Shown piece after piece: positions 1-64,000 of a stretch of DNA of 64,000 nucleotides. The notes below the pieces were generated by a model. That model was not told the DNA's origin and did no database searches. It saw only the letters and a list, made by a program, of their open reading frames with translations. Position 1 is the first letter of the stretch; the number at the start of each line of letters is the position of its first letter. The position numbers and the translations under genes were made by a program. The stretch is from Streptomyces sp. E2N166. Lineage in GTDB: Bacteria > Actinomycetota > Actinomycetes > Streptomycetales > Streptomycetaceae. Where the stretch lies: contig NZ_RAIF01000006.1 in NCBI RefSeq assembly GCF_003671715.1, positions 304,285-368,284 of the forward strand. The letters are read 5' to 3'.

Positions 1-69
1 GCCAGCACCTTCATCGACGTCTTCCGCCGGACCTTCGGCCACACTCCCGGCACACGCCCCATCACCTGA
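1..69 (+). CDS. AraC-family transcriptional regulator, C-terminal end (partial)
   Basis: Frame 1 is open from the first base and ends at TGA 67-69. It encodes the last 22 residues of a protein, including FIDVFRRTFGHTPG. This is the signature end of the second helix-turn-helix of AraC/XylS regulators, where an aromatic F-x-R-x-F-x-x-x-x-G-x-(S/T)-P pattern precedes a short tail. The rest of the gene lies left of the window, so ligand and targets cannot be judged. Family assignment rests on this motif only. Confidence 0.75.
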   Translation, partial: ASTFIDVFRRTFGHTPGTRPIT

Positions 70-421
70 CGCAGCACCCAGCACTGACATGGCGGCACCG
101 GGTCACCGCGGTCCTCTCGGGACCTGGCACGGTCGAGCGGGCCGTACCCGGCCGCAACCCGACCCTCGCCTTCGGCGATCTCACCGGCGAGTCGGGCGCC
201 ACCCAGACAGTCGTGCTCAGGACCGGACGGCGATGCCGCGACGAGGTTGCGACCAGCACCCGTCTCCCCCGTGAGTTCGACGGTCGTCTCCGGGCGGACG
301 TCGCGAGGGGACGCCCCGACGCGCAGGGCAACTCGACCCTTTCCGGGGGCCATTGACGCGCGTAGCCCATTGCCGCACGCTGGGCATCGGATGTTGTCGG
401 CTCAACGGTCGGGAGGCCGGG
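70..421. other. Intergenic stretch without a recognisable gene
   Basis: About 350 bases between the AraC end and the M15 peptidase. Frame 3 of the plus strand stays open to TGA near 356 with coding-like composition (it reads GDLTGESGATQ), but it has no convincing start or family resemblance. It may be a decayed reading frame. The promoter of the M15 peptidase should lie in its right part. Confidence 0.4.
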
Positions 422-1156
422 ATGTTCAGACGCATGTCACGTCTGCTTCTCTCTATTGTCATGCTCATGGCTGGAGCGCTGGTCGGGGTGGGCGCCACCG
501 CCGGAGCCGCGCACGCCGACTCCTGCTACACCTGGAACCGCACCCTCTCCCAGGGGTCCTCCGGCAGCGACGTGACCCAGCTGCAGATCCGGGTCGCCGG
601 CTGGGTGACCTCCGGCGAGCGACTCTCCTACGACGGCCGGTACGGCGCGCGGACCGCCGCCGCCGTCAAGAAGTTCCAGGCCGCGTACGGACTGAGCGCG
701 GACGGTGTCGCCGGACCCGCTACCTTCAGCAAGATCTACGCCCTCCAGGACGCGGACTGCACGCCGGTCCACTTCACCTACGCCGAGCTCAACAAGTGCA
801 ACTCGGACTGGTCCGGCGGCGCGGTATCCGCGGCCACCGCCAAGTCGAACGCGCTCAAGACCATGTGGAAACTGGAGGCGATGCGGCACGCCCTCGGTGA
901 CGTCCCGATCAACATCTCCAGCGGCTTCCGCTCCCGCGCCTGCAACAACGCGGTCGGCGGCTCCGCCACCAGCCGCCATCTGTACGGCGACGCCGCCGAC
1001 CTCGTCGGCTCGCCGAGCCTGTGCCGGCTCGCCCAGCAGTCCAGGACCCACGGCTTCTCGGAGATCCTCGGCCCGGGCTACCCCGGCCACAACGACCACA
1101 CCCACGTGGCCTTCGACCCGTCACCGTACTGGTCGGCTCCCACCTGCGGCATCTGA
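422..1156 (+). CDS. Secreted zinc D-Ala-D-Ala carboxypeptidase (M15A) with peptidoglycan-binding domain
   Basis: 244 residues. The ATG at 422 follows a GGGAGG ribosome site and opens a Sec signal peptide (basic MFRRMSR, hydrophobic core, AHA-type cleavage near residue 34). Next comes a PG_binding_1 domain (about 45-100, with YDGRYGARTAAAVKKFQ). The C-terminal half is an M15A peptidase domain. The zinc ligands are visible as SRHLYGDAAD (His-x6-Asp) and GHNDHTHVAF (His-x-His). The architecture matches the Streptomyces albus G D,D-carboxypeptidase family, which trims the terminal D-alanine of peptidoglycan stem peptides outside the cell. Cysteines scattered through the mature part suggest disulfides. 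It stands alone and is followed by a strong hairpin. Confidence 0.9.
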   Translation: MFRRMSRLLLSIVMLMAGALVGVGATAGAAHADSCYTWNRTLSQGSSGSDVTQLQIRVAGWVTSGERLSYDGRYGARTAAAVKKFQAAYGLSADGVAGPATFSKIYALQDADCTPVHFTYAELNKCNSDWSGGAVSAATAKSNALKTMWKLEAMRHALGDVPINISSGFRSRACNNAVGGSATSRHLYGDAADLVGSPSLCRLAQQSRTHGFSEILGPGYPGHNDHTHVAFDPSPYWSAPTCGI

Positions 1157-1203
1157 GTCACCGTGGCCGCCGGAACCGGCGGCCCTCGGGAGCGTGGGAG
1201 AAC

Positions 1204-1249
1204 AGGTGGTGAGTGTTCCGGGCCCTTTCGGCAGGAACACTCACCACCT
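1204..1249 (+). terminator. Perfect 16-bp stem-loop after the M15 peptidase gene
   Basis: AGGTGGTGAGTGTTCC (1204-1219) is exactly repeated in reverse complement at 1234-1249, with a 14-base loop. It lies 48 bases after the peptidase stop and has no U-run, as is usual for Streptomyces terminators. Confidence 0.7.
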
Positions 1250-1435
1250 CGGTCGTCGCCGCGCGGCAGCGAAGCCCTTTCGTGACGACGGCTCGTCAGG
1301 ATCGTGTCCACGGCCACCTGGCGCCCGGCCGCCGACCAGGCCGCGGGGGAAGCGGCCGGCGTCTCCGTGTGCGGTGTCGCGGTCAAGTCCTGACCTGCCC
1401 TGCCGCCTCGGAGGTGTCGCTGTCGGCTCGACCGC

Positions 1436-2521
1436 TCAGGCGGGACAGGCCGCCGCTGTGATCGGTACGTGCGCGCCGCCCCGCCCGTCGCGGTCCAGCA
1501 GCCGGCCCATGCGTTTGGCGGTGTGGAGTGTGATGCCGCGTTCACTGATGCGCAGTTCCGGGTGGCGGCGCAGTATCCGCTCCTCCAGGGCGGCGCAGTC
1601 GCGAGGGGAACGCAGCCACACCGACAGCAGCAGGTTTTCGCGGCCCGTGACGGACGCGCACAACCGGGTCTCGGGCAGCCCGGCCAGCGCCTTCGCGACG
1701 GCCTCCACGCCGGGGCCCGGCGCCGCGATCCGGAAGTTCGCGATGACGGGCCAGCCGGCCAGCCTCTGGGTCAGGTCGCACCGGAAGTAGACGTCGCCTC
1801 CGGTGATCATCCGCCGCAGCCGTCGGCGTACCGTGGTATCGCTGAGCCCGCATTCACGCGCCAGTTCGGCGTGGCCACGACGCGCGTCCGCGCCGAGGGC
1901 GACCAGGAGCCGGTGATCGCTCTCGTAGGGACCGGTGCCCGGCCTCGTACGGCCATGGCTCTCGCCGCCGCGCAGGTCCGCGCGCTGCCGCCCGTTGAGC
2001 GTGTGCACCAGCCATCCGCTGCCCTCCCGGTGGACGGCGGTGCAGATACTCAGCCGCACCGAACGGACCGTGTCCAGGCCGCCCAGCCGCCGGGTCACGA
2101 AGTCGTCGAAGGAGAGCAGGTCGCGAGCTGCGACTCCCAGGAACAACTGGTTCTCTCCCGTGGTGCGTTCGAGGCTGAACACCGGGCCCCAGGACCGCAG
2201 GCGGGTGGTCAGGGAGTCCACCGCGGCCGCCTCGCAGGAGAGGTCCACGTAGCCGACCACCGAAGCGTGCCGTGCTGGATAGGCCGTGATCCAGGCCGCG
2301 CCGCTGTCGGAGAGACGGCGCCATCGGCGGGCCGCGGTGGTGGCGTCGATGCCGATGACCGCGGCGATCCGCGACCAGGGCGCCCGGGGGTCCAGTTGCA
2401 GGGCCTCGATCAACGCCAGGTCGGTCTCGCTGAGTTCGGTGACGTCGTCGTGGTCGAGGCCGGCGGACACGGGCGTGGCGGGTGGCGGGAGGGCGGTGCC
2501 GGTCGGGTGCACGCGTCTCAT
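1436..2521 (-). CDS. AsnC/Lrp-family regulator with two tandem Lrp-like halves
   Basis: 361 residues from ATG 2521 (an upstream in-frame extension exists, but this start begins a natural N-terminus). The protein contains two winged-helix AsnC-type DNA-binding segments. The first is around residues 30-80 (DLALIEALQLDPRAPWSRIA). The second is in the middle (DHRLLVALGADARRGHAELA, followed by LSDTTVRRRLRRM). Each is followed by an RAM-like alpha/beta segment. Ordinary Lrp proteins are about 150 residues with a single copy, so this is the duplicated form found in actinobacteria. Such proteins sense small ligands, often amino acids, through the RAM domain. Its neighbour is a remnant of an M20 amidohydrolase on the opposite strand, divergently placed, which may once have been its target. 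The ribosome site is weak, so the start is uncertain. Confidence 0.8.
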   Translation of the reverse strand: MRRVHPTGTALPPPATPVSAGLDHDDVTELSETDLALIEALQLDPRAPWSRIAAVIGIDATTAARRWRRLSDSGAAWITAYPARHASVVGYVDLSCEAAAVDSLTTRLRSWGPVFSLERTTGENQLFLGVAARDLLSFDDFVTRRLGGLDTVRSVRLSICTAVHREGSGWLVHTLNGRQRADLRGGESHGRTRPGTGPYESDHRLLVALGADARRGHAELARECGLSDTTVRRRLRRMITGGDVYFRCDLTQRLAGWPVIANFRIAAPGPGVEAVAKALAGLPETRLCASVTGRENLLLSVWLRSPRDCAALEERILRRHPELRISERGITLHTAKRMGRLLDRDGRGGAHVPITAAACPA

Positions 2522-2640
2522 CCTGTCAGTGCCGACGGGCAAGCGTTGGCGGTTTTCCGGCAGTGAACGGGCCTGTATGCCGGATTCCTGCGATACGGAG
2601 GCGCTGAACGGCGGGCGGTGCAGGGTTTCCGCCAAGCGTC

Positions 2641-3066
2641 GGCTCGCCCAGCGAGAGGACACCCCCACCGGACATCCAGACGTACGACTCCTTCCCGCTC
2701 ACGGTCAACGACGCGGACGCCACCGGACGCGTCCTCGGGGCCCTGGAGGCCGGCGGCACGCTCGGCCACGTCCTGCCCGCTCCCCTCTCGGCCAGCGAGG
2801 ACTTCGGCCGCTTCGCGACGGCCGCCGGCTGCCCCTCGGTCATGTACCACTTCGGCGGCGCCGACCCCGCGGACTTCGACGCCGAGGCCGTCGCCGCCCT
2901 GGAACGCGGAGCGCTCCCGCCGGGCACGGTCATGAACCACTCCCCGCGCTACGCACCCTCCGCACCCCACGCCGTGGCCGCCGGGATCCGCCACCTCCTC
3001 ACCGCCGCCGGGGCGTGGCTGACTCCGCCCGCGACCGTCAACTCCGCCGAAAGGAGAGCTCGATGA
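2641..3066 (+). pseudogene. M20 amidohydrolase/peptidase, C-terminal remnant
   Basis: Frame 1 gives about 140 residues that match only the end of M20D amidohydrolases (hippurate hydrolase type). The conserved metal-ligand patch PLSASEDFGRFA is followed by YHFGGADPADF and a terminal MNHSPRYAP segment. The N-terminal two thirds, with the other zinc ligands, are missing, and no start codon or ribosome site precedes the homologous part. The frame ends at TGA 3064-3066, overlapping the ATG of the next small gene. A catalytic enzyme is not expected. Confidence 0.75.
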
Positions 3067-3197
3067 CGCGCTGGAAGCCCCTCGTGCTCGCCACCGCGCT
3101 CACCCTGTCGACGGCCGCGCCCGCCACCGCCGCTCAGACCGGCGGCCCGGGACCCGACGCGTCCGCCGCGCCCGGCTGCGCCTGGCAACCGCCCTGA
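3063..3197 (+). CDS. Small secreted peptide, possibly a truncated exported protein
   Basis: 44 residues from ATG 3063, with a good AAAGGAGAGCTCG ribosome site and an ATGA overlap with the amidohydrolase remnant stop. It begins MTRWKPLVLATALTLSTAAP, a clear signal peptide with an ATAA-type cleavage site. Only about 20 residues follow before the stop. Such a short mature part suggests the front end of a larger secreted hydrolase whose body has been lost. The signals for translation and export are intact, so a peptide may still be made. Function is unknown. Confidence 0.5.
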   Translation: MTRWKPLVLATALTLSTAAPATAAQTGGPGPDASAAPGCAWQPP

Positions 3198-3463
3198 CCG
3201 GCCACCGGATCGCGCCGCACCGGGGCGGTCACAACCCCTACCGGGAGCACAGCCGCCCCAGGAGCAGGTTCACCGTGTCGGTCACCGACCGGCCCGCCGA
3301 CCGACACAACGCGCACCGCCCGCCGCAACCGCGAGCGAGCCGTTCCCCGGCCGGCCTTCTCCCGGCTGGGCGGCTCCGGCCTGTACCCCAACCCCGACAG
3401 TGACCGGCAGCGAGCGAGGACGGACCACGACGCGGGTCGACACGGCGCTCTCGCGCTCGGCGG

Positions 3464-3760
3464 TCAGGATGCCTGGACTTCGTCGAAGAGGGCGAGGGCA
3501 TCGGCGGGGTTCGGGCTCACGAGGCGTTCCAGACCGGCCGTCGTGATCTCCGCCCACGTGCCGTGCCCGTGCCCCCGTCCGTTCTTCGAAGGCGCGGACG
3601 ACCTGATTGACATCTCCTGGGCCGGTGGCGATCGACTCGGCGAGTTCGGCGCCTTCCAGCATCGCCAGGTTCGCGCCCGCCCCCAAGGGAGGCATCAGAT
3701 GGGCGGCGCCGCCCAGTGGCCCGGACCGACGACTGTCGCCGCGACACAGTCGCGGCGGCG
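3464..3760 (-). pseudogene. FAD-dependent monooxygenase, frameshifted C-terminal remnant
   Basis: On the minus strand one frame reads GAAHLMPPLGAGANLAMLEG, the FAD-ribityl-binding GD motif region of class A flavin monooxygenases, then AELAESI and VVRAFEERT. Near 3560 the homologous reading moves to another frame (WAEITTAGLERLVSP, then ALFDEVQAS and TGA at 3464-3466). The GxGxxG N-terminal part is absent. Truncation plus an internal frameshift mark it as dead. Confidence 0.7.
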
Positions 3761-3824
3761 CCGGCGCGGTGGCACCATGCGGTCGCCGGCGCCGACAGCG
3801 CTGCGCCTCAGAGCAGCACAGGGG

Positions 3825-4286
3825 TCACTCACCCGGCCTGATGCGCCCGCGCCAGGCTCCGGACTCGCCGCCACGCCCCTCGATGTACTCCTTGAAACGC
3901 TGCATGTCGCCCTTCACCCGCCGGTCGATCACTCCGAGCATGTCCCCGGTCTTCTCCGCGACGCCGGTGGGCTCGACATCCATGACGAGTTCGACCCGAG
4001 TGTGCGTGTCGTCCAGGCGCTGGAAACGGACCGTGCCCTTCTGCTTGCTGTCACCCGTGGTCGTGCGCCACGTGATGCGCTCGTCGGGGAGCTGGTCGAC
4101 GATCTCGGTGTCGAACTCGCGCTTCACTCCGCTGACGTTGGTGGTCCAGTGGTTGCGGCGCTCATCGACCTGCCTGACTTCCTCCACCCCCTCCATGAAC
4201 TGCGGGAACTCCTCGAACTGGGTCCACTGGTTGTAGGCGGTGTGCACAGGAACGTCGACTTCCACCGTCTCCTTGACCGTGCTCAT
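3825..4286 (-). CDS. SRPBCC-fold (START/Bet v1-like) protein, polyketide-cyclase family
   Basis: 153 residues, starting at ATG 4286 behind GAGGAAG. The N-terminus MSTVKETVEVDVPVHTAYNQ and the following WTQFEEFPQFMEGV are typical of cyclase/dehydrase-type SRPBCC proteins, which form a helix-grip fold around a hydrophobic cavity. The middle strand region (RITWRTTTGD, GTVRFQRLDD, THTRVELVMDVEP) and the long C-terminal helix (RRVKGDMQRFKEYIE) are all present, so the domain is complete. Relatives in Streptomyces are mostly small stand-alone stress or lipid-binding proteins with no proven reaction. No biosynthetic genes adjoin it, so cyclase activity should not be assumed. Confidence 0.8.
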   Translation of the reverse strand: MSTVKETVEVDVPVHTAYNQWTQFEEFPQFMEGVEEVRQVDERRNHWTTNVSGVKREFDTEIVDQLPDERITWRTTTGDSKQKGTVRFQRLDDTHTRVELVMDVEPTGVAEKTGDMLGVIDRRVKGDMQRFKEYIEGRGGESGAWRGRIRPGE

Positions 4287-4493
4287 CTGGCGATCTTCCT
4301 CTCTACTGAATTCGTCGCAGCCGGTGCCGGCGACCGTCCCGCGGCCTCGGCACGCCGAAGCGAGTACCCGCAGATCAGCCGTATAACGTCCGGCCGGTAC
4401 CTGGGCACGCCGTTGTGGCCGTGGCGACGCTTCTGCTGACCGGTGAGTCGTGGCGGGACACGGCCGCCCCGTTCGAGCAGCACAATGGCGAGC

Positions 4494-5153
4494 ATGAACA
4501 CTGCTCGGGATCTGTTCGTCATCACCCTGGAAGTGCCGTCCAGCCGACCGATCACGCAAGGCGACGTCTCCTTGGCCCTCGCGGGCGCCGAACTCCTCGA
4601 TCTCCGCGACGCGCACGTCCTGCGTCTGGACGGCGACCTCATCGTCCCCCTCGGGGATCACGCCGACGGCACGAACGCCCTCACGGCGCAGGCCTCAGCC
4701 CAACTCGTCACGGAGCCGCCGTACGAGACGGTGGAGCAATGGCTCTGGCGGCGGGGCCGCGGGCTGGCCGGCTCCTACGCCGACGACCTCGCCGCGCAGA
4801 CAGCAGGCGAGGCCCGCGGTGGTCTCCTACCGCGGTTCCTTCGCCACTTCGCTCTCACTCGCCCCCAGGAGCCCTCCGTACGGCCACGCCACGAAGCCAC
4901 CGACCGTCAGGTACCGGACGACTCCGTTCTGGCCGCCTTCGCGGGCATTCTCGGAATCGGGGAAGCGGCGCCGCCCGAACTCACTGAACCCACCGAACCC
5001 ACCGAACCCACCGATACGACGACAGCCGATCAGGCGGACGACGTCGGGCTCATTCTCGCCGTGGTGAGCGACGCGCTGATGGAGCTCGAGGCCGAACGTC
5101 AGCGACGCCAGATCGAACAGGATGCCTACGACAACGTGTGGCGCGCGCCCTGA
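4494..5153 (+). CDS. GPP34-family phosphoprotein (GOLPH3-like)
   Basis: 219 residues. The ATG at 4494 is preferred (4485 is an alternative), because the family motif MNTARDLFVITLEV begins here. The N-terminal domain has the GPP34 pattern of a helical bundle: LALAGAELLDLRDAHVLRLD, then VEQWLWRRGRGLAGSYADDL. The family is named after the eukaryotic Golgi protein that binds phosphatidylinositol-4-phosphate. Streptomyces carries several paralogs of unknown role. After about residue 165 there is a short low-complexity linker, where the Glu-Pro-Thr triplet repeats around 4984-5010, and then a C-terminal amphipathic helix. It is monocistronic. Confidence 0.75.
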   Translation: MNTARDLFVITLEVPSSRPITQGDVSLALAGAELLDLRDAHVLRLDGDLIVPLGDHADGTNALTAQASAQLVTEPPYETVEQWLWRRGRGLAGSYADDLAAQTAGEARGGLLPRFLRHFALTRPQEPSVRPRHEATDRQVPDDSVLAAFAGILGIGEAAPPELTEPTEPTEPTDTTTADQADDVGLILAVVSDALMELEAERQRRQIEQDAYDNVWRAP

Positions 5154-5246
5154 CTCCACACGCGCTGCTGCACTTGCGGCGCCGCGCATCGGCGTCGGGT
5201 TGAGACAGGGCCGGGAGAAGTCCACATGCGGGTAGGGTCCATCGAC

Positions 5247-5345
5247 ATGCGCACAACTCCTCCCGGCATACGCCCGGTCAGCCTCCGCGCCGTCCTCCAG
5301 GCGCTGCGGGACGCCGCCCGTGTCCTGGAACGGGGCCGCCGGTGA
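5247..5345 (+). CDS. Mini-ORF (32 aa) translationally coupled to the next gene
   Basis: ATG 5247 (or 5226 for 39 residues) reads MRTTPPGIRPVSLRAVLQAL and ends in an arginine-rich amphipathic helix. Its TGA (5343-5345) overlaps the GTG start of the following gene in a GTGA arrangement, the usual sign of coupled translation in this genome. It could be a leader that delivers ribosomes to the downstream gene or a real small protein. Composition and coupling are the only evidence. Confidence 0.4.
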   Translation: MRTTPPGIRPVSLRAVLQALRDAARVLERGRR

Positions 5346-5719
5346 ACGCCCCCCGCCGGGTCACCCCCCGCCGCCTCGGCGCCGCCGCCGCGATCTACGG
5401 CGTGTTCGTTTCGGGCTGGTACCTGGGGCAGCCCGTGACCCCCGAATGCCGCGTCGACCAGGCCGCCCTCGACCGGGTCACCGAGCAGTACGAAACCAGG
5501 CCGACTCCCCCGCCCACTCCGACGCGGACGGCGTACCCGCCACGGTACGACTCGCAGACCCGCCTCCCGCGCGACCCGAGGCCGGAGCCGTTCTACGACC
5601 TGCCCAGGGTCGCCGACGACAGGCTGTCCGTGACGTTCAGGTCCTACGCCGTCGCCTGCGTCAACGACACGAGCGAACGCCCCCGTCTGCAAGGGTGGTT
5701 CGAGGGCCATTGGTGGTAA
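5342..5719 (+). CDS. Membrane-anchored protein, first of a tandem paralog pair
   Basis: 125 residues from GTG 5342. A basic N-terminus (MNAPRRVTPRRLG) is followed by one hydrophobic segment (AAAAIYGVFVSGWYLGQPVT), then a Pro/Thr-rich extracellular stretch and an ending YAVACVNDTSERPRLQGWFE followed by GHWW. The next gene has the same plan: RRLGAA at the membrane segment, the GQPV motif after it, one cysteine near the segment and one in the tail, and a Trp-Gly-x-Trp type ending. I infer an N-in, single-span protein with a small folded outer domain held by a Cys pair. No known family is recognised. Confidence 0.6.
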   Translation: MNAPRRVTPRRLGAAAAIYGVFVSGWYLGQPVTPECRVDQAALDRVTEQYETRPTPPPTPTRTAYPPRYDSQTRLPRDPRPEPFYDLPRVADDRLSVTFRSYAVACVNDTSERPRLQGWFEGHWW

Positions 5720-5786
5720 TGACGTGGCGTGGCCCGGTGTGTCCGCCGACGCGGGCGACGGCCTCGCGCCGTGGGACACTCCCCGG

Positions 5787-6170
5787 ATGCCTGCCTGGAT
5801 AACCCTGCGCCGTCTCGGCGCCGCCACCACTCTGTACGCCGTGTTCCTGGCCGGGTGGTGGCTGGGACAGCCCGTACGCTCCGAAGGCTGCCTCGAGGAC
5901 GGGTCAACCGCCGGGGCGGACGGTCTTCCCGCATCCGTGGAGCCGGCCGACCCCAGCCGGTACCTCGCCGGCTTCGACCTCGACTTCGGGCTCCTCGACT
6001 GGGCGGACGACTTGGACGGCTACCGCGACGGCGAGTACGGTCCCAGCGACTATGGACACGACCTGCAGGGCCCGCTCGACGCGCACGTCACGTCCGGTGC
6101 GACCTACACTCCTTGCTCCTACAAGGAGCGCGCCCGCCTCCTGGCGTGGATCAACGGCGACTGGGGCTGA
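5787..6170 (+). CDS. Membrane-anchored protein, second of a tandem paralog pair
   Basis: 127 residues from ATG 5787. The membrane segment TLRRLGAATTLYAVFLAGWW and the following LGQPVRSEGC align directly with those of the preceding gene. So does the end of the protein, where YTPCSYKERARLLAWINGDW matches its partner's cysteine and tryptophan positions. The central acidic stretch (DLDFGLLDWADDLDGYRDGE) has no counterpart there. The pair looks like a local duplication followed by divergence. No domain is recognised. The upstream ribosome site is poor, so a start a few codons upstream is possible. Confidence 0.6.
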   Translation: MPAWITLRRLGAATTLYAVFLAGWWLGQPVRSEGCLEDGSTAGADGLPASVEPADPSRYLAGFDLDFGLLDWADDLDGYRDGEYGPSDYGHDLQGPLDAHVTSGATYTPCSYKERARLLAWINGDWG

Positions 6171-6262
6171 CGGTCGAAGAGGCGCTCACGCGTGCCTCGG
6201 CGGCAGCTCAGGGGCGGGGCGTGCGCACGGGCGCGGAGGGCTCCTGAACGGCCCTTCCGGCG

Positions 6263-6802
6263 CTACCGGGTCTCGGCCGGGACCAGGTGATCGCCAGGGA
6301 TACCGGACTTCTCCGGGCGGTAGTAGTCCCTGATCCCGTCCGCCCAGGTCGACGTCCGGATGCGGTCCTCCCCGTCCGGTCCGAAGGCCTGGAAGAGCGC
6401 CTCGATGTTGGGCCGTTGGAACCCGATCGCGAGCATCAGCGAGACGAACTCGGGGCGGGCGACGAAGCCGTCGCCGTCCGGATCGCCCATCGCGGCGAGC
6501 GCTTCCGCGAACTCGTCGACGGTGGCGTCGAACCGTTGCGGATTGAGGACGACGGAGGTGAACTCCTCCGGGCTGACACGGCCGTCGCCATTCGCGTCCA
6601 ACTCGTTCAGCAGCGTTTCCCCGTAGCGGCGGAAGGCACCGGCGAGCCGGTCCGCGGTCGCCTCGCGGGCATCCGGTACCGCGGCCACGACGCGTTCGCT
6701 CATCAAGTCGAAGTCGGAGAGCTCCAGGTATCCGCTCCCGTCGGCATCGAAGAGGGAGAAGACCAGCTCGATACGGTCGGTCGCCTCGGTGGTGGGCGTC
6801 AT
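6263..6802 (-). CDS. EF-hand calcium-binding protein (calerythrin-like)
   Basis: 179 residues. Three canonical EF-hand loops are visible: DADGSGYLELSD near residue 19, DANGDGRVSPEE near 69 and DPDGDGFVARPE near 107. A fourth, degenerate one (GPDGEDRIRTST) lies near 143. Each loop has Asp at positions 1, 3 and 5 and an acidic last position, except the fourth, which should not bind well. The layout and length match bacterial sarcoplasmic-type calcium-binding proteins such as calerythrin. It is cytoplasmic and may act as a calcium buffer or sensor. The start follows an AGGGG site. No partner gene is obvious. Confidence 0.9.
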   Translation of the reverse strand: MTPTTEATDRIELVFSLFDADGSGYLELSDFDLMSERVVAAVPDAREATADRLAGAFRRYGETLLNELDANGDGRVSPEEFTSVVLNPQRFDATVDEFAEALAAMGDPDGDGFVARPEFVSLMLAIGFQRPNIEALFQAFGPDGEDRIRTSTWADGIRDYYRPEKSGIPGDHLVPAETR

Positions 6803-7026
6803 GGTGCACCCCTGCCTTTCCTGATGGATCGTTTTCGGCGAGTCGCTCGCCGGGCCCCTGGCCCGGCGACGGCTGACTCACTGTGCAGGAACTCCGACCA
6901 CTCCGGCAGGAAAGACGGCACTTCGCACACGAACGAGGGGACTCCTCGCATCCGCGCATGAAGCGGGTGCGTCCGGACATCACCGCGGCCATGACGCCCA
7001 TACAGGACATCCGCGCGGACAACCTC

Positions 7027-7149
7027 CCCGGCGTCACGATCGGACTCGGTGCCGTGGCCGGCGCCGGAGCCGCTGTCACGAAGGACGTTCCCCCCAACAC
7101 CCTGGTGACCGGGCCGGCCGCGTTCGCGCGCAAGGCATGGAACGAGTGA
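7027..7149 (+). pseudogene. Hexapeptide-repeat sugar O-acetyltransferase, C-terminal remnant
   Basis: About 40 residues (LPGVTIGLGAVAGAGAAVTK, then DVPPNTLVTGPAA) match the last coils of the left-handed beta-helix of maltose/galactoside acetyltransferases. The same frame upstream of 7027 does not look homologous, and the catalytic His region is missing. It lies next to remnants of a sugar regulator and a sugar transporter. Confidence 0.65.
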
Positions 7150-7228
7150 GCCGTCAGCGGGGCGGGGAGCCGCGCGGCGGTGTCCCGGCCGTGAGACCGG
7201 GCGGCCGAGATGGTGTGGAACGAGGTCG

Positions 7229-7697
7229 TCAGCCGGTGCGGCGGCCGCTGCGCGCCCGCACTTCGATGTGGTGCGGAATCACGATGTCGAGGGGCGCCAC
7301 ATTGGAGGCCGGGCTGTATATGCGATCGGCGAGGCACGGCAGGGCCCGCTCGGCGATCTGTCGCTTGTCCGGCACCACGGTCGTCAGCGGCGGGTTGGCG
7401 TACTGCCCGTCCTCGATGCCGTCGAAGTCCACGACGGCCCTGCTCCCCCGGAACGCTCAGACCACGCGCGTGAACGACGTGCAGTGCGCCCAGGGCGAGT
7501 TCGTCGGTGAACGCGAAGACCGCGTCCGGCCGGGCCTCCGCGTCGTCCGTCCGGGCCGCCGCGTCCAGCAGGGCGGTCATCGCTTCCGCTCCGTCCTTGC
7601 GGTGCAGGGTCGTCACGGGCTGCTCCAGGGCGGGGTCGGGCCGCAGCCCGGCGCGCTCGATGGCCCTGCGGTATCCCTCCAGGCTGACCGGGATCAA
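7229..7697 (-). pseudogene. LacI-family regulator, truncated and frameshifted
   Basis: Minus-strand frame A (7697 to about 7460) gives LEGYRRAIERAGLRPDPALE and PDAVFAFTDELALGALHVVH, the sugar-binding core of LacI regulators. After an indel near 7450 the next frame gives VDFDGIEDGQYANPPLTTVV and LDIVIPHHIEVRARSG, the family's C-terminal end, stopping at 7229. The DNA-binding helix-turn-helix and the first half of the sensor are gone. At about 7685 it abuts the transporter remnant on the other strand, which looks like a rearrangement joint. Confidence 0.75.
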
Positions 7698-8092
7698 CGC
7701 CGTCGTCCACTACGCCCCGACGATGCTCTCGGACGCCGGGTTCGGCGACTCGATCGCGCTTCTCCCCCGGCATCGGCATCGGCATCGGCATCGGCATCGG
7801 CATCGGCACGATGCTCGTCAGGATCCTCCCGCTGAGCGTGCGCGGCCCCGCGACGAGTCTGGCCACCCTCACGGTCCGGGGATTCGACCTGCTGATCGCG
7901 GTGACCGCGGTGAGTATGATCAACGCCGTCGGGCGGTCGGGAACGTTCTTCCTGTACGCCGCGATGAACGTGCTGTGCGTGGTCTTCGTGGTGTTCAAGG
8001 TTCCCGAGACACGCAACAGGTCGCTCGAGAGCATCGAGAAGGCGCTACGGGCCCCCGGCAGTCTGCGGCGCAATCTGACGGCGCCGTCCTGA
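7682..8092 (+). pseudogene. Sugar-porter MFS transporter, C-terminal remnant with frameshift
   Basis: From 7682 the plus strand reads TGINAVVHYAPTMLSDAGFG, a clear sugar-porter (SP family) helix 7 motif. The homologous frame then changes inside or next to a hexanucleotide repeat. It continues with MINAVGRSGTFFLYAAMNVL and the diagnostic VPETRNRSLESIEKAL, stopping at 8092. The first six helices and part of the second half are missing. Confidence 0.75.
7768..7809 (+). repeat. CGGCAT hexanucleotide microsatellite
   Basis: Six perfect copies of CGGCAT (7768-7803) plus one variant copy, CGGCAC. It encodes Gly-Ile repeats in the transporter frame and Arg-His repeats in another. The unit length is a multiple of three, so copy-number change alone would not shift the frame. 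It sits inside the MFS remnant. Confidence 0.9.
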
Positions 8093-8128
8093 CCGCGGCG
8101 CACCCGGCCCCCGGGTGAGCGGCCGGAT

Positions 8129-8665
8129 CTACTCGATCAGCGCGTCCGCGGCGATGACCAGGAGCCCGATCAACATGTCGACGGCCCCCGCGCGGCAGGA
8201 GGACAGCCAGCCGAGCCCCGCCGTGCGGGCTGCCGAGACTCCCAGACCGAACAGGCCGACGGTGTTGAACAGCAGAGCCACCTGGACCGCAGTGTCCTCC
8301 GTCCACCACTCCGCGACGGCGCCCAGCAGAAGCAGCACGGTGGGCAGCACGGCAGCCGGCAACGGCCATTCGGCGAGCACCGCCCGCAGCCTGCTGGGGG
8401 TGGCCGTCCCCTCGCCGGACGCACGCCGGGCGATGACATGCGCGTACCCGTGAGCGGCACCCGATGCCAGCGCGGTGAGGAGAACCCACAGCGCGTCCGG
8501 ACCGGGGTCGGCCTCCTCGCCCGGCACGTCCAGCGCGGCCACCATGGCGCTGGCCAGCACCAGGCCGTAGATGCCCCTGAACAGCAACCGCTCCGCCAGG
8601 CGGGGGGCGAGGCCTCCCGTCGGTACGGTTCCCTCGGGCTGGAAGTGCTGGGCGGGGTCGGGCAT
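8129..8665 (-). CDS. Integral membrane protein of unknown function
   Basis: 178 residues, with about five predicted membrane segments: LLFRGIYGLVLASAMVAAL, ALWVLLTALASGAAHGYAHV, PAAVLPTVLLLLGAVAEW, VALLFNTVGLFGLGVSAA and MLIGLLVIAADALI. The ATG at 8665 follows a GAGG site. Histidines cluster in segment two, and no transporter signature is seen. It is downstream of the methyltransferase on the same strand with a 136-base gap, so it may or may not be cotranscribed. Confidence 0.7.
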   Translation of the reverse strand: MPDPAQHFQPEGTVPTGGLAPRLAERLLFRGIYGLVLASAMVAALDVPGEEADPGPDALWVLLTALASGAAHGYAHVIARRASGEGTATPSRLRAVLAEWPLPAAVLPTVLLLLGAVAEWWTEDTAVQVALLFNTVGLFGLGVSAARTAGLGWLSSCRAGAVDMLIGLLVIAADALIE

Positions 8666-8801
8666 CGCATGGCCTCGGTGCGGGAAGAGGAAGCGGTCGC
8701 CATATGCTCACCCCTACGTCGCCGACGCACACGCCGCCACGCGGGTTGACCGCTCCGGCAACGCGTCGGACGCGACTTCGACCCGCGCGAGCGGGACGCC
8801 G

Positions 8802-9734
8802 CTAGCGCGCCGAGCGCGGCTTGTCCGCGAAGACCCACCGGTTGCCCGCGAGGGCGTCGTTCTCCTCGGGCAGCGGGCCGCGGCCGTGCCGGTGGGTGAA
8901 GTCGAAGGGGGTGCGGACCGATGTGGACCAGCCGCTGTTCGCCAGCTGGGCCGCGGAGTCGGGCCTCGGCTCTCTGCTGAACAGGTGCAGCAGGTCGATA
9001 CCGAGTTGCTGGTGCGTCGACCTGTACAGCGGGCTGTCGCGGTACTCCATCAAGTCCCTCTCGAGCTTGACCTCGAACGCCAGCGCGCTGCCCGCCGTAC
9101 TCAGCCGGTCCACCATGCTGATCAGGTAGGTCTCGGCCGCATTGGGCAGGTAGAACAGCAGGCCCTCGGCCAGCCACACGGTGGGCACCGCCGGGTCGAA
9201 GCCGGCTGCCGTCAGCGCGCCGACCCAGTCGGCGCGCAGATCGACCGCGACCGGTACGCGCGCCGTCACCGGTGTCGCCGACAGTGCGCCCAGCACCTCG
9301 TGCTTGAACGCGAGGACACCGTCCCTGTCGATCTCGAAGATCACGCAGTCGGGTGGCCAGTCGAGCCGGAAGGCCCGTGTGTCCAGCCCCGCCCCGAGCA
9401 GGACCACCTGGCGGGCGCCGCCGTCCCGGACCGACCGGAGGACGAAGTCGTCGAGCACGCGGGTCCTCAGCCCGAAATAGCGGGCGAAGCGCCCCCACAG
9501 CGGGCTCGCGTCCCCGTCCGGCGCCTGGTGCAGGCGGACCGGCCAGTGTGCGGACGCCGGGGCGGAGAGCACGAAGTGCTCCGCGTAGACGTCCTGGGCG
9601 AGGCTGTCGGAGCGGTGGGTCTCGATCGCCCGTGCGGCGGCGACCAGGAGGGCGGTGAGACCGACCCCTCCCTCCACGCCGTCCATGCCGTCCCCGCCCT
9701 CCGCGCCGGTGCTGCGATGTGCCGTATCGGCCAT
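8802..9734 (-). CDS. SAM-dependent methyltransferase, leucine-carboxyl-methyltransferase-like (TIGR00027 type)
   Basis: 310 residues from ATG 9734 behind AGGGGAGA. The family pattern is complete. ARAIETHRSDSLAQDVYAEH lies at the front. RQVVLLGAGLDTRAFRLDWP (about 105-125) is the SAM-binding loop. CVIFEIDRDGVLAFKHEVL follows as the acidic ribose-binding strand. WLAEGLLFYLPNAAETYLIS is the characteristic late motif. Relatives methylate carboxylates or hydroxyls of small molecules, and most are uncharacterised. It follows the ADH gene by 89 bases on the same strand. Together with the aldehyde dehydrogenase it could make a methyl ester of an acid produced by the pathway (inference). Confidence 0.8.
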   Translation of the reverse strand: MADTAHRSTGAEGGDGMDGVEGGVGLTALLVAAARAIETHRSDSLAQDVYAEHFVLSAPASAHWPVRLHQAPDGDASPLWGRFARYFGLRTRVLDDFVLRSVRDGGARQVVLLGAGLDTRAFRLDWPPDCVIFEIDRDGVLAFKHEVLGALSATPVTARVPVAVDLRADWVGALTAAGFDPAVPTVWLAEGLLFYLPNAAETYLISMVDRLSTAGSALAFEVKLERDLMEYRDSPLYRSTHQQLGIDLLHLFSREPRPDSAAQLANSGWSTSVRTPFDFTHRHGRGPLPEENDALAGNRWVFADKPRSAR

Positions 9735-9823
9735 GCGTTCTCCCCTGGTGCGAGTGGTACGAGTGGAGGCCGGCGTCTGAAGGGGACGGCAGCTCAGGTC
9801 GGACGCGTCGTGCGAGGCCTGCT

Positions 9824-10927
9824 TCACCGCTGCCGCCCTTCCGGGATCAGGACGGGTTTGACGACGCGGCCCGTCTCACAGTCGCGTTCGGCCTCGTTGA
9901 TACCGGCGAGCGGATAGGTACGGATCAGCCGGTCGAAGGGAAACCGATCGGCCCGCCAGAGGGCGGTCAGCCGCGGGATCAGCAGTCCGGGGACCGCGTC
10001 ACCCTCGCAGATGTGGGAGATCCTGCGCCCGCGGTCCAGCGTGCCCGGCTCCAGCGGCAGCGCGGTGTGCAGCCGTGCCACCAGGCCGAGGTGCCCGTTC
10101 GGACGCAGCGACCGGAGCGCATCGTTGATCAGTTTCGCGGAGCCCGTCGTGTCCAGCGCGTACCGCGCTCCCCCGCCGGTCAGTCGCTGGATACGGTCGG
10201 GAAGTCCGGCCGATGCGGCGTGCAGCGGAAGGGCGTGGAATCGCTCGGCCAGGGCCAGCCGTTCGGGGTGGCGGTCGACGGCCACGGTCACCGCGCCTGC
10301 GGCGTGCGCCGCCATCACCGCGGCCAGTCCCACCGCTCCCGCGCCGAAGACCGCGAGAGTGTCGCCCGGCCCGACGCCGAAGGAGTTGAGGACCGCTCCG
10401 GCGCCGGTGAGGAAGCCGCAGCCCAGCGGTCCGAGCAGTTCGAGGGGGAGCGCGGGATCGACCCGGACGGCATTGCGGGCCGGGACCATCGCGTACTCGG
10501 CGAACGAGGACTGGCCGAACCACCGAGGAGCCATTTCCGTGCCGTCGGCGCCGGTGAACCGGCCGGCCTTCTCCTTGCGCCCTCCGAAGAGGTTCAGCGA
10601 GGCGAAGGAGTCGCAGTACGCGGGGGCCGCGCCCATACAGTTGTGGCAGTGGCCGCAGGAGTCGAAGCTCAGTACGACGTGGTCGCCGACGTTCAGACCG
10701 GTGCGGGCGCCGCCCGTCTCCACGACGGTTCCGGAGCCCTCGTGACCGAGCACGGCCGGGAGCGGTGAGCGGCCCGCCGAACCACGGACCGCGAGGTCGG
10801 TCCGGCACATCCCGCAGCCCGCGATCCGGACCAGGATCTCGTCCTCGGCCGGCCCCTCCTCCAGCGTCACCTCCTCTACGGTGAACGGGTCCTCGTACGA
10901 GCGCAGTACCGCCGCGCCGAACTTCAC
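9824..10927 (-). CDS. Zinc-dependent alcohol dehydrogenase (aryl-alcohol dehydrogenase-like MDR)
   Basis: 367 residues, starting at GTG 10927, which overlaps the ALDH stop in GTGA, behind GAGGAGG. Catalytic-zinc residues are seen in GCGMCRTDLAV and LGHEGSGTV. The structural-zinc loop CGHCHNCMGAAPAYC has all four cysteines. The Rossmann motif VFGAGAVGLAAVMAAHAAGA is followed by VAVDRHPER, whose Asp suggests NAD preference. It resembles benzyl/aryl alcohol dehydrogenases. It probably interconverts a primary alcohol and an aldehyde, passing the aldehyde to the ALDH encoded directly upstream. Coupled translation supports a joint pathway role. Confidence 0.85.
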   Translation of the reverse strand: MKFGAAVLRSYEDPFTVEEVTLEEGPAEDEILVRIAGCGMCRTDLAVRGSAGRSPLPAVLGHEGSGTVVETGGARTGLNVGDHVVLSFDSCGHCHNCMGAAPAYCDSFASLNLFGGRKEKAGRFTGADGTEMAPRWFGQSSFAEYAMVPARNAVRVDPALPLELLGPLGCGFLTGAGAVLNSFGVGPGDTLAVFGAGAVGLAAVMAAHAAGAVTVAVDRHPERLALAERFHALPLHAASAGLPDRIQRLTGGGARYALDTTGSAKLINDALRSLRPNGHLGLVARLHTALPLEPGTLDRGRRISHICEGDAVPGLLIPRLTALWRADRFPFDRLIRTYPLAGINEAERDCETGRVVKPVLIPEGRQR

Positions 10928-12351
10928 TTCACGCCTCCTCGGGAAGCCTCCTCGGGCCGGTGCACGACGAACGGGCTGAGGTTCCCGTAGAGACCCCACG
11001 GTCCGCCCGCGACGCCGACACCACTCTCCTTGACACCGGCGAAGGGCTGCGCGAAGGACAGTTCGGCGTGGTGGTTGATCCACGCGGTTCCGCACTCCAG
11101 GCGGTCGGCCACCGCCGCGGCCAGGTCGAGGTCGGTCCCCCACACCGAGCCGCCCAGCCCGAAACCGGTGCCGTTGGCAGCCTCGACGGCCTCGTCGAGG
11201 GTTCCGTACGACAGCACCGGCAGGACGGGGCCGAACTGCTCCTGCGTAACCACCGGGCTGTCGGCCGGCACGTCGGCGAGGATCGTCGGGGCGAAGAAGT
11301 ATCCCGGCCGGTCCAAGCGGTGCCCACCGGCGGCGGCACGGGCACCGTCGGCCAGGGCCCGGGCCGTGTAGCTCTCGACGCGGGCCAGTTGAGGGGCGTT
11401 GTTGACCGGTCCGAGCTGCGAGTGGGGATCGAGGCCGGGCCCGACGACGGCCGTCTTCGCCCGGTCCGCCAGCGCCTCCACCACCCGCGCGTGGAGACGG
11501 GCCGGGGCGTAGACGCGCTTGACCGCCATGCAGACCTGCCCGCAGTTGCGGAACGCCGCCCAGAACAGCCGGTCCGCGCTCGCCTCCACATCGACGTCGT
11601 CCAGCAGGATGGCGGCGTCGTTGCCACCGAGCTCCAGGGTGACCCGTGCGAGCGAGGCCGCCGCGCTCGCGGCGACGGCCCGGCCCGTGGCCGTCGAACC
11701 GGTGAAGCTGACGTGCCGGATTCCCGGGTGCGATGCGAGCCGGGCACCGAGTGGCTCACGCCCGGTGACGATCGTCAGTACCCCGTCGGGCAGGACGCCG
11801 GAGAGGACGGACCCCAGCAGCCGGGTGGCGAGGGGCGTGAACGGAGAGGGCTTGAGCAGCATGGTGTTGCCCGCGGCGAGCGCCGGCGCGAACTTCGCGG
11901 ACGCGAGCTGCAGGGGGAAGTTCCACGGGACGATGGCGGCGACGGGCCCGAGCGGTCTCCACCGGAGTTCGCTGCGTACGGGGCGGCCGTCCGTGATCGG
12001 CTGGGGCCCGGCGTCCAGCTCGGCGAAGTAGCGGAGCCGGGCGGCGGTACGGGTCACCTCCGCGTACGACTCGGTCAGCGGTTTGCCCTGCTCACGGGTG
12101 AGCAGAGGGGCGAGATCGGCCGCTGCCGCCTCAACGGCGTCCGACGCCGCGAGCAACGCGGCTCTGCGGGCGCCTGGGTCGGTCCGCCAGCAGCGCCAGG
12201 CCGCGTGGGCGTGGTCGACGAGCGGGTCCAGCTCGTCCGGCCGGTGATCGGGAGCCTCGTCGAAGGCCTCGCCCGTCGCCGGATCGACGACGGTCAGGCC
12301 CCCGCCCCGGCCACCGGACCGTTGCGGGGAACGCGGGGAATGTCCTGTCAC
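10924..12351 (-). CDS. NAD(P)-dependent aldehyde dehydrogenase
   Basis: 475 residues, a normal family length, with a GTG start at 12351 or 12354. The motifs are in order. GPVAAIVPWNFPLQLASAKF is followed by NTMLLKPSPFTPLATRL for the cofactor. FTGSTATGRAV comes next, then VTLELGGNDAAILLDDVDVE with the general-base Glu. FRNCGQVCMAVKRVY carries the catalytic Cys. EQFGPVLPVLSYGTLDEAVE is the end motif. It oxidises an aldehyde to a carboxylate in the cytoplasm. The gene begins only 11 bases after the MfnB-like gene and overlaps the ADH gene, so the three form one operon. Confidence 0.9.
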   Translation of the reverse strand: MTGHSPRSPQRSGGRGGGLTVVDPATGEAFDEAPDHRPDELDPLVDHAHAAWRCWRTDPGARRAALLAASDAVEAAAADLAPLLTREQGKPLTESYAEVTRTAARLRYFAELDAGPQPITDGRPVRSELRWRPLGPVAAIVPWNFPLQLASAKFAPALAAGNTMLLKPSPFTPLATRLLGSVLSGVLPDGVLTIVTGREPLGARLASHPGIRHVSFTGSTATGRAVAASAAASLARVTLELGGNDAAILLDDVDVEASADRLFWAAFRNCGQVCMAVKRVYAPARLHARVVEALADRAKTAVVGPGLDPHSQLGPVNNAPQLARVESYTARALADGARAAAGGHRLDRPGYFFAPTILADVPADSPVVTQEQFGPVLPVLSYGTLDEAVEAANGTGFGLGGSVWGTDLDLAAAVADRLECGTAWINHHAELSFAQPFAGVKESGVGVAGGPWGLYGNLSPFVVHRPEEASRGGVK

Positions 12352-12362
12352 CACGGCGAGGG

Positions 12363-13115
12363 TCAGCTCGCGGTGGAGGCGGCCGCGTGCTCCCGGACAT
12401 GCCGGTCCATCTCCGCCCGGAACGCCGCCACCAGGTGCGGCTGGATCCGGCCGGCGTTGCGGTCGCCGCCTTCGCAGACGGCACCGCGCACCCCGACGAT
12501 GTCCGTCTCGATACGGGCCAGTTCTCCCAGGTCGCCGGCCTTGACGCTGCCCGCCAGCGCGGCGAGGAGTCCGGCGTCGTGGGCACACCGCACGAACTGC
12601 GCGCATACGTCGGGCGGAAGGTGGTCGAAGAGCCGGGTGCCGTCCTTGACCGCGGTGTCGAGCATGGCGGCGTCGCAGCCGGAACGGCGCGCGATGTCAG
12701 GCAGCGCGAGCGGGTTGACGCAGCCGATGCGGTGGGCGTCGGCGTAGCCGGAGGCGACGACGAACGCGTCCGCCCGGTAGTCCTTCACCGCGCGGACGAC
12801 CCCTCGCATGACGTCGACGGCCTGTTCCGGCGTCGTGCACCCGTAGAGGCCGACCTTGATGTAGGTGGCTCCGGAAACGGCCGCACCGAGCGCCGCCTGG
12901 GCCACCGTGCCGGGCTTGTACGGTACGTCCCCCACGGTGGCGGAGACCGGTTTGTCCGCCGGCACCGCCGCGCGGATCTCCCTGATGACCCACGGGAAGT
13001 TCGCGCCGAGGGAGCCCTCGTCGGGCTTCTTGACGTCGACGATGTCAAGGTGCTCGGCCGCCTTCGCGCAGTCGAGGGCCTCGTCGACACCGTCGGGAGA
13101 GATGAGAAGCAACAA
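12363..13115 (-). CDS. MfnB-like (5-formylfuran-3-yl)methyl phosphate synthase (DUF556)
   Basis: 250 residues. The likely start is TTG 13115, seven bases after GGGGAAGGA, giving the family N-terminus [16 protein letters not shown]. Diagnostic blocks are [50 protein letters not shown] and [16 protein letters not shown]. These hold the acidic and lysine residues used by the archaeal enzyme for Schiff-base chemistry. MfnB in methanogens condenses two glyceraldehyde-3-phosphates into 4-(hydroxymethyl)-2-furancarboxaldehyde phosphate for methanofuran. Streptomyces makes no methanofuran, so a furan secondary metabolite or cofactor is more likely. It is the first gene of an operon with an ALDH and an ADH. 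Confidence 0.85.
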
Positions 13116-13286
13116 GGTGGAATCCTTCCCCTGCCTGTCCACCTGCCGAGGGCAGATGTGCGGATTCGCCTGGCTCACGTGCGGTCCGCACATCATTTCC
13201 GTGGGTGCCGGGCACCGGCAGGGCGCGCGGAGTGACGAAAGGATCGTTGCCACGACGCGCCCACGCCCCGCGCAACGCGCCGTCCG

Positions 13287-13326
13287 CGCCGAACCGGCGG
13301 CGCACAGATGCGCCGCCGGTTCGGCG
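13287..13326 (-). terminator. Perfect 18-bp stem-loop
   Basis: CGCCGAACCGGCGGCGCA (13287-13304) pairs exactly with 13309-13326 across a CAGA tetraloop. It lies 60 bases after the stop of the small membrane gene at 13387 and upstream of the furan operon, so it probably separates the two minus-strand units. Confidence 0.75.
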
Positions 13327-13386
13327 GGGCGGACGATGCGCTGCTGACGCCGGCGCCGGCCCGGGTTGCTTGCTCGTGCGCCGGAC

Positions 13387-13629
13387 TCAGAACGGCATGC
13401 GCCCCCTGGCCCGACGGCCTGCGGAACCGCTGCGCCCCAGAGCACGCGAGCTGGAGCGGAAGGGCTTGCTGAACAGCCGTCCCAGCGGGCCGGGAGCCTT
13501 CGAACCGGCCCGGGAACCGACGCCCATGGTGCGCTGGGCACCGTTCTGCGGATGGCGCGACAGTCGGGGCAGCAGGAAGGCGAGTGCCGCCAGTACGACG
13601 CAGAGGACGATGATGCCTGCGATGACCAT
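13387..13629 (-). CDS. Small single-span membrane protein with basic tail
   Basis: 80 residues from ATG 13629 behind GGAGA. One N-terminal hydrophobic segment ([20 protein letters not shown]) is followed by an Arg/Ser/Gly-rich cytoplasmic tail with no acidic residue (for example [20 protein letters not shown]). Small proteins of this plan are widespread and conserved in Streptomyces without a known function. The tail could bind membrane phospholipid or nucleic acid, but nothing in the sequence decides this. Confidence 0.65.
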
Positions 13630-13833
13630 GTGATGTCTCCTGATTTCGGGCCTCGGGGCTGCTGTCCGGACCTTCCTCGTGCCCCCTGATGGACGGTGCA
13701 CGCGCGGTGTCTCTCCCGATCGGTCCTCGCGTCCCGGGCACACGGCGGTTCGCGCGTGCCGGAGAGGTGAGACGGGCGGTGACGGGTATAGGGAGGCCGT
13801 CAGGACACCGACTTCTCCCGTGAGGAACCGAGA

Positions 13834-14256
13834 ATGACCGACGATGCCTATCTCGTCCTGCTGACCGGCACGCCCACGCCACTCGGCACACCACCCGCGG
13901 CCGTCGGGGACCTGGCCTGCATGGACACTCCTGCGGTCCGTGCGTGGCTCGACGCCCAGGGCGTTACCGCCTCGTCTCCCGGACTGCGCCTGCTGCCGCC
14001 CGAGGAGACGGCGGGCATCCCGGAGGACGCGGAGCGTCTGCCGGTCCCCCTGACCGAGGACGAACTGAGCCGCGTACGCCACAGTGTCGCGCCGGAGAGC
14101 GTCGCGCGCATGGAGGAGGAGTTGCTGGACTACCGTTCCCGTGCGGACGCCCGTGAGGCGCTGCTGACACGTGCACTCGCGGCCGGCGTGCCGGCGCACC
14201 GCGTCGCGGAACTGACCGGCGAGGAGTTGACCACCATCAAGGCGATCGCCCGCTGA
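13834..14256 (+). CDS. Conserved hypothetical protein
   Basis: 140 residues from ATG 13834 with GAGGAA eight bases upstream. It is hydrophilic and mostly alpha-helical in the second half (LTEDELSRVRHSV, then ARMEEELLDYRSRADAREAL). It ends in a helix-turn-like stretch, ALAAGVPAHRVAELTGEELT, that resembles the HTH of small DNA-binding proteins (inference only). The N-terminal half has several Pro-Pro turns. Coding potential is strong because start, ribosome site and codon bias agree, but I do not recognise the family with confidence. Confidence 0.65.
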   Translation: MTDDAYLVLLTGTPTPLGTPPAAVGDLACMDTPAVRAWLDAQGVTASSPGLRLLPPEETAGIPEDAERLPVPLTEDELSRVRHSVAPESVARMEEELLDYRSRADAREALLTRALAAGVPAHRVAELTGEELTTIKAIAR

Positions 14257-14266
14257 AGGCGGTCAG

Positions 14267-14497
14267 TCACGGGGTGTGAGCCTGCTCCAGCTCACGCTTC
14301 AGGTTGCGCAGGGTCGTCTCGATGTTGCGGACCTGGAACTCGGCGAACGTCTTACCCGAGGTGACGAGCCGGTCGAAGGCGTTCGCCGCGAACGCGGGCC
14401 ACGCGCGCCGGTCGTCGGTCCACGTCTCCGTTGATGCCCGGTCTTCGACACCGGCCCCCACCCGCCCGTTGGCCCGCGGCCGGATGCCGCCATGCAT
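14267..14497 (-). CDS. Short hypothetical protein, possibly a remnant
   Basis: 76 residues. The C-terminal 50 (WPAFAANAFDRLVTSGKTFA, then EFQVRNIETTLRNLKREL) look like a real amphipathic helical segment with good codon bias. The first 25 residues are arginine- and glycine-rich and poor in coding character. It converges on the previous gene, with 10 bases between the two stops. It may be the tail end of a decayed gene, and the start is a guess. Confidence 0.35.
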   Translation of the reverse strand: MHGGIRPRANGRVGAGVEDRASTETWTDDRRAWPAFAANAFDRLVTSGKTFAEFQVRNIETTLRNLKRELEQAHTP

Positions 14498-14619
14498 CCG
14501 CCGCGCCGCGACGCGGCGGCACGCTCAGCCCCCTACCCGGCCGTCGACGAGTTGCCCGCCACCGCCGACTGATCGGGTTCTCCGGTCGATGACCTGGGCG
14601 TCGTACACGGCCGGACAGA

Positions 14620-15033
14620 TCAGTTGTTCACGTCCTTGTTGAAGTCTTCGGCACACGCCTCTCGTTCGCTCCGCGTGTCAGCGTGCTGGACGCAGTCATC
14701 GAAGTCCTTGAACTCGTCCGAGTTGAGGATCGACGCACCGATCGCGATGATCACGGCGGATGCGATCACTCCCAGCACACCGAGCACCGCGCCGACGACG
14801 GACATCTTGCCGTGCGGCGCTCTTCCGCCTCGTGCCTTGCGAGCTCCGACGATGCCGAGTATCAGGGCCAGGAGTCCGAGCACCACACCGCCGACGACGG
14901 TCCAGAAGAGCAGGACTGCCAGAATGCCGAGAACCAGTGCGGCTACGGCCAGCCCGTTGCTCCGCTTGATGCCGGTGTCGTGATGCGGCTGTGAGGTTCC
15001 GTTCGGTGTTGCGGAATGTTCCGGGAAGGACAC
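14620..15033 (-). CDS. DUF4190-type small membrane protein
   Basis: 137 residues from GTG 15033. Two membrane segments (LAVAALVLGILAVLLFWTVV with GGVVLGLLALILGIVGARKA, and SVVGAVLGVLGVIASAVIIA) flank a short basic loop ending GRAPHGKMSVVG. This is the arrangement of DUF4190 proteins. The external C-terminal domain of about 40 residues is acidic and holds two cysteines (FDDCVQHADTRSEREACAED) that could pair. The N-terminal Ser/Pro-rich stretch is cytoplasmic. Role unknown; such proteins are very common in actinobacteria. Confidence 0.7.
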   Translation of the reverse strand: MSFPEHSATPNGTSQPHHDTGIKRSNGLAVAALVLGILAVLLFWTVVGGVVLGLLALILGIVGARKARGGRAPHGKMSVVGAVLGVLGVIASAVIIAIGASILNSDEFKDFDDCVQHADTRSEREACAEDFNKDVNN

Positions 15034-15246
15034 GTCGTCACGCTCATCTCTTGTCCGGTTCCAAGGAGTTGCCGTAGCTGCCAAGTGCCCCGGAGCGGAC
15101 GACGGATGTCTCCTTCTCATCCGGATGCTCAAGGAGTTCGGCATCCCGCCGCGTTCGATGCGTTCGATCGACCGTTCCCGGCACCGGACGATCACGCGGC
15201 TGAAGGATGCTCGTCCCCGACGTAAGTCAGTCGTTCGGTCCGGGTG

Positions 15247-15780
15247 CTACTCCTGGTACTGCGTCAGGTCGATGCCGAACATCGCGACGTCGTAGCCGTG
15301 GATTGGGTGCTGTGCCGTCCCTTCCGCCTGCATGCCGAGCTTGTCGAGTACGTTCACGGAAGCCCGGTCGCCCGTCCGGCAGACGGCGACCACACGGTCG
15401 AGGTGACGATCCTGCACGGCGAACTCCAGTGTCGCGTGCGCTGCTTCGGAGGCGTATCCCTGCCCCCAGAACACCCGCCCGAGCCGCCAGCTGATCATCA
15501 CCTGCCCAGCGACCTCGGTCGGAGCGTCGGCCACGGAGAGGCCAACGGCTCCCACCACCTCGCCGGAGCCCAGGAGCTCGACCGCGAACATCCCGAACCC
15601 TTCCTCGTCCCATTCCTCCTCCCACGCCTCAATGTCCTCGGCCGTCTGCTCCAGGGAGCGTGGCTTGCCGTCGCCGATGCTCTGCATCACCGCCGGATCA
15701 GCGTGAATCTCGGACAGGGGGACAAGGTCATCGTCCAGCCAGCGACGCAGGACAAGACGAGGAGTTCGGATCTCGGTCAT
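15247..15780 (-). CDS. GNAT-family N-acetyltransferase (RimJ/RimL-like)
   Basis: 177 residues from ATG 15780. The beginning TEIRTPRLVLRRWLDDDLVP is the hallmark of RimJ/RimL-type GNAT proteins. The acetyl-CoA motif A lies in SWRLGRVFWGQGYASEAAHA (about 97-116), with the G-Q-G-Y-A-S-E pyrophosphate loop. The late motif ASVNVLDKLGMQAEGT is also present. These enzymes acetylate N-terminal amines of proteins or small amines. Substrate cannot be inferred here. The second GNAT gene upstream is unrelated in sequence. Confidence 0.85.
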   Translation of the reverse strand: MTEIRTPRLVLRRWLDDDLVPLSEIHADPAVMQSIGDGKPRSLEQTAEDIEAWEEEWDEEGFGMFAVELLGSGEVVGAVGLSVADAPTEVAGQVMISWRLGRVFWGQGYASEAAHATLEFAVQDRHLDRVVAVCRTGDRASVNVLDKLGMQAEGTAQHPIHGYDVAMFGIDLTQYQE

Positions 15781-15788
15781 GATCCCAT

Positions 15789-15811
15789 CTTCCCGCCGCG
15801 GAGGCGGGAAG
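15789..15811 (-). terminator. Short 9-bp stem-loop between the two GNAT genes
   Basis: CTTCCCGCC (15789-15797) and GGCGGGAAG (15803-15811) form a perfect GC-rich stem with a five-base loop. It lies after the upstream GNAT gene and immediately before the ribosome site of the second, so it may terminate transcription or modulate translation start. Confidence 0.45.
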
Positions 15812-15948
15812 GCTAACCGCGGTGCCGCACCCTGGGCGGCGTTCGCCTCCCCGGTGGAGGAGTGGACGTCGGGAGCGAGCGGGGCAGGCGCCAGGAGGCC
15901 AACGGCTGACTGACCGGACGTGATATGGCCATCACGGATTCGATCGTT

Positions 15949-16728
15949 TCAAAGAGTCGGTACCTCCGGCTCGAAGAGGTACGGCCGGGTAAAGGTGAGC
16001 ACCTCGAAGCCGCGCTTGCGCAGGATCGGTTCGGAGGTGGGCAGCGCATCGGTGACCAGCAGCGCGCAGCCGCGCTTCCTGGCCTGCCGCAGCCGGGAGC
16101 CGACCACTGCGGTGAACAAGCCCTGCCGACGGTGGGTCGTCTTGGTCCGGGCGCCCGCCAGCTCGGCGAACCGGCTGCCGGCCTGGAAATGGACCCGTCC
16201 GCAGGAGACCGGCTCGCCCTGGGCATAGGCGATGTGCACGCTCATCACGTCAGGCCGCTCTTCGAGCAGCCGAGCCAGCTGCCGACGCTCATCCTCCGCG
16301 TCCCGCCGACCGATCTGCCGGGAGATCTCGGCGTAGTCGTCGAGCTCGGCGACATCGGTCACCTGGCGCACGTCGTAGCCCGAGGTGTCGAAGAGGGCCG
16401 ATGACGCCTCGGCGACCGGGAGCACCAGCACCTGCTCCTCCTCGTCGGGCACGAAGCCCGCTGCTTCGAGCGCGGCAGCCAGACCCCGCTGCCTGTCATG
16501 GCCGTAGACCTTCCATTCCAGGGTGTAGCCGCCGGACCGGGCGAGTTCCCGCTCTCCGCGGACCAGTTCGCCGACCTCGCCGTCCGCCAGGTCAGCGAAG
16601 ACGATGCGGCACTCCGAGCCATCCGCCGAGTACTCCCGCACCAGGCCGGCGTGGCCGGCGGCGACACCGCTCGCGCGCCGCAGGGCGTCGAGTTCCGCCA
16701 GAACCTCGGCTCTGACTGCTTCGTTCAT
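15949..16728 (-). CDS. GNAT-family N-acetyltransferase, two-domain
   Basis: 259 residues from ATG 16728 behind GGAGGGACC. The acetyl-CoA-binding loop is in ARTKTTHRRQGLFTAVVGSR (about 195-214, with R-R-Q-G-L). It is followed by LLVTDALPTSEPILRKRGFE, the late motif of GNATs acting near an Asn/Asp ligand. The first 110 residues form a degenerate N-terminal GNAT-like half (SECRIVFADLADGEVGELVR), so the protein is a tandem-GNAT type as in mycothiol synthase-like proteins. Substrate unknown. It is followed by a short hairpin. Confidence 0.75.
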   Translation of the reverse strand: MNEAVRAEVLAELDALRRASGVAAGHAGLVREYSADGSECRIVFADLADGEVGELVRGERELARSGGYTLEWKVYGHDRQRGLAAALEAAGFVPDEEEQVLVLPVAEASSALFDTSGYDVRQVTDVAELDDYAEISRQIGRRDAEDERRQLARLLEERPDVMSVHIAYAQGEPVSCGRVHFQAGSRFAELAGARTKTTHRRQGLFTAVVGSRLRQARKRGCALLVTDALPTSEPILRKRGFEVLTFTRPYLFEPEVPTL

Positions 16729-16748
16729 GTCGGTCCCTCCTCGTCAGT

Positions 16749-16895
16749 CACCCTCGAACGCCCAGGCCAGGCCATTGCCCAGGGCTGTGGGCATGAAGTC
16801 GTCGCCGACCCGGCGCAGTGCCTCGACCGACCATCGGCCGCGAGTCCGCGCAGCATCTCGCCGGGCCTCGACGAGGTACGCGAACGCGACGCGTG
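16749..16895 (-). other. Unassigned C-terminal reading frame, likely remnant
   Basis: On the minus strand one frame reads RVAFAYLVEARRDAARTRGR, then WSVEALRRVGDDFMPTALGN, then GLAWAFEGD and TGA at 16749. It has clean codon bias but no start within reach, and it abuts the SDR remnant in a different frame. It looks like the end of a lost gene. I do not recognise the family. Confidence 0.35.
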
Positions 16896-17175
16896 TACGC
16901 CGCGGTGAACCGCTCGGCTGCGTCCCAGAGCTCGCCTTCGCGCTGCGGGTCGCAGGACTCCTGCGACGAGCGGTCCACGCGGCCGCGGTCGACGTAGGAG
17001 CCGGTCGGCGCCTGGGTCGTGCCGCGGACGATGTCGGCGAGGTGGCGGCCCGCGGTACTGCGGCTGGTGGCGAACGGGGTGAGGGGCATCACCGGCATTA
17101 TGCGACGCATGGCGAAACGGGAGACGGGGCCCGCGTTGCGGGCGAGGCCGGTGCCGGGGACGAACCCCCTGAAGG
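16890..17175 (-). pseudogene. Short-chain dehydrogenase, C-terminal remnant
   Basis: About 95 residues in one minus-strand frame: FVPGTGLARNAGPVSRFAMR, then LTPFATSRSTAGRHLADIVR, then GSYVDRGRVDRSSQESCDPQ and EGELWDAAERF. This is the end of a retinol-dehydrogenase-like SDR. The Rossmann fold and the YxxxK catalytic region are missing, and the natural end is replaced by another frame. The plus-strand gap to 17642 holds the promoter of the IclR gene and nothing else recognisable. Confidence 0.65.
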
Positions 17176-17642
17176 TCGGCGGCGACCGGCGTCTCTTCGG
17201 CCGGCTTCTGGCCTGGGATCCGGGTGAGCAGGACGTGACGCCACGCCCACGCCACCTCGCACACCCCGAGGACATGCCTCCCGCGAACGCCTGCGGCCAG
17301 GTGACAAGGCATGTGCCGACCAGCACCAGCGCGACGCTCCGTGCCTCGTGGTTGACGGAGAGTATTTCGTCACGATCACGCAGCACCCCGATGGTCGTCC
17401 GAGTGATCACCGCCAGTGCCCCGTCTCCATTTCTGATGGATCGGCGTTCGATAGGCGCCTTCCGTGCCCCCTGGGTACGCCCCGGGCGGGGCGATGGCTT
17501 CGGCACCCACCGTCCCGCCCACACACACCGGCAGTGTGGGCAACCGGTCGGACTCGTCCTGCGAACGAAGGCCGCCGCATCGGGCATATCGGCCATCCTG
17601 TCCGACTTGCCCGGATGTGCACCCGCGAAGCAAGGTAGAGAC

Positions 17643-18401
17643 ATGGGTGGCAACGACGGCCCCACGCTCATCTCGTCGGTGCAGCGAGCTTTCCGGTTGA
17701 TGGAGGCCGTGGGCGCGCACGAGAGCGGCGCACCGGCCAAGCAGCTGGCGCGCGAGACCGGGCTGGCCCTGGCCACGACCTACCATCTGCTGCGCACGAT
17801 GGTGCACGACGGCTACGTGCGCAAACTCGACGACGGCACGTTCGTCCTCGGGGAGAGACTGGGCGCGCTGCACGGTGGAAGCCGCGGTCAGGCGGCGCTC
17901 AGCAGGATCCGCCCCACGCTCACGGAGCTGCGGGACGGCCTGTCGGCGGCGGCCTATCTGACCTTCTACGAGGAGGGCGAAATCCGGGTCGCGGAGATCG
18001 TGGACGGTCCGAAGGCTCCCCGCGTCGATCTGTGGGTCGGCTTCGAGGACGCAGGGCATGCCACGGCGCTCGGCAAGTGCGTCCTGCGCGAGCTGGACGG
18101 CGAGGCCCGCGCCGACTACCTCTCTCGCCACACGTTGAACGATCTCACTCCTCGCACCATCACCCACCGCGCCGAACTGCTGCGGCGCCTCGATGCCGCC
18201 CTCCACGGCCCTGCCGTCACCGATGACGAGGAGTACGCCCTTGGCACCGCGTGCATCGCCGTTCCCGTCCGCCAGGGGGACACCATCGGGGCGCTCGGTA
18301 TCTCCTTGCGCGCCGACCGCACCGCCGGCCTTGAAAGCGCGGTGACGACGCTGGTCACGACCGCGGAGCGTGTGTCCCGGAGACTCTCGCTCACCATCTG
18401 A
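17643..18401 (+). CDS. IclR-family transcriptional regulator
   Basis: 252 residues from ATG 17643. An N-terminal winged helix-turn-helix (LISSVQRAFRLMEAVGAHES, then KQLARETGLALATTYHLLRT) is followed by the IclR effector domain. That domain carries FVLGERLGALHG, HATALGKCVLRELDGEARAD, YALGTACIAVPVRQGDTIGA and GISLRADRTAGL, all in the expected order. IclR proteins bind small carboxylates or aromatic compounds and control catabolic or developmental genes. No obvious catabolic target adjoins it. The next gene, a STAS protein, is co-directional and 83 bases downstream, separated by a hairpin. Confidence 0.9.
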   Translation: MGGNDGPTLISSVQRAFRLMEAVGAHESGAPAKQLARETGLALATTYHLLRTMVHDGYVRKLDDGTFVLGERLGALHGGSRGQAALSRIRPTLTELRDGLSAAAYLTFYEEGEIRVAEIVDGPKAPRVDLWVGFEDAGHATALGKCVLRELDGEARADYLSRHTLNDLTPRTITHRAELLRRLDAALHGPAVTDDEEYALGTACIAVPVRQGDTIGALGISLRADRTAGLESAVTTLVTTAERVSRRLSLTI

Positions 18402-18429
18402 AAACCAGCTCCTTGCGCCGTCCAGCCGC

Positions 18430-18455
18430 AGCCCGTTCCATGGATGAAACGGGCT
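18430..18455 (+). terminator. Stem-loop after the IclR gene
   Basis: AGCCCGTT (18430-18437) pairs with AACGGGCT (18448-18455) around a ten-base loop and is followed by AAAT. It lies 28 bases after the IclR stop. Confidence 0.55.
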
Positions 18456-18484
18456 AAATCGGTCAGAGTGCAAGGGAGCAAGGC

Positions 18485-18889
18485 GTGTACGATCAGGGCG
18501 TCGCGGGACCGGACGGGGCGGTCGGCTGCCACGTGATGAACGGCTGGACGGTCGTCGAGGCGAACGGCGAGATCGACGTCGCCTTCTCTCCCCTCGTACG
18601 AGAAGCAGTGGTCCGTCTCCTGGCCGAGGGCCAACGCCACTTCGTTCTGGATCTGTGCGGCGCCCCGTTCCTGGACTCAACAGGGCTCGGCATGATCGTC
18701 GCCGTCACCAAGCACATCCAAGCCCGTCACGGGTCGCTGCGGATCGCCTGCGCCGACAAGCGGCTCCTGCGCGTCTTCACGCTCGGCGGCCTGCGCCCCG
18801 TGTACTCGTTCCACGACTCCGCCGAGCAGGCCACCGCACAGCCTCCCAGCTCGGAGGAGCTTGCCGACTGGCCACACCCGCGACACTGA
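18485..18889 (+). CDS. STAS-domain anti-sigma factor antagonist
   Basis: 134 residues from GTG 18485 with a GGGAG-type site. The STAS core is complete. WTVVEANGEIDVAFSPLVRE is followed by RHFVLDLCGAPFLDSTGLGM, which carries the phosphorylatable Ser in D-S-T-G-L. GSLRIACADKRLLRVFTLGG follows. Proteins of this kind (BldG/RsbV type) bind an anti-sigma kinase when unphosphorylated and so free a sigma factor. A kinase of the matching type and a SigB-like sigma factor are encoded 0.7-2.5 kb downstream, so it may act in the same switch. The C-terminal tail is short and Ser/Pro-rich. Confidence 0.85.
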   Translation: MYDQGVAGPDGAVGCHVMNGWTVVEANGEIDVAFSPLVREAVVRLLAEGQRHFVLDLCGAPFLDSTGLGMIVAVTKHIQARHGSLRIACADKRLLRVFTLGGLRPVYSFHDSAEQATAQPPSSEELADWPHPRH

Positions 18890-19100
18890 TGGACCGCTGC
18901 GACAACGCGAGCAGCAAGCGCATGTCGGCTGGTCCGCGCGATGGCCGCAGACTCGGCGAGTGCGCGACTGTCGACGACGAGTGGGTACGAGTGTCGTCGG
19001 AAAGTGTTGTGGTCCCGGTGTCCAGCGGGCCCGGCGGGGCGTCGAGACCCCCGTCCCGTCACGGAAGGTTTTCCGGGTGATGCGCCGCTTGTCGTATCCG

Positions 19101-19472
19101 TCACGGCTCGTTCAGCGATGAGCCGGGCCAAGGGGCCATCGGCGACGCATGACCGTCCAGGTATTGTGCGCGTGCCTCACGGCACGCCTGGCCCAATTCG
19201 GCACGGCGTTCGTCGCTGACGTTCTCCCGCGCGTCATTGAGGAGAGTCCGTTCTTCCTCGTCCGCGTGATGATTGACCGCCGTGACGAGTTCTTCCAGCT
19301 TTCCGCCCCACTCCTCGGAAACTGGGTCCTCCACTTGCAGCAGGGCGAGCAGCGCCTCGTTGGCTTCGTGGTGCTCATGGACGCTGTGTTCCACGTCGTC
19401 GCCGTCCACGTTCTTGTACCGGCGCAGGGCGGGGTAGACCTTGTCTTCTTCCGCCGAGGCATGCGCAACATT
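19101..19472 (-). pseudogene. Hemerythrin HHE-domain protein, N-terminally truncated
   Basis: The minus strand encodes NVAHASAEEDKVYPALRRYK, then VEHSVHEHHEANEALLALLQ and LVTAVNHHADEEERTLLNDA, two to three helices of a hemerythrin-like HHE cation-binding bundle with its His and Glu ligands. A TAG lies three bases before this stretch in frame, and the family's first helix with its histidine is missing. A translation start at GTG 19409 would give only 102 residues. Probably nonfunctional. Confidence 0.6.
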
Positions 19473-19536
19473 GAGCTACCGTCGGCCAGGCGTCCGTGCA
19501 CTCGGTGCGTTGGCCGTCTTCCTGGGCGCACCTGTG

Positions 19537-19959
19537 TCAGGCGGCGGTTCCGGCCGTGCTCGGTGGGCGGAAGCAGGCGGTGACCGACTTGCCGTCGGGG
19601 CAGGGACGGGCTTCCCAGCCGTCGGCGAGCGCGTCGATCAGGAGCATGCCCCGCCCGCCGAGACGGTCACGGCTGGGTGCGCGAGGTGTGGGCGGGGCGG
19701 CGGCGTCGTCGTGCACGGTGACGTGCAGGCATCGGCCGTCCCAGGTCATCACGAGCCTGGCGGTGGAGTGCGCGTGGACGTGGGCGTTGGTGACCAGTTC
19801 GGACACGGTCAGCAGCACATCGTCCACCGTCTGCGGGTAACTGTGAGTCCAGCCGAGGGTCTCCAGGTGCGCGCGTGCCCAGTCGCGTGCCGTCTTCGGA
19901 CTGGTGCCCATGGGCAGCGAGCGTGCCCAGCCCACTGCCCGCATCGACGATTCGTCCAC
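19537..19959 (-). CDS. Anti-sigma regulatory factor, RsbW-type serine kinase (HATPase_c_2)
   Basis: 140 residues, starting at GTG 19959 right after AGGGGGCACA. The GHKL ATP-binding motifs are visible. VDDVLLTVSELVTNAHVHAH is the N-box with E-L-V-T-N-A. LHVTVHDDAA is the G1 region, and DRLGGRGMLLIDALADGWEA is the G2 region. Such proteins bind sigma factors and phosphorylate STAS antagonists. The neighbouring genes encode a SigB-like sigma factor and two STAS proteins, so partner switching is the natural reading. Streptomyces has dozens of such kinases, so its true partner must be tested. Confidence 0.85.
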   Translation of the reverse strand: MDESSMRAVGWARSLPMGTSPKTARDWARAHLETLGWTHSYPQTVDDVLLTVSELVTNAHVHAHSTARLVMTWDGRCLHVTVHDDAAAPPTPRAPSRDRLGGRGMLLIDALADGWEARPCPDGKSVTACFRPPSTAGTAA

Positions 19960-20002
19960 TGTGCCCCCTACCCGCTTGGAACCCGGCCCTGTGCTGTCGC
20001 GT

Positions 20003-20036
20003 GTACCCGCTGCGTTGCCGTTGACGCGGCGGGTAC
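20003..20036 (-). terminator. Stem-loop between sigma factor and kinase genes
   Basis: GTACCCGCTGCGT (20003-20015) pairs with 20024-20036 with one mismatch and an eight-base loop. It lies about 110 bases beyond the sigma gene stop and 44 bases before the kinase start. It may limit readthrough from sigma factor to kinase and so set their ratio. Confidence 0.5.
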
Positions 20037-20145
20037 AGCTCGGACTGCTGCTGCAAGTTCCCGTGGACGTGGACAACTTCCGCGTCGCCGTGTCGGAGCG
20101 CCTGCCGCCGGTCTCCGCAGAACGGCAGCGGGACAGGGGCCGGGT

Positions 20146-20988
20146 TCAGTCCGTGGCGAGCATGCCTTCCCGCAGGCGGGTCAGAAGGCGGGAGATCAGG
20201 CGGGAGACGTGCATCTGCGAGATGCCGAGGCGTTCGCCGATCTCCTTCTGTGTGAGTTCCTCGACGAACCGCCAGTGGATGATCTGTCGGTCGCGCTCGT
20301 CGAGTTCGGTGATCATCGGGCCGAGGGCGTGGAAGTCATCAACCAGGGCTAGAGCGGCGTCTTCGGTACCGATGAAGTCGGCCAGGGCCGATTCGCCGTC
20401 CTCGCTGCTGTTGATCGCCGCGTCCAGAGAAGAGGAGTTGTAGGCGTTGGACGCCAGACGTGCCTCGCGGACTTCCTCTTCGGGCAGGCTCATCAGCTCG
20501 GAGAGTTCCTTGGCCGTCGGGGTGCGTCCGAGGCGGCTGCGCAGTTCCTCAGTGGCGCGAGCCAGCTGCACGCGGGCCTCCTGAAGCCGGCGCGGTACGT
20601 GCACGGCCCAGGAGGTGTCGCGGAAGAAGCGCTTCATCTCTCCGACGATGTACGGCACCGCGAAGGAGGTGAACTCGACCTCACGGGAGATCTCGAACCG
20701 GTCGATGGCCTTGATCAGGCCGATCATGCCGACCTGGACGATGTCCTCCATCTCCTCCGGACCGCGGCTGCGGAACCGGCCGGCCGCGAAGCGGACCAGG
20801 GACATGTTCATCTCGATCAGCGTATTGCGCGCGTACTGGTACTCGGGCGTGCCCTCCTCCAGTACCGCCAGCTGATCGAAGAAGAGCTTCGACAAATCCC
20901 GCGCGTCCCGGGGCGCCACCTTCGACGGGTCCGCTACCTCCGGCATCGCCGTGGTGCACTCGGCGGCCCGCGTGGTCGTCGTCGCCAT
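20146..20988 (-). CDS. RNA polymerase sigma factor, SigB/SigF/SigG family
   Basis: 280 residues from ATG 20988 behind GGGAGGGAAG. Region 2 carries NTLIEMNMSLVRFAAGRFRS and MEDIVQVGMIGLIKAIDRFE. Region 2.4 is VEFTSFAVPYIVGEMKRFFR. Region 3 is WAVHVPRRLQEARVQLARAT followed by RTPTAKELSELMSLPEEEV. Region 4 is the helix-turn-helix QKEIGERLGISQMHVSRLIS. This places it with the general-stress and sporulation sigma factors of actinobacteria that are controlled by partner switching, with promoters of the GTTT-n-GGGTAT kind. Regulatory partners are encoded on both sides. An upstream region of about 335 bases (20989-21323) should hold its promoter. I see no confident -10/-35 there. Confidence 0.92.
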   Translation of the reverse strand: MATTTTRAAECTTAMPEVADPSKVAPRDARDLSKLFFDQLAVLEEGTPEYQYARNTLIEMNMSLVRFAAGRFRSRGPEEMEDIVQVGMIGLIKAIDRFEISREVEFTSFAVPYIVGEMKRFFRDTSWAVHVPRRLQEARVQLARATEELRSRLGRTPTAKELSELMSLPEEEVREARLASNAYNSSSLDAAINSSEDGESALADFIGTEDAALALVDDFHALGPMITELDERDRQIIHWRFVEELTQKEIGERLGISQMHVSRLISRLLTRLREGMLATD

Positions 20989-21323
20989 GGTCTTCCCTCC
21001 CGATAAGACGCCCCCGGCAGTCGCCGGCCACTTGGCCGACGCTCCAGCGCCTACCCCGCCATGCGCTCCGCATGTCCCCAACCACCGGGCGACGAGAACC
21101 GCTTCTCATCGCACGCACCGCCGCGGGGGCGGGCATCCCTCGGTAGCAAGCCTTGCCCACCCGCGCCAAGGACCTCGTCACGGGTCCGCCGACGACGCCG
21201 TAGCACCGGCCGCGACCACGCCACCCGGTGACCGATCTGGCGGCGCGCTGCTGTCGCTGGCGCTGCCCGCCGCCGCAGGGCGGATCGACCTGACGCCGGG
21301 TGCGAGAACGCCAGGGCAGTGGA

Positions 21324-21662
21324 TCAGGTGGTGGTCGCCGTATCGGTGTCGGCGAAGAAGGGGAAGACCTGGTCGAGGCCGACGATGCGCAGGATGCGCA
21401 AGGTGTTGGCCGGAACTGCGGACAGGGCGAGTTCGGCCTCGGCGGCGGTGGCGCAGTTGTGGGCGGCGATCAAGGCGGTGATGCCGCTGGAGTCGCAGAA
21501 ATCCAGACGTCCCAGATCCAGAACCAGGCGTTGGCCTGGTCGCAGGGTGAGGTCCCTGACGTGTTCGCGCAGTTGGTGTGCGGTGGTGTATTCGAGGTTG
21601 CCGACGACTTCGAGGACGGGTCCGGTGGCGGCGTCTCGCGTAGTGATATGCAGTGGGTTCAT
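21324..21662 (-). CDS. STAS-domain anti-sigma factor antagonist (RsbV-like)
   Basis: 112 residues from ATG 21662, overlapping the phosphatase stop as ATGA. The STAS fold shows PVLEVVGNLEYTTAHQLREH, then RLVLDLGRLDFCDSSGITAL with the phospho-acceptor Ser in D-S-S-G, then NTLRILRIVGLDQVFPFFAD. Coupled translation with a PAS-PP2C phosphatase makes this the natural substrate of that phosphatase, as RsbV is for RsbP in Bacillus subtilis. Dephosphorylated antagonist would bind an RsbW-type kinase and free the sigma factor. Confidence 0.9.
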   Translation of the reverse strand: MNPLHITTRDAATGPVLEVVGNLEYTTAHQLREHVRDLTLRPGQRLVLDLGRLDFCDSSGITALIAAHNCATAAEAELALSAVPANTLRILRIVGLDQVFPFFADTDTATTT

Positions 21663-22978
21663 CTCAGGTGATTCGTTGCCGGGCGGAGTACGGACGGGCG
21701 GGAAGGGACACCGAGAGCAAGGAGCGCGGTGTCGTCGTCGACTCCCCCGCTCAGACTGTCCAGCAAGCCTGCCAGTGCTTCCATCATCTTCTTCGGCGGG
21801 GAGCCGGCATGGCGGGCGACGAAAGCGCGCAGAGCCTCCTCCCCGTACAGGCTGGTGCGGTCGGGCCCGGTGCGAGCTTCGGTGAGTCCGTCCGTGTACA
21901 GCAGCAGGGTGTCCCCGCTGCCGAGGACGGTGGTGGCCGAGGTGAAACGAGCGTGCGACAAGGCCCCCACGAGGAACCCGCCGGGGGTCGGGAGGAACTC
22001 GGCTGTGCCGTCGGCGCGGGCGATGAGAGCGGACGGGTGGCCGCCGGAAGCCAGGCGCACACGGGTCTCCCCTCTGCCCGGATCCGGTTCGAGGACACCG
22101 AAGATGGCGGTGCAGTAACGAGGATCGCCACTGCTGTAGCGCTCGTACAGCACAGTGTTCAAGGTGGCGAGCGCGGTGGCGGGGTCGGCGTCGTGCAGGG
22201 CGGCGGTGCGCAGGGTGTACCGGGTCAAGGAGGTGACGGCGGCGGCTTGGGGGCCTTTGCCGCACACGTCGCCGAGGAAGAACGCCCAACGTTCGCCGTC
22301 GAGTGGGAACAGGTCGTAGAAGTCGCCGCCGAGCTGGTCCGGAGAGGCGGTGTGGTAGTACACGGCCGTCTCGACACCGGGCACTGTCGGCAGTGAAGCG
22401 GGCAGCAGCGACTGCTGGAGCACCGCGAGGGCCTCCTGCAGCCGGGCGCGGTCGGCTTCCGCCTGCCTGCGTGCCTCCTCGGCCTGGCGGCGGGCCTCTT
22501 CGGCTTCCTGCTTGCGGCGCAGCAGTTCCTGCTCGTAGGAGCGCCGGTCGGAGGCGTCGAAGAGGGTGGTGCGGATGAGCAGCGGCTCTCTTTCACTGCT
22601 GTGTTTGACGACCGAGGACACCAGGACCGGCAACCGGCCGCCACCGGCGGTCTTGATCTCCAGGGCGATGCCACTGATCTCGCCCTTCATCTGCAAGAGC
22701 GGCGCGAAGTGCGTCTCGTGGTAGAGCTTGCCGCCGACGGTGAGCAGGTCGGCGAACCGCATGCGGCCCACCACGGCCTCGCGTTCCAGACCGAGCCAGC
22801 CCAGCAACGTGGTGTTGATCTTGGCGATGGTGCCGTCCATGAGCGACGACAGGTACCCGCAGGGCGCCGCCTCGTAGAGCTCCTCGACGCTGTCTTCCAG
22901 CAGCGCGGAAAACGCCGCGTCCGTGGACGCCCCGTCTCCCACCCCGACAGGTTTCGGGTCTTCGCCGGTGCGGCACAT
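21659..22978 (-). CDS. PAS-PP2C (SpoIIE-type) serine phosphatase, RsbP-like
   Basis: 439 residues from ATG 22978, overlapping the upstream gene's stop (TGATG). A PAS domain occupies about 25-150 (YEAAPCGYLSSLMDGTIAKI, then TLLGWLGLEREAVVGR). A short coiled coil with the repeated unit AEEARRQ follows (about 155-190). The SpoIIE/PP2C domain runs to the end, with LGGDFYDLFPLDGERWAFFL, GDVCGKGPQAAAVTSLTRYT and LLLYTDGLTEART holding the metal-binding Asp residues. This is the architecture of RsbP, which in B. subtilis dephosphorylates RsbV under energy stress and is switched on by the hydrolase RsbQ. The gene order hydrolase-phosphatase-antagonist supports the same system here. Confidence 0.9.
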   Translation of the reverse strand: MCRTGEDPKPVGVGDGASTDAAFSALLEDSVEELYEAAPCGYLSSLMDGTIAKINTTLLGWLGLEREAVVGRMRFADLLTVGGKLYHETHFAPLLQMKGEISGIALEIKTAGGGRLPVLVSSVVKHSSEREPLLIRTTLFDASDRRSYEQELLRRKQEAEEARRQAEEARRQAEADRARLQEALAVLQQSLLPASLPTVPGVETAVYYHTASPDQLGGDFYDLFPLDGERWAFFLGDVCGKGPQAAAVTSLTRYTLRTAALHDADPATALATLNTVLYERYSSGDPRYCTAIFGVLEPDPGRGETRVRLASGGHPSALIARADGTAEFLPTPGGFLVGALSHARFTSATTVLGSGDTLLLYTDGLTEARTGPDRTSLYGEEALRAFVARHAGSPPKKMMEALAGLLDSLSGGVDDDTALLALGVPSRPSVLRPATNHLR

Positions 22979-23750
22979 CACTGCGAGGGCTCCAGAAAGT
23001 CCAGGATCGCGGCACTGGTGGCCTGCGGCGCGGACAGCTGCGGGCAGTGCCCCGTAGCCGGCAGTGTCACCAACGTGGAGCCGGGGATCCGGGCATGTAC
23101 ATAGGCGCCGACCTCGCGGGGCGCGATGGCGTCGTTGGAGCACTCGAGGATCAGGGTTCGAACGGACACGGACTCCAGATCGTCTCGGGAGTCCGAGAGG
23201 AACGTGGTGCGGGCGAAGACGCGGGCGATGTCGGGGTCGGTGGCGCAGAAACTGTTCGCCAGTTCCTCCCCAAGTTCCGGCCGCTCCGGATTCCCCATGA
23301 TCACCGGAGCCATCGCCGCGGATCAGCCCAGGTAGTTGGACTCCAGCGACGCCAGCAGTTCGTCGATGTCCTCCGCACTGAAACCGCCCCGGTAGCCGTC
23401 GGAATCGATGTAGCAGGGAGAGGGCGCCACCATCACCAACGACCCGATCCGCTCCGGCGCCGCCTGCGCAGCAAGCACGCCGATCATCGCACTGACCGAA
23501 TGCCCACGAACGTCACCTGCCGCAGGTCCAGCTCTTCGCAGACGTCGACCACGTCCTGGGCGTAGCCCGCGAGAGTCGAATACCGCTCTTCGCTCCACGC
23601 GGACAGGTCGGACTTGCCCGAACCGACGTAGTCGAACAGCACGACCCGGTAGCGGTCGGCCAGGGCCGGCACGGTCAGACGCCACATGTTCTGGTCACAG
23701 CCGAACCCGTGCGCCAGCACCACCACCGGACCATCCACACGGCCGGTCAC
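22978..23750 (-). pseudogene. RsbQ-like alpha/beta hydrolase, disrupted by frameshift and stop codon
   Basis: The three parts of one protein are readable. VVVLAHGFGCDQNMWRLTVP to LRQVTFVG is followed by a one-base loss (near 23501-23505) just before the nucleophile elbow, which continues in another frame as HSVSAMIGVLAAQAAPERIG. That frame ends LASLESNYLG at a TGA (23323-23325) where the family has Trp, then resumes in the same frame as SAAMAPVIMGNPERPELGEE through to ILDFLEPSQ. The oxyanion region, the Asp and the final His (ATGHCPQLSAP) remain. The N-terminus is also short. The gene lies directly upstream of the phosphatase and overlaps its start. Confidence 0.85.
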
Positions 23751-24090
23751 TACATCCTGCCACTACCGCCAGCGGTGCCCGCAGCGCCGTCACGATCACA
23801 TCACACAGGGCTCACAGCCACGCAGAAGAGAAACGCCGGCGTCGGTGCCACAGGGCCGACGAGGGCCGCACGCGTGCATCGCCCCGGGCCGCTCCGTCAC
23901 CCCGTGACAGGCATGACCAGCGTCTTCACGAAGCCGACGCCCCCCTTCCCGCTTGCGGCCGCACAGCCGAGCAGGCGACTGGGATACCGCCGCAAGCGCA
24001 CCGCGGCCGAGCAAGGGGCCGACCCGAGCCGATGACCCGGCCGGTGTCCGCCGAAGACGGCCGCGCCCCGCCCGTGCACCTCATCCCGGC
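23751..24090. other. Intergenic stretch, no gene recognised
   Basis: About 340 bases between the disrupted hydrolase and the split-barrel protein. None of the six frames gives a family resemblance or a convincing ribosome site. It may hold the promoter of the former hydrolase-phosphatase operon. Confidence 0.5.
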
Positions 24091-24669
24091 CTACGTCATT
24101 GAGGGACGACTGCTGTCGAGGTCGGTGAAGGTGTAGCGGGTGTGGCTGAACACCTGGCCGTCGTGCCCGAAGCCGTACGCCGTGCCGGGTGCCACCGCGA
24201 ACAGCAGGTCGTTGCCCTTGCGGATGCTGTCGCCGAAGCCGTAGAACGTTCCCTCCGGCGAGACGATGTGATCCCCGTACTGCGCCTCGAACGCGGCGAT
24301 GACCTCATCCTGCCGTGCCGGGTCCGTCACCCGCTCCGCCGTGCCCTCGACCACGATGTCGACGCCTTCGGTGAGTGAATTGTGCCCTGTGGTGAGGACG
24401 CAGTTGGCGTTGCCGGCCAGGTTCTTCGCCTTCTGCTCCCCCGGCCCGGTGCTGAAGTGCAGCGCCCCGTCGTGCCAGGCGGCGATCAGCGGCGTGACGT
24501 GCAGTCGGCCGTCCGGCCGGACGGTGGTGATCCAGAAGACCTCGGCGGCCCGCAGCCGGCCCTGGGCCTCGGCCCAGTCGGTGGCGGTGACGCTTTCCGC
24601 GCCAGGGCGCGGGTTGAGAGCGGCGCTGTAGCGGGCGTCCAGTTCGGTCGTGGGCCGCTTCGGCGTCAT
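24091..24669 (-). CDS. Pyridoxamine-phosphate-oxidase-like split-barrel flavin/F420 protein
   Basis: 192 residues from ATG 24669 behind AGGAGC. The split-barrel fold is shown by VFWITTVRPDGRLHVTPLIA, WHDGALHFSTGPGEQKAKNL, NCVLTTGHNSLTEGVDIVVE and TAERVTDPARQDEVIAAFEA. The last residues read VFSHTRYTFT. Actinobacterial relatives bind FMN or deazaflavin F420 and reduce or protect against various small molecules. The H-x-T-P strand and the stretch leading to K-N-L fit this group. The gene is alone on its strand and its substrate is unknown. Confidence 0.85.
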   Translation of the reverse strand: MTPKRPTTELDARYSAALNPRPGAESVTATDWAEAQGRLRAAEVFWITTVRPDGRLHVTPLIAAWHDGALHFSTGPGEQKAKNLAGNANCVLTTGHNSLTEGVDIVVEGTAERVTDPARQDEVIAAFEAQYGDHIVSPEGTFYGFGDSIRKGNDLLFAVAPGTAYGFGHDGQVFSHTRYTFTDLDSSRPSMT

Positions 24670-24767
24670 GCCAGAGCTCCTTTTCCTCTTCCCGTATTCA
24701 AGGCTACGCAGCCCGGCCCGGCGGCGCTCAGGCCGGACAGGGAAGCGGCCACTGCCGGGGAACCGTC

Positions 24768-24947
24768 GTGGCTGGCGCACAGGACTGGAGGCTGCAGAAC
24801 GTGGGCCGTGATTACTACCGGCTGCTCGCCCGCTCCAGCGGCCAGTGCCTGGACGTGGCGGAAGGCTCGCGGGAGCCTGGCGGCAACGTACAGCAGTGGA
24901 CGTGCAATGGTCCGCAGCCTCAGATCTGGAGACTGCAACGGGCCTGA
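24768..24947 (+). pseudogene. Ricin-type beta-trefoil lectin domain, C-terminal remnant
   Basis: A 59-codon frame (GTG 24768 to TGA 24945-24947) reads WRLQNVGRDYYRLLARSSGQ, CLDVAEG, GNVQQWTCNGPQPQIWRLQR. These are the Q-x-W repeats and C-L-D-V of one RICIN/CBM13 subdomain. A secreted glycoside hydrolase or protease normally precedes this module in Streptomyces. Nothing of it remains here. There is no signal peptide. Confidence 0.65.
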
Positions 24948-24983
24948 CCCGGGCCGTCCGGCGGCATGTGGCCGAGCCCGTGG

Positions 24984-25015
24984 AGCGCCTCCCCGGTCAG
25001 AGCCGGAGAGGCGCT
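24984..25015 (-). terminator. Stem-loop after the serine hydrolase gene
   Basis: AGCGCCTC (24984-24991) pairs with GAGGCGCT (25008-25015). Inside it CCGG pairs with CCGG across one mismatch, leaving a six-base loop. It lies 50 bases beyond the stop of the minus-strand serine hydrolase. Confidence 0.65.
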
Positions 25016-25065
25016 TCATACGGGGTGGCGCCATCGGCCGGTTGGCGCCGGGCACGGGGTCGAGC

Positions 25066-26346
<1,281 letters not shown>

Positions 26347-26768
26347 TCAGTTTCTTCCTCCGAGCGGGCCCGGCACGTCACGGTCACGGAGTACTGACCG
26401 GCACGGAGTCCAGTCGGCGCCGTGTCCAGGCGGGAGCAGGCCTGACAAGGGTTGGACGATACAGGGCGTCCTTGCCCTGGTTCGCGCAACGCGCGGACCG
26501 TGCCGGGCAGTTCGCAGGCCAGGACCGTGCGGTAGGGGGCAGTCGCGGTCACCGTGCCGCGCACCGCGTGCGTCGAGAAGGCGGCGTCGTCCTCCGGGCC
26601 GCGAGGAGCAGGCCGTCCGCGCCTTCGGAGGCAGCCGTCCGGGAAGCTCCGCGCGCTCCCTCCCCGACCGGTGCGTACTCGTGGGCTCCCGTCGGGGAAG
26701 ATGGTCGAGTCCACCGAGACCCAGTACGCAGCGGATTCCCGCGTCCCGCGCGGCCGACGCGACCAGGC

Positions 26769-26963
26769 AGCCTGCAGTTGAACCGGGCGCTGATGGCCGC
26801 CGGCCTGGTCGACCGTCTGCGGGTGACGCTCTTCCCGGTCCTCACCGGCCGGACCGGGCTGGACCCGACCTTCCAGGGTGCGGCCGACTTCGACCTGGTA
26901 CTGGCCGGGAGTCGGACGCTCGACGGTCGCGTTCAGGAGCTCGTCTGTCGACCCACCCTCCAT
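26769..26963 (+). pseudogene. Dihydrofolate-reductase-like (RibD C-terminal) protein, remnant
   Basis: The frame reads SLQLNRALMAAGLVDRLRVT, then LFPVLTGRTGLDPTFQGAAD and RVQELVCRPTLH, the last third of RibD_C/DHFR-fold reductases common in Streptomyces. Upstream sequence (26340-26768) contains no intact beginning. The stop is lost and the fragment overlaps the end of the convergent monooxygenase gene. Confidence 0.65.
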
Positions 26964-28180
26964 TGGCCGTTCCCAGGTCGGTCCCCGGTGAATTTGGGCA
27001 GTGTGAGGGCTGTGTGGGCCGGGCGCCCTGTTTTCGGTGGCAGGGCGGTGAGACCGCGAAGTCTGCTGTTGCGCCTTTCGAGGGCTTCGGCGGTGGTGGG
27101 GAAGAGTGCCGCGTCGCCCGCACCGACCTGTGCCTGGTTCAGCTCGACGAATCCGCGGGTGTCGCGCTCGTAGGCGGCGAACGCCGCGGTGTGGTCGCGA
27201 TGGGCGGCCAGCGAGCCGGCGAGCATGTAGGCGCCGACGAGGGCGAGGCTGGACCCCTGCCCGGTCAGGAAGGACGGGGCGTGGGCGGCGTCGCCGAGGA
27301 GCGCGACCCGGCCGCTGGACCAGCGCGGCAGGTGGACTTGGCTCACGGTGTCCAAGAACGGATCGTTCGCGTGGCGCATGGTGGCGACCATGGCCGGTAT
27401 TTCCCAGCCGTCGTCCGCGAAGGTGGTGGCGACGAGTTCGCGTTGTACCTCGGGGCGGCCGCTGAGGACCTCGCCCGGTGGTTCCGGGTGAGCGAAGTTG
27501 AGGAACGCGTGCAGTTCGTCGCTGTCCCCGACCGCGTAGAGCGCCGCGGCCCGTCCGGGAGTGTTCCAGATGAGCACTTCATGCGAGAGTCCAAGGGTGT
27601 TGGGCATGGTGAAGATGGAGAAGCAGTACCCCAGATAGCGGTGGAACTGCCGCTCGGGGCCGAACACGAGCTCCCGGGTACGCGAATGCAGCCCGTCCGC
27701 ACCCAGGACCAGGTCGAAGGTTCGCTGGACACCACTGCGGAAGGTGACGTCGACACCGTGCTCGTGTTCCGTGAGCGCGTCTATGGAGTCGTCGAACACG
27801 AACTCCACCTCGTCACGGACGGCTCCGTAAAGGATTTCCGCCAGCTCCCCGCGAGGCACCTCGACGTCCCGCCCCTCGACGCCGCCGACCACCGCCTGTG
27901 GACGAACCACCGCCGCCTCACTGCCATCGGCATTGAGGAAGGTCACCCGGCGCGAATCGATGTGCGCTGCCTGGAGACGCGGCAGGATCCCCATCCGGCG
28001 CGCCACCTCCACCGCGGTGCCACGCACGTCGATCGGGTACCCACCGCCTCGTAGTCCGGTGGACTTCTCCACCACCGTCACCGCGAATCCGTAGCGGTGC
28101 AGCCAGAACGCCACGGCGGGACCCGCGATGCTCGCGCCGGAAATCAGGACCGTGCCCTTCGATGCACTTCTCGTGCCCAT
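26933..28180 (-). CDS. FAD-dependent aromatic-ring monooxygenase (class A, TetX/PgaE-like)
   Basis: 415 residues from ATG 28180 behind GGGGAG. The N-terminal FAD motif is VLISGASIAGPAVAFWLHRY (the dinucleotide fold in the S-G-A-S-I-A-G form), ending in the acidic VTVVEK. The middle DG motif is FDLVLGADGLHSRTRELVFG. The GD motif is GRVALLGDAAHAPSFLTGQG. The end is consistent with a complete enzyme. These proteins hydroxylate aromatic or polyketide substrates, and several inactivate antibiotics. The next gene, 48 bases downstream... upstream on this strand, encodes a drug-exporter-type MFS protein, so the pair may confer resistance or complete a lost pathway. Confidence 0.88.
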   Translation of the reverse strand: MGTRSASKGTVLISGASIAGPAVAFWLHRYGFAVTVVEKSTGLRGGGYPIDVRGTAVEVARRMGILPRLQAAHIDSRRVTFLNADGSEAAVVRPQAVVGGVEGRDVEVPRGELAEILYGAVRDEVEFVFDDSIDALTEHEHGVDVTFRSGVQRTFDLVLGADGLHSRTRELVFGPERQFHRYLGYCFSIFTMPNTLGLSHEVLIWNTPGRAAALYAVGDSDELHAFLNFAHPEPPGEVLSGRPEVQRELVATTFADDGWEIPAMVATMRHANDPFLDTVSQVHLPRWSSGRVALLGDAAHAPSFLTGQGSSLALVGAYMLAGSLAAHRDHTAAFAAYERDTRGFVELNQAQVGAGDAALFPTTAEALERRNSRLRGLTALPPKTGRPAHTALTLPKFTGDRPGNGQWRVGRQTSS

Positions 28181-28228
28181 TCGCCAACTCCCCATTCTGT
28201 CGTGCGGCATTCGGAAATCGTCAGAGGT

Positions 28229-29710
28229 TCATCGCACCGGGTCCCGCTCGAGGTCGGGCGACGGCGATTTGCGGCTGGGGGATTCGCGGCTGGGGCGGGT
28301 ACTTCGCACGAGCATGACGACCAGTACCGCGGCTGTCGCGAAGGCGCCGGAAGCAATGGCGATGTAGCTGAACACGCCCGTGGCCGAATTCGTCGTCTCG
28401 CCGTCGACGACCACGGCGGTCGACTTGAGCACGGCCGCGCCCACGAAGTTCAGCACCACCGAACCGATCGAGACCATGACCATGACCAGGCTGGACACGA
28501 TGCCCTGCCGTTCGGCGGACGCCAAGGCACCCGCCATGTTGAAGCCGGATGTCCCGAGCGCTCCTACCGTGACACCCAGCAGGAAGGCGAAGCAGAGGGC
28601 GGCGGGAAGCTGGGAAGCTCCCAGGAACATCCCGATGGTCACCACCGTTCCGAGCATGACCGCCCCGGCCAACGTCGAGGCCGGGCCGAAGCGTGCGGCG
28701 AACCATCCGGCCACCGGACCTCCGAGCATGACTCCGAGTCCCGGCGCCGCGAGCAACAGTGCAACCGACCCCTGGTCCGCCAGCCCGTACCCGAGTCGCT
28801 GATCCGCCGAGACGTCGCCGATGAGAGGGATGAGCTGAAGCATGCTCTGGTACGAACCGGCTCCGAGGAAGACGACGAGGAGCATGAGTACCAATGGCCC
28901 GTCGAGGTTTCTGACGTCGATCAAGGGGTCGGGCTTCCGGCTCGAGACCAGGAACCACCTGGCCAATGCCACGACGCCCCCGACCAGGAGAGCCAGCGGG
29001 CCGGCGGTGAGCCAGCCGAGGTCCGCGCCGAGACTGACGTAGCTGAGCACTCCGGCGAGACCTCCGCCGAGGAGGAGGGCGCCGCCGACGTCGATCCTGC
29101 CCGGTGCCCTGACCGGGGATTCGGGGATGACACGGTGCACGCAGATCGCCATCGCGGCCGCGACGAGGGCCGACAGGACGAACAGAACCTGGAAGCCGAA
29201 CTCCACTGCCAGTTTCTCGATGAGGAAGCGGGACGCGATGTTGAGTACTGCGGAGCTGGAGGTGACGATGCCCACAGTGATCATCGCGATGCGGGGTGCG
29301 CAGACACCGCGAACGATCGCGACGGAGAGGAACACGGCGGCCAGAGACGCTCCCTGAAGCATGCGACCTGGCACGAACACCCAGATGCTGGGGGCCACGG
29401 CACACAACACGGCGCCCGCGCAGCTGAGTAGTAACGTCACCACGAGCACCCTGCGCTTGCCGTGGATGTCGGCGCTCTTGCCGAGCAGGGGTGCCCACAT
29501 CACTCCCGCCAGCATCGCGGTGGCGTTGAGCCACGCCGCCTGATCGGTGCCGAAGTGGTCGAGCATCTCCGGGAGGACGAGCAGCGGTGCGGTGATGGCC
29601 GAGTCGACCACGAAGTTCACCAAGGACAGGACGGCCACCAGGCCGATGAGCCGCCCGTTCCATCTCGTGTGCGGTCCGGCGTCTGTGCTTCCGGTCCTGC
29701 TCTGCTGCAT
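28229..29710 (-). CDS. MFS drug:proton antiporter (DHA2-like, 14-TM type)
   Basis: 493 residues from ATG 29710 behind GGAG. The first helix (LIGLVAVLSLVNFVVDSAIT), the motif A-like loop after helix 2 (GKSADIHGKRRVLVVTLLLS) and the motif C-like helix 5 region are visible. The hydrophobic profile suggests 14 segments, ending in a Ser/Pro-rich cytoplasmic tail. The family expels aromatic or amphipathic drugs with proton influx. It precedes the flavin monooxygenase by 48 bases on the same strand, consistent with one operon. No regulator gene is attached. Confidence 0.85.
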   Translation of the reverse strand: MQQSRTGSTDAGPHTRWNGRLIGLVAVLSLVNFVVDSAITAPLLVLPEMLDHFGTDQAAWLNATAMLAGVMWAPLLGKSADIHGKRRVLVVTLLLSCAGAVLCAVAPSIWVFVPGRMLQGASLAAVFLSVAIVRGVCAPRIAMITVGIVTSSSAVLNIASRFLIEKLAVEFGFQVLFVLSALVAAAMAICVHRVIPESPVRAPGRIDVGGALLLGGGLAGVLSYVSLGADLGWLTAGPLALLVGGVVALARWFLVSSRKPDPLIDVRNLDGPLVLMLLVVFLGAGSYQSMLQLIPLIGDVSADQRLGYGLADQGSVALLLAAPGLGVMLGGPVAGWFAARFGPASTLAGAVMLGTVVTIGMFLGASQLPAALCFAFLLGVTVGALGTSGFNMAGALASAERQGIVSSLVMVMVSIGSVVLNFVGAAVLKSTAVVVDGETTNSATGVFSYIAIASGAFATAAVLVVMLVRSTRPSRESPSRKSPSPDLERDPVR

Positions 29711-29876
29711 TGAGACTCCTTCACTACGGGGTACCACGGGCGCACGACGGTGCCGGCGGGGCCTGACGGGTTATCGACTGGGACAGGGGGCGGCTGCTGC
29801 CAGGGGGGTGGGTCCGTTTCCCCTTTGCGGCCGCGCTCGGCCTCCCGGCACGAAGTGCCCGTTAGGCGTCGTGGTC

Positions 29877-32393
29877 TCAGGTTTCCCGGTCGCGCAGTGC
29901 CGCGCGGGCCGGGAGGGTCACGGCGACGAGACCGAGGGCCACCGCCGTCGCGGCGAACGCGGCGTACAGCAGTGGGGGTACGTGCGGAAGCTCGCCCGTC
30001 AGGCCGCGCATCATCGGGGTCAGTGTGATCAGGGCGATGGCTGTGCCCAGGGCCACGCCCGCCGCCGACACCAGCAGGCTCTCCCAGCGGAGCATGCGCA
30101 GCACCTGGCGGCGGGTGGAACCGACGAGGCGGAGGGTGGCCAGTTCACGGCGGCGGTCCAGGACCGTCATCACCAGGGTGTTGACCGCGGCGACGGCGGC
30201 GAAGCCGCCCAGGACGGCGGCCATCACATAGTTGGCCCAGGCGCCGAGTTCGCGGTCCACGTTTCGCTCGACGGCGTAGCCCGAGGCGTCGGTGACGTCG
30301 CCGAGTGCGGCGAGCCGCTCCGCGTCGCCGCCGCGTACCAGCAGGGTGCTGTCGAAGCCCGAGGTGACGTGGACGGCCAGGGAGGCGCGGTCCATGGTCA
30401 CCGCCGCCAGACCCAGTCCGCGGCCGTAGACCGCGACGACTTCCGGGCGGGCCTCGATGCCGTCGGGGAGGCGGAGCGGCAGCTCGTCGCCGACCTTGAC
30501 CTTCGCCGCGGTGGCGAGGGTCTTGTCGATGGCGATGCGGCCCTCACCCACGCGGTCCAGGCTGCCGCCGCGTACGTCCAGGTCCTGCACCTCGGCGAGC
30601 TGGGCACCGGAGCCCGAGATGCCCTGGGTCGCCCACCCCTGCAGCGACGTCTCGCCGCCGGAGTCCACGGGCACCAGGACCTGCGTGTCGAGCAGGCTCA
30701 CGGCCGCGTCGACGCCTGGAACGCGGGCGGCCCGGTCGGCGGCGCCGGAGGGCAGGCCCGCCGGATTGGTCACGACGTGGTCCGCCGTGATGCCGTCGCG
30801 GAGCTGTTCCGAGGCGACATGGCTCTCGCTCGTGTGCATGAAGACGAGCGTCGAGGCGAAGGCCATCGCCAGCACGATGGGGGTGATCGCGGAGGCCAAC
30901 CGGCGTGCGTTGGTTCGGGAATTGGCGGCGGCCAGCGACGCCGAGGCGCCGCCGCCGCGCAGCAGCAGGCCGAAGAGCGCCGCGCACAGCCGGGCCACCA
31001 GCGGGCCGAGCAGGCCGACGGCGAGCATGAAGAGCATGACGACGCCGAGGGAGGCGTTGGCCGCGTCGGCACCGGCGGCGGAGGCGGCTACGCCGGCGAG
31101 GACCGTGCCGCCGATGAGGGCGGCCACCCCGAGGACGGTACGGACGATGCCCGGCCGCAGCCGCTCCACCGAGGCTTCTGCCAGCGCCTGCCCCGGCTTG
31201 ATCTTCGCGGGCCTGCGTCCGGCCGTCCAGCCGGCGCCGAGCGCCGTGAGGAGTCCGGTCCCGACGGCGATGAGCAGCGGGATCCACGAGACGTGCAGAT
31301 CGACCGCCTCCGGGATGGCACCGCGGTCCTTCAGCTGCCCGAACCACCAACTCGCCAGTGCGATCCCTGGCAGGCAGCCGACCAGCCCGGCGACGGGCGC
31401 GACGAGCAACGCCTCGGCGGCGACCGCGCGGCGGATCTGCCGCGGGGTGGCGCCGACGGCGCGCAGCAGCGCGAACTCGCGCATGCGCTGGCCGACGGAC
31501 AGGGCCACCGTGCCGGCCGCGGTGAAGACGGCGACCAGGGTGGCTATCCCGCCGAAGGAGCCGCCGAGTGCGGTGAGTGTCTCCTTGGCGTACGCCAGGC
31601 CCCGCTCCTCGACTTCGCCGCGGTCGTCGCCGGTGAGCACCCGCGCGCCGGAGCCGGCGAGGGACTTCTCGACTGCGGTGGCGAGGGCGGCGGTGTCGGT
31701 GCCGTCCTCGGCCAGCACGGCGATGGCGTCCGCCTTGCCGGGGTGCCCGGCCAGCGTGGCTGCCTCGGCGTCGGCGAACCAGGCCGTGGCCTCGCCGCCG
31801 ACCGCAGCGTCCGCCGCCGCGGTGTCACCGGCCCCGGCCCCGGCCAGTCCGGACACGCGGAAGTCCGTGCGGCCGGCGGCCGTTTCGAGCGTGACGGTGT
31901 CGCCTACGTCGGCCTTCGCCGCACGGGTCGCGGCGGCGTCGAGCACGACCTCGCCCTCGCGCGGCGCGGCGCCCGCTGACAGCGCGGTGCCGGTGAAGGC
32001 GTGCGAGCCCCAGCCGTGGCCGGCGAGCGCCCCGTCTCCCTGCCGCACCGGGAACGTGAAGTCCGGCACCGCGGCGGCGACGCCCGGCGCCCGGGCGGCC
32101 TTCGCCGCCAGCCCCGCGTCCACGCGGGCGGTGTCCGGCAGCGGGTACGCGGTTTCCTCTGGGCCGTCGATGGTGTCGGAGACGAGTCGCGCGGACTGGT
32201 CGGCCGCCGCGACGACCGGCACCTTCGCGTACCGCTCCGCGGGCACCGAGGCGCGGATGCCTGACTCCAGCAGGATGCCGCAGGCCGCGACGATCAGCGC
32301 GGACATCATCAGCGCGACGAACGTACCCGCGAACGAGGCGGGTTTGAAACGTACGGCCGCGCGAGCGAGGCCGTTCGGGGCGAAGCTCCTCAT
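29877..32393 (-). CDS. ABC transporter permease with two FtsX domains
   Basis: 838 residues from ATG 32393, overlapping the ATPase stop as ATGA. One N-terminal membrane helix (FAGTFVALMMSALIVAACGI) is followed by a large extracellular domain. Then comes a first FtsX unit (GGIATLVAVFTAAGTVALSV, GQRMREFALLRAVGATPRQI), a central membrane block, a second extracellular domain, and a second FtsX unit with RRELATLRLVGSTRRQVLRM. The two R-x-x-G-A/S-T-x-x-Q-I/V coupling motifs match. Such exporters move or sense peptides and cell-envelope drugs, like BceB/MacB relatives. It acts with the ATPase encoded directly upstream. Confidence 0.9.
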   Translation of the reverse strand: MRSFAPNGLARAAVRFKPASFAGTFVALMMSALIVAACGILLESGIRASVPAERYAKVPVVAAADQSARLVSDTIDGPEETAYPLPDTARVDAGLAAKAARAPGVAAAVPDFTFPVRQGDGALAGHGWGSHAFTGTALSAGAAPREGEVVLDAAATRAAKADVGDTVTLETAAGRTDFRVSGLAGAGAGDTAAADAAVGGEATAWFADAEAATLAGHPGKADAIAVLAEDGTDTAALATAVEKSLAGSGARVLTGDDRGEVEERGLAYAKETLTALGGSFGGIATLVAVFTAAGTVALSVGQRMREFALLRAVGATPRQIRRAVAAEALLVAPVAGLVGCLPGIALASWWFGQLKDRGAIPEAVDLHVSWIPLLIAVGTGLLTALGAGWTAGRRPAKIKPGQALAEASVERLRPGIVRTVLGVAALIGGTVLAGVAASAAGADAANASLGVVMLFMLAVGLLGPLVARLCAALFGLLLRGGGASASLAAANSRTNARRLASAITPIVLAMAFASTLVFMHTSESHVASEQLRDGITADHVVTNPAGLPSGAADRAARVPGVDAAVSLLDTQVLVPVDSGGETSLQGWATQGISGSGAQLAEVQDLDVRGGSLDRVGEGRIAIDKTLATAAKVKVGDELPLRLPDGIEARPEVVAVYGRGLGLAAVTMDRASLAVHVTSGFDSTLLVRGGDAERLAALGDVTDASGYAVERNVDRELGAWANYVMAAVLGGFAAVAAVNTLVMTVLDRRRELATLRLVGSTRRQVLRMLRWESLLVSAAGVALGTAIALITLTPMMRGLTGELPHVPPLLYAAFAATAVALGLVAVTLPARAALRDRET

Positions 32394-33208
32394 GCCGCGG
32401 CCCCTGCCATCGCGCCGCTACGGCCGGCCAGCATCGTCATCCGCGCCGCGATCTGCTCCGCCGAACCGCGCTCCAGACCGTCGGCGAAGGTGCCGTCGGC
32501 GAGGAACAGCACACGGTCGGCCCAGGCGGCCGCGGCCGGGTCGTGGGTGACCATGACGACGGTGGCGCCGAGGGCGTCCACGGCGTGCCGCAGCAGACCG
32601 AGGACCTCGGTGGCGGTGCCGGTGTCGAGGGCGCCGGTGGGCTCGTCCGCGAAGACCACGTCGGGGCTGGTGACCAGGGCGCGGGCGACGGCCACGCGCT
32701 GCTGCTGGCCGCCGGACAGCTCGCCGGGCCGGCGCCGCGCCTTGTCGGCGAGCCCGACCCGCGCGAGCATCGCGGCCGCACGGCGGCGGTCCTGGCGCTG
32801 CCCGGCGAGACGCATGGGCAGCAGCACGTTCTGCTCCACGGTCAGCGACGGGAGCAGGTTGAACGCCTGGAAGACGAAGCCGAGGCGGCTGCGGCGGAGC
32901 TCGGTGAGCTTGTCCTCGCTCATACCGGTGATCTCCGTACCGCCGAGGCGCACGGATCCCTCCGACGGCCGGTCGAGGCCGGCGGCGCACTGCAGGAACG
33001 TGGACTTGCCGGACCCGGACGGTCCCATGACCGCGGTGAACGTGCCGCGCGGGAGGGCGAGGTCGACGCCCGCGAGGGCGTGCACGGCGCCCGCGCCGCG
33101 GCCGTACCGCCGTCGCACACCGCGCAGTTCGACGGCGAGGCCGGGTGTCGCGGCCGGGGCCTCCGGTCGGTCGTCCGTCTTCTGCCGCCTGTTGCTGCGT
33201 AGCCTCAT
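32390..33208 (-). CDS. ABC transporter ATP-binding protein (MacB/LolD-like)
   Basis: 272 residues from ATG 33208 behind AGAGGGCGG. Walker A is GPSGSGKSTFLQCAAGLDRP. The Q-loop region is LGFVFQAFNLLPSLTVEQNV. The signature is ELSGGQQQRVAVARALV, and Walker B is VVFADEPTGALDTGTA. The H-loop is VMVTHDPAAAAWADRV. FQAFNLLPSLT and EPTGALD are hallmarks of the FtsX-partner ATPase family. It powers the adjacent permease. A promoter element shared with another operon (33272-33330) lies about 65-120 bases upstream. Confidence 0.93.
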   Translation of the reverse strand: MRLRSNRRQKTDDRPEAPAATPGLAVELRGVRRRYGRGAGAVHALAGVDLALPRGTFTAVMGPSGSGKSTFLQCAAGLDRPSEGSVRLGGTEITGMSEDKLTELRRSRLGFVFQAFNLLPSLTVEQNVLLPMRLAGQRQDRRRAAAMLARVGLADKARRRPGELSGGQQQRVAVARALVTSPDVVFADEPTGALDTGTATEVLGLLRHAVDALGATVVMVTHDPAAAAWADRVLFLADGTFADGLERGSAEQIAARMTMLAGRSGAMAGAAA

Positions 33209-33271
33209 GTTCCGCCCTCTCGCGCTCTTCTCGTTCCGACGACGTGAAGTGTGCGAGGACGGCTGTGCGCC

Positions 33272-33330
33272 GGGCGTCATACGCGGGAGCCAAAGTGGCG
33301 GTGCTACCGCGGTAGGGGGTGGAGGAGCGA
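33272..33330 (-). promoter_or_regulatory. Promoter-region element A, with TACCGCGGTA palindrome (33305-33314)
   Basis: A stretch of about 59 bases matches 39048-39106 without gaps at about 45 positions. The most conserved part is TAC(C)-x-CGGTAGGGGGTGG, and its core TACCGCGGTA is a perfect palindrome. It lies upstream of the ATPase-permease operon, at the same distance (about 90 bases) as its copy from the hydrolase operon. The palindrome is of the kind bound by NarL/LuxR-type response regulators, one of which is encoded just upstream. Confidence 0.65.
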
Positions 33331-33610
33331 CAGGGCCTCCCTTCCGCCCGGGGGCTGCCGCCGGTCCGGCGTACGCGGGGCTCCGCCCCGTCGCCGCCCT
33401 TTGCCGGTCCCGGGCGTGGAGCACCGGCGAGGGAGCGCCGCTTCGCCGGAGGGGTGGCGGGGTGCCGGGCTGCCATCTGCGCCGTACGGAGGTGTCGAGC
33501 GAGTCGCCCCCGACGAGACCCCGACCTGCCCGACGCGACCCACCCGCCCGACGGGGCTCAGAGGTGCGACGCGTCGGCACCGTGCGAGCGCCAGAGGCCG
33601 CGGGGCCGTC

Positions 33611-34285
33611 CTACTCGCCCGGGGCCACCAGCCCCGATTCGTACGCGAAGACCACCGCCTGGGCGCGGTCGCGCAGGTCGAGCTTGGTGAGGACGCGGCT
33701 CACGTGCGTCTTCACCGTCTGCTCGGCCAGCACCAGATCCTCCGCGATCTCCGCGTTGGACCGGCCGCGGGCCACCAGGGTGAGGACCTCGGTCTCGCGT
33801 TCCGTCAGGGCCTTGAGCCGCAGCGCGGGCTTGCCTCGGGCGGCGGGACGTTGCCGGGCGAAGTCCGCGATGAGGCGGCGCGTCACGGAGGGGGCGAGCA
33901 GCGCGTCGCCCGAGGCCACGACGCGTACCGCCGCGATGAGGTCGGCCGGCGGCGCGTCCTTCAGCAGGAAGCCGCTCGCGCCCGCCCGCAACGCCTCGTA
34001 GACGTAGTCGTCGACGTCGAACGTGGTGAGCATCAGGACGCGCGGCCGGTGGGTCACGCCGGGCGGGGGCGCGAGGAGGCGGCGTGCGGCCTCGAGGCCG
34101 TCCATCTCGGGCATGCGGACGTCCATCAGCACGACGTCGGGATGGGTGCGCCGGCTCAGCTCGACGCCCTGCGCACCGTCGGGTGCCTCGCCCACCACGT
34201 CGATGTCGCTCTGGGCGGCCAGCAGCGCGGCGAAGCCGGCCCGCACCATGGCCTGGTCGTCGACGACGATGACGCGCGTTGTCAC
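33611..34285 (-). CDS. Response regulator, NarL/LuxR family
   Basis: 224 residues from GTG 34285, which overlaps the kinase stop (GTGA), behind AAGGACAT. The receiver domain starts TRVIVVDDQAMVRAGFAALL. The phospho-acceptor is in HPDVVLMDVRMPEMDGLEAA (Asp near 55). The LuxR helix-turn-helix is KALTERETEVLTLVARGRSN with AEIAEDLVLAEQTVKTHVSR. It is the partner of the kinase encoded just before it. The palindromic element upstream of two nearby operons is a reasonable candidate for its target (inference). Confidence 0.93.
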   Translation of the reverse strand: MTTRVIVVDDQAMVRAGFAALLAAQSDIDVVGEAPDGAQGVELSRRTHPDVVLMDVRMPEMDGLEAARRLLAPPPGVTHRPRVLMLTTFDVDDYVYEALRAGASGFLLKDAPPADLIAAVRVVASGDALLAPSVTRRLIADFARQRPAARGKPALRLKALTERETEVLTLVARGRSNAEIAEDLVLAEQTVKTHVSRVLTKLDLRDRAQAVVFAYESGLVAPGE

Positions 34286-35514
34286 GTGATGTCCTTTTCG
34301 GTCAGAGGTAGTTGGGCGGCGACCCGGAAGCCGCCGTCCGGCAGTGGTCCCGCGTCGAGGGTGCCGCCGGCGATCCGCACCCGTTCGCGCATGCCGACGA
34401 GTCCGTGCCCGGTGCCGCCCTCTTCGAGCGGCGCGGCGGGCGGCTCGGGTGGCGGTCCGTTGACGACGAGGACGGTGAGCCGCGCGCCGTCCTGTGTACC
34501 GGGCTCCGACACCGACACCCGCGTCGGGGCGCCCGGCGCGTGCCGCACGACGTTGGCGAGGGCTTCCTGGACGATGCGGTACGCGGCAAGGCCCACCGCC
34601 TCGGGCACGTCGGCATCGCAGGGGGTGAACTCCACTGGCACACCCGCTCTCACCGTCGCCTCCACCATCTGGCCGATCCGCGTCAGGCCCGGCTGGGGCG
34701 CGAGCTCGCCGTGCGCCTCCTCGTTCCGCAGTACGCCGAGGAGCCTTCGCATCTCGCCGAGCGACTCGCGCGCGGTCGCCGCGATGGACGTGAACTCCTC
34801 CTGCACGTCCGGTGGCAGCCCGTCGATCCGGTACGCCGCGGTGTCCGCCTGCACCGTGATGACGGACATGTGGTGCGCCACCACGTCGTGCAACTCGCGC
34901 GCGATGCGGGCGCGTTCCTCCAGCAGCGTCCGCCGGCCGCGCTCGGCCTCGCTGATCGTCTCCTGCTCGGCCAGCCTGCGCTGCACCTCGTACCGCTCGC
35001 GGAGCGCGCCGGCGAGGACGAGTGCGACGCCGCTGAGGATGGTGAGCAGTGCGCTCCCGGCAGTCGTGTCGTGGGGTGCGGCGAACCCCAGGCCGACGTT
35101 CGCGGCCGCTGTCGCGAGCCACACCAGCAGCAGCGTCCGGCGCCGCTCGCGCAGCCCGAGGGCGAGGCAGAGGCCGATGTACCCGACGATCTCCATGGGC
35201 GGGAACGGCCACACCTGCCGCTCCCCCAGGTCGACGGTGAGCAGGGCGAGGGCCCCGGCCACGTCCGCGACGAAGATCACGTACCAGGCCTGCAGCGGGC
35301 GGACGACCGCGAGCAGCAGCGGTGCCGACTGCGCGATGGCCAGCCCGCTCGCGATGCCGCCGTGCAACCCGTAGTCGACGCTGAGCACTTGGATGGTGGT
35401 GGGCAGCAGGGCGACGCACAGCACGAAAGCCACGGCCCACGGCAGCAGCCGCACCCACCGCCGCGAAGCCCCCGCGAGCAGCGCGCGGGGGCGTTCCTCC
35501 TCCACTGAGGTCAT
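34282..35514 (-). CDS. Sensor histidine kinase, HisKA_3 (NarL-type) family
   Basis: 410 residues. The N-terminal half has about five membrane segments (LPWAVAFVLCVALLPTTIQV, then AIAQSAPLLLAVVRPLQAWY, and others) without a large extracellular loop, so it probably senses the membrane itself. The dimerisation/phosphorylation motif is RIARELHDVVAHHMSVITVQ. The N-box is YRIVQEALANVVRHAPGAPT, and the G-box is GTGHGLVGMRERVRIAGGTL. The layout resembles DesK/LiaS-type intramembrane-sensing kinases. It starts 69 bases after a desaturase gene on the same strand and overlaps the response regulator gene. Confidence 0.92.
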   Translation of the reverse strand: MTSVEEERPRALLAGASRRWVRLLPWAVAFVLCVALLPTTIQVLSVDYGLHGGIASGLAIAQSAPLLLAVVRPLQAWYVIFVADVAGALALLTVDLGERQVWPFPPMEIVGYIGLCLALGLRERRRTLLLVWLATAAANVGLGFAAPHDTTAGSALLTILSGVALVLAGALRERYEVQRRLAEQETISEAERGRRTLLEERARIARELHDVVAHHMSVITVQADTAAYRIDGLPPDVQEEFTSIAATARESLGEMRRLLGVLRNEEAHGELAPQPGLTRIGQMVEATVRAGVPVEFTPCDADVPEAVGLAAYRIVQEALANVVRHAPGAPTRVSVSEPGTQDGARLTVLVVNGPPPEPPAAPLEEGGTGHGLVGMRERVRIAGGTLDAGPLPDGGFRVAAQLPLTEKDIT

Positions 35515-35583
35515 GGGCCCCAGCTTAGGTGCGGCGGGACGGCGTCAGGAGACACACAGCTGTCGGGCGGACTCGGCGGATTC

Positions 35584-36651
35584 TCAGAGGTCGGCACGCA
35601 GCGGTTCCCCCACTTCGTGCATGTGCCGCAGGGCCTGACGGTAGGCGTCGATGAGACCGGTCTCCGTGTAGGGGATCCCGAGGTCGCGGCAGTGGGCCTT
35701 CACCATGGACCGGGCGAGTTTCAAGTGGGGGCGGGGCATGCTGGGGAACAGGTGGTGCTCGATCTGGTAGTTGAGGCCGCCGAGAAACCAGTCGGTGAGG
35801 ACGGTGCCCCTGATGTTGCGGGAGGTGAGGACCTGGCGTCGCAGGTGTCCCCACTTCTCGCCGTCGGGGTCGGGCATGTCCATTCCCTTGTGGTTGGGCG
35901 CGAAGGCCATGCCCAGGTGCAGCCCGAACAGGGCGTGGTGGAGCGCGGCGAAGACGAGCGCGTGCGCGAGCGGCATGGTCGTCAGGAGCAGGGTGGCGTA
36001 CCCGGCGATGTGGGCGACGAGGAGCGCGCCCTCGACCAGGCGCTCGCGGCCGGCCTGACGGCGCAGGTCCTGGAAGCCGTGGACCTTCAGGGCGAGGCCT
36101 TCGAGCAGGGTGAGGGGGAAGAAGAGCCATGCCTGGTGTCGGGTGAGCCGGCCGCGGAAGCCCGTGCGCGTGGCGGCCTGCTCACTGGTGAAGACGAGGA
36201 CGTCGGCGGCGACGTCGGGGTCCTTGTCGATGTGGTTGGGGTTGGCGTGATGGCGGTTGTGCTTGTCGTTCCACCACGCGTAGCTCATGCCGAGCAGCAG
36301 GTTGCCGTGGATGAGTCCGATGCGGCGGTTCGTGGCGCGGTTGCCGCTGATCTGTGCATGGCCCGCGTCGTGGCCGATGAACGCCGTGCGGGCGCTCAGG
36401 ACCGCGAGGGCGGGAGCGAGAGCGAGTACCCACCACGAAGCGCCGGTGAGTGCCATGCCGGTGACGACGGCGGCCAGGCCGAGCGAGTTGGTCACCATGG
36501 TGCGTGCGTACCAGCCGGTGCGCCGTTCGAGCAGCTGCTGTCCCTTGACATCGCGCAGCAGGGGTGTGAACTCGCTGCCCGTGTCCGGTGGGGTTTGACT
36601 CGCCGTGGCCCGCTCGGGGTGCGGCGGAGCGGTTTCGCCGGCCAAGGACAT
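35584..36651 (-). CDS. Membrane fatty acid desaturase
   Basis: 355 residues from ATG 36651 behind GGAG. The three histidine boxes of membrane di-iron desaturases are clear: AFIGHDAGH (HxxxH, near 94), WNDKHNRHHANPNHIDKDPD (HxxHH, near 130) and LNYQIEHHLFPSMPRPHLKL (QxEHH, near 298). Hydrophobic helices lie between them. It would insert a double bond into acyl chains in the membrane using oxygen and an electron donor. The gene directly precedes the two-component system on the same strand, the same order as des-desK-desR in Bacillus subtilis. Confidence 0.92.
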   Translation of the reverse strand: MSLAGETAPPHPERATASQTPPDTGSEFTPLLRDVKGQQLLERRTGWYARTMVTNSLGLAAVVTGMALTGASWWVLALAPALAVLSARTAFIGHDAGHAQISGNRATNRRIGLIHGNLLLGMSYAWWNDKHNRHHANPNHIDKDPDVAADVLVFTSEQAATRTGFRGRLTRHQAWLFFPLTLLEGLALKVHGFQDLRRQAGRERLVEGALLVAHIAGYATLLLTTMPLAHALVFAALHHALFGLHLGMAFAPNHKGMDMPDPDGEKWGHLRRQVLTSRNIRGTVLTDWFLGGLNYQIEHHLFPSMPRPHLKLARSMVKAHCRDLGIPYTETGLIDAYRQALRHMHEVGEPLRADL

Positions 36652-36797
36652 GGGTGTACTCCAGTGTTCGGTGGGGTGGGTGCCGAATGGGGCGGGTGGT
36701 TCGTCAGCCCGGCCGGGAAGGACGTACGGGTCCGGCGTGTCGACGGGTCATGGAGCCGTCACCCGGCCACGGTGGTACGGCGGTGCCCGTACGCCAC

Positions 36798-38009
36798 TCA
36801 CGCGGCGAGCGCGAAGCAGGCGAAGCCCGCCGCGAGCACGCCCGCGGCCGCGCGGCGGGTCCTGCCGACGCGGTCCCACGGAGTCTCCAGGGGCCGCGCG
36901 AATTTCGCGATCGCCACCAACAGCCCCGCGAAGAGCGGCATCCAGGCCATCCGCGCGAGGATCCATCCGGCCGTGTCCGGCGCGGTGGTCAGGCCGGGGA
37001 ACTCGCCGAAGTACGAGGCGGGGACCGCGGCGGCGAGCATCGCCGTCTGGTGCCAGCACAGTATCGTCATCGCGGACAGGTTGACGACCACGACCGGGGC
37101 CCACAGGGCGGGACGCCGGAGCAGCCGGGCCAGCCGGTCGCGCAGCAGGATCGCCGCACCGGACTGGGCGGCGGCGAGCGCGAGGACCAGCAGGGACGGC
37201 GGGTGGGAGTTGGTACGGGACGTGCCGGGCACGCCCACCATCGACGCCGGGTAGTGGAAGGCGAGCAGCAGGGTGGCGAACAGGGCCGCGCCGCCCGCGA
37301 GCAGCAGCCACGCCTCGCGGCGGCCCAGCCGCTTGTCCGCCCAGGACACGCCCAACTGGTAGGCGAACATCCAGCCCGGAAGCAGATTGAGCAGACTCAA
37401 CCAGGTCGGCATCGCGTCCGCGTACGGCCCGTAACGCAGGAAGTCGACCACCGCGACCGAGCCGAGCAGCGGGGCCGCGGACCAGAAGCCGAGGCGCCGC
37501 GAGGCGCGGAGACAGTACGGCGTGAGGGCCGTGATCACGGCGTAGACGCCGACGAACCACAAGGGCTGGACGACCAGTGTCGACGCGGTGTGCAGGGTGG
37601 CGGCCGGAACGCCGAGGCCGTAATGCAGGATGGGAAGCAGCAGCGCCCATACGGCGGTGACGCCGAGGACCGGGCGGCCCAGGCGGGTGAGCCGGCCGGT
37701 GATCCACTCGTGGGCCGAGCCCTTGCGGCGCCGGTAGGAGAGGTACGAGGAGTAGCCGCCGACCAGGAAGAAGACGCCCAGCATCTGGAGGATCCAGCCG
37801 GCCGGGGCCAGCGCGCCGAAGGTGGTCAGCGGGCTGGCGTTGTGCAGGCCGCCGCCGGTGTCGAGGGTGAAGCCGCCGATCAGCCAGTGGCCGGTCGGGA
37901 CGGCCAGGAGCGCCAGTGCGCGCAGGCCGTCGATGGCGCGGTCGCGGTGGGCGGGGGTCCGGTCGTCGATCCTGGCGATGAGCTTCGCGAGCTTCGTGGG
38001 TGTCTTCAT
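36798..38009 (-). CDS. Acyltransferase 3 family integral membrane protein
   Basis: 403 residues from ATG 38009, overlapping the hydrolase stop as TGATG. It has about ten membrane segments. RDRAIDGLRALALLAVPTGH carries the Arg and His of the acyltransferase-3 N-terminal motif, followed by GVFFLVGGYSSYLSYRRRKG. The family transfers acetyl or other acyl groups to membrane-side carbohydrates, peptides or lipids. Translation is coupled to a secreted alpha/beta hydrolase, which suggests that both act on the same extracytoplasmic material. Confidence 0.85.
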   Translation of the reverse strand: MKTPTKLAKLIARIDDRTPAHRDRAIDGLRALALLAVPTGHWLIGGFTLDTGGGLHNASPLTTFGALAPAGWILQMLGVFFLVGGYSSYLSYRRRKGSAHEWITGRLTRLGRPVLGVTAVWALLLPILHYGLGVPAATLHTASTLVVQPLWFVGVYAVITALTPYCLRASRRLGFWSAAPLLGSVAVVDFLRYGPYADAMPTWLSLLNLLPGWMFAYQLGVSWADKRLGRREAWLLLAGGAALFATLLLAFHYPASMVGVPGTSRTNSHPPSLLVLALAAAQSGAAILLRDRLARLLRRPALWAPVVVVNLSAMTILCWHQTAMLAAAVPASYFGEFPGLTTAPDTAGWILARMAWMPLFAGLLVAIAKFARPLETPWDRVGRTRRAAAGVLAAGFACFALAA

Positions 38010-38983
38010 CACAGGTCTCCCCCGGCGATCGCCGCGAACGCGGTCAGGGTGGAGGTGCCGGTAGTGAAGTACGCGTCGTGCGCGGGGACGTCGTCGGCGG
38101 GCAGGACGGTCGCGCCGAAGCCGGACGAGGTGGGGTCCGCGCCGTGGCCCAGGCCCAGGATCTCGACGTTGGGGACGCGGTCGATCCAGTCGTCCGGGGA
38201 CTTGGCCGCCCATACGTGGGCATCGGTGTCGAGGGCGGTGACGTTGTCGGCGCGCATGCCGGGCGAGCCCACGACGACGATGTCGCTCGCGTCGGCGTCG
38301 GGGGCGGCGAGGCCGCAGACCACCGAGCCGTAGCTGTGGCAGAAGAGGGCGGGGGCGGGGAGGCCGGCCGCGTCCATGCCGTCGGTGAAGCGGGTGAGGC
38401 GCTCGGCGCCGGTCTCGGCGAGCCGGCCCGTCGCCAGGTCGGGCCCGATGCCGGAGGGGGTTGTGTAGCCGGCCCAGGCGATGACGGCCGTGTCGTCGCT
38501 CGCCTCCGCCCGGAGGTCGGCGGCCCACTGTGCCGTACGGTCGAACGTCGAGATGTCGATGTCCGACCCGGGGACGATCACCGAGACGTGGGTGGCGTTC
38601 TCCAGGTCGCCCACGACCTGCGCGATCAGGCCGCGGCCGCGTGGGTCGTACGCCAGGACCTGGTCGCCTGCCGGGGCGTTGGCCTGGTGTCGGAGGTGCA
38701 CGGGGGCGCCGTCGAGGTTGCCCACCACGGTGGGGTGGTGCTCGACGAGTCGCTGTTGCTGAACGTCGGTCAGGTCGGCGAAGAACGCCGCCACTTCGGC
38801 GGGGGCGGCCGTGGTGGGGTCCGGTAGCTCCTTCCCCAGGGAGGCGTCCGCCAGCCAGGCGGCGGTGCCGGGGAGCGGACCGCTGGGCGCGCTCGCGCTG
38901 CCCGCCGAGGCCCAGCCCGCCGTGCTGCCGACCAGCAGTGCGGTCAGTACGGCAGTGGTCAGGGTCTTCCTGAAGCGGCGCAT
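38009..38983 (-). CDS. Exported alpha/beta hydrolase (DUF1023 type)
   Basis: 324 residues from ATG 38983 behind AGGGAGACGG. A signal peptide (RRFRKTLTTAVLTALLVGST) ends near an A-S-A site. The hydrolase core shows THVSVIVPGSDIDISTFDRT, then the nucleophile elbow PALFCHSYGSVVCGLAAPD (C-H-S-Y-G-S) and VVVGSPGMRADNV. The order fits DUF1023 alpha/beta hydrolases, which are common in Streptomyces. Substrate unknown, probably an ester or amide at the cell surface. Promoter element B lies about 65-120 bases upstream. Confidence 0.85.
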   Translation of the reverse strand: MRRFRKTLTTAVLTALLVGSTAGWASAGSASAPSGPLPGTAAWLADASLGKELPDPTTAAPAEVAAFFADLTDVQQQRLVEHHPTVVGNLDGAPVHLRHQANAPAGDQVLAYDPRGRGLIAQVVGDLENATHVSVIVPGSDIDISTFDRTAQWAADLRAEASDDTAVIAWAGYTTPSGIGPDLATGRLAETGAERLTRFTDGMDAAGLPAPALFCHSYGSVVCGLAAPDADASDIVVVGSPGMRADNVTALDTDAHVWAAKSPDDWIDRVPNVEILGLGHGADPTSSGFGATVLPADDVPAHDAYFTTGTSTLTAFAAIAGGDL

Positions 38984-39047
38984 CCGTCCGTCTCCCTCTG
39001 TCTCGTCCGTGGTGACGGGGAGGAAGGTAGGAAGGCGGTTGGAGGCT

Positions 39048-39106
39048 GGGCGTCACGCTGGGGAGGCAAGTCGGGGGTGATACCTCGGTAGGGGGTGGGG
39101 GAGATG
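39048..39106 (-). promoter_or_regulatory. Promoter-region element B, with TACCTCGGTA (39081-39090)
   Basis: An ungapped copy of the element at 33272-33330. It begins GGGCGTCA and ends in TACCTCGGTAGGGGGTGG. The inner palindrome is imperfect here (one mismatch). It precedes the hydrolase-acyltransferase operon by about the same distance as element A precedes the ABC exporter operon. This supports control of both by the same DNA-binding protein. Confidence 0.6.
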
Positions 39107-39307
39107 TGGTTGCGACGGCTGGAGGCCGTCGACCCGTTCACCCACACCTGGCTCGCCCACCAGCTTCGCGACGACTACTGGAAGCACGGCAGCGTCTGCG
39201 AGGACTGTTCCGCGATCAACGCCGCCGTCGCCACCGTCTACCCCGAACTGCCGGGCCGCTGGGTCGGCGACCCCGGTCCGTCGGCACACTTTCGCCTCCG
39301 GCGTTAG
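39095..39307 (+). pseudogene. CocE/NonD-family hydrolase, fragment
   Basis: A 70-codon frame, ending in TAG 39305-39307, reads AVDPFTHTWLAHQLRDDYWK and HGSVCEDCSAI. This is a characteristic stretch of X-Pro dipeptidyl-peptidase/CocE hydrolases (normally over 500 residues), immediately before their third domain. It also covers part of promoter element B. Neither catalytic half is present, so it is a leftover rather than a gene. Confidence 0.55.
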
Positions 39308-39348
39308 GATCGGCAACCGGTGTCCGACGCGCACTGGAGGGAACCGAC

Positions 39349-39852
39349 GTGGTCGGCCGGGTGGAACTGCGGCAGGTGGACGAGGCGAGCCTTGAGGAAC
39401 TCCTCGCCGTGGCCGTCGAGGACGCGGAGCCCGAGGAGGTCATGCCTCCTGTGGCCGGTCCACCCGGGTGGACGCCGATACGGCAGGAAGCCTTCCGGGC
39501 GTGGCACCGCGCTCGGCGCCCTGGACTGGCCGGCCCGCTGGGGGAATCCACCTTCGCGATCGTCCACGAGGGGAGGGCAGTGGGGTCGGCCCGGCTGGCT
39601 GTCCGGGGTAGCCGGGAAGTCCTGGAGACGGGCATGTGGCTCGCCCGTTCCCAACGCGGGCGCGGGGTAGGCGGTGCCGCACTCCGTTTGCTCCTCGGCG
39701 AAGCCGCCGAGGCCGGTGCGCGGTCCGTGGTCGCGGACACCACGGTGCACAACACAGCCGCACTCGCGGCGTTGCGCGGCAACGGCGCAACGCTCGTCCC
39801 GAGTGAGGACACCGCCGATGTCCACGCCGAGTTGAGGCCGGAGCGGAGCTGA
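39349..39852 (+). CDS. GNAT-family N-acetyltransferase
   Basis: 167 residues, starting at GTG 39349 behind GGAGGGAA. Motif A is TGMWLARSQRGRGVGGAALR (R-G-R-G-V-G-G pyrophosphate loop). The following LLLGEAAEAGARSVVADTTV and HNTAALAALRGNGATLVPSE are the typical later strand and helix with the family Asn. It acetylates an unknown amine in the cytoplasm. It converges on the TetR gene, with 11 bases between the two stops. Confidence 0.8.
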   Translation: MVGRVELRQVDEASLEELLAVAVEDAEPEEVMPPVAGPPGWTPIRQEAFRAWHRARRPGLAGPLGESTFAIVHEGRAVGSARLAVRGSREVLETGMWLARSQRGRGVGGAALRLLLGEAAEAGARSVVADTTVHNTAALAALRGNGATLVPSEDTADVHAELRPERS

Positions 39853-39863
39853 GGCGGGAGCGG

Positions 39864-40490
39864 TCACTCGGTGGTCGTCCGGGATGAGCCGCAGGCTGGG
39901 CGGTGCCGGCCGATGATCCCCTCGACGATCGTCATCAGTCGCTTCCCCGCCTGATCGATGCTCCCGTTCTGTGTGCTGACCTGAGCACCTTCGAGTACGA
40001 AGGTGATCTCGGCCGCGGTCTGCTCGGGGTCGGGCAGCCCGGCAGCGGCGCACAGGGCGAGGAGTCTCCGGGTCTGACGGGCCTTGTGCTCCTCGATCAC
40101 CTGCCGTGCGGGATGGGAGCGGTCGGGCAGTTCGGCGATGGAGTTGATGAACGGGCAGCCCCGGTGCGAGATCGCCGGCAGTCCCTCGGCGATGAAGCGG
40201 GCCAGGGCCAGGATCTGGTCTGCGGGTCGGCCGGGGTGTTCGGCCTCGGCCCGGTCGAAGGCCGCCTGATAGTCGGCGGCGACGATCCGCAACCACTCGG
40301 CGACCAGCGCGTCCTTGGTTTCGAAGTGCCGGTAGATCGCCATCTTGGTGGTCTCGGCCCGCTCGGCGATCGCCTGGACGCCCACCCGCCGGATCCCCTC
40401 GCTCTGGAAGAGTTCCTCCGCCGCGTCGAGGATGCGCTCCCGGGGCGGCAGTTTCGCCACCCTGCTCGGCCTTCTGCCGGTCGATGCCAT
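39864..40490 (-). CDS. TetR-family transcriptional regulator
   Basis: 208 residues from ATG 40490 behind GGAG. The N-terminal helix-turn-helix is complete: RERILDAAEELFQSEGIRRV, GVQAIAERAETTKMAIYRHF and ETKDALVAEWLR. The C-terminal ligand domain (TetR_C_11-like) includes ISHRGCPFINSIAELPDRSH and LRL-type helices. It is divergently oriented to the amidase gene, and the 129-base space between them holds a clear inverted repeat. Autoregulation and control of the amidase promoter are therefore likely. Confidence 0.9.
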   Translation of the reverse strand: MASTGRRPSRVAKLPPRERILDAAEELFQSEGIRRVGVQAIAERAETTKMAIYRHFETKDALVAEWLRIVAADYQAAFDRAEAEHPGRPADQILALARFIAEGLPAISHRGCPFINSIAELPDRSHPARQVIEEHKARQTRRLLALCAAAGLPDPEQTAAEITFVLEGAQVSTQNGSIDQAGKRLMTIVEGIIGRHRPACGSSRTTTE

Positions 40491-40558
40491 GACCACTCCG
40501 TGACGTCCCGTCGGTCGCGGGCTCCCCATCACTGCTACGGTACCAGTCCGTTCCACGC

Positions 40559-40594
40559 GATACCGTTGAGTATCATTAGGTACCCAACGGTATC
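40559..40594. promoter_or_regulatory. Candidate TetR operator: 10-bp inverted repeat
   Basis: GATACCGTTG (40559-40568) is exactly inverted as CAACGGTATC (40585-40594) with a 16-base spacer. A related half-site, CTACGGTACC, lies at about 40536-40545. The repeat sits between the TetR gene and the divergent amidase gene, right before the amidase ribosome site. Confidence 0.7.
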
Positions 40595-40619
40595 GACCTA
40601 CCTTCCACCGGGAGTGCCA

Positions 40620-41687
40620 GTGAGAGCTGCCGAGTACGTGGATTTCGACGCGGTCGGGCTCGCGGAGCTCGTGACCAACGGAGAGGTGACACCTGCCGAA
40701 CTGACGGCAGCCGCGCTCGATGCGGCGGAGGCGGTCAACGGCCGGATCAACGCTGTCGTGGAGACCTGGCCGGCCGACAGCGAGCCCCACCCGGGCAGTT
40801 CGCCGCTGGCCGGAGTGCCATTCCTGATCAAGGACATCGGAGTCTCCATGGCCGGGAGGCGAACGGAGCTGGGCAGCCGTCTCGCGGCCGGCAACGTCGC
40901 CCGCACCGACTCCGCCCTGATGCTGCGATTTCGTCGGGCCGGCCTCGTGACGTTCGGGCGTACCGCGACTCCGGAGTTGGCCTACAGCATCACGACGGAA
41001 CCGGAGCTGTACGGTCCGACCCGCAATCCGTGGGACCCGGAGCGGAGCGCGGGCGGATCCAGCGGAGGCGCGGGCGCGGCCGTCGCTGCCGGGGTGGTCC
41101 CGGTCGCACACGCCACCGACGCGGCCGGCTCACTCCGCATACCCGCCGCCCACAACGGCCTCTTCGGGCTGAAGCCCACCCGGGGCCGGGTCTCGATGGG
41201 CCCCGAGGCCGACGAGGTCTTCAGCGGGCTCGCCGTGCACGGCAGCGTCAGCCGTACCGTTCGCGACAGCGCGGCACTGCTCGACCAGATCCGCGGCCCC
41301 GAACCGGGTGATCCCTACTTCGCCCAACAGCCGTCCCGGCCCTACGCGGAGGAAGTCACCCGCCATCCGGGCTCGCTGCGGATCGGTGTCCTCGCCCAGG
41401 CATGGGGTGGACGCCGCACCACCACGCCAGTGGCGGACGCTCTCGCTCGCACCGTAGGTCTGCTGGAATCCCTCGGCCACCGGGTGGCAGAGGTCGAGGT
41501 CGGCCTCGGGGCGGACTGGGAGGAGTTCGTCCTGGCCAACGCCCGTCTGTTGACAGCGAACCTCGCGGCCTCGGTCGACGGGCTGGCCGCCGCCTCCGGC
41601 CGGCCTGTCGATTCCTCGACCCTCGAGCCGGTGACCCTGGCCGGCTACCACTACGGGCAGCGGGTCAGTGCCCGGAACGGGAACTGA
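40620..41687 (+). CDS. Amidase-signature family protein, C-terminally truncated
   Basis: 355 residues from GTG 40620 behind GGGAGT. Catalytic parts are present: [20 protein letters not shown] with the Lys, [20 protein letters not shown] with the cis-Ser, and [20 protein letters not shown] with the nucleophile Ser. Amidases of this family (AtzF/fatty-acid-amide type) usually have 450-500 residues. Here the frame ends soon after [16 protein letters not shown], so the last quarter is missing. The catalytic triad is intact, but folding and activity are doubtful. Regulated with the divergent TetR gene by inference. Confidence 0.7.
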
Positions 41688-41793
41688 CGTCGCTGTCCCG
41701 GCACTTCGTCGCTTCGCGAGCGGCGGGCGGTCGAGGCCATCACAGTGCCTCGTGCGCTCGCCCTTCCGCTCCGGCCGTCGATTTCACGCTTCC

Positions 41794-42126
41794 CTACCAC
41801 CGGGCCGGCGCTCGGCCGTCGACGTACGTCGCCACCACCTGGACGACGGCCTGTTCCACGACGGCGAGCACCTCGTCGATCCGCGTGCGGCCCGCGATGC
41901 TCGGGGTGTTCTGCTTGAGCCCGGTCCAGGCCAGGTGGACATGGGCGTCGATGAACCCGGGCAGCACGGTCGCGCCCTGGAGGTCAACCACCTCACGTGC
42001 GGGCAGGGAGGTCACCGCCTCGTCCAGGCCGACGATCCGGCCCCGCCAGACACCCAGGTCGTGGGCGACGGGGTGGTCGGGGTCCATGGTGAGGAAGCGG
42101 GCGTTCGTCAGTCTGGCGCACAGCAT
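41794..42126 (-). pseudogene. Metal-dependent amidohydrolase (YtcJ-like), N-terminal fragment
   Basis: 110 residues, starting at ATG 42126 seven bases after the cchK stop. LCARLTNARFLTMDPDHPVA and VVDLQGATVLPGFIDAHVHL (with the H-x-H metal motif), then AWTGLKQ, are clearly the first part of an amidohydrolase of about 500 residues. The frame ends in DGRAPARW, and all later metal ligands are missing. Its own ribosome site is not evident, so it may be read from the cchK message. Convergent to the equally truncated amidase. Confidence 0.7.
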
Positions 42127-42132
42127 CGGGCG

Positions 42133-42345
42133 TCAGGCGTCCATGGCCTCGACGAGGGAACGGGGGCGCAGGTCCTTCCAGTTGGCCTCGACGAACTCCA
42201 GACAGGCGGCTCGGCCGTTCTCCTCGAAGGCGATCGTCCACCCTCCGGGCACCTCGGCGAAGGACGGCCAGAGCGAGTACTGGCCCTCGTCGTTCACGAG
42301 GACCAGGAAACGGCCGTCGGCGTCGTCGAAGGGGTTGGTGCTCAT
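42133..42345 (-). CDS. cchK: MbtH-like protein of the coelichelin cluster
   Basis: 70 residues. [20 protein letters not shown], then [20 protein letters not shown] and a W-K-D-L-R-P-R-S-L end are the full MbtH family pattern with its conserved Trp residues. MbtH proteins bind and activate NRPS adenylation domains, here presumably those of CchH. The gene lies at the edge of the cluster and is divergent from cchJ, sharing the iron box at 42366-42384. In S. coelicolor the homologous gene (SCO0489) holds the same place. It is followed by an amidohydrolase fragment. Confidence 0.92.
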
Positions 42346-42365
42346 CCGCGGTGCCTCCCGAATAA

Positions 42366-42384
42366 TTAGGTTAGGCTCGCCTAA
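42366..42384. promoter_or_regulatory. Iron box (DmdR/IdeR type) between cchK and cchJ
   Basis: TTAGGTTAGGCTCGCCTAA matches the 19-base consensus TTAGGTTAGGCTAACCTAA at 17 positions. It lies 20-50 bases from both divergent starts, so repression by an iron-loaded DmdR-type regulator would cover both genes. Confidence 0.9.
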
Positions 42385-42433
42385 TGGGAAATGAGCTTAG
42401 CCTTCTCACTTTCCGCTCCACAAGGAGACGTTG

Positions 42434-43525
42434 ATGAGGTCGGTGGAGGAAGACACCTTCGCCGCGTTCGGACTGTCCGGCAGCCCCGGCTCCGACGCGT
42501 TCTGGGCGAGTGCGAGGACACCCGCGTCGGTGCCCGACGGCGACGGTTGGGTGACCCTGTTCCTGCGGCGCGGGTCCCAGGCGGCGAGCATCGAATTCGA
42601 GAGCTGGTCGGAGCCGGTGCCCCTGCGCCGGTGGGGCGACACCGACTGCTGGTACGCCGAGGTGCGGATGCCCGCGCGACTGCGGGTGACGTACCGGTTC
42701 CTCGTCGAGGACGCGGCGTACGCCGACCCGTTCAACCCGGTCGGTGCGGGCGGTGACCGGTCCATCGCCGCGACCCCGGACGCCCCGGCCCAGCCGCACT
42801 GGCCGGCGGTCGCCGCCACCGACATCCTGCCCCTCCCCCGCACCCGGCTGCGCTGGGCCGGGGGACGGCTCGGCGGGCGGCGTACCGTGCGTGTCCACCC
42901 GGCGGGCGGCGGTGGGCCCGTGGTCCTGCTGCTCGACGGGGACGACTGGCTGTACCTGCACCCCGCGACGACCGCGTTCGACTCGGCCGTCGCCTGTGGC
43001 GAGCTGCCGCCGGTCACACTCGTCTTCCTTCCGGTCAGGGACAGGACGGGCGAGTTCGGGTGCCGCCCCGAACTGTGGGAGGCGGTCCGGGACGAACTTC
43101 TGCCGCTGGTCGCCGAGTCGGGCGTGCCCGCCGACCGTGACCGGCTGGTGGTCGCGGGGCAGAGCCTCGGCGGGCTGAGCGCGCTGTACGCGGCGCTGGA
43201 GTTCCCGGACCTGGTGTCCCGCGTCGCCTGCCAGTCGGCGTCGTTGTGGTGGACACCGGACGCACAGGATCTGGCGGACCCGTTGAGCGGCCCGGTCGGC
43301 GGTGCCGTCGCCGCGCGCCTGCGGACGCGTCCCGACCTGTCCGGGCTGCGGGTCGCGTTCGACGTGGGGGAGCACGAGACGCGGATGCTCCCCCACTGCG
43401 CCCTGGTGGAGACGCTGACCGAACAGGCCGGCGCCACCGTGCGGGTCTCTCGGTCGGCATCGGACCACGACCGGGCGGGCTGGCGGCACGCCCTGCTGCG
43501 GGATGTCGCCTGGGCTCTCGCCTAG
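42434..43525 (+). CDS. cchJ: Fes-like trilactone/siderophore esterase
   Basis: 363 residues from ATG 42434 behind AAGGAGA. The N-terminal Fes domain (about 1-130) carries LRRWGDTDCWYAEVRMP and LRVTYRFLVEDAAYADPFNP. The C-terminal alpha/beta hydrolase has the nucleophile in DRLVVAGQSLGGLSALYAAL (G-Q-S-L-G-G) and the acid/base end in DHDRAGWRHALLRDV. It is homologous to CchJ (SCO0490). In catecholate systems Fes cleaves the ferric siderophore. Coelichelin has no ester, so CchJ has been proposed to act in release from the NRPS, which lacks a thioesterase. Either role fits the cytoplasmic location. Confidence 0.9.
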   Translation: MRSVEEDTFAAFGLSGSPGSDAFWASARTPASVPDGDGWVTLFLRRGSQAASIEFESWSEPVPLRRWGDTDCWYAEVRMPARLRVTYRFLVEDAAYADPFNPVGAGGDRSIAATPDAPAQPHWPAVAATDILPLPRTRLRWAGGRLGGRRTVRVHPAGGGGPVVLLLDGDDWLYLHPATTAFDSAVACGELPPVTLVFLPVRDRTGEFGCRPELWEAVRDELLPLVAESGVPADRDRLVVAGQSLGGLSALYAALEFPDLVSRVACQSASLWWTPDAQDLADPLSGPVGGAVAARLRTRPDLSGLRVAFDVGEHETRMLPHCALVETLTEQAGATVRVSRSASDHDRAGWRHALLRDVAWALA

Positions 43526-43640
43526 GGTGTCGTCCGGATCCCGCCGGGGTCGCGGGGCCCGGCGCGCACATCCGCGGCGTTGCCGTCGGTTGCAAGGCAC
43601 CGTCGCCCGGAGCCGGCCTGATCCGAGCGACACCCTTGGG

Positions 43641-43665
43641 CGTGGCCCCGGATCACCGGGCCACG
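43641..43665. terminator. Stem-loop between convergent cchJ and cchI
   Basis: CGTGGCCC (43641-43648) pairs with GGGCCACG (43658-43665) around a nine-base loop. It overlaps the stop codon of cchI and lies 115 bases beyond cchJ, so it may end transcription in both directions. Confidence 0.5.
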
Positions 43666-45353
43666 GCCTTGCAGTAGTCCTCGTCGGTGGCGAGCAGGTT
43701 GCGATGCGTGTCCTCGGCGGTGATGACGCCGTCGTCCAGGACGAGGACCCGGTCGGCGGCGTCCAGGAGGGCGGGGCTGCTGGTGATCACGACGGTGGTG
43801 CGGCCCCGGCGCAGCTTCGCGACGTTGCGCGCGATGAGCTGCTCCGTCACCGCGTCGACGGCCGTCGTCGGGTCGCGCAGGACGAGGACGTCGGTGTCCG
43901 CGGCGAGGGCGCGGGCCAGGGACAGCCGTTGGCGCTGCCCGCCGGAGAGGTTCGCGCCGCGGTCGCGGACGGGATGGTCGAGCCCTTCGCGGTGCAGGGC
44001 GACGACGTCGGTCAGCATGGACGCCTCGACGGCCTCGGGGACCGTCCGGCTGGTGCCCGACGGGTCGATGTTCGTACGGAGTGTGCCCGCGAAAATCTCC
44101 CCGTCGTACGGGTTCACCAGCATGTGCTCACGGACCGCCTCGGTCGACAGGTCCGCGAGGTCCCGGCCGCCGACCCGCACGACTCCCTCGTACGCGTCGG
44201 GCGGGACGTTCAGGGCCAGGACCGACGCGAGGTCGGCCGCCGCGCGAGGCTGGTAGGCGGCGACGGCCACGAACTCGCCGGCGGCCACCTGGAACCTCAC
44301 TTTGCGCAGGGATCCGTGGCGCACGCAGTCGACCTCCAGGCCCCGGCCCGCGGCCGGTTGCTCCGGGCCCGGGGTCGTCACCGGGGGCGCGGTCAGGACC
44401 AGCGCCATCCGCTCGGCCGACGCGCGAGCGATCATCACGTACTTCGGCATCTCCGAGAACAGCTTGAGCGGTTCCATGATGAACTGCGCGAGTCCCACCG
44501 CCATGACGAGTTCACCGATGTTGATCCGGCCCTCGAACGCCAGCCAGCCCGCCGTCAGCGTCACGGCGGCGGCGAGGACAGCGTTGAGGGCCAGTGCGGT
44601 GCCCGCGTAGACACCGTTCACCCTGGCGACGGTGACCGACTGCTGCTTCGCCTCCGTGCTGACCTTCCGATAGGACCGGAACGCCGCGTTGTTCCCGCCG
44701 AAGCCGTGCAGCGGGCGCAGGCCGATGATCAGGTCGGCGACCTTCGCGCCGGCCCGTGCCACCCGGGCCTGCTGCTCGCGGGTGCTGGAGCCGATCCTTC
44801 TGGACATCACGCTCAGGATCGACAGGATCGCGACGGTGCCCACGATCACCAGCAGGCCGAGCCGGAGGTCGGCCAGGCCCAGCGCGATCGCCGCGATCAC
44901 CACCGCGACCAGTGAGCTGATCAGCAGCGGCACCACCTCGATGATGTCGGCGGTCTGGTCGGCGTCCTCCGTGGCGATGGTCAGCACCTCGCCCGACTTG
45001 AGGTCGACGTCCCTGGCCACCGGCTGGAGTCCGCAGGCCGCGACCCGTACCCGCCAGCGGTGTGCCTCGGTCGTGTTGGCCTTCTGCAGGATGCGCATCC
45101 CGAACCGCCACGACAGCGACACGGTGGTGATGATCACGGCCAGCGCGGCGATCGAGACGCCGAGCGAGCCGGGGCTCCGGTCCCGCATCGTGTGTTCGAC
45201 GATCAGGCCCAGGGCGATCGGGAAGGCGGTCTCACCGGCCTGGTACAGGCCCATGAGGACGGTGCCCCCGGCCATGGCGCCGATGTTGCGGCGCAGCGCG
45301 GTGCGCAGGATGTCGGACCCCGGGCGGGGCCGCTGGGTGTCAGGAGTCGTCAT
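43653..45353 (-). CDS. cchI: ABC exporter half-transporter with degenerate ATP site, CchI
   Basis: 566 residues from ATG 45353, overlapping the end of cchH by 14 bases. Six membrane helices (about 25-300) are followed by an ABC domain. The nucleotide-binding motifs are lost. Walker A is replaced by [18 protein letters not shown] (about 366, no GKS/T). The Q-loop Gln is absent in [12 protein letters not shown]. Walker B reads [12 protein letters not shown] (catalytic Glu replaced by Pro), and the H-loop His is absent in [10 protein letters not shown]. The signature [17 protein letters not shown] is perfect. CchG has the opposite pattern, so the two should form a heterodimer with one working site that exports coelichelin. 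Confidence 0.9.
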
Positions 45354-48300
45354 CGAGGTGGCGGGCAATCGCTTCCGGGGTTCGCAGGGTGAACAGATCA
45401 CGGATCGTGATCACAGGACCGTACTCCCGGCGGAGCAGCCCGGTCAGCCGCACCGCCAGCATGGAGTGGCCTCCGAGGGAGACGAAGTCGCTGACCGCGC
45501 TCACCTCGTCGTCGTCGAGGTCCAGTGCCTCGGCGAAGAACTCGCACACCGTGATCTCGGTTTCGGTCTCCGGGCTCCGCTCCCCCACCGTGGTCAGCGC
45601 GCCCAGCGGCTTGGCCTCCGGCAGCGCCTTGGCGTCGGCCTTCCCGTTCACCGTCAGCGGGATGCCGTCGACCTGGGCGTAGTGCGTCGGGCGCAGGAAG
45701 TCCGGCAGTCCGGCGCCCACTTCGGCGGCGACCTCGGCGAGGTCGGCCCCGTCCAGCACGAGGTAGGCGGCCAGCCGGTGCGCACCGTCGACCTGCGGAT
45801 CGGGCTGGGCGACCGCGGCGACGAACCGCACCGCCGGGTGCGCCGCGAAAGCGGCCTCGACCTCGCCCGGTTCGACCCGGTGCCCCCGGATCTTGACCTG
45901 CTGGTCGGTGCGCCCCAGGTACATCAGGTTGCCGTCGGGCCGTCGGACGACCAGGTCCCCGGTGCGGTACATGCGCTCGCCGGGTGCACCGAACGGGCAC
46001 GCGACGAAGCGGTGCGCGGTCTGGGCGGGCTGCCCGAGATAGCCCCGTGCGATCCCGATGCCCGACACGTACAGCTCTCCGGGAACGCCGTCCGGAAGCG
46101 GCCGCAGCCACGGGTCCAGGACGTACACGTCCGTGTTGTCGATGGCCACCCCCACCACCGGGTCCTGGCATTCGAAGGTGCCGACTCCGAGGGTGTTGAT
46201 GGTGTACTCGGTGGGTCCGTAGAGGTTGTAGCCGACGGTTCCCTCGGTCTCGGCGAGCCGCTGCCACAGCGCCGGGGTGACGGCCTCGCCGCCCAGCAGC
46301 ACCAGTGCCGGCCGGCGTGCCGGGTCGTCGAGCAGGCCCTCGGCCACCAGTTGCTGCGCGTAGGTCGGGGTCACGTTGATCACGTCGATCCCGTGTTCGA
46401 GGCAGTACTCGACCAGCCTGGGCGCGTCACGGCGCAGTTCCTCGTCGCAGATGTGCACCTCGTGGCCGTCGGCGAGCCACAGCAGTTCCTCCCACGACAT
46501 GTCGAACGCGAACGACACGGTGTGCGCGATCCGGAAGACCCGGTGCCCGTGCGCCGAAAGCACCGGTTCGAAGATCCGGCGCTGGTGGTTGACCAGCATG
46601 TTGGTGAGTCCGGCGTACTCGGTCACCACGCCCTTGGGCCTACCGGTCGATCCGGAGGTGTAGATCGTGTACGCGGGGTGCCGCAGCCGGTCGGGGTCGT
46701 CCGGCGCGAAGGTCACGAACGGCTCGGCCGCGGGCAGCGGGCGGTCCAGCTCGATCAGGTCGCCGGTCAGCCGGGGAGACACGGCGCTCACGGTGACGAT
46801 CACGTCCGGACCGGCGTCCGCGACGATCGCGGCGATCCGCTCGTCCGGGTGGTCCAGCTCCAGCGGCACGTACGCGGCGCCGACGCGCAGTACGGCGAAC
46901 AGCGCCACGATCGAGTCGAGGGAGCGCGGGATCGCGAGACCCACCGTCGCCTCGGGGCCGATGCCGCGCCGGGCCAGCACACCCGCCACCGCGCGACTGC
47001 GGTCCCGTAGTTCGGCGAAGGTCATGTGCGATCCGTGGGCGACGAGCGCGACGCGCTGCGGATCGCGGTCCGCGGCACGGTCGAACCGGTCGACGACGGT
47101 GTCCGTGCCGATGTCCGTGCGCGCTGCGGGCTCCGGCTCGGGGCCCGGGCCCCGCAGCGCTCCGACCGGCCCGGCCGACCGGGCCAGTTCTCCGAGTACG
47201 CGCAGGTAGTCGTCGAGGAGACGACGGGCCTTGTCCGTGTCCTCGTCGCGGTACTCCAGCTTGACGGTGAGCCTGTCGCCCGGTGTGACGACCCAGGTGA
47301 ACGGATAGTGGGTGGAGTCGTCGGCCTTCACCGAGGTGATGCCGTGCCTGGCGTTCATGCCGGCGAAGGCGTCCATGTCCAGGAAGTTCTGGAGGACGAA
47401 CAGGTTGTCGAAGAGGGTGTCGTGCCCGCCGGCCCGCTGGATCTCTCCGAGACCGAGGTGCTCGTGCTCCATGGCCTCGACCCTGGCCCTCTGGACGGCG
47501 GTCAGGTACTCCCGGACCGTCTGGTCCGGCCGGGCTCGCGTCCACATGGGCACGGTGTTGAGCAGTACGCCGACGATGTCGGAGAGTCCCTCGCCCTCCC
47601 GGCCGGAGACGGTCACGCCGAACACGGCGTCGCCGCGGCCGGTGTGTGCGCCGAGGAGGAGGCCGAACGCGCCGGTCAGCACCGAGTTCAGAGTGACGCC
47701 GTGCGTCCTGGCGGTTTCCCTCAGCAGGTCCGACCGATCGACGGTGAGCGTGTGTACGAGCGCGCGCGGCAGGTCGTCGGAGAGGGACGGCGCCGGGCCG
47801 GCGAGCAGCGTCGGGCCGGGAAGGCCGGCCAGGTACCGCGCCCAGAAGCGTTCCGATTCGGCCGGGTCCTTCGCGTCGAGCGCTCGGGCGTGGTCCTCGA
47901 AGCTCGGCGTGGCCGCGACCGCTGCCGGCGGCTCGCCCGCCAGGACGGCCTGATAGGCGTCGAACAGCTCCCGCAGCACGATCTCGCGGGACCAGCCGTC
48001 CCACAGCAGCAGGTGGTAGCTGAGGAGCAGACCGTCGCGGTCGCCGGGCAGGCGCACCACGGTCAGCCGGACCAGGGGCGGTCGGCCCGGATCGAATCCC
48101 GTGTCCCGGTCCCGGGCGCGCAGGGCTTCGACCTCCGCTTCCGTCGCCTTCTCGACGGTAGCGACGTCGACTCGCCGGCCCGCCGCGAGGATCTGGACGG
48201 GGTTTCCCTCCTCGTCGGTGGTGAAGCCGGCGCCCACGACCGGGTGGCGCGCGATCACGTGTGCCATCGCCTCGGCCAGCGCGTCGGCGTCCAGGCGCCG

Positions 48301-51300
48301 GTCGAAGGTGAAGTAGCTCTGCGCCACGTAGTGTCCGGCCGAGCCCGCCATCTGGGCCTGGAAGTACAGGCCTCGCTGGAGCGGGGTGACCGGTGCGGTG
48401 CGCTCGGCCGTCGTGGCGGCGTCCGCGATCTGTTCCAGTGCGCTGTGCCAGTGCCCGGTGATCTCGTCGGGGACGCCCTCGGCAAGGGTGAAGGCCGCGT
48501 GCAGGCTGCCGGTGGCCGCGTCGGTCCACGCGTTGACCTCGACGGCGTACGGGCTGGTCCGATCGCGGCCCGTGAGGTGCGGCGCCTGGGACTCGCCGCC
48601 CCGGCCGAGGTAGTTGAACAGCACCTGCGGGCGGGCGTTCAGCAGCGGAGCCGTCTGCGGGTTGAGATACCTGAGTTGCCCGTAGGCGACGTGCGCGTGC
48701 TCGTCCGGCTGGCGTCGTGCCACCTCGCGCGCGGCAGCGAGCGGGTCGGTGTGCGCCGTGAGCCGTACGGGCGCGATGGAGGTGAACCAGCCGACGGTAC
48801 GGCTGTAGTCGTGGTGCTCGAGGGCCGGGACCCGGCCGTGCCGCTCCAACTCGATGGCGAGGTCGGTGGGTGACGGCTGGATGTGTGTCAGCGCGGAACG
48901 CAGCGCGCCGCACAGCAGCTCGGTGAGACCGATGCCGAGTGCGGCGGGCGCGGTGCGCGTCACGAGGTCGCTCACCTGTGGTGCGAGCACGACCGTGGTC
49001 TCGCGCGGCTCCCTCGCCGGGGGCAGCGGCGCGGGAGCCTGGAGGGTGGTGATCCAGTGGTCCAGGTCGCCGACCGCGCGGGCGGACTGGAGCGTCAGTG
49101 CTTCTGCGTACTCGGCGTAGGACGTCGTCGGGGGCGCCAGGGGGGCTCCGCGCATCGCGGTGGCCAAGTCCTCCAGGAGGACCAGCCAGGAGACGGAGTC
49201 GACGGCGAGGTGGTGCACGGTGACCACCAGGGTCCGGCTCTTCTCCAGCCAGGTGAACGCGATGACGTCCCCGGACTCGGGATCGAGCCGCCCGGCGGCT
49301 TCGTCGGCCGCGGTCGTCGCGTCGGTGGTGTCAGTGGCGTCCATCCGGGTGACGGTGGTCTCGCGCGCGGGTTCGGTGCGCAGCGACCACACCCCGTGCT
49401 CGACGCTCAGTCGCAGGCGGAGGACCGGGTGCGCGGCCACGACGGCGTGCGCGGCACGCTCGACGTCGGCGAAGCCGGTGCCCTCGGGGGCCACCAGCGC
49501 CCTGGCCTGCGCGAACCGGGCGAGTGAGCCGCCCAGTTCGCGCTGCCTCAGGACGATAGGCGTCAGCGGCAGCGGGCCGTCCGCGCGGCGGGCGGCCGCG
49601 GGCACCGGGGTCCGCGAGGCGCTGGTCCCCAGGTGCTCGGCGAGGGCGCGCGGGGTCCTGAGCAGGAACACGTCCCGTGGCGTGATCGGCAGTCCGAGTG
49701 CCCTTGCCCGGTTGATCACTGTGATGGCGACGATGCTGTCGCCTCCGGCGCGGAAGAAGTCGGTGTCGGGGTCGGCGTCGTGGCCGGGGAGGGTGCCGGC
49801 GAAGATCGCGACGATGGCGGCGAGCGCGGAGTCGTCGGCGGCGTCGTCGTCCGCGGGTCCGGTGCCGCTGGTCGCGCCGCGCGCCGGGGCCACAGGTTGA
49901 CACCGCCCCTCGTCAATCAGGGGCGTACCCGCTCGCTCGGTCAGGGCCTTGCGGTCCAGCTTGCCGTTGACCGTCAGCGGCAGGGCGTCGACCGGCAGCA
50001 CCCGGCCCGGAATCATGTGCGCGGGCAGCTTCGTGGACAGCTGCTCGGTCAGGTCTTCGGTCGCCCGGCCCACGACGTGCGCCACCAGGTGGTCGCCGCT
50101 CCCCGCGACGGTGACGGCCGCGTCAGTCACCCCGTCGAGTTCCCTGATCGCGGCCTCCACCTCGCCCAGCTCGATACGGAAGCCCTTGAGCTGCACCTGG
50201 TCGTCGGCACGGCCGGTGAACTCCAACTCGCCGCCGAGCGTGCGGCGGGCGAGGTCACCCGTGTGGTACATGCGGGAGCCGTCGCCCGCGAACGGGTTCG
50301 CCACGAACCGGCCGGCGGTCAGCCCGGGCCGGCCCAGGTATCCGAGCGACACCTGGTCGCCGGCGACGTAGATGGCGCCCACCCTGCCCGGCGGCACCGG
50401 CCGGAGCCGGTCGTCGAGCAGGTAGGTGACCAGGCCGGGAAGCGGACCGCCGATGGGGCTGGCGTCGCCGCCGGGACCGAAGTCCTCGTCGGTCAGCACC
50501 CGGTGGGTGACATGGACGGTGGTCTCGGTGATGCCGTACATGTTGACCAGCTCGGGCGAACCGGTGCCGTGCCGCTCGACCCAGCCGCGCAGCCGCCCGA
50601 GGTCCAGCGCCTCGCCTCCGAAGATGATCCGCCGCAGCGCGGGCAGTGGTTCGCCGGCCTGCCGGTCGGCCTCGGTGAACTGGTAGAACGCCGACGGGGT
50701 CTGGTTGAGCACGGTCACTCCGCGCTCGCGGACCAGCCGGTGGAAGTCGACCGGGGAACGGGTCAGCCCGTACTCCGGGATCAGCAGCTCACCGCCGTGC
50801 GCCAGCGCCCCCCACAGCTCCCAGACCGCGAAGTCGAAGGAGAAGGAGTGGAACTGGACCCACACGTCGTGCGGTCCGAAGCCCATGTCGGACCGGGTGT
50901 TCGCGAGCAGCGTCACCACGCTGGAGTGCGGGACGACGACACCCTTGGGTCTGCCGGTCGACCCGGATGTGTAGATCACGTAGGCGGGGTCTGCCCAACC
51001 GGCCCCGGGCTCCGGCTCGGTGGTCGCCGCAGGCGGCACTTCCCCCTGCACGAGCACACGCGCCGGTACGCCCGCCCGGGCCAGCAGCCGCGTGAAGCGC
51101 TCGCGCTGCTCCGGGGCCACGAACACGACCTGCGGAGCGGAGTCGGCGAGTATGTACTCCAGTCGCTCGTCCGGGTACGCCAGGTCCAGCGGAACGTACG
51201 CGCCCCCCGCGCTGACGATCGCGACCAGGGCGACGACCTGTTCGACCGAGCGCGGGACCGCGACGGCGACCCGGCCGCCCGGTCCCACACCGGACGCGCG

Positions 51301-54300
51301 CAGTGCCGAGGCCAGCGTGCCCTTCGCGTCCGCCAGTTCGCCGTAGGTCAGGGACCGGGTCCCGCCGTCGAGACCGCACTGGGTGACGGCGGTGGCGGCC
51401 GGGTCCCGTAGCGCGGCGGCATCGAACAGACCGGCCAGGGTCGTCGGGGTGATGGGCTCCGTACGCCGTGGGACCCCCTCGGAGGTCAGCTCGTCCACCA
51501 GGGCGTCCTGCCGGGTGAGCAGGCCGGTGAGGGTCCGGGTGAAGGTGTGCAGGATCTCCTGGGCGCTCGCCTCCCGCAGGAGCTCGGCGTCGTAGATCAG
51601 GTTGAAGCGCGGGCGGCCGCCGGGCGCGCGCTCCACCACCAGCGTCAACGGATAGTGGGGAGCACCCTCGTTCACGATGCCGGCGATGACCAGCGTGTCG
51701 TCGGGCCGCCGCAGGGCGGCCACGTCGGTCGCCACGTCGAACACCACCAGGGTGTCGAACAGTGAGACGGTGCCGGCCTGGCGGGCGATCCTCGCCAGCG
51801 AGACGTGCTGGTGCGGCAGCACCGCGCTCTGGTGGGCCCTGACCGAGGCGAGCAGGTCACGTGCGGTGCTGGTACCGGCCCACTGGGCGCGCACGGGGAT
51901 CGTGTTGATCAACAGACCGACCATGTCCTCGATGCCGGGAACATCCGCGTCACGTCCGGACACCGTGGAACCGAACACCACGTCCCTGCCGTGCAGGATG
52001 CCGCCCAGCGTCACCGCCCAGGCGCTGTGCACGGCCACGCTCAGCGGTACGCCGGCCGACCGGGCGGCGGCGTCGATGTCCTCCTCGGCCTCCACGGAGG
52101 TGTCCGCGAACCGGTCCGACGGGGTGTGTCCCTCGGCGACCAGTGAGGGGCCGGGCAGCTCCGCGAGCTGCTCGCGCCAGACCCGGTCGCTCGCGTCGTC
52201 GTCGCGGGCGGCGAGCCGGCGGGCGTGGTCGGGGAAGCCGCCGAGCACGTGCACGCTCCCCGGCGCGTGGTACTCGGCCAGCAGGGTGCGCAGCATGGGC
52301 GGCACCGACCAGCCGTCGGCGACGATGTGGTGCACGGTCTGCACCAGGACGTTCCGGCCGGGGCCCCCGCGGACGAGCGTGTACCGCATCAGCGGGCCGG
52401 TGGCCAGGTCGAAGCCGGCCCGGCGGTCCCGCTCGGCGTGGTCGCGGATCTCGTCGTCGGTGATGCCGGGGCGGTCCAGCGTGGTGAAGGGCGCCTCGAC
52501 ACCGCTCTCCAGCACGGACACCACACGGCCGTCGGCGAGGGCCACGAACCGCGCCGCCAGGTTCGGGTGGAGCGTGAGCAGGCGGGTGGCCGCTGCCGCG
52601 AGCCGCTCGGCGTCCACCTCGCCCTCCAGTGTCAGCAGTTGCTGTTCGACGTAGCTGCCCGTCGAGTCGTCGTCGTAGACCGAGTGGAAGTACAGACCCT
52701 CCTGCAACGGGGTCAACGGCAGGATGTCCCGCAGCGCCGGGCCGTCCAGCGCGTCGACGTCGGCCTGGGTGAGCGGCACCGGAGCGAAGTCGCTGGGCGA
52801 GTGGCCGCCCCGGTCGAGCGCGGCCAGCCCGGTCAGGGCCTCCCGGAAGTACTCGCCGAGGGTTGCGACGTCCTCGTCGGTGAACATCCCGTCGGGCCAG
52901 GAGATGGCGGTGACCAGCTCGTACTCGCCGGTCGACGCGGGTTCCGCGATGGCGTTGAACTCCAGTGCGCGAGGCAGGCGCATCCGCGGATCGCGCCTCT
53001 CCCCCAGCTGACCCGTGGTCCGCGCGAGTTTCCAGTCGCCTGCCGCGCCGGCGTCGAAGCGGCCCAGGTAGTTGAACAGCACCTGGGGGGCGGGCGTGTC
53101 GAACCCGGTACGGGCCAGGTACCGCAGCGCGCCGTAGGAGACGCCGTTGTCCGGTACCCGGGAGAGGTCTTCCTTGACTGCCTTGAGCGCGGCTGCCAGG
53201 TACTCGGGTGCGGTGAGGTCAGGGGCCGTGCCGGGGTCCACGGTCACCGGGTACAGGGTGGTGAACCAGCCCACGGTCCGGGACAGTTCCGGTTCGAAGC
53301 CGGCCGACCGCGCGACGAACCGTCCCTCTCGGCCGTGGCCTTCCAGCTCGATGTGCGCGAACGTCTGGTCCTGGCCGAGGTCGCGGCGCCGGCGGGCGAG
53401 GGTGACGGCGAGCGCGGTCAGCAGCACGTCGTTGACGCCCGCGTGGAATCGCGCGGGTATCTCGCTCAGCAGCGCGGCCGTGGTCTCGGCGCCGACCGAT
53501 ACCGTCCGTACCCGCTCCCGTGCGACGGTGTCCGACTCGGACAGGGCGCGCCTGCCCAGCGGTTCGTCCGCCTCCGGCAGGGGGCGCCGGAAGTAGGCGC
53601 TGTCCGCGTCGAACGCCGCGCGCTCCAGCAACTGCGTCCAGCGCCGGAACGACGTGCCCGCCGGGGGCAGCTCCAACGGGTCGCCCGAGGCGAACTGCCG
53701 CCATGCCGTGGCCAGGTCGTCCATCAGGACCCGCCAGGACACGCCGTCGATCACGACGTGGTGGGCCACGAGCACCAGTTGCCGTGCCTCGCGGCGCCAG
53801 ACGGCGCGCAGCATCACGCCGCCCGTCGGGTCCAGCCCTTCGGTGGCGAGCGCGACGCACTCGTCGAGCGGCCGGTCGCTCTGCTGCCACCGCGCGACCA
53901 CGCCGTCCGCCTGCTCCGGCTGGTCCGCGTCCGGGATGTCGAAGCCCCAGCGGGCGCCGCGCACCAGCTTGGCCCGCAGCATGTCGTGCCGCCCGACCAC
54001 GGCGGCGAGGATCGCGTCGAGGGCGCCGGCGGTCAGGTCCGCCGGGGTGTTCAGCACCACCGACTGCACGAAGCCGTCGATGGCGTCGGTGGTCTCGCCG
54101 AGCCACTGCACGACGGGCGATCCCACGACGGGGCCGGTCGCGACGTCGCGGTGGTCCACGGTGGAGGTGTCCTCACGGCTCGCCACCGCCGCCAGTGCCC
54201 CCACGGTGCTGTGGGTGAAGATCTGCCGTGCCGTGACGTGGAGCCCCGCGTCGCGCAGCGCGCTCAGCAGCGAGATGGCCAGGATGCTGTCTCCGCCGAG

Positions 54301-56322
54301 CTGGAAGAAGTCCTGGTCGACACCGACCTCGTCCAGTTGCAGCAGCGCCGCGACCGCCGCGCACACCGCGCGCTCGTTCTCGGTGGCGGGTGGGACGAGC
54401 GGAGCCTGCCCGGCCGCGGGCTCGGGCAGCGCGTGCCGGTCCAGCTTGCCGTTCGCGGTGAGCGGGAACTCCTTCATCGCGACGATGTGGGCGGGCACCA
54501 TGTACTCCACCATGTGCTCGCCGGCCCACGCCTTGACGTCGGCCGCCCGCAGGCCGCCGTGGACCGCGGCCGGGATGACGTACCCCACCAGGTAGGTGCC
54601 GCCCGCCGCGTTCTTCTTCGCGAGGACGCAGGTGTGCCGGACCCCGGGGTGCTCGGCGAGGGCGGCCTCGACGTCCTCGATCTCCAGCCGCATACCGCGG
54701 ATCTTGATCTGGTTGTCGGCCCGGCCGAGGAAGTCCAGCGAGCCGTCGGGGGCGAAGCGCGCGAGGTCACCGGTCCGGTACAGCCGGGACCCGTCACCGG
54801 CGAAGGGGTTCGCCACGAACCGGGACGCGGTCAGGCCGGGCGCTCCCACGTACCCGCGTCCCAGGAGGAACCCGCCCACGTACAGCTCGCCGCCGACGCC
54901 GACCGGGACCGGGCGCAGTGCCTCGTCCAGCACGTACAGCCGGGTGTTGGGGTTGGCCCTGCCGATCGACGTCGACAGCCGTTCCGCCGCGCCCCGGTAG
55001 ACGACGTGCGAGACACCGATCGTCGTCTCGGCGGGGCCGTAGCCGTGGTACATGGGGATGTCGAGCCGGGTGCGGAACCGCTCGTACAGTTCGGGCGTCA
55101 GCACCTCGCCGCCGCACCAGACGTGCCGCAGACTGTCGAGCCGCCCGGAGTCGCCCGACATCTCCAGCAGCACGTCCAGCATGGACGACACGAGATAGGT
55201 GAAGGTGACGCGCTGCTCGGCGATCACGCTCAGGAGGTGGTGCGGGTCGCGTTCGCCGCCGGGACGCAGGACCACCAGCCGGGCACCGCAGACCAGCGGC
55301 AGGAAGATCTCGTTGATGGAGATGTCGAAGGACAGCGGCGCCTTGAACAGGGACGCGTCGTCGTGGCCGAAGCCCAGGATCTCGTGGACCTGCCACAGCA
55401 GGCGCTCGCTGATCGCCTCGTGCCGGATCATCGCGCCCTTGGGCCGCCCGGTCGAACCGGACGTGAAGATCACGTAGGCCAGGGACTGGCCGAGGACGCC
55501 GACCGTGGGCCCTTCGGCGGGGTGGGAAGCGTATCGCCAGTCGCCGAGGTCCACGGCCACTGCTTCCGGTTCGCCCGCGGCGGACTCGCCCGAGGTGTTG
55601 AGCTGCACCACGACCCGGGCGTCCTCGATGACGACGGCCCGGCGCGCGGCGGGCCAGTGCGGATCGAGCGGCACGAAGGCGCAGCCCGCCTGGAGCACGC
55701 CGAGCAGCCCCACCACCATGTCCGCGGAGCGCTCCAGGGAGATGCCGACGACCTGCTCGGCGGTGAGTCCTCGTTCGACCAGGTGGTGAGCCAACTGGGA
55801 GGCCAGCGCGGCCGTCTCACGGTACGTCAGCGTCCGGTGCTCGTCGACGACGGCCACGGCTTCCGGCCTGTTCCGCGCCTGTTCGCGGAACATCTCCACC
55901 AGGGTCGGGCGGCTCCGGTCGGCGTCGGTGTCGTTCCACTCGGCCAGGTCCTCCAGCCGCGCCTGCCTGCTGGACGGGCGAATGGTGCCGACGGGCCGGT
56001 CCGGGAAGTCGGCCAGGTCGTCAAGGGCGAGCTGCGCGTCGTCCGGTACGACGCCTTCGGGGAGGGAGATGCTCCGCAGGTCCGCTCCGACGTCCCAACC
56101 GCGGGGTGCCGCACCGCCGCTGGCGACCCAGCCGAGGACGTCGGTGAACAGGGTGCCGGGGGCGAGGTCGATGCCGTCGGGACTGCGGCCCGTCGCCCAG
56201 TACGACAGCCCGATGGCGCACGCCTCGGCGATGGTCCTGTCGGAGAAGTCGCCGGTGCGGCGGCGGATGTCGGTCAGGTGCCCGGGAGAAAGCAGTACGA
56301 GACGAGCGGTCGGTTCCATCAT
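45340..56322 (-). CDS. cchH: Coelichelin nonribosomal peptide synthetase
   Basis: 3660 residues in three modules without a thioesterase: A1 (about 140-640), T1 (Ser 679), E1 (730-1180), C (1195-1630), A2 (1640-2115), T2 (Ser 2196), E2 (2245-2660), C (2665-3095), A3 (3100-3560), T3 (Ser 3620). Specificity codes read from the sequence are DINYWGGIGK (A1), DFWNIGMVHK (A2, threonine) and DMENLGLINK (A3). These are the codes known from S. coelicolor CchH for formyl-hydroxyornithine, Thr and hydroxyornithine. Two epimerisation domains give two D residues. Motifs are [14 protein letters not shown] (E1), [11 protein letters not shown] (first C), [12 protein letters not shown] (E2) and [11 protein letters not shown] (second C, first His replaced by Tyr). 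Residues 1-140 resemble a vestigial condensation-domain end. The start MME follows a distant GGAAGGGG site. Iron boxes lie at 56350-56383. Confidence 0.96.
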
Positions 56323-56349
56323 CGAAGACTCAACGCCCCTTCCAAGGAA

Positions 56350-56383
56350 TCAACGCAGGCTAACCTAACTTAGGCATACCTAA
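56350..56383 (-). promoter_or_regulatory. Two overlapping iron boxes upstream of cchH
   Basis: Two 19-base windows (56350-56368 and 56365-56383) each match the IdeR/DmdR consensus at about 14 positions, with cores AGGCTAACCTAA and TTAGGCATACCTAA. The second covers the TAG stop of cchG (56380-56382), so the cchH promoter lies partly in the 3' end of cchG. Confidence 0.75.
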
Positions 56384-58167
56384 CTACCTTCTCGCCAGGC
56401 CCGCCACAGCCGGGCGTACCGGCCACCGAGAGCCACCAACTCCTCGTGGGTGCCTTCCTCCACGACCCGCCCCGCGTCCAGCACGGCGATCCGGTCCGCC
56501 GCCATCGCCTGGGTCAGCCGGTGCGCCACGAACAGCGTGGTCCGGCCCGCGCAGGCGGCCAGCACGGCCCGTTCCAGCTCGGCGGCGCCCTCGCTGCCCG
56601 CCTCCGCGGTCGACTCGTCCAGCACCACCACCGGCGAGCGGCTCAACACCAGCCGCGCCAGGGCGACCTGGGCGACCTTGGTGACGTCCAGGCGCTCGCC
56701 GCCTTCGCCGACCGGGGTTCTCAGCCCGTCGGGCAGCGCGTCGACCCACGCTTCGGCGCCGACCGTGCGCAGGGCGTCCATGAGTTCGGCGTCGGTCGCC
56801 TCCGGTGCGGCCAGCCGCAGGTCGTCGGCGAGCGGCCCGGAGAACACGTGCGCCTCCTGCGTCAGGATGCTCACCAGGGCCCGGGCCCCCGCCTCGTCCA
56901 GTCCGGCCAGATCGGTCGGCCCCACGCGCACCGACCCGGCCCGCGGTGTCCCGATGCCCGCGATCAGCGCGGCCAGGGTCGTCTTGCCCGCGCCCGTCGC
57001 CCCCACCAGGGCGAGCGAACCGCCCGCCGGGATCGTCAGGTCGACGTCTCTGAGGACCGGCTCCTCGGTGCCGGGGTAGGCGTACGTCACCCCCTGAACC
57101 GTCACCGGGTACGGCACGGCGTCCGCCACGGCCACCGACGGGTCACCCACCAGCCGGTCCTCCGCGTCCTCACCCAGCACCCCGACCAGGCGGGTCAGAC
57201 TCGCGCCCGACTTCTGCGCCTCGTCGAAGGTGAACATGATGGCGCCCAGCGGGGTGAACAGCCGGTGGAACAGCAGCGGGGCCGCCGACACCTCGCCCAG
57301 GCTGGCGGCGTCGGCCTCCAGCAGGGCGTACCCCACCACGATGATCAGGGTCAGTCCGATGAACTCGGCGCGGTTCTCCCTGCCGACGAACCGGCCGAAG
57401 AAGCGGAACACCTCGATCCCGAGATCGCGCACTCTCCACGACTCGGCGGTGACCTTCTCCCGGAAGGCGCCCTCCAGTCGGTACGCCCGGACCGTGTCGA
57501 TCCCGTTCAGACCGCTGATCAGTGCCTGCGCGCGATCGGCCTGCGCCACCCGCTGCTTCCGGTAGAGCGGCGCGGACCTGGGAAGGTACCAGCGCAGGGC
57601 CAACGCGTACGCGGGCAACGCGCCGGCGCCCGCCAGACCGATCCGCCAGTCCAGCCCGAACATGCCCGCCGTGGCGATGACGACCAGGACCCCCGCGGAG
57701 AACACCGTGGGGACGGCCGTGCGGATGCCGTTGGAGATCACGGCGACGTCGTCACCGACCCTGGACAGCACGTCCCCTCGGCCGACCTGCTCGATCCGGG
57801 TGCTGGGCATCCCCAGTACCGCCCGGACGGCGCCTTCCCGCAGCCGCGCGAGGAGGTCGGCGCCCAGCCGCCCGATGAGGTACGTCGACACCGCGGTGGC
57901 CACCGCGCCGAGCAGGGCGGCTGCCACCATCAGGGCCCCGATCGTGACCAGGACCGATCGCGACGCGCCCTCGACCACGCCGTCGACCACTCGGCCGAGC
58001 AGAAGCACGGGGAGCACCTGGAGCGCCGCGCCGGCCACCGTGGTGAGCACGGTGGCCGCCGTGAGCCACGGCACCTCGCGGCAGTGCGCCCCGATCCATC
58101 GGCCGGCCTCGCGTCCGGTCGCCGTGCGCAGCGCGGCCGGGGCGACGCGCGTGTCGGTGCTGGTCAC
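56380..58167 (-). CDS. cchG: ABC exporter half-transporter with intact ATP site, CchG
   Basis: 595 residues from GTG 58167, two bases after the cchF stop. Six membrane helices (about 25-310, for example WLTAATVLTTVAGAALQVLP) precede the ABC domain. Walker A is LVGATGAGKTTLAALIAGIG (about 388), the Q-loop is ILTQEAHVFSG, Walker B is SPVVVLDESTAEAG (about 512) and the H-loop is LFVAHRLTQAM. The signature that should read LSGGQ is replaced by GERLDVTKVAQVALARLVL (about 490). This is complementary to CchI, with which it probably forms the coelichelin exporter, although the two genes are separated by the 11-kb NRPS gene. Confidence 0.92.
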   Translation of the reverse strand: MTSTDTRVAPAALRTATGREAGRWIGAHCREVPWLTAATVLTTVAGAALQVLPVLLLGRVVDGVVEGASRSVLVTIGALMVAAALLGAVATAVSTYLIGRLGADLLARLREGAVRAVLGMPSTRIEQVGRGDVLSRVGDDVAVISNGIRTAVPTVFSAGVLVVIATAGMFGLDWRIGLAGAGALPAYALALRWYLPRSAPLYRKQRVAQADRAQALISGLNGIDTVRAYRLEGAFREKVTAESWRVRDLGIEVFRFFGRFVGRENRAEFIGLTLIIVVGYALLEADAASLGEVSAAPLLFHRLFTPLGAIMFTFDEAQKSGASLTRLVGVLGEDAEDRLVGDPSVAVADAVPYPVTVQGVTYAYPGTEEPVLRDVDLTIPAGGSLALVGATGAGKTTLAALIAGIGTPRAGSVRVGPTDLAGLDEAGARALVSILTQEAHVFSGPLADDLRLAAPEATDAELMDALRTVGAEAWVDALPDGLRTPVGEGGERLDVTKVAQVALARLVLSRSPVVVLDESTAEAGSEGAAELERAVLAACAGRTTLFVAHRLTQAMAADRIAVLDAGRVVEEGTHEELVALGGRYARLWRAWREGS

Positions 58168-58169
58168 AC

Positions 58170-59228
58170 CTACCCGACCGACTTGACGAGTTCGTCGATG
58201 GCGTACGGCATGGACAGCAGGGTGCCCTGGGAGATGGCAGCGCCGACCGCCGGGCCCTCGCTGTCCAGGAGGTACGACACCTTGCCGTTCTTGACGGCGT
58301 CGAGGTTGGTGAAGAGCTCGAACTTCTTCAGCTTGTCCTGGTCCGCCTTGTCGTTGATGACGAAGATGCGGTCGACGTCGACCAGGTCGACACGCTCGGG
58401 GGAGAGCTTCGTGTAGAAGCTGCCGTCGGCGACCTTGTCGATCTCGGTCTGGTACTTGAAGCCGATGCCCGTCACCAGCCGTCCGCGCACGTCGGTGGAG
58501 GTGAACGGCGCCACCGAGTCCTCGTACCAGGACAGGGCGACGGCCGTCCGGTCGGCCAGCTCGGGGTGCGCCTCCTTGGCCGCGTCGAGCTGACCCTGGA
58601 TGTCCGCCACCTTCTTCTCGCCCTCCTCGGCCTTGCCGAGCGCCTTGGCGATGTGGAGGGCGTTGTCCTGCCACGGAGCGCTGAAGGGCTCCTTCTCGGC
58701 CTTGGTGCGGCCCACCGTCGGGGCGATCTTGGAGAGCTTGTCGTAGGCGGCCTGGTCGATCTCCGAGTAGACCGCGATGATCAGGTCCGGCCGCAGGGCG
58801 GCGATCTTCTCGAAGTTGGGGCCGGAGTCGCCGTTCTTCATGATGACCTCGGGCTCGGTGTCACCCCACTTGTCCTTCACCCACGGCCACTGGGTGTTGA
58901 TGTCGGGGCTCCGACCCGGCGGGTTCGGGTACTGGTCGACCATGCCGACCGGCTTGATGCCGAACGCCAGGATGGTCTGGTCGTCGGTGTAGCCGACGGA
59001 GACGACCCTCTTGGGGGCCTCGGTGACCTTCGTGGTGCCGAACGCGTGCTCCACGGTGACCGGGAAGGCGCCGGAGGCGGCGGCCGAGGTGTCGTTGCCC
59101 GCCTTGTCCGCCGAGTCGTTCGAGTCGGAACCGCAGCCCGCGAGGAGGCCGGCGCCGAGGGCGGCGGCGGACAGTACCGCCGCCAACCGCTGCCGGGACT
59201 TCATACGCGTCGTTCTGTGGAGGAGCAT
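58170..59228 (-). CDS. cchF: Ferric-siderophore-binding lipoprotein
   Basis: 352 residues. ATG 59228 is preferred because AAGGGA precedes it (59204 is an alternative). A lipoprotein signal ends in the lipobox LLAGC with Cys32. The mature protein is a PBP2 (FepB/FhuD-type) fold: APKRVVSVGYTDDQTILAFG, then KPVGMVDQYPNPPG, LRPDLIIAVYSEIDQAAYDK and LSPERVDLVDVDRIFVINDK. It is anchored to the outer face of the membrane and hands ferric coelichelin to the CchC/CchD permease. The iron box at 59296-59320 lies upstream, and cchG follows in the same transcription unit. Confidence 0.93.
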   Translation of the reverse strand: MLLHRTTRMKSRQRLAAVLSAAALGAGLLAGCGSDSNDSADKAGNDTSAAASGAFPVTVEHAFGTTKVTEAPKRVVSVGYTDDQTILAFGIKPVGMVDQYPNPPGRSPDINTQWPWVKDKWGDTEPEVIMKNGDSGPNFEKIAALRPDLIIAVYSEIDQAAYDKLSKIAPTVGRTKAEKEPFSAPWQDNALHIAKALGKAEEGEKKVADIQGQLDAAKEAHPELADRTAVALSWYEDSVAPFTSTDVRGRLVTGIGFKYQTEIDKVADGSFYTKLSPERVDLVDVDRIFVINDKADQDKLKKFELFTNLDAVKNGKVSYLLDSEGPAVGAAISQGTLLSMPYAIDELVKSVG

Positions 59229-59295
59229 CCGGAGATCCCTTGCTGTCGCACTGTCCACTGCGCCCCCGTCTAAGGGCAGCAAACCTTACCGCGCC

Positions 59296-59320
59296 CGAGT
59301 GAGGTTAGCCTACCCTCACT
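59296..59320 (-). promoter_or_regulatory. Iron box upstream of cchF
   Basis: A 25-base near-palindrome. Its central 19 bases, TGAGGTTAGCCTACCCTCA, match the iron-box consensus at 15 positions. The arms GAGTGAGG and CCTCACTC pair perfectly. It lies about 70 bases before the cchF start. Confidence 0.85.
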
Positions 59321-59321
59321 C

Positions 59322-60179
59322 CTACAACTCGGTTGCCTCACGGTCGAGTTCGACGTGGGCCCGGCCGATCGGGACGATGAGGGGGCGATCGCCCACCGGG
59401 TCGTCGATCACCTTGGCGCGCAGCCCGAACGCCTCGTGCAGCAGCTCGGCGGTTATCACGTCGCGCGGGTGTCCCTGCGCCAGGACCGCCCCCTCGCGCA
59501 TCACGACGAGGTTGTCGCTGTAGCGCGTGGCCAGATTGAGGTCGTGGAGCACCATGACCACCGTGCATCCCGACTCGTGCAGGTCGTCCACCAGGTCGAG
59601 CACGTCGATCGCGTGCGCCAGGTCCAGGTACGTGGTCGGCTCGTCCAGCAGCAGCAGGTCGGTGCCCTGGGCCAGGGTCATCGAGATCCAGACGCGCTGA
59701 CGCTGCCCGCCGGACAGCGAGTCGACCGGTCGGTCGGCGAGGTCGGACACCCCGGTCATGGCCAACGCGCGCTCCACTACGGCGGCGTCGTCCGACGACC
59801 ACTGCCGCAGCCAGCTCTGGTGCGGGTGGCGGCCCCTGGCGACCAGGTCGGACACCGTCAGCCCGTCGGGTGCCACCGGCGCCTGCGGCAGCAGGCCGAG
59901 CTTCTTCGCCACGTCCCTGGTCCTGAGCGTGACGATGTCCTCGCCGTCCAGCACGACCGTGCCCCTGGTCGGTTTGAGCAACCGCGAAAGGGTCCGCAAC
60001 AGGGTCGACTTCCCGCAGCCGTTGGGCCCGATGATCGTGGTGATCACCCCGGGCGGGATCGCCACGTCGAGTTCGTCGATGACGGTCCGGGCACCGTAGC
60101 CGACCGAGACGCCCCTGGCTGCCAGCCGTGAGACGCCGTCGACTCCGGACTTGGCCGCGGTGATGGACTGAACGACCAC
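59322..60179 (-). CDS. cchE: Ferric-siderophore ABC importer ATPase
   Basis: 285 residues from GTG 60179 behind AGGGGG. Walker A is IIGPNGCGKSTLLRTLSRLL, the signature is [20 protein letters not shown], Walker B is LLLLDEPTTYLDLAHAIDVL and the H-loop is VMVLHDLNLATRYSDNLVVM. All are intact. EPTTYLDLAHQ-type Walker B and H-D-L-N-x-A are diagnostic of the FepC/FhuC family of iron-chelate importers. It energises CchC/CchD. It is preceded by its own iron box in the 38-base space after cchD. Confidence 0.95.
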   Translation of the reverse strand: MVVQSITAAKSGVDGVSRLAARGVSVGYGARTVIDELDVAIPPGVITTIIGPNGCGKSTLLRTLSRLLKPTRGTVVLDGEDIVTLRTRDVAKKLGLLPQAPVAPDGLTVSDLVARGRHPHQSWLRQWSSDDAAVVERALAMTGVSDLADRPVDSLSGGQRQRVWISMTLAQGTDLLLLDEPTTYLDLAHAIDVLDLVDDLHESGCTVVMVLHDLNLATRYSDNLVVMREGAVLAQGHPRDVITAELLHEAFGLRAKVIDDPVGDRPLIVPIGRAHVELDREATEL

Positions 60180-60187
60180 AAGGCCCC

Positions 60188-60206
60188 CTTGTTTAGGCTC
60201 GCCTTA
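60188..60206 (-). promoter_or_regulatory. Iron box upstream of cchE
   Basis: Core TTAGGCTCGCCTTA within the short cchD-cchE gap; 13 of 19 positions match the consensus. It overlaps the ribosome-site region of cchE, so repressor binding would block transcription initiated here. Confidence 0.65.
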
Positions 60207-60217
60207 CTTTGTACCAG

Positions 60218-61300
60218 CTATCCGCGGTTCGCCCGCACCAGCAGATAGACGAGGAAGGGGCCGCCGATCGCCGCGGTGACCACGCCGACCGGGAGGGAGA
60301 CCGGCAGTGCCGTCCGCGCGAGCAGGTCCGAGCCGATCAACAGCAGCGCGCCCACCATGCCGGAGGCCACCAACGGCGGTGTGGGGCACCTCGCCAGACG
60401 CATCGCCACCTGCGGCGCCACCAGCGCGACGAACGGGACCGGACCCGCCGCGCTCACCGCCACGCCGGCCAGCAGCACCGCGCACAGCAGCAGGACCGCC
60501 CGCACCATCGAGTACCGGACCCCCAGGCCCGCGGCGACCTCGTCGCCGAAGTGCATGGGCTTGAACTGGAACGCGACACAGGACACGACGACCAGGAGGA
60601 CGAGCGTCCCCCACAGCGCCACCCAGACCTCGTTCCATCCCCGGTTGTCCAGCGACCCGACCAGCCACGCCTGGGCCCGGGCCACGTCCCTGATGTCGGC
60701 CGTGACCAGGAGCCAGGTCGTGATCGCCTGCATCACGGCGCTCACCGAGATGCCGATGAGGATGAGCCGGAAGCCGTCGATCCCGCGCCGCCACGCCAGG
60801 AAGTACACCAGCAGGCCGGTGCCGAGACCGCCCGCGAGCGCCGCCGCGGACAGGCCCACGGCACTGACGATCGCGGCGGCGGTGCCGCCCGAGACGGTCA
60901 CCAGGAACACGGCGACGGCGCTCGCGCCGCTGGTGATGCCCAGAATGTCCGGGCTGGCCAGCGGGTTGCGCGCGATGGACTGCGTGAGCGCGCCGGACAC
61001 CCCCAGCGCGATCCCCACGACGAGGCCGGCGAGGGCCCGCGGCATCCGCAGATCCATGATCACGAACTCGTCGACCTGCTCACCCCGGCCGAAGATCGTG
61101 GCGACCACCCGGGGCAGGCCGATCGGGAAGTCCCCGACACCGATGGACAGGCAGAACACCAGGAAGGCCGCCGCCGCCAGCAGCAGCGTGACGCACGCGG
61201 TCCAGGGCCGCCATACGAACGACATACGTCCGAGCCGCACGCCGGGCGTCAGGGATGGCCGCACACCGGCCTCGTTCACCTTCACGTCCGCCCCGTTCAC
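60218..61300 (-). CDS. cchD: Ferric-siderophore ABC importer permease (FecCD type)
   Basis: 360 residues from GTG 61300, overlapping the cchC stop in GTGA. It shows the BtuC/FecCD pattern: LRMPRALAGLVVGIALGVSG, then ALTQSIARNPLASPDILGIT (the family's Q-x-x-x-x-N-P-L-A-x-P motif) and VAAGLGVRYSMVRA. About ten membrane helices are predicted. GPVPFVALVAPQVAMRLA is the coupling segment to the ATPase (G-x-V-x-F-V). It pairs with CchC to form the channel. Confidence 0.93.
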   Translation of the reverse strand: MNGADVKVNEAGVRPSLTPGVRLGRMSFVWRPWTACVTLLLAAAAFLVFCLSIGVGDFPIGLPRVVATIFGRGEQVDEFVIMDLRMPRALAGLVVGIALGVSGALTQSIARNPLASPDILGITSGASAVAVFLVTVSGGTAAAIVSAVGLSAAALAGGLGTGLLVYFLAWRRGIDGFRLILIGISVSAVMQAITTWLLVTADIRDVARAQAWLVGSLDNRGWNEVWVALWGTLVLLVVVSCVAFQFKPMHFGDEVAAGLGVRYSMVRAVLLLCAVLLAGVAVSAAGPVPFVALVAPQVAMRLARCPTPPLVASGMVGALLLIGSDLLARTALPVSLPVGVVTAAIGGPFLVYLLVRANRG

Positions 61301-62355
61301 GTGTTCTTGAACTTTCCGCGCCACACCAGAGCCGCGAAGAACGGGGCGCCGAGGAGAGCGACGAGGACACCCGCGTCCAGTTCCCCCGGCCGCACCACCA
61401 GGCGCCCCACGATGTCGCAGACCAGCAGCACGACGGCTCCCAGCAGTCCCGCGTACGGCACCAGCCAGCGATAGTCCGGCCCGGTCAGATACCTGGCCAC
61501 GTGCGCCACCATGAGGCCGATGAACGCGATGGGGCCGCACGCGGCCGTCGCCGCGCCCGCCAGCAGGGTGATGGCCACGATGCCGACGGTCCGGCTCAGC
61601 GCGATGTTCACGCCCAGCCCTCGCGCCACGTCGTCACCGAGGTTGAGCAGGTTGATGGCGGGCAGCGTGGTCAGCGCCAGCACCAGCCCGACCGCGATGA
61701 ACCCGGTCACCGGCCAGATGACGTCGAACCCGACACCGGCCACCGAGCCCGCGTTCCAGAACCGCAGCGCGTTCAGCGAGGCCTTGTCGGTCAGCGCGAC
61801 CGCCGTGGTCATCGCCGCGAGGAACACGGTGACGCCCTGCCCGGCCAGTGCGAGCGTCAACGGGTTGCCCGCGCCCCGGCCGATGCTCGACAGCCCGAAC
61901 ACGACGACACCCGCGACCGCCGCGCCCAGGAAGGCGAACCAGACGTACTGGAACGGGTCGGTGAACCCGAACAGGGCGATCCCCGACACCACGGCGAACG
62001 AGGCGCCGGAGTTCACCCCCAGCAGGCCCGTGTCGGCGATTGGATTTCGCGTGTACCCCTGGATCAGCGCCCCGCCGATCCCCAGGGCGATGCCCGCGAC
62101 GACCGCCAGCACCGTGCGGGGCACCCGCACGGTCCGCACGATGAGCCTGATCTCGGTGAGCCGCTGATCGGAGTCGGCCGCCGCGAACAGCCCGTGCCAC
62201 ACCTCGGCGGGACTCAACGCGCGCGCGCCCACGGCCAGCGAGGCCGCCGCCGCGACCGCGAGTATCACCGCGAGTGCGCCCAAACCCACAACCCGCCTTC
62301 GGCGGACCTCTGTTGTGCCCCTGAGCAGGGGGCGCTCAACCGCAGTCGTGGTCAT
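61297..62355 (-). CDS. cchC: Ferric-siderophore ABC importer permease (FecCD type)
   Basis: 352 residues if ATG 62355 is used; a GTG at 62367 that overlaps the cchB stop would add four. Family motifs are VRVPRTVLAVVAGIALGIGG, then ALIQGYTRNPIADTGLLGVN and LGDDVARGLGVNIALSRTVG. The coupling segment is ACGPIAFIGLMVAHVARYLT. It is similar to but clearly distinct from CchD, as expected for a heterodimeric permease. Translation is coupled to cchD by a GTGA overlap and probably to cchB. Confidence 0.92.
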   Translation of the reverse strand: MTTTAVERPLLRGTTEVRRRRVVGLGALAVILAVAAAASLAVGARALSPAEVWHGLFAAADSDQRLTEIRLIVRTVRVPRTVLAVVAGIALGIGGALIQGYTRNPIADTGLLGVNSGASFAVVSGIALFGFTDPFQYVWFAFLGAAVAGVVVFGLSSIGRGAGNPLTLALAGQGVTVFLAAMTTAVALTDKASLNALRFWNAGSVAGVGFDVIWPVTGFIAVGLVLALTTLPAINLLNLGDDVARGLGVNIALSRTVGIVAITLLAGAATAACGPIAFIGLMVAHVARYLTGPDYRWLVPYAGLLGAVVLLVCDIVGRLVVRPGELDAGVLVALLGAPFFAALVWRGKFKNT

Positions 62356-62366
62356 GGCGACGTACA

Positions 62367-63722
62367 CTAGCGGGCGGTGGTGCCGGTTCCGTCGGCGACC
62401 GTTCGAGCCTCGTCGGAAGCGGACTTGAGGCCCCGGGCGAGGAGTGATTCCAGGATCTCCCCGACCCTGATGGCGGTGTTGGACAGCAGGGACGACGTGA
62501 TGCCGTGGGTGTGCTCCGTGCCGCCCTGCAGATAGATGCCGCAGCGCAGGTCGGGCTCGGTCGCGACGCGGTAGTCACGCTCGACCCGGACGAGACCCTC
62601 GTCGTCCCGGAGGCAGCGGTCCGCGACCTCGCCGAGCAGGCCGAGCGGGTCGGCCGGGCTGTAGCCGGTGGCGAGGACCACGACGTCCGCGTCCAGGAGG
62701 GTCTCCTCGCCGGTGACGAGGGATGTGACGGTGGCCCTGACCCTGTCGGGCGTCTCCTTGACCTCGGTGAGCCGGGACACGTTGAGGAAGCGCAGCCGCT
62801 CGGTACCGAGGACCTTCTCCCGGTACATCTGCCGGTACAGGTCGTCGATCAGGTCGATGTCCACCACTGAGTAGTTGGTGTTGCCGTGGTAGTCCATCAG
62901 CCGGCGCTTGACGCCGCCGGGCGCGGCGAAGTACTCGTCCACCGCCGCTGGGTCGAAGATCCGGTTGGCGAACGCGCTGTCGTCGGCGGGGCTGTAGCCG
63001 TAGCGGGTGAAGACCGCGCAGACCTCGGCCTCGGGGAAGCGGCGGTGCAGGTAGGCGACGTTCTCGGCGGCGCTCTGTCCCGCGCCGACCACGACGAACC
63101 GGGAGGGTGAGGTGCCCTCCAACCCGTCGACCTTCGCCAGTAGTTCGGAGTTGTGCCAGACGCGGTCGCCGCGCTCCACGCCGTCCGGCACGAGGGGACG
63201 CAGCCCGGTTCCGATGACGAGGTTGCGCGCCCGGTGGACCTCGAGCCCCTCCCCCGAACGGACCGTCACCTCCAGGTGCTCCACGGATCCGTCACGGACG
63301 ACGGGCGCGACGCCGACGACCTCGTGACCGTAGGAGGCCATGTCGTCGACCTTGGCCGCGGCCCACTCGAAGTAGTCGTGGAACTCCACCCGCAGCGGGA
63401 AGAGGTTCTTGTGGTTGATGAAGTCGATCAGCCGTCCCTTGCTCTGCAGGTAGCAGAGGAAGCTGAACTCGCTGGCCGGGTTCCGGAGTGTCACCAGGTC
63501 CTTGAGGAAGGACACCTGCATGGTCGCGTCGTCGATCAGCATGCCGCGGTGCCAGCCGAAGCGCGGCTGCTGCTCGAAGAAGCGAGCGGTGATCGCCTCC
63601 GGCCGGCCGGCCCGTGCGTTGTGCTCGCCGATCGCGATCGCCATGGCGACGTTGGACGGTCCGAAACCGACACCAATGAGGTCGTGGACCAGTGTTGCGT
63701 CATCAGGAAGAACCTGTGACAT
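62367..63722 (-). CDS. cchB: L-ornithine N5-monooxygenase
   Basis: 451 residues from ATG 63722, preceded by GGGAG. The FAD motif is DLIGVGFGPSNVAMAIAIGE. The substrate/FAD region has MQVSFLKDLVTLRNPASEFS. The NADPH motif is RFVVVGAGQSAAENVAYLHR. The late DATGY-type motif is DADVVVLATGYSPADPLGLL. Length and order match SidA/PvdA-type N-hydroxylating enzymes. It makes N5-hydroxyornithine, used directly by module 3 and, after formylation by CchA, by module 1 of CchH. The iron box at 63808-63826 controls the cchBCD unit. Confidence 0.95.
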   Translation of the reverse strand: MSQVLPDDATLVHDLIGVGFGPSNVAMAIAIGEHNARAGRPEAITARFFEQQPRFGWHRGMLIDDATMQVSFLKDLVTLRNPASEFSFLCYLQSKGRLIDFINHKNLFPLRVEFHDYFEWAAAKVDDMASYGHEVVGVAPVVRDGSVEHLEVTVRSGEGLEVHRARNLVIGTGLRPLVPDGVERGDRVWHNSELLAKVDGLEGTSPSRFVVVGAGQSAAENVAYLHRRFPEAEVCAVFTRYGYSPADDSAFANRIFDPAAVDEYFAAPGGVKRRLMDYHGNTNYSVVDIDLIDDLYRQMYREKVLGTERLRFLNVSRLTEVKETPDRVRATVTSLVTGEETLLDADVVVLATGYSPADPLGLLGEVADRCLRDDEGLVRVERDYRVATEPDLRCGIYLQGGTEHTHGITSSLLSNTAIRVGEILESLLARGLKSASDEARTVADGTGTTAR

Positions 63723-63807
63723 GTCACTCCCATCGTGCGGGTCAGTCACCTGTCGGGCGTGGGGAATTGCCGAAATGGGACATGCCGACGGAGCGACCGC
63801 CGGAAAC

Positions 63808-63826
63808 TTAGGTGAGCCTAAGCTAA
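63808..63826. promoter_or_regulatory. Iron box between divergent cchB and cchA
   Basis: TTAGGTGAGCCTAAGCTAA matches the 19-base consensus at 16 positions, among the best in the locus after the cchK/cchJ box. It lies 86 bases before cchB and 133 bases before cchA. Confidence 0.85.
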
Positions 63827-63902
63827 TGCCGTGCGGCTGTCGATAGGGCGGTCCCGAGCAGGAGTTCCGTCAACTGGCTTACCGCGCGCAGCCGTTGCGG
63901 AC

Positions 63903-63921
63903 CAAGGTAAGGCTTGCTTTA
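63903..63921. promoter_or_regulatory. Weak second iron box near cchA
   Basis: A window with core AGGTAAGGCT and TTTA at its end matches the consensus at about 12 of 19 positions. It is closer to the cchA start and may add to its control. On its own it would be unconvincing. Confidence 0.4.
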
Positions 63922-63958
63922 CTTGCCCGGGCCATCCCCTGCCTCAAGGAGGAACCCC

Positions 63959-64000
63959 ATGCGGGTCGTCATGTTCGGTTACCAGACCTGGGGGCACCGC
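63959..64000 (+). CDS. cchA: N5-hydroxyornithine formyltransferase, start only (partial)
   Basis: ATG 63959 follows AAGGAGGAAC. The 14 visible residues, MRVVMFGYQTWGHR, match the start of CchA (SCO0499), a methionyl-tRNA formyltransferase-like enzyme that formylates N5-hydroxyornithine with N10-formyl-tetrahydrofolate. The rest lies beyond the window. The call relies on this short start, the divergent position and cluster context. Confidence 0.85.
   Translation, partial: MRVVMFGYQTWGHR

Follow-up and report, generated by a model that had tools for sequence, protein, structure and literature searches.

TM287/288, TmrAB, BmrCD and MsRv1273c/72c each combine two different half-transporters, with one consensus ATP site split between a Walker side and a signature plus D-loop side. 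The degenerate site of TM287/288 and BmrCD is reported to bind nucleotide tightly without hydrolysis, and that of MsRv1273c/72c has a Walker A with ATP bound to it (PMC5216877, PMC12038006). IrtAB and YbtPQ combine a heterodimeric exporter fold with a siderophore link, and are type IV siderophore importers. CchI is described in PMC3765725 as an ABC transporter possibly involved in coelichelin export; neither complementary site loss nor a CchG–CchI pairing was found in the open-licence literature. Human ABCB5beta, an atypical half-transporter and a eukaryotic isoform, is a further point of comparison, ABCB5 having come up in a literature search for a missing Walker A. No paired, complementary loss is known in a partner of that protein.

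In the window (the whole stretch of 64,000 nucleotides of Streptomyces sp. E2N166 that was analysed), cchG and cchI are part of a coelichelin gene run headed by an iron box (Table 1). Each encodes a type IV ABC exporter fold with transmembrane domain (TMD) and nucleotide-binding domain (NBD) in a single chain, with PF00664/PF00005 scores of 61.7/39.0 bits (CchI) and 119.9/64.0 bits (CchG), all above the curated cut-offs. The gene of ~11 kb that the first-pass annotation placed between them is present, as cchH; its product matches NRPS-length frames and is presumably the NRPS of the coelichelin cluster. The cchI frame, starting with ATG, shares its first 14 nt with the cchH end, 2 nt separate the cchF stop from the cchG start, and PF01497 is present in CchF relatives from two other loci (L054 and L057). 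Both iron boxes are identical in sequence to those of the S. coelicolor cch cluster, as printed in PMC7174319, and cchI is convergent to cchJ in both clusters, as far as a partial comparison of gene order extends.

Table 1 Coordinates of genes, ATP-site motifs and iron boxes in the window.
Feature	Position	Strand	Details
Second iron box	42366..42384	+	In front of cchJ; sequence identical to the SCO0490 box
CchI	43653..45353	-	ABC half-transporter, 566 aa; start ATG
CchI Walker B/D-loop	43854..43886	-	Degenerate Walker B (LVLRDP), intact D-loop (TTAVD)
CchI signature	43926..43952	-	Intact, NLSGGQRQR
CchI former Walker A	44229..44261	-	No GxxxxGK[ST]
CchH	45340..56322	-	10,983 bp, 3660 aa; between cchG and cchI, same direction
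CchG	56380..58167	-	ABC half-transporter (TMD+NBD), 595 aa; start GTG
CchG Walker B/D-loop	56593..56631	-	Walker B with catalytic Glu (VVVLDE), then lost D-loop (AEAGS)
CchG former signature	56668..56694	-	RLDVTKVAQ, replacing LSGGQRQR
CchG Walker A	56977..57006	-	Intact, VGATGAGKTT
CchF	58170..59282	-	Siderophore-binding protein
DmdR1-type iron box	63808..63826	-	Heads the gene run from cchB to cchI; sequence identical to the S. coelicolor SCO0498 box

Translation and alignment revealed motif losses that are complementary between the two subunits. CchG retains the A-loop (VTYAYPG), Walker A, Q-loop (ILTQEAHVF), Walker B with catalytic Glu (in the stretch VVVLDESTAEAGS) and switch His (FVAHRL), and has lost the signature and the D-loop, the latter position reading AEAGS versus SLLD or SALD in relatives. 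CchI retains an intact LSGGQ and D-loop and lacks Walker A, the Q-loop Gln, the Walker B Asp (replaced by Arg), the catalytic Glu (replaced by Asp) and the switch His (replaced by Ser in VITSSPAL). In the alignment its A-loop stretch is short by four residues and the A-loop column contains no Tyr, although this loss is less certain, because a Tyr or His stands nearby. The first-pass annotation had listed the missing Walker A, Q-loop Gln, catalytic Glu and H-loop His of CchI beside its LSGGQ, and the replaced signature (LDVTKVAQ) of a CchG that has Walker A, Q-loop, Walker B with Glu and H-loop. Translation and motif coordinates bear out every entry, the list being only slightly incomplete: the CchI Walker B Asp and the CchG D-loop are also lost, and both of these extra losses fall on the side predicted by complementarity.

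Among 246 genomes of the same genus, cchG and cchI were both found in the same 59. Walker A is present in 59/59 CchG and 0/59 CchI sequences, and LSGGQ in 0/59 and 59/59, respectively; all 59 CchG have lost both signature and D-loop and all 59 CchI have kept both. The Walker A expected on the degenerate site of an asymmetric exporter is absent from every CchI orthologue. The cchI frames are all open over at least 569 aa, and rough dN/dS values (NG86; 18 cchI and 21 cchG pairs, each with at least 93% identity) of 0.15 for the CchI NBD and 0.13 for both the CchI TMD and the CchG NBD indicate that both genes are under purifying selection. LSGGQ and flanking residues of CchI are nearly invariant and the former Walker A segment is itself conserved (Y, Q, P and R at 0.95-1.0 per column), while the Walker B of orthologues varies (H, R or Q, followed by D or N), with LDEP in some T3 relatives. 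Of the 57 same-genus genomes with both genes on one contig, four have them side by side; an adjacent pair was identified in G029, G031, G066, G154 and G628.

A census of the host genome gave 24 PF00664 matches, 23 of them over the cut-off, including rows that are incomplete (one with no NBD in view, one ending at the signature, and two fused proteins represented by one NBD each); PF00005 matches at the four NBD places of the fused proteins and at the NBD-less place begin at the first or second profile position, before Walker A. Three subunits lack Walker A, and their adjacent partners are the very ones without a recognisable signature, so that, by this census, the complementary motif loss in CchG and CchI is beyond chance.

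The same pattern extends to many actinobacterial pairs and complementary breakage is a family trait, not peculiar to coelichelin. When 170 pairs with a Walker-A-less CchI-like half were compared, the CchG-like half proved to have lost its signature in 166, to have a near-consensus one in three and to keep LSGGQ in one (L092), and D-loop loss was again on the predicted side. Beside L092, CchG-like exceptions with a Walker-A-less partner comprise three with LSGAQ and three more with LSGER or LSGDR. No CchI homologue with a normal Walker A, which the first-pass annotation had named among the findings that would speak against it, was seen among the 59 orthologues or among 116 further S1 and core-family members. 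The tally is by locus (170 + 4 pairs) and covers complete NBDs, leaving out the G-side of L122, the I-side of L117 and one piece of L301; L093 and L120, with no complete CchI-like frame, were counted on the G side only, and G099 and G229, each spread over two contigs, contribute only to the counts per side. T2 and T3 loci are a selection among the matches listed, and one 80-locus set is represented by three close members, the remaining 77 (E 7e-37 or weaker) being left out.

In the more distant relatives examined, CchG-like and CchI-like genes are likewise neighbours, and CchI-like matches that seemed to have no partner in searches limited by E-value (G804, G844, G860, G868, G911 and G687) proved to have one next door in 6/6 cases, that of G911 split over two frames. 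No CchG–CchI fusion was noticed among the fetched loci, in the course of other comparisons rather than by a dedicated search. Subunit trees, built as quick trees without a mixture model, mirror each other (r = 0.97 over 85 core pairs, a value reached in 0/1000 permutations; the trees, of 98 chosen pairs, have 62 of 95 splits in common), as is also expected of linked genes whose products do not interact. Covariation between NBD columns was not enriched at either the live or the dead site (160 pairs, effective number only 35), and the top covarying pair, at the same effective number of 35, joins the residue immediately preceding the CchI signature to one that closely follows the CchG Walker A. 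AlphaFold2 models were poor (mean pLDDT 59 for CchI and 49 for CchG), from shallow alignments of 4 and 3 rows. Loss across the subunits looks coupled: where one subunit lacks Walker A, Q and His, its partner lacks the signature, and the iron clade would then have added a joint loss of Walker B in one and the D-loop in the other. A simple ladder of decay from TM287/288-like pairs was considered and dropped: four S0 pairs have no catalytic Glu in the CchI-like half, yet Glu is present in 8/9 S1 and 9/18 T3 Walker-A-less relatives.

With its one consensus and one degenerate site split between subunits, the Cch pair falls within the asymmetric heterodimeric exporters by motif alignment. Among the best 60 PDB matches, the closest half-transporter chains were TmrB and TM287 for the CchI family and Sav1866, TM288 and TmrA for the CchG family. 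The consensus-site Glu517 is reported for TM288 and the canonical-site Glu523 for TmrA; each Cch subunit is therefore most like the known partner whose polarity it shares. Unlike TM287/288, BmrCD and MsRv1273c/72c, the Cch pair has one side stripped of Walker A, Q, Walker B Asp, Glu and His, and the other of signature plus D-loop.

From these patterns we infer that CchG and CchI would form one complex, a member of an actinobacterial family of obligate pairs related to TM287/288-type asymmetric exporters. CchG would supply the A-loop, Walker A, Q-loop, Walker B with catalytic Glu and switch His, and CchI the LSGGQ signature and D-loop closing over the ATP. The opposite composite site, formed by the Walker side of CchI and the signature/D-loop side of CchG, has nearly all its parts lost and probably cannot bind ATP, and CchI is for that reason predicted to act as a non-ATP-binding partner, forming one half of the channel and contributing the lid over the sole active site. 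The single composite site proposed in the first-pass annotation is supported by the sequence tests, including motif alignment across orthologues, and the obligate heterodimer that it predicted despite the intervening gene gains support from co-occurrence, conservation and adjacency elsewhere; as a prediction from sequence, the latter appears well supported. Overall, the two proteins probably make up, between them, one type IV ABC transporter that has a single nucleotide site, belongs to an iron- or siderophore-associated family and most likely moves coelichelin or a related siderophore outward.

Iron-uptake or siderophore genes are found in the fetched flanks of 50/61 T2, 14/18 T3 and 18/28 other-genus loci, compared with 0/9 and 0/3 in two outgroup classes; the 5/64 T1 loci with an uptake marker say little, as most T1 loci are cut at the two genes. 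Coelichelin is the likely export substrate of CchG/CchI. The pair could instead take up or recycle ferric siderophore, a task that IrtAB and YbtPQ perform with an exporter fold, rather than export new coelichelin, a reading that we consider rather improbable. The pair is not confined to genomes with the coelichelin synthetase: a CchH orthologue was not found in any of the five adjacent-pair genomes, where a query of the first 1107 aa of CchH had best matches of 41-45% identity (85% for the orthologue in G195, over the same query), and no cchB orthologue was found in four of the five. SBP, FecE and FecCD genes adjoin the pair in G031, G154 and G066, few or no siderophore genes are seen in the available flanks of G029 and G628, and FecCD genes lie beside 14/18 T3 pairs, with an NRPS match in only 3/18 within ~5 kb flanks. 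However, the coelichelin cluster has its own importer, CchCDEF, according to PMC3924187, and IrtAB and YbtPQ, absent from the best 60 matches in either family profile search, are not the closest solved half-transporter relatives. YbtP (6p6i_A; E 4.7e-50) is among the best 60 PDB matches of CchG alone, but ranks below Sav1866, TmrA and an MsbA. As a control, a protein next to the CchG/CchI-like pair of L308 (one of four Irt/Ybt-like proteins checked) has YbtQ (2.8e-100) and IrtB (2.8e-93) as best matches among half-transporters. In L300 and L308, the only loci for which Irt/Ybt-like neighbour calls were used (scores above 1000; CchG-like proteins contaminate such calls elsewhere), an Irt/Ybt-like pair adjoins the CchG/CchI-like pair and, since both stand side by side there, the two are not substitutes for each other.

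Two further explanations would dispense with the heterodimer. CchG keeps every Walker-side motif and, judged by these, probably binds ATP alone; it might form a homodimer with an unorthodox signature, or join another partner (in principle, either of the two further Walker-A-less subunits of the host genome), leaving CchI an accessory or regulatory role. Loss of both CchG signature and D-loop in all 59 orthologues, retention of both by CchI at low dN/dS, invariant co-occurrence and mirrored trees make this very unlikely. That CchI is a decaying pseudo-transporter, whose motifs were lost neutrally, would fit the many missing catalytic residues and the variable Walker B of its relatives, but is scarcely credible given the uninterrupted frames, the low dN/dS of both domains, and the conservation of the LSGGQ region and even of the former Walker A segment.

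The best reading of CchG/CchI is thus a siderophore-linked ABC transporter running on a single ATP site. Whether this extends to a large siderophore-linked actinobacterial ABC clade, together with a sister clade that has no iron link, that is fully without the second nucleotide site, with strictly one ATP site per pair and the dead face a nucleotide-free protein contact, seems to us evenly balanced. In annotation, cchG/cchI-like pairs are best treated as one transporter, even with an 11-kb gene between them. Pairs seemingly unable to bind ATP at the second site, existing side by side with relatives that retain it, provide a natural test of the need for that site. The degenerate-site nucleotide of TM287/288 and BmrCD has been proposed to hold the two NBDs together; if the second site has truly been dispensed with in the Cch family, this tightly held nucleotide would not be essential to the fold.

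Translations and motif coordinates bore out each of the losses listed by the first-pass annotation (Walker A, Q-loop Gln, catalytic Glu and H-loop His in CchI; the signature in CchG), and the Walker B Asp of CchI and the D-loop of CchG were also found to be gone. CchI also has a shorter A-loop stretch in the alignment. According to PMC12038006, the consensus site of an ABC dimer is formed by one subunit's A-loop, Walker A, Q-loop, Walker B and switch together with its partner's signature, D-loop and X-loop; with the site split in this way across two subunits, one composite site gathers all the intact motifs of CchG and CchI, and the opposite site all the lost ones.

A search of 246 same-genus genomes, with five candidates scored per genome, found a CchI orthologue (82-100% identity) in 59 and a CchG orthologue (83-100%) in exactly these 59, the next matches having ≤40% and ≤49% identity, respectively. 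All 59 pairs were read, and alignment with these other clusters revealed the complementary pattern in 59/59. No CchI orthologue has a normal Walker A (0/59), and Walker B Asp, Glu, Q and His are likewise absent from all, while LSGGQ and the D-loop Asp are present in 59/59. In CchG, Walker A, Walker B Asp, Glu, Q and His are each retained in 59/59, the signature and D-loop Asp in 0/59. Rough estimates of dN/dS are ~0.13-0.15 for CchI, in both TMD and NBD, and 0.12-0.13 for CchG, indicating that the broken NBD is still under constraint.

The CchG/CchI pattern is a family trait and no oddity. Beyond these orthologous pairs (T1), we compared 61 T2 and 18 T3 loci from the same genus, 28 from outside it (among them loci of Saccharothrix luteola and Kibdelosporangium philippinense) and an outer class, S1; these next relatives are mostly adjacent pairs, in the order CchI-like, then CchG-like. 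Of the 170 pairs with a Walker-A-less CchI-like half, 166 have lost the CchG-like signature (three T2 proteins with LSGER or LSGDR included), three have an LSGAQ-like one and one (L092) has LSGGQ. The partners of these exceptions still lack Walker A, and the exceptions may reflect drift at an unconstrained position; for the complete-looking LSGGQ of L092 and the LSGAQ, LSGER and LSGDR of T2, drift toward the consensus is possible. A CchI-family profile (E ≤ 1e-130) matched 79/394 genomes and 31/137 genera of a class sample. The border of the family is not sharp: members of the class sample extend down to 1.6e-131, near the cut-off, while the phylum sample has a gap, with nothing between 4e-172 and 6e-119. 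Of those 79 genomes, 75 were given to a CchG-family profile, which matched 70 at E ≤ 1e-150; in the five others, and in G687, reading located the partner gene next door. L093 is a CchI-like gene, interrupted by one in-frame TGA, that lies ~13 kb away from that genome's coelichelin cchG. The CchG-like gene of L301 is spread over two frames and that of L312 is reported with one internal TAG, the cause in each being frameshift, pseudogene formation or sequencing error.

In the host genome (24 PF00664 matches), three subunits have lost Walker A, and the adjacent partners of all three have no recognisable signature. No further Walker-A-less NBD was present among those displayed, and PF00005 matches of the remaining NBDs begin at profile position 1 or 2. 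One of the other two host pairs (L264) directly adjoins a degenerate SAGE-like/Asp pair that retains Walker A.

The dead site is broken to different depths across classes. In S0 (four loci, L264b and L270-L272), whose pairs resemble TM287/288, the CchI-like half has Walker A and His in 4/4 and the catalytic Glu and Q-loop Gln in 0/4, and the partner signature is SAGE-like. In S1 (nine loci, two in the host genome), Walker A, Q and His are gone from the CchI-like half, with the catalytic Glu present in 8/9, and the signature is gone from the partner, with the D-loop Asp present in 9/9. In the core clade (T1, T2, T3 and other genera), no partner has kept the D-loop Asp, and H/R-D is the usual form of the CchI-like Walker B; the CchI-like half retains the Walker B Asp in 7/18 T3 and 1/28 other-genus loci, and the catalytic Glu in 11/58 T2, 9/18 T3 and 5/28 other-genus loci. 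A simple decay ladder from S0 through S1 to the core is ruled out, as S0 lacks the Glu that S1 has, and among the pairs compared none was recognised as an ancestral state with a single broken half. In trees of both subunits from 98 chosen pairs, with the root placed on S0 by choice, S1 and the core clade are each monophyletic. The two trees share 62/95 splits and mirror each other (r = 0.97 for 98 pairs; r = 0.97 for 85 core pairs, with 0/1000 permutations as high), which supports but does not prove interaction, being expected of linked genes anyway. The top inter-subunit covariation, from an effective sample too small to weigh, joins CchI alignment column 728 (just before the signature) and CchG column 538 (just after Walker A), which lie on either face of the predicted live site.

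The cch names come from the first-pass annotation, and their match to SCO numbers draws in part on PMC3924187 and PMC3765725. The window contains a coelichelin-type Streptomyces cluster with cchF, cchG, cchH and cchI co-directional on the minus strand, and two iron boxes (none in 100 shuffles). In sequence the boxes are identical to those given in PMC7174319 for S. coelicolor SCO0498 (head of the run) and SCO0490 (before cchJ). The S. coelicolor cchI transcript reportedly extends into cchJ (PMC3765725).

Positions of features in the window, host genome and compared loci
Feature	Position	Remark
Iron box	63808-63826	head of gene run
cchF stop to cchG GTG start		2 nt apart
cchI ATG		14-nt overlap with cchH end
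cchI-cchJ interval	43526-43652	convergent, 127 bp apart
Second iron box	42366-42384	before cchJ
CchI	43653-45353 (-)	Walker-A-less host subunit
Host subunit	C54:1245470	Walker-A-less
Host subunit	C39:805971	Walker-A-less
Host pair L263	C54:1243533-1246231	Walker A lost / signature lost
Host pair L264	C39:804157-806750	Walker A lost / signature lost
L092	G094 C1:461050-464624	LSGGQ exception
L093	G128 C2:1930953-1932620	CchI-like
L301	G911 C1, about 57-59 kb	CchG-like
L312	G727 C2:85627-87366	CchG-like

Iron-uptake or siderophore markers lie in the fetched flanks of 50/61 T2, 14/18 T3 and 18/28 other-genus loci, and of 0/9 S1 and 0/3 S0 loci, linking the core clade to iron. A strict role in coelichelin export is opposed by five genomes, G029 (L044), G031 (L057), G066 (L054), G154 (L059) and G628 (L303), in which cchG and cchI orthologues are directly adjacent and no coelichelin-synthetase orthologue was found with the first 1107 aa of CchH as query (best matches NRPS modules of 41-45% identity, versus 85% in G195). 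Four of the five also yielded no cchB orthologue (no match at 1e-60 in G029 and G628; a 60% relative elsewhere in G031 and G154); G066 has one (83%). The two genes can evidently persist side by side where the synthetase is missing. This speaks for the pair as one unit, and it means that roles in uptake or recycling, or a different siderophore substrate, have to be considered. In G031, G154 and G066 the pair lies next to genes for a binding protein, FecE and FecCD, as if siderophores made by others were used; G628 has none within about 7-8 kb either side, and in G029 (under 3 kb read each side) the one candidate is an ABC ATPase that matches FecE less strongly. As to transport direction, which we infer, the pair is by sequence nearer to exporters than to IrtAB/YbtPQ, although YbtP does appear in the top 60 matches when CchG is used alone. 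In L300 (G868) and L308 (G673), an IrtAB/YbtPQ-like pair lies directly beside the CchG/CchI-like pair, giving two siderophore-linked type IV heterodimers per locus.

The complementary motif losses are confirmed, and the earlier proposal that CchG and CchI form an obligate heterodimer is supported at the level of sequence. Among the papers listed by searches of the open-licence PMC literature, we recognised neither a description of complementary loss in CchG/CchI nor a bacterial family of Walker-A-less half-transporter pairs. The larger finding, beyond a single pair, is the whole clade to which CchG and CchI belong, a variant of the known asymmetric exporters in which the second ATP site has apparently been abandoned altogether.
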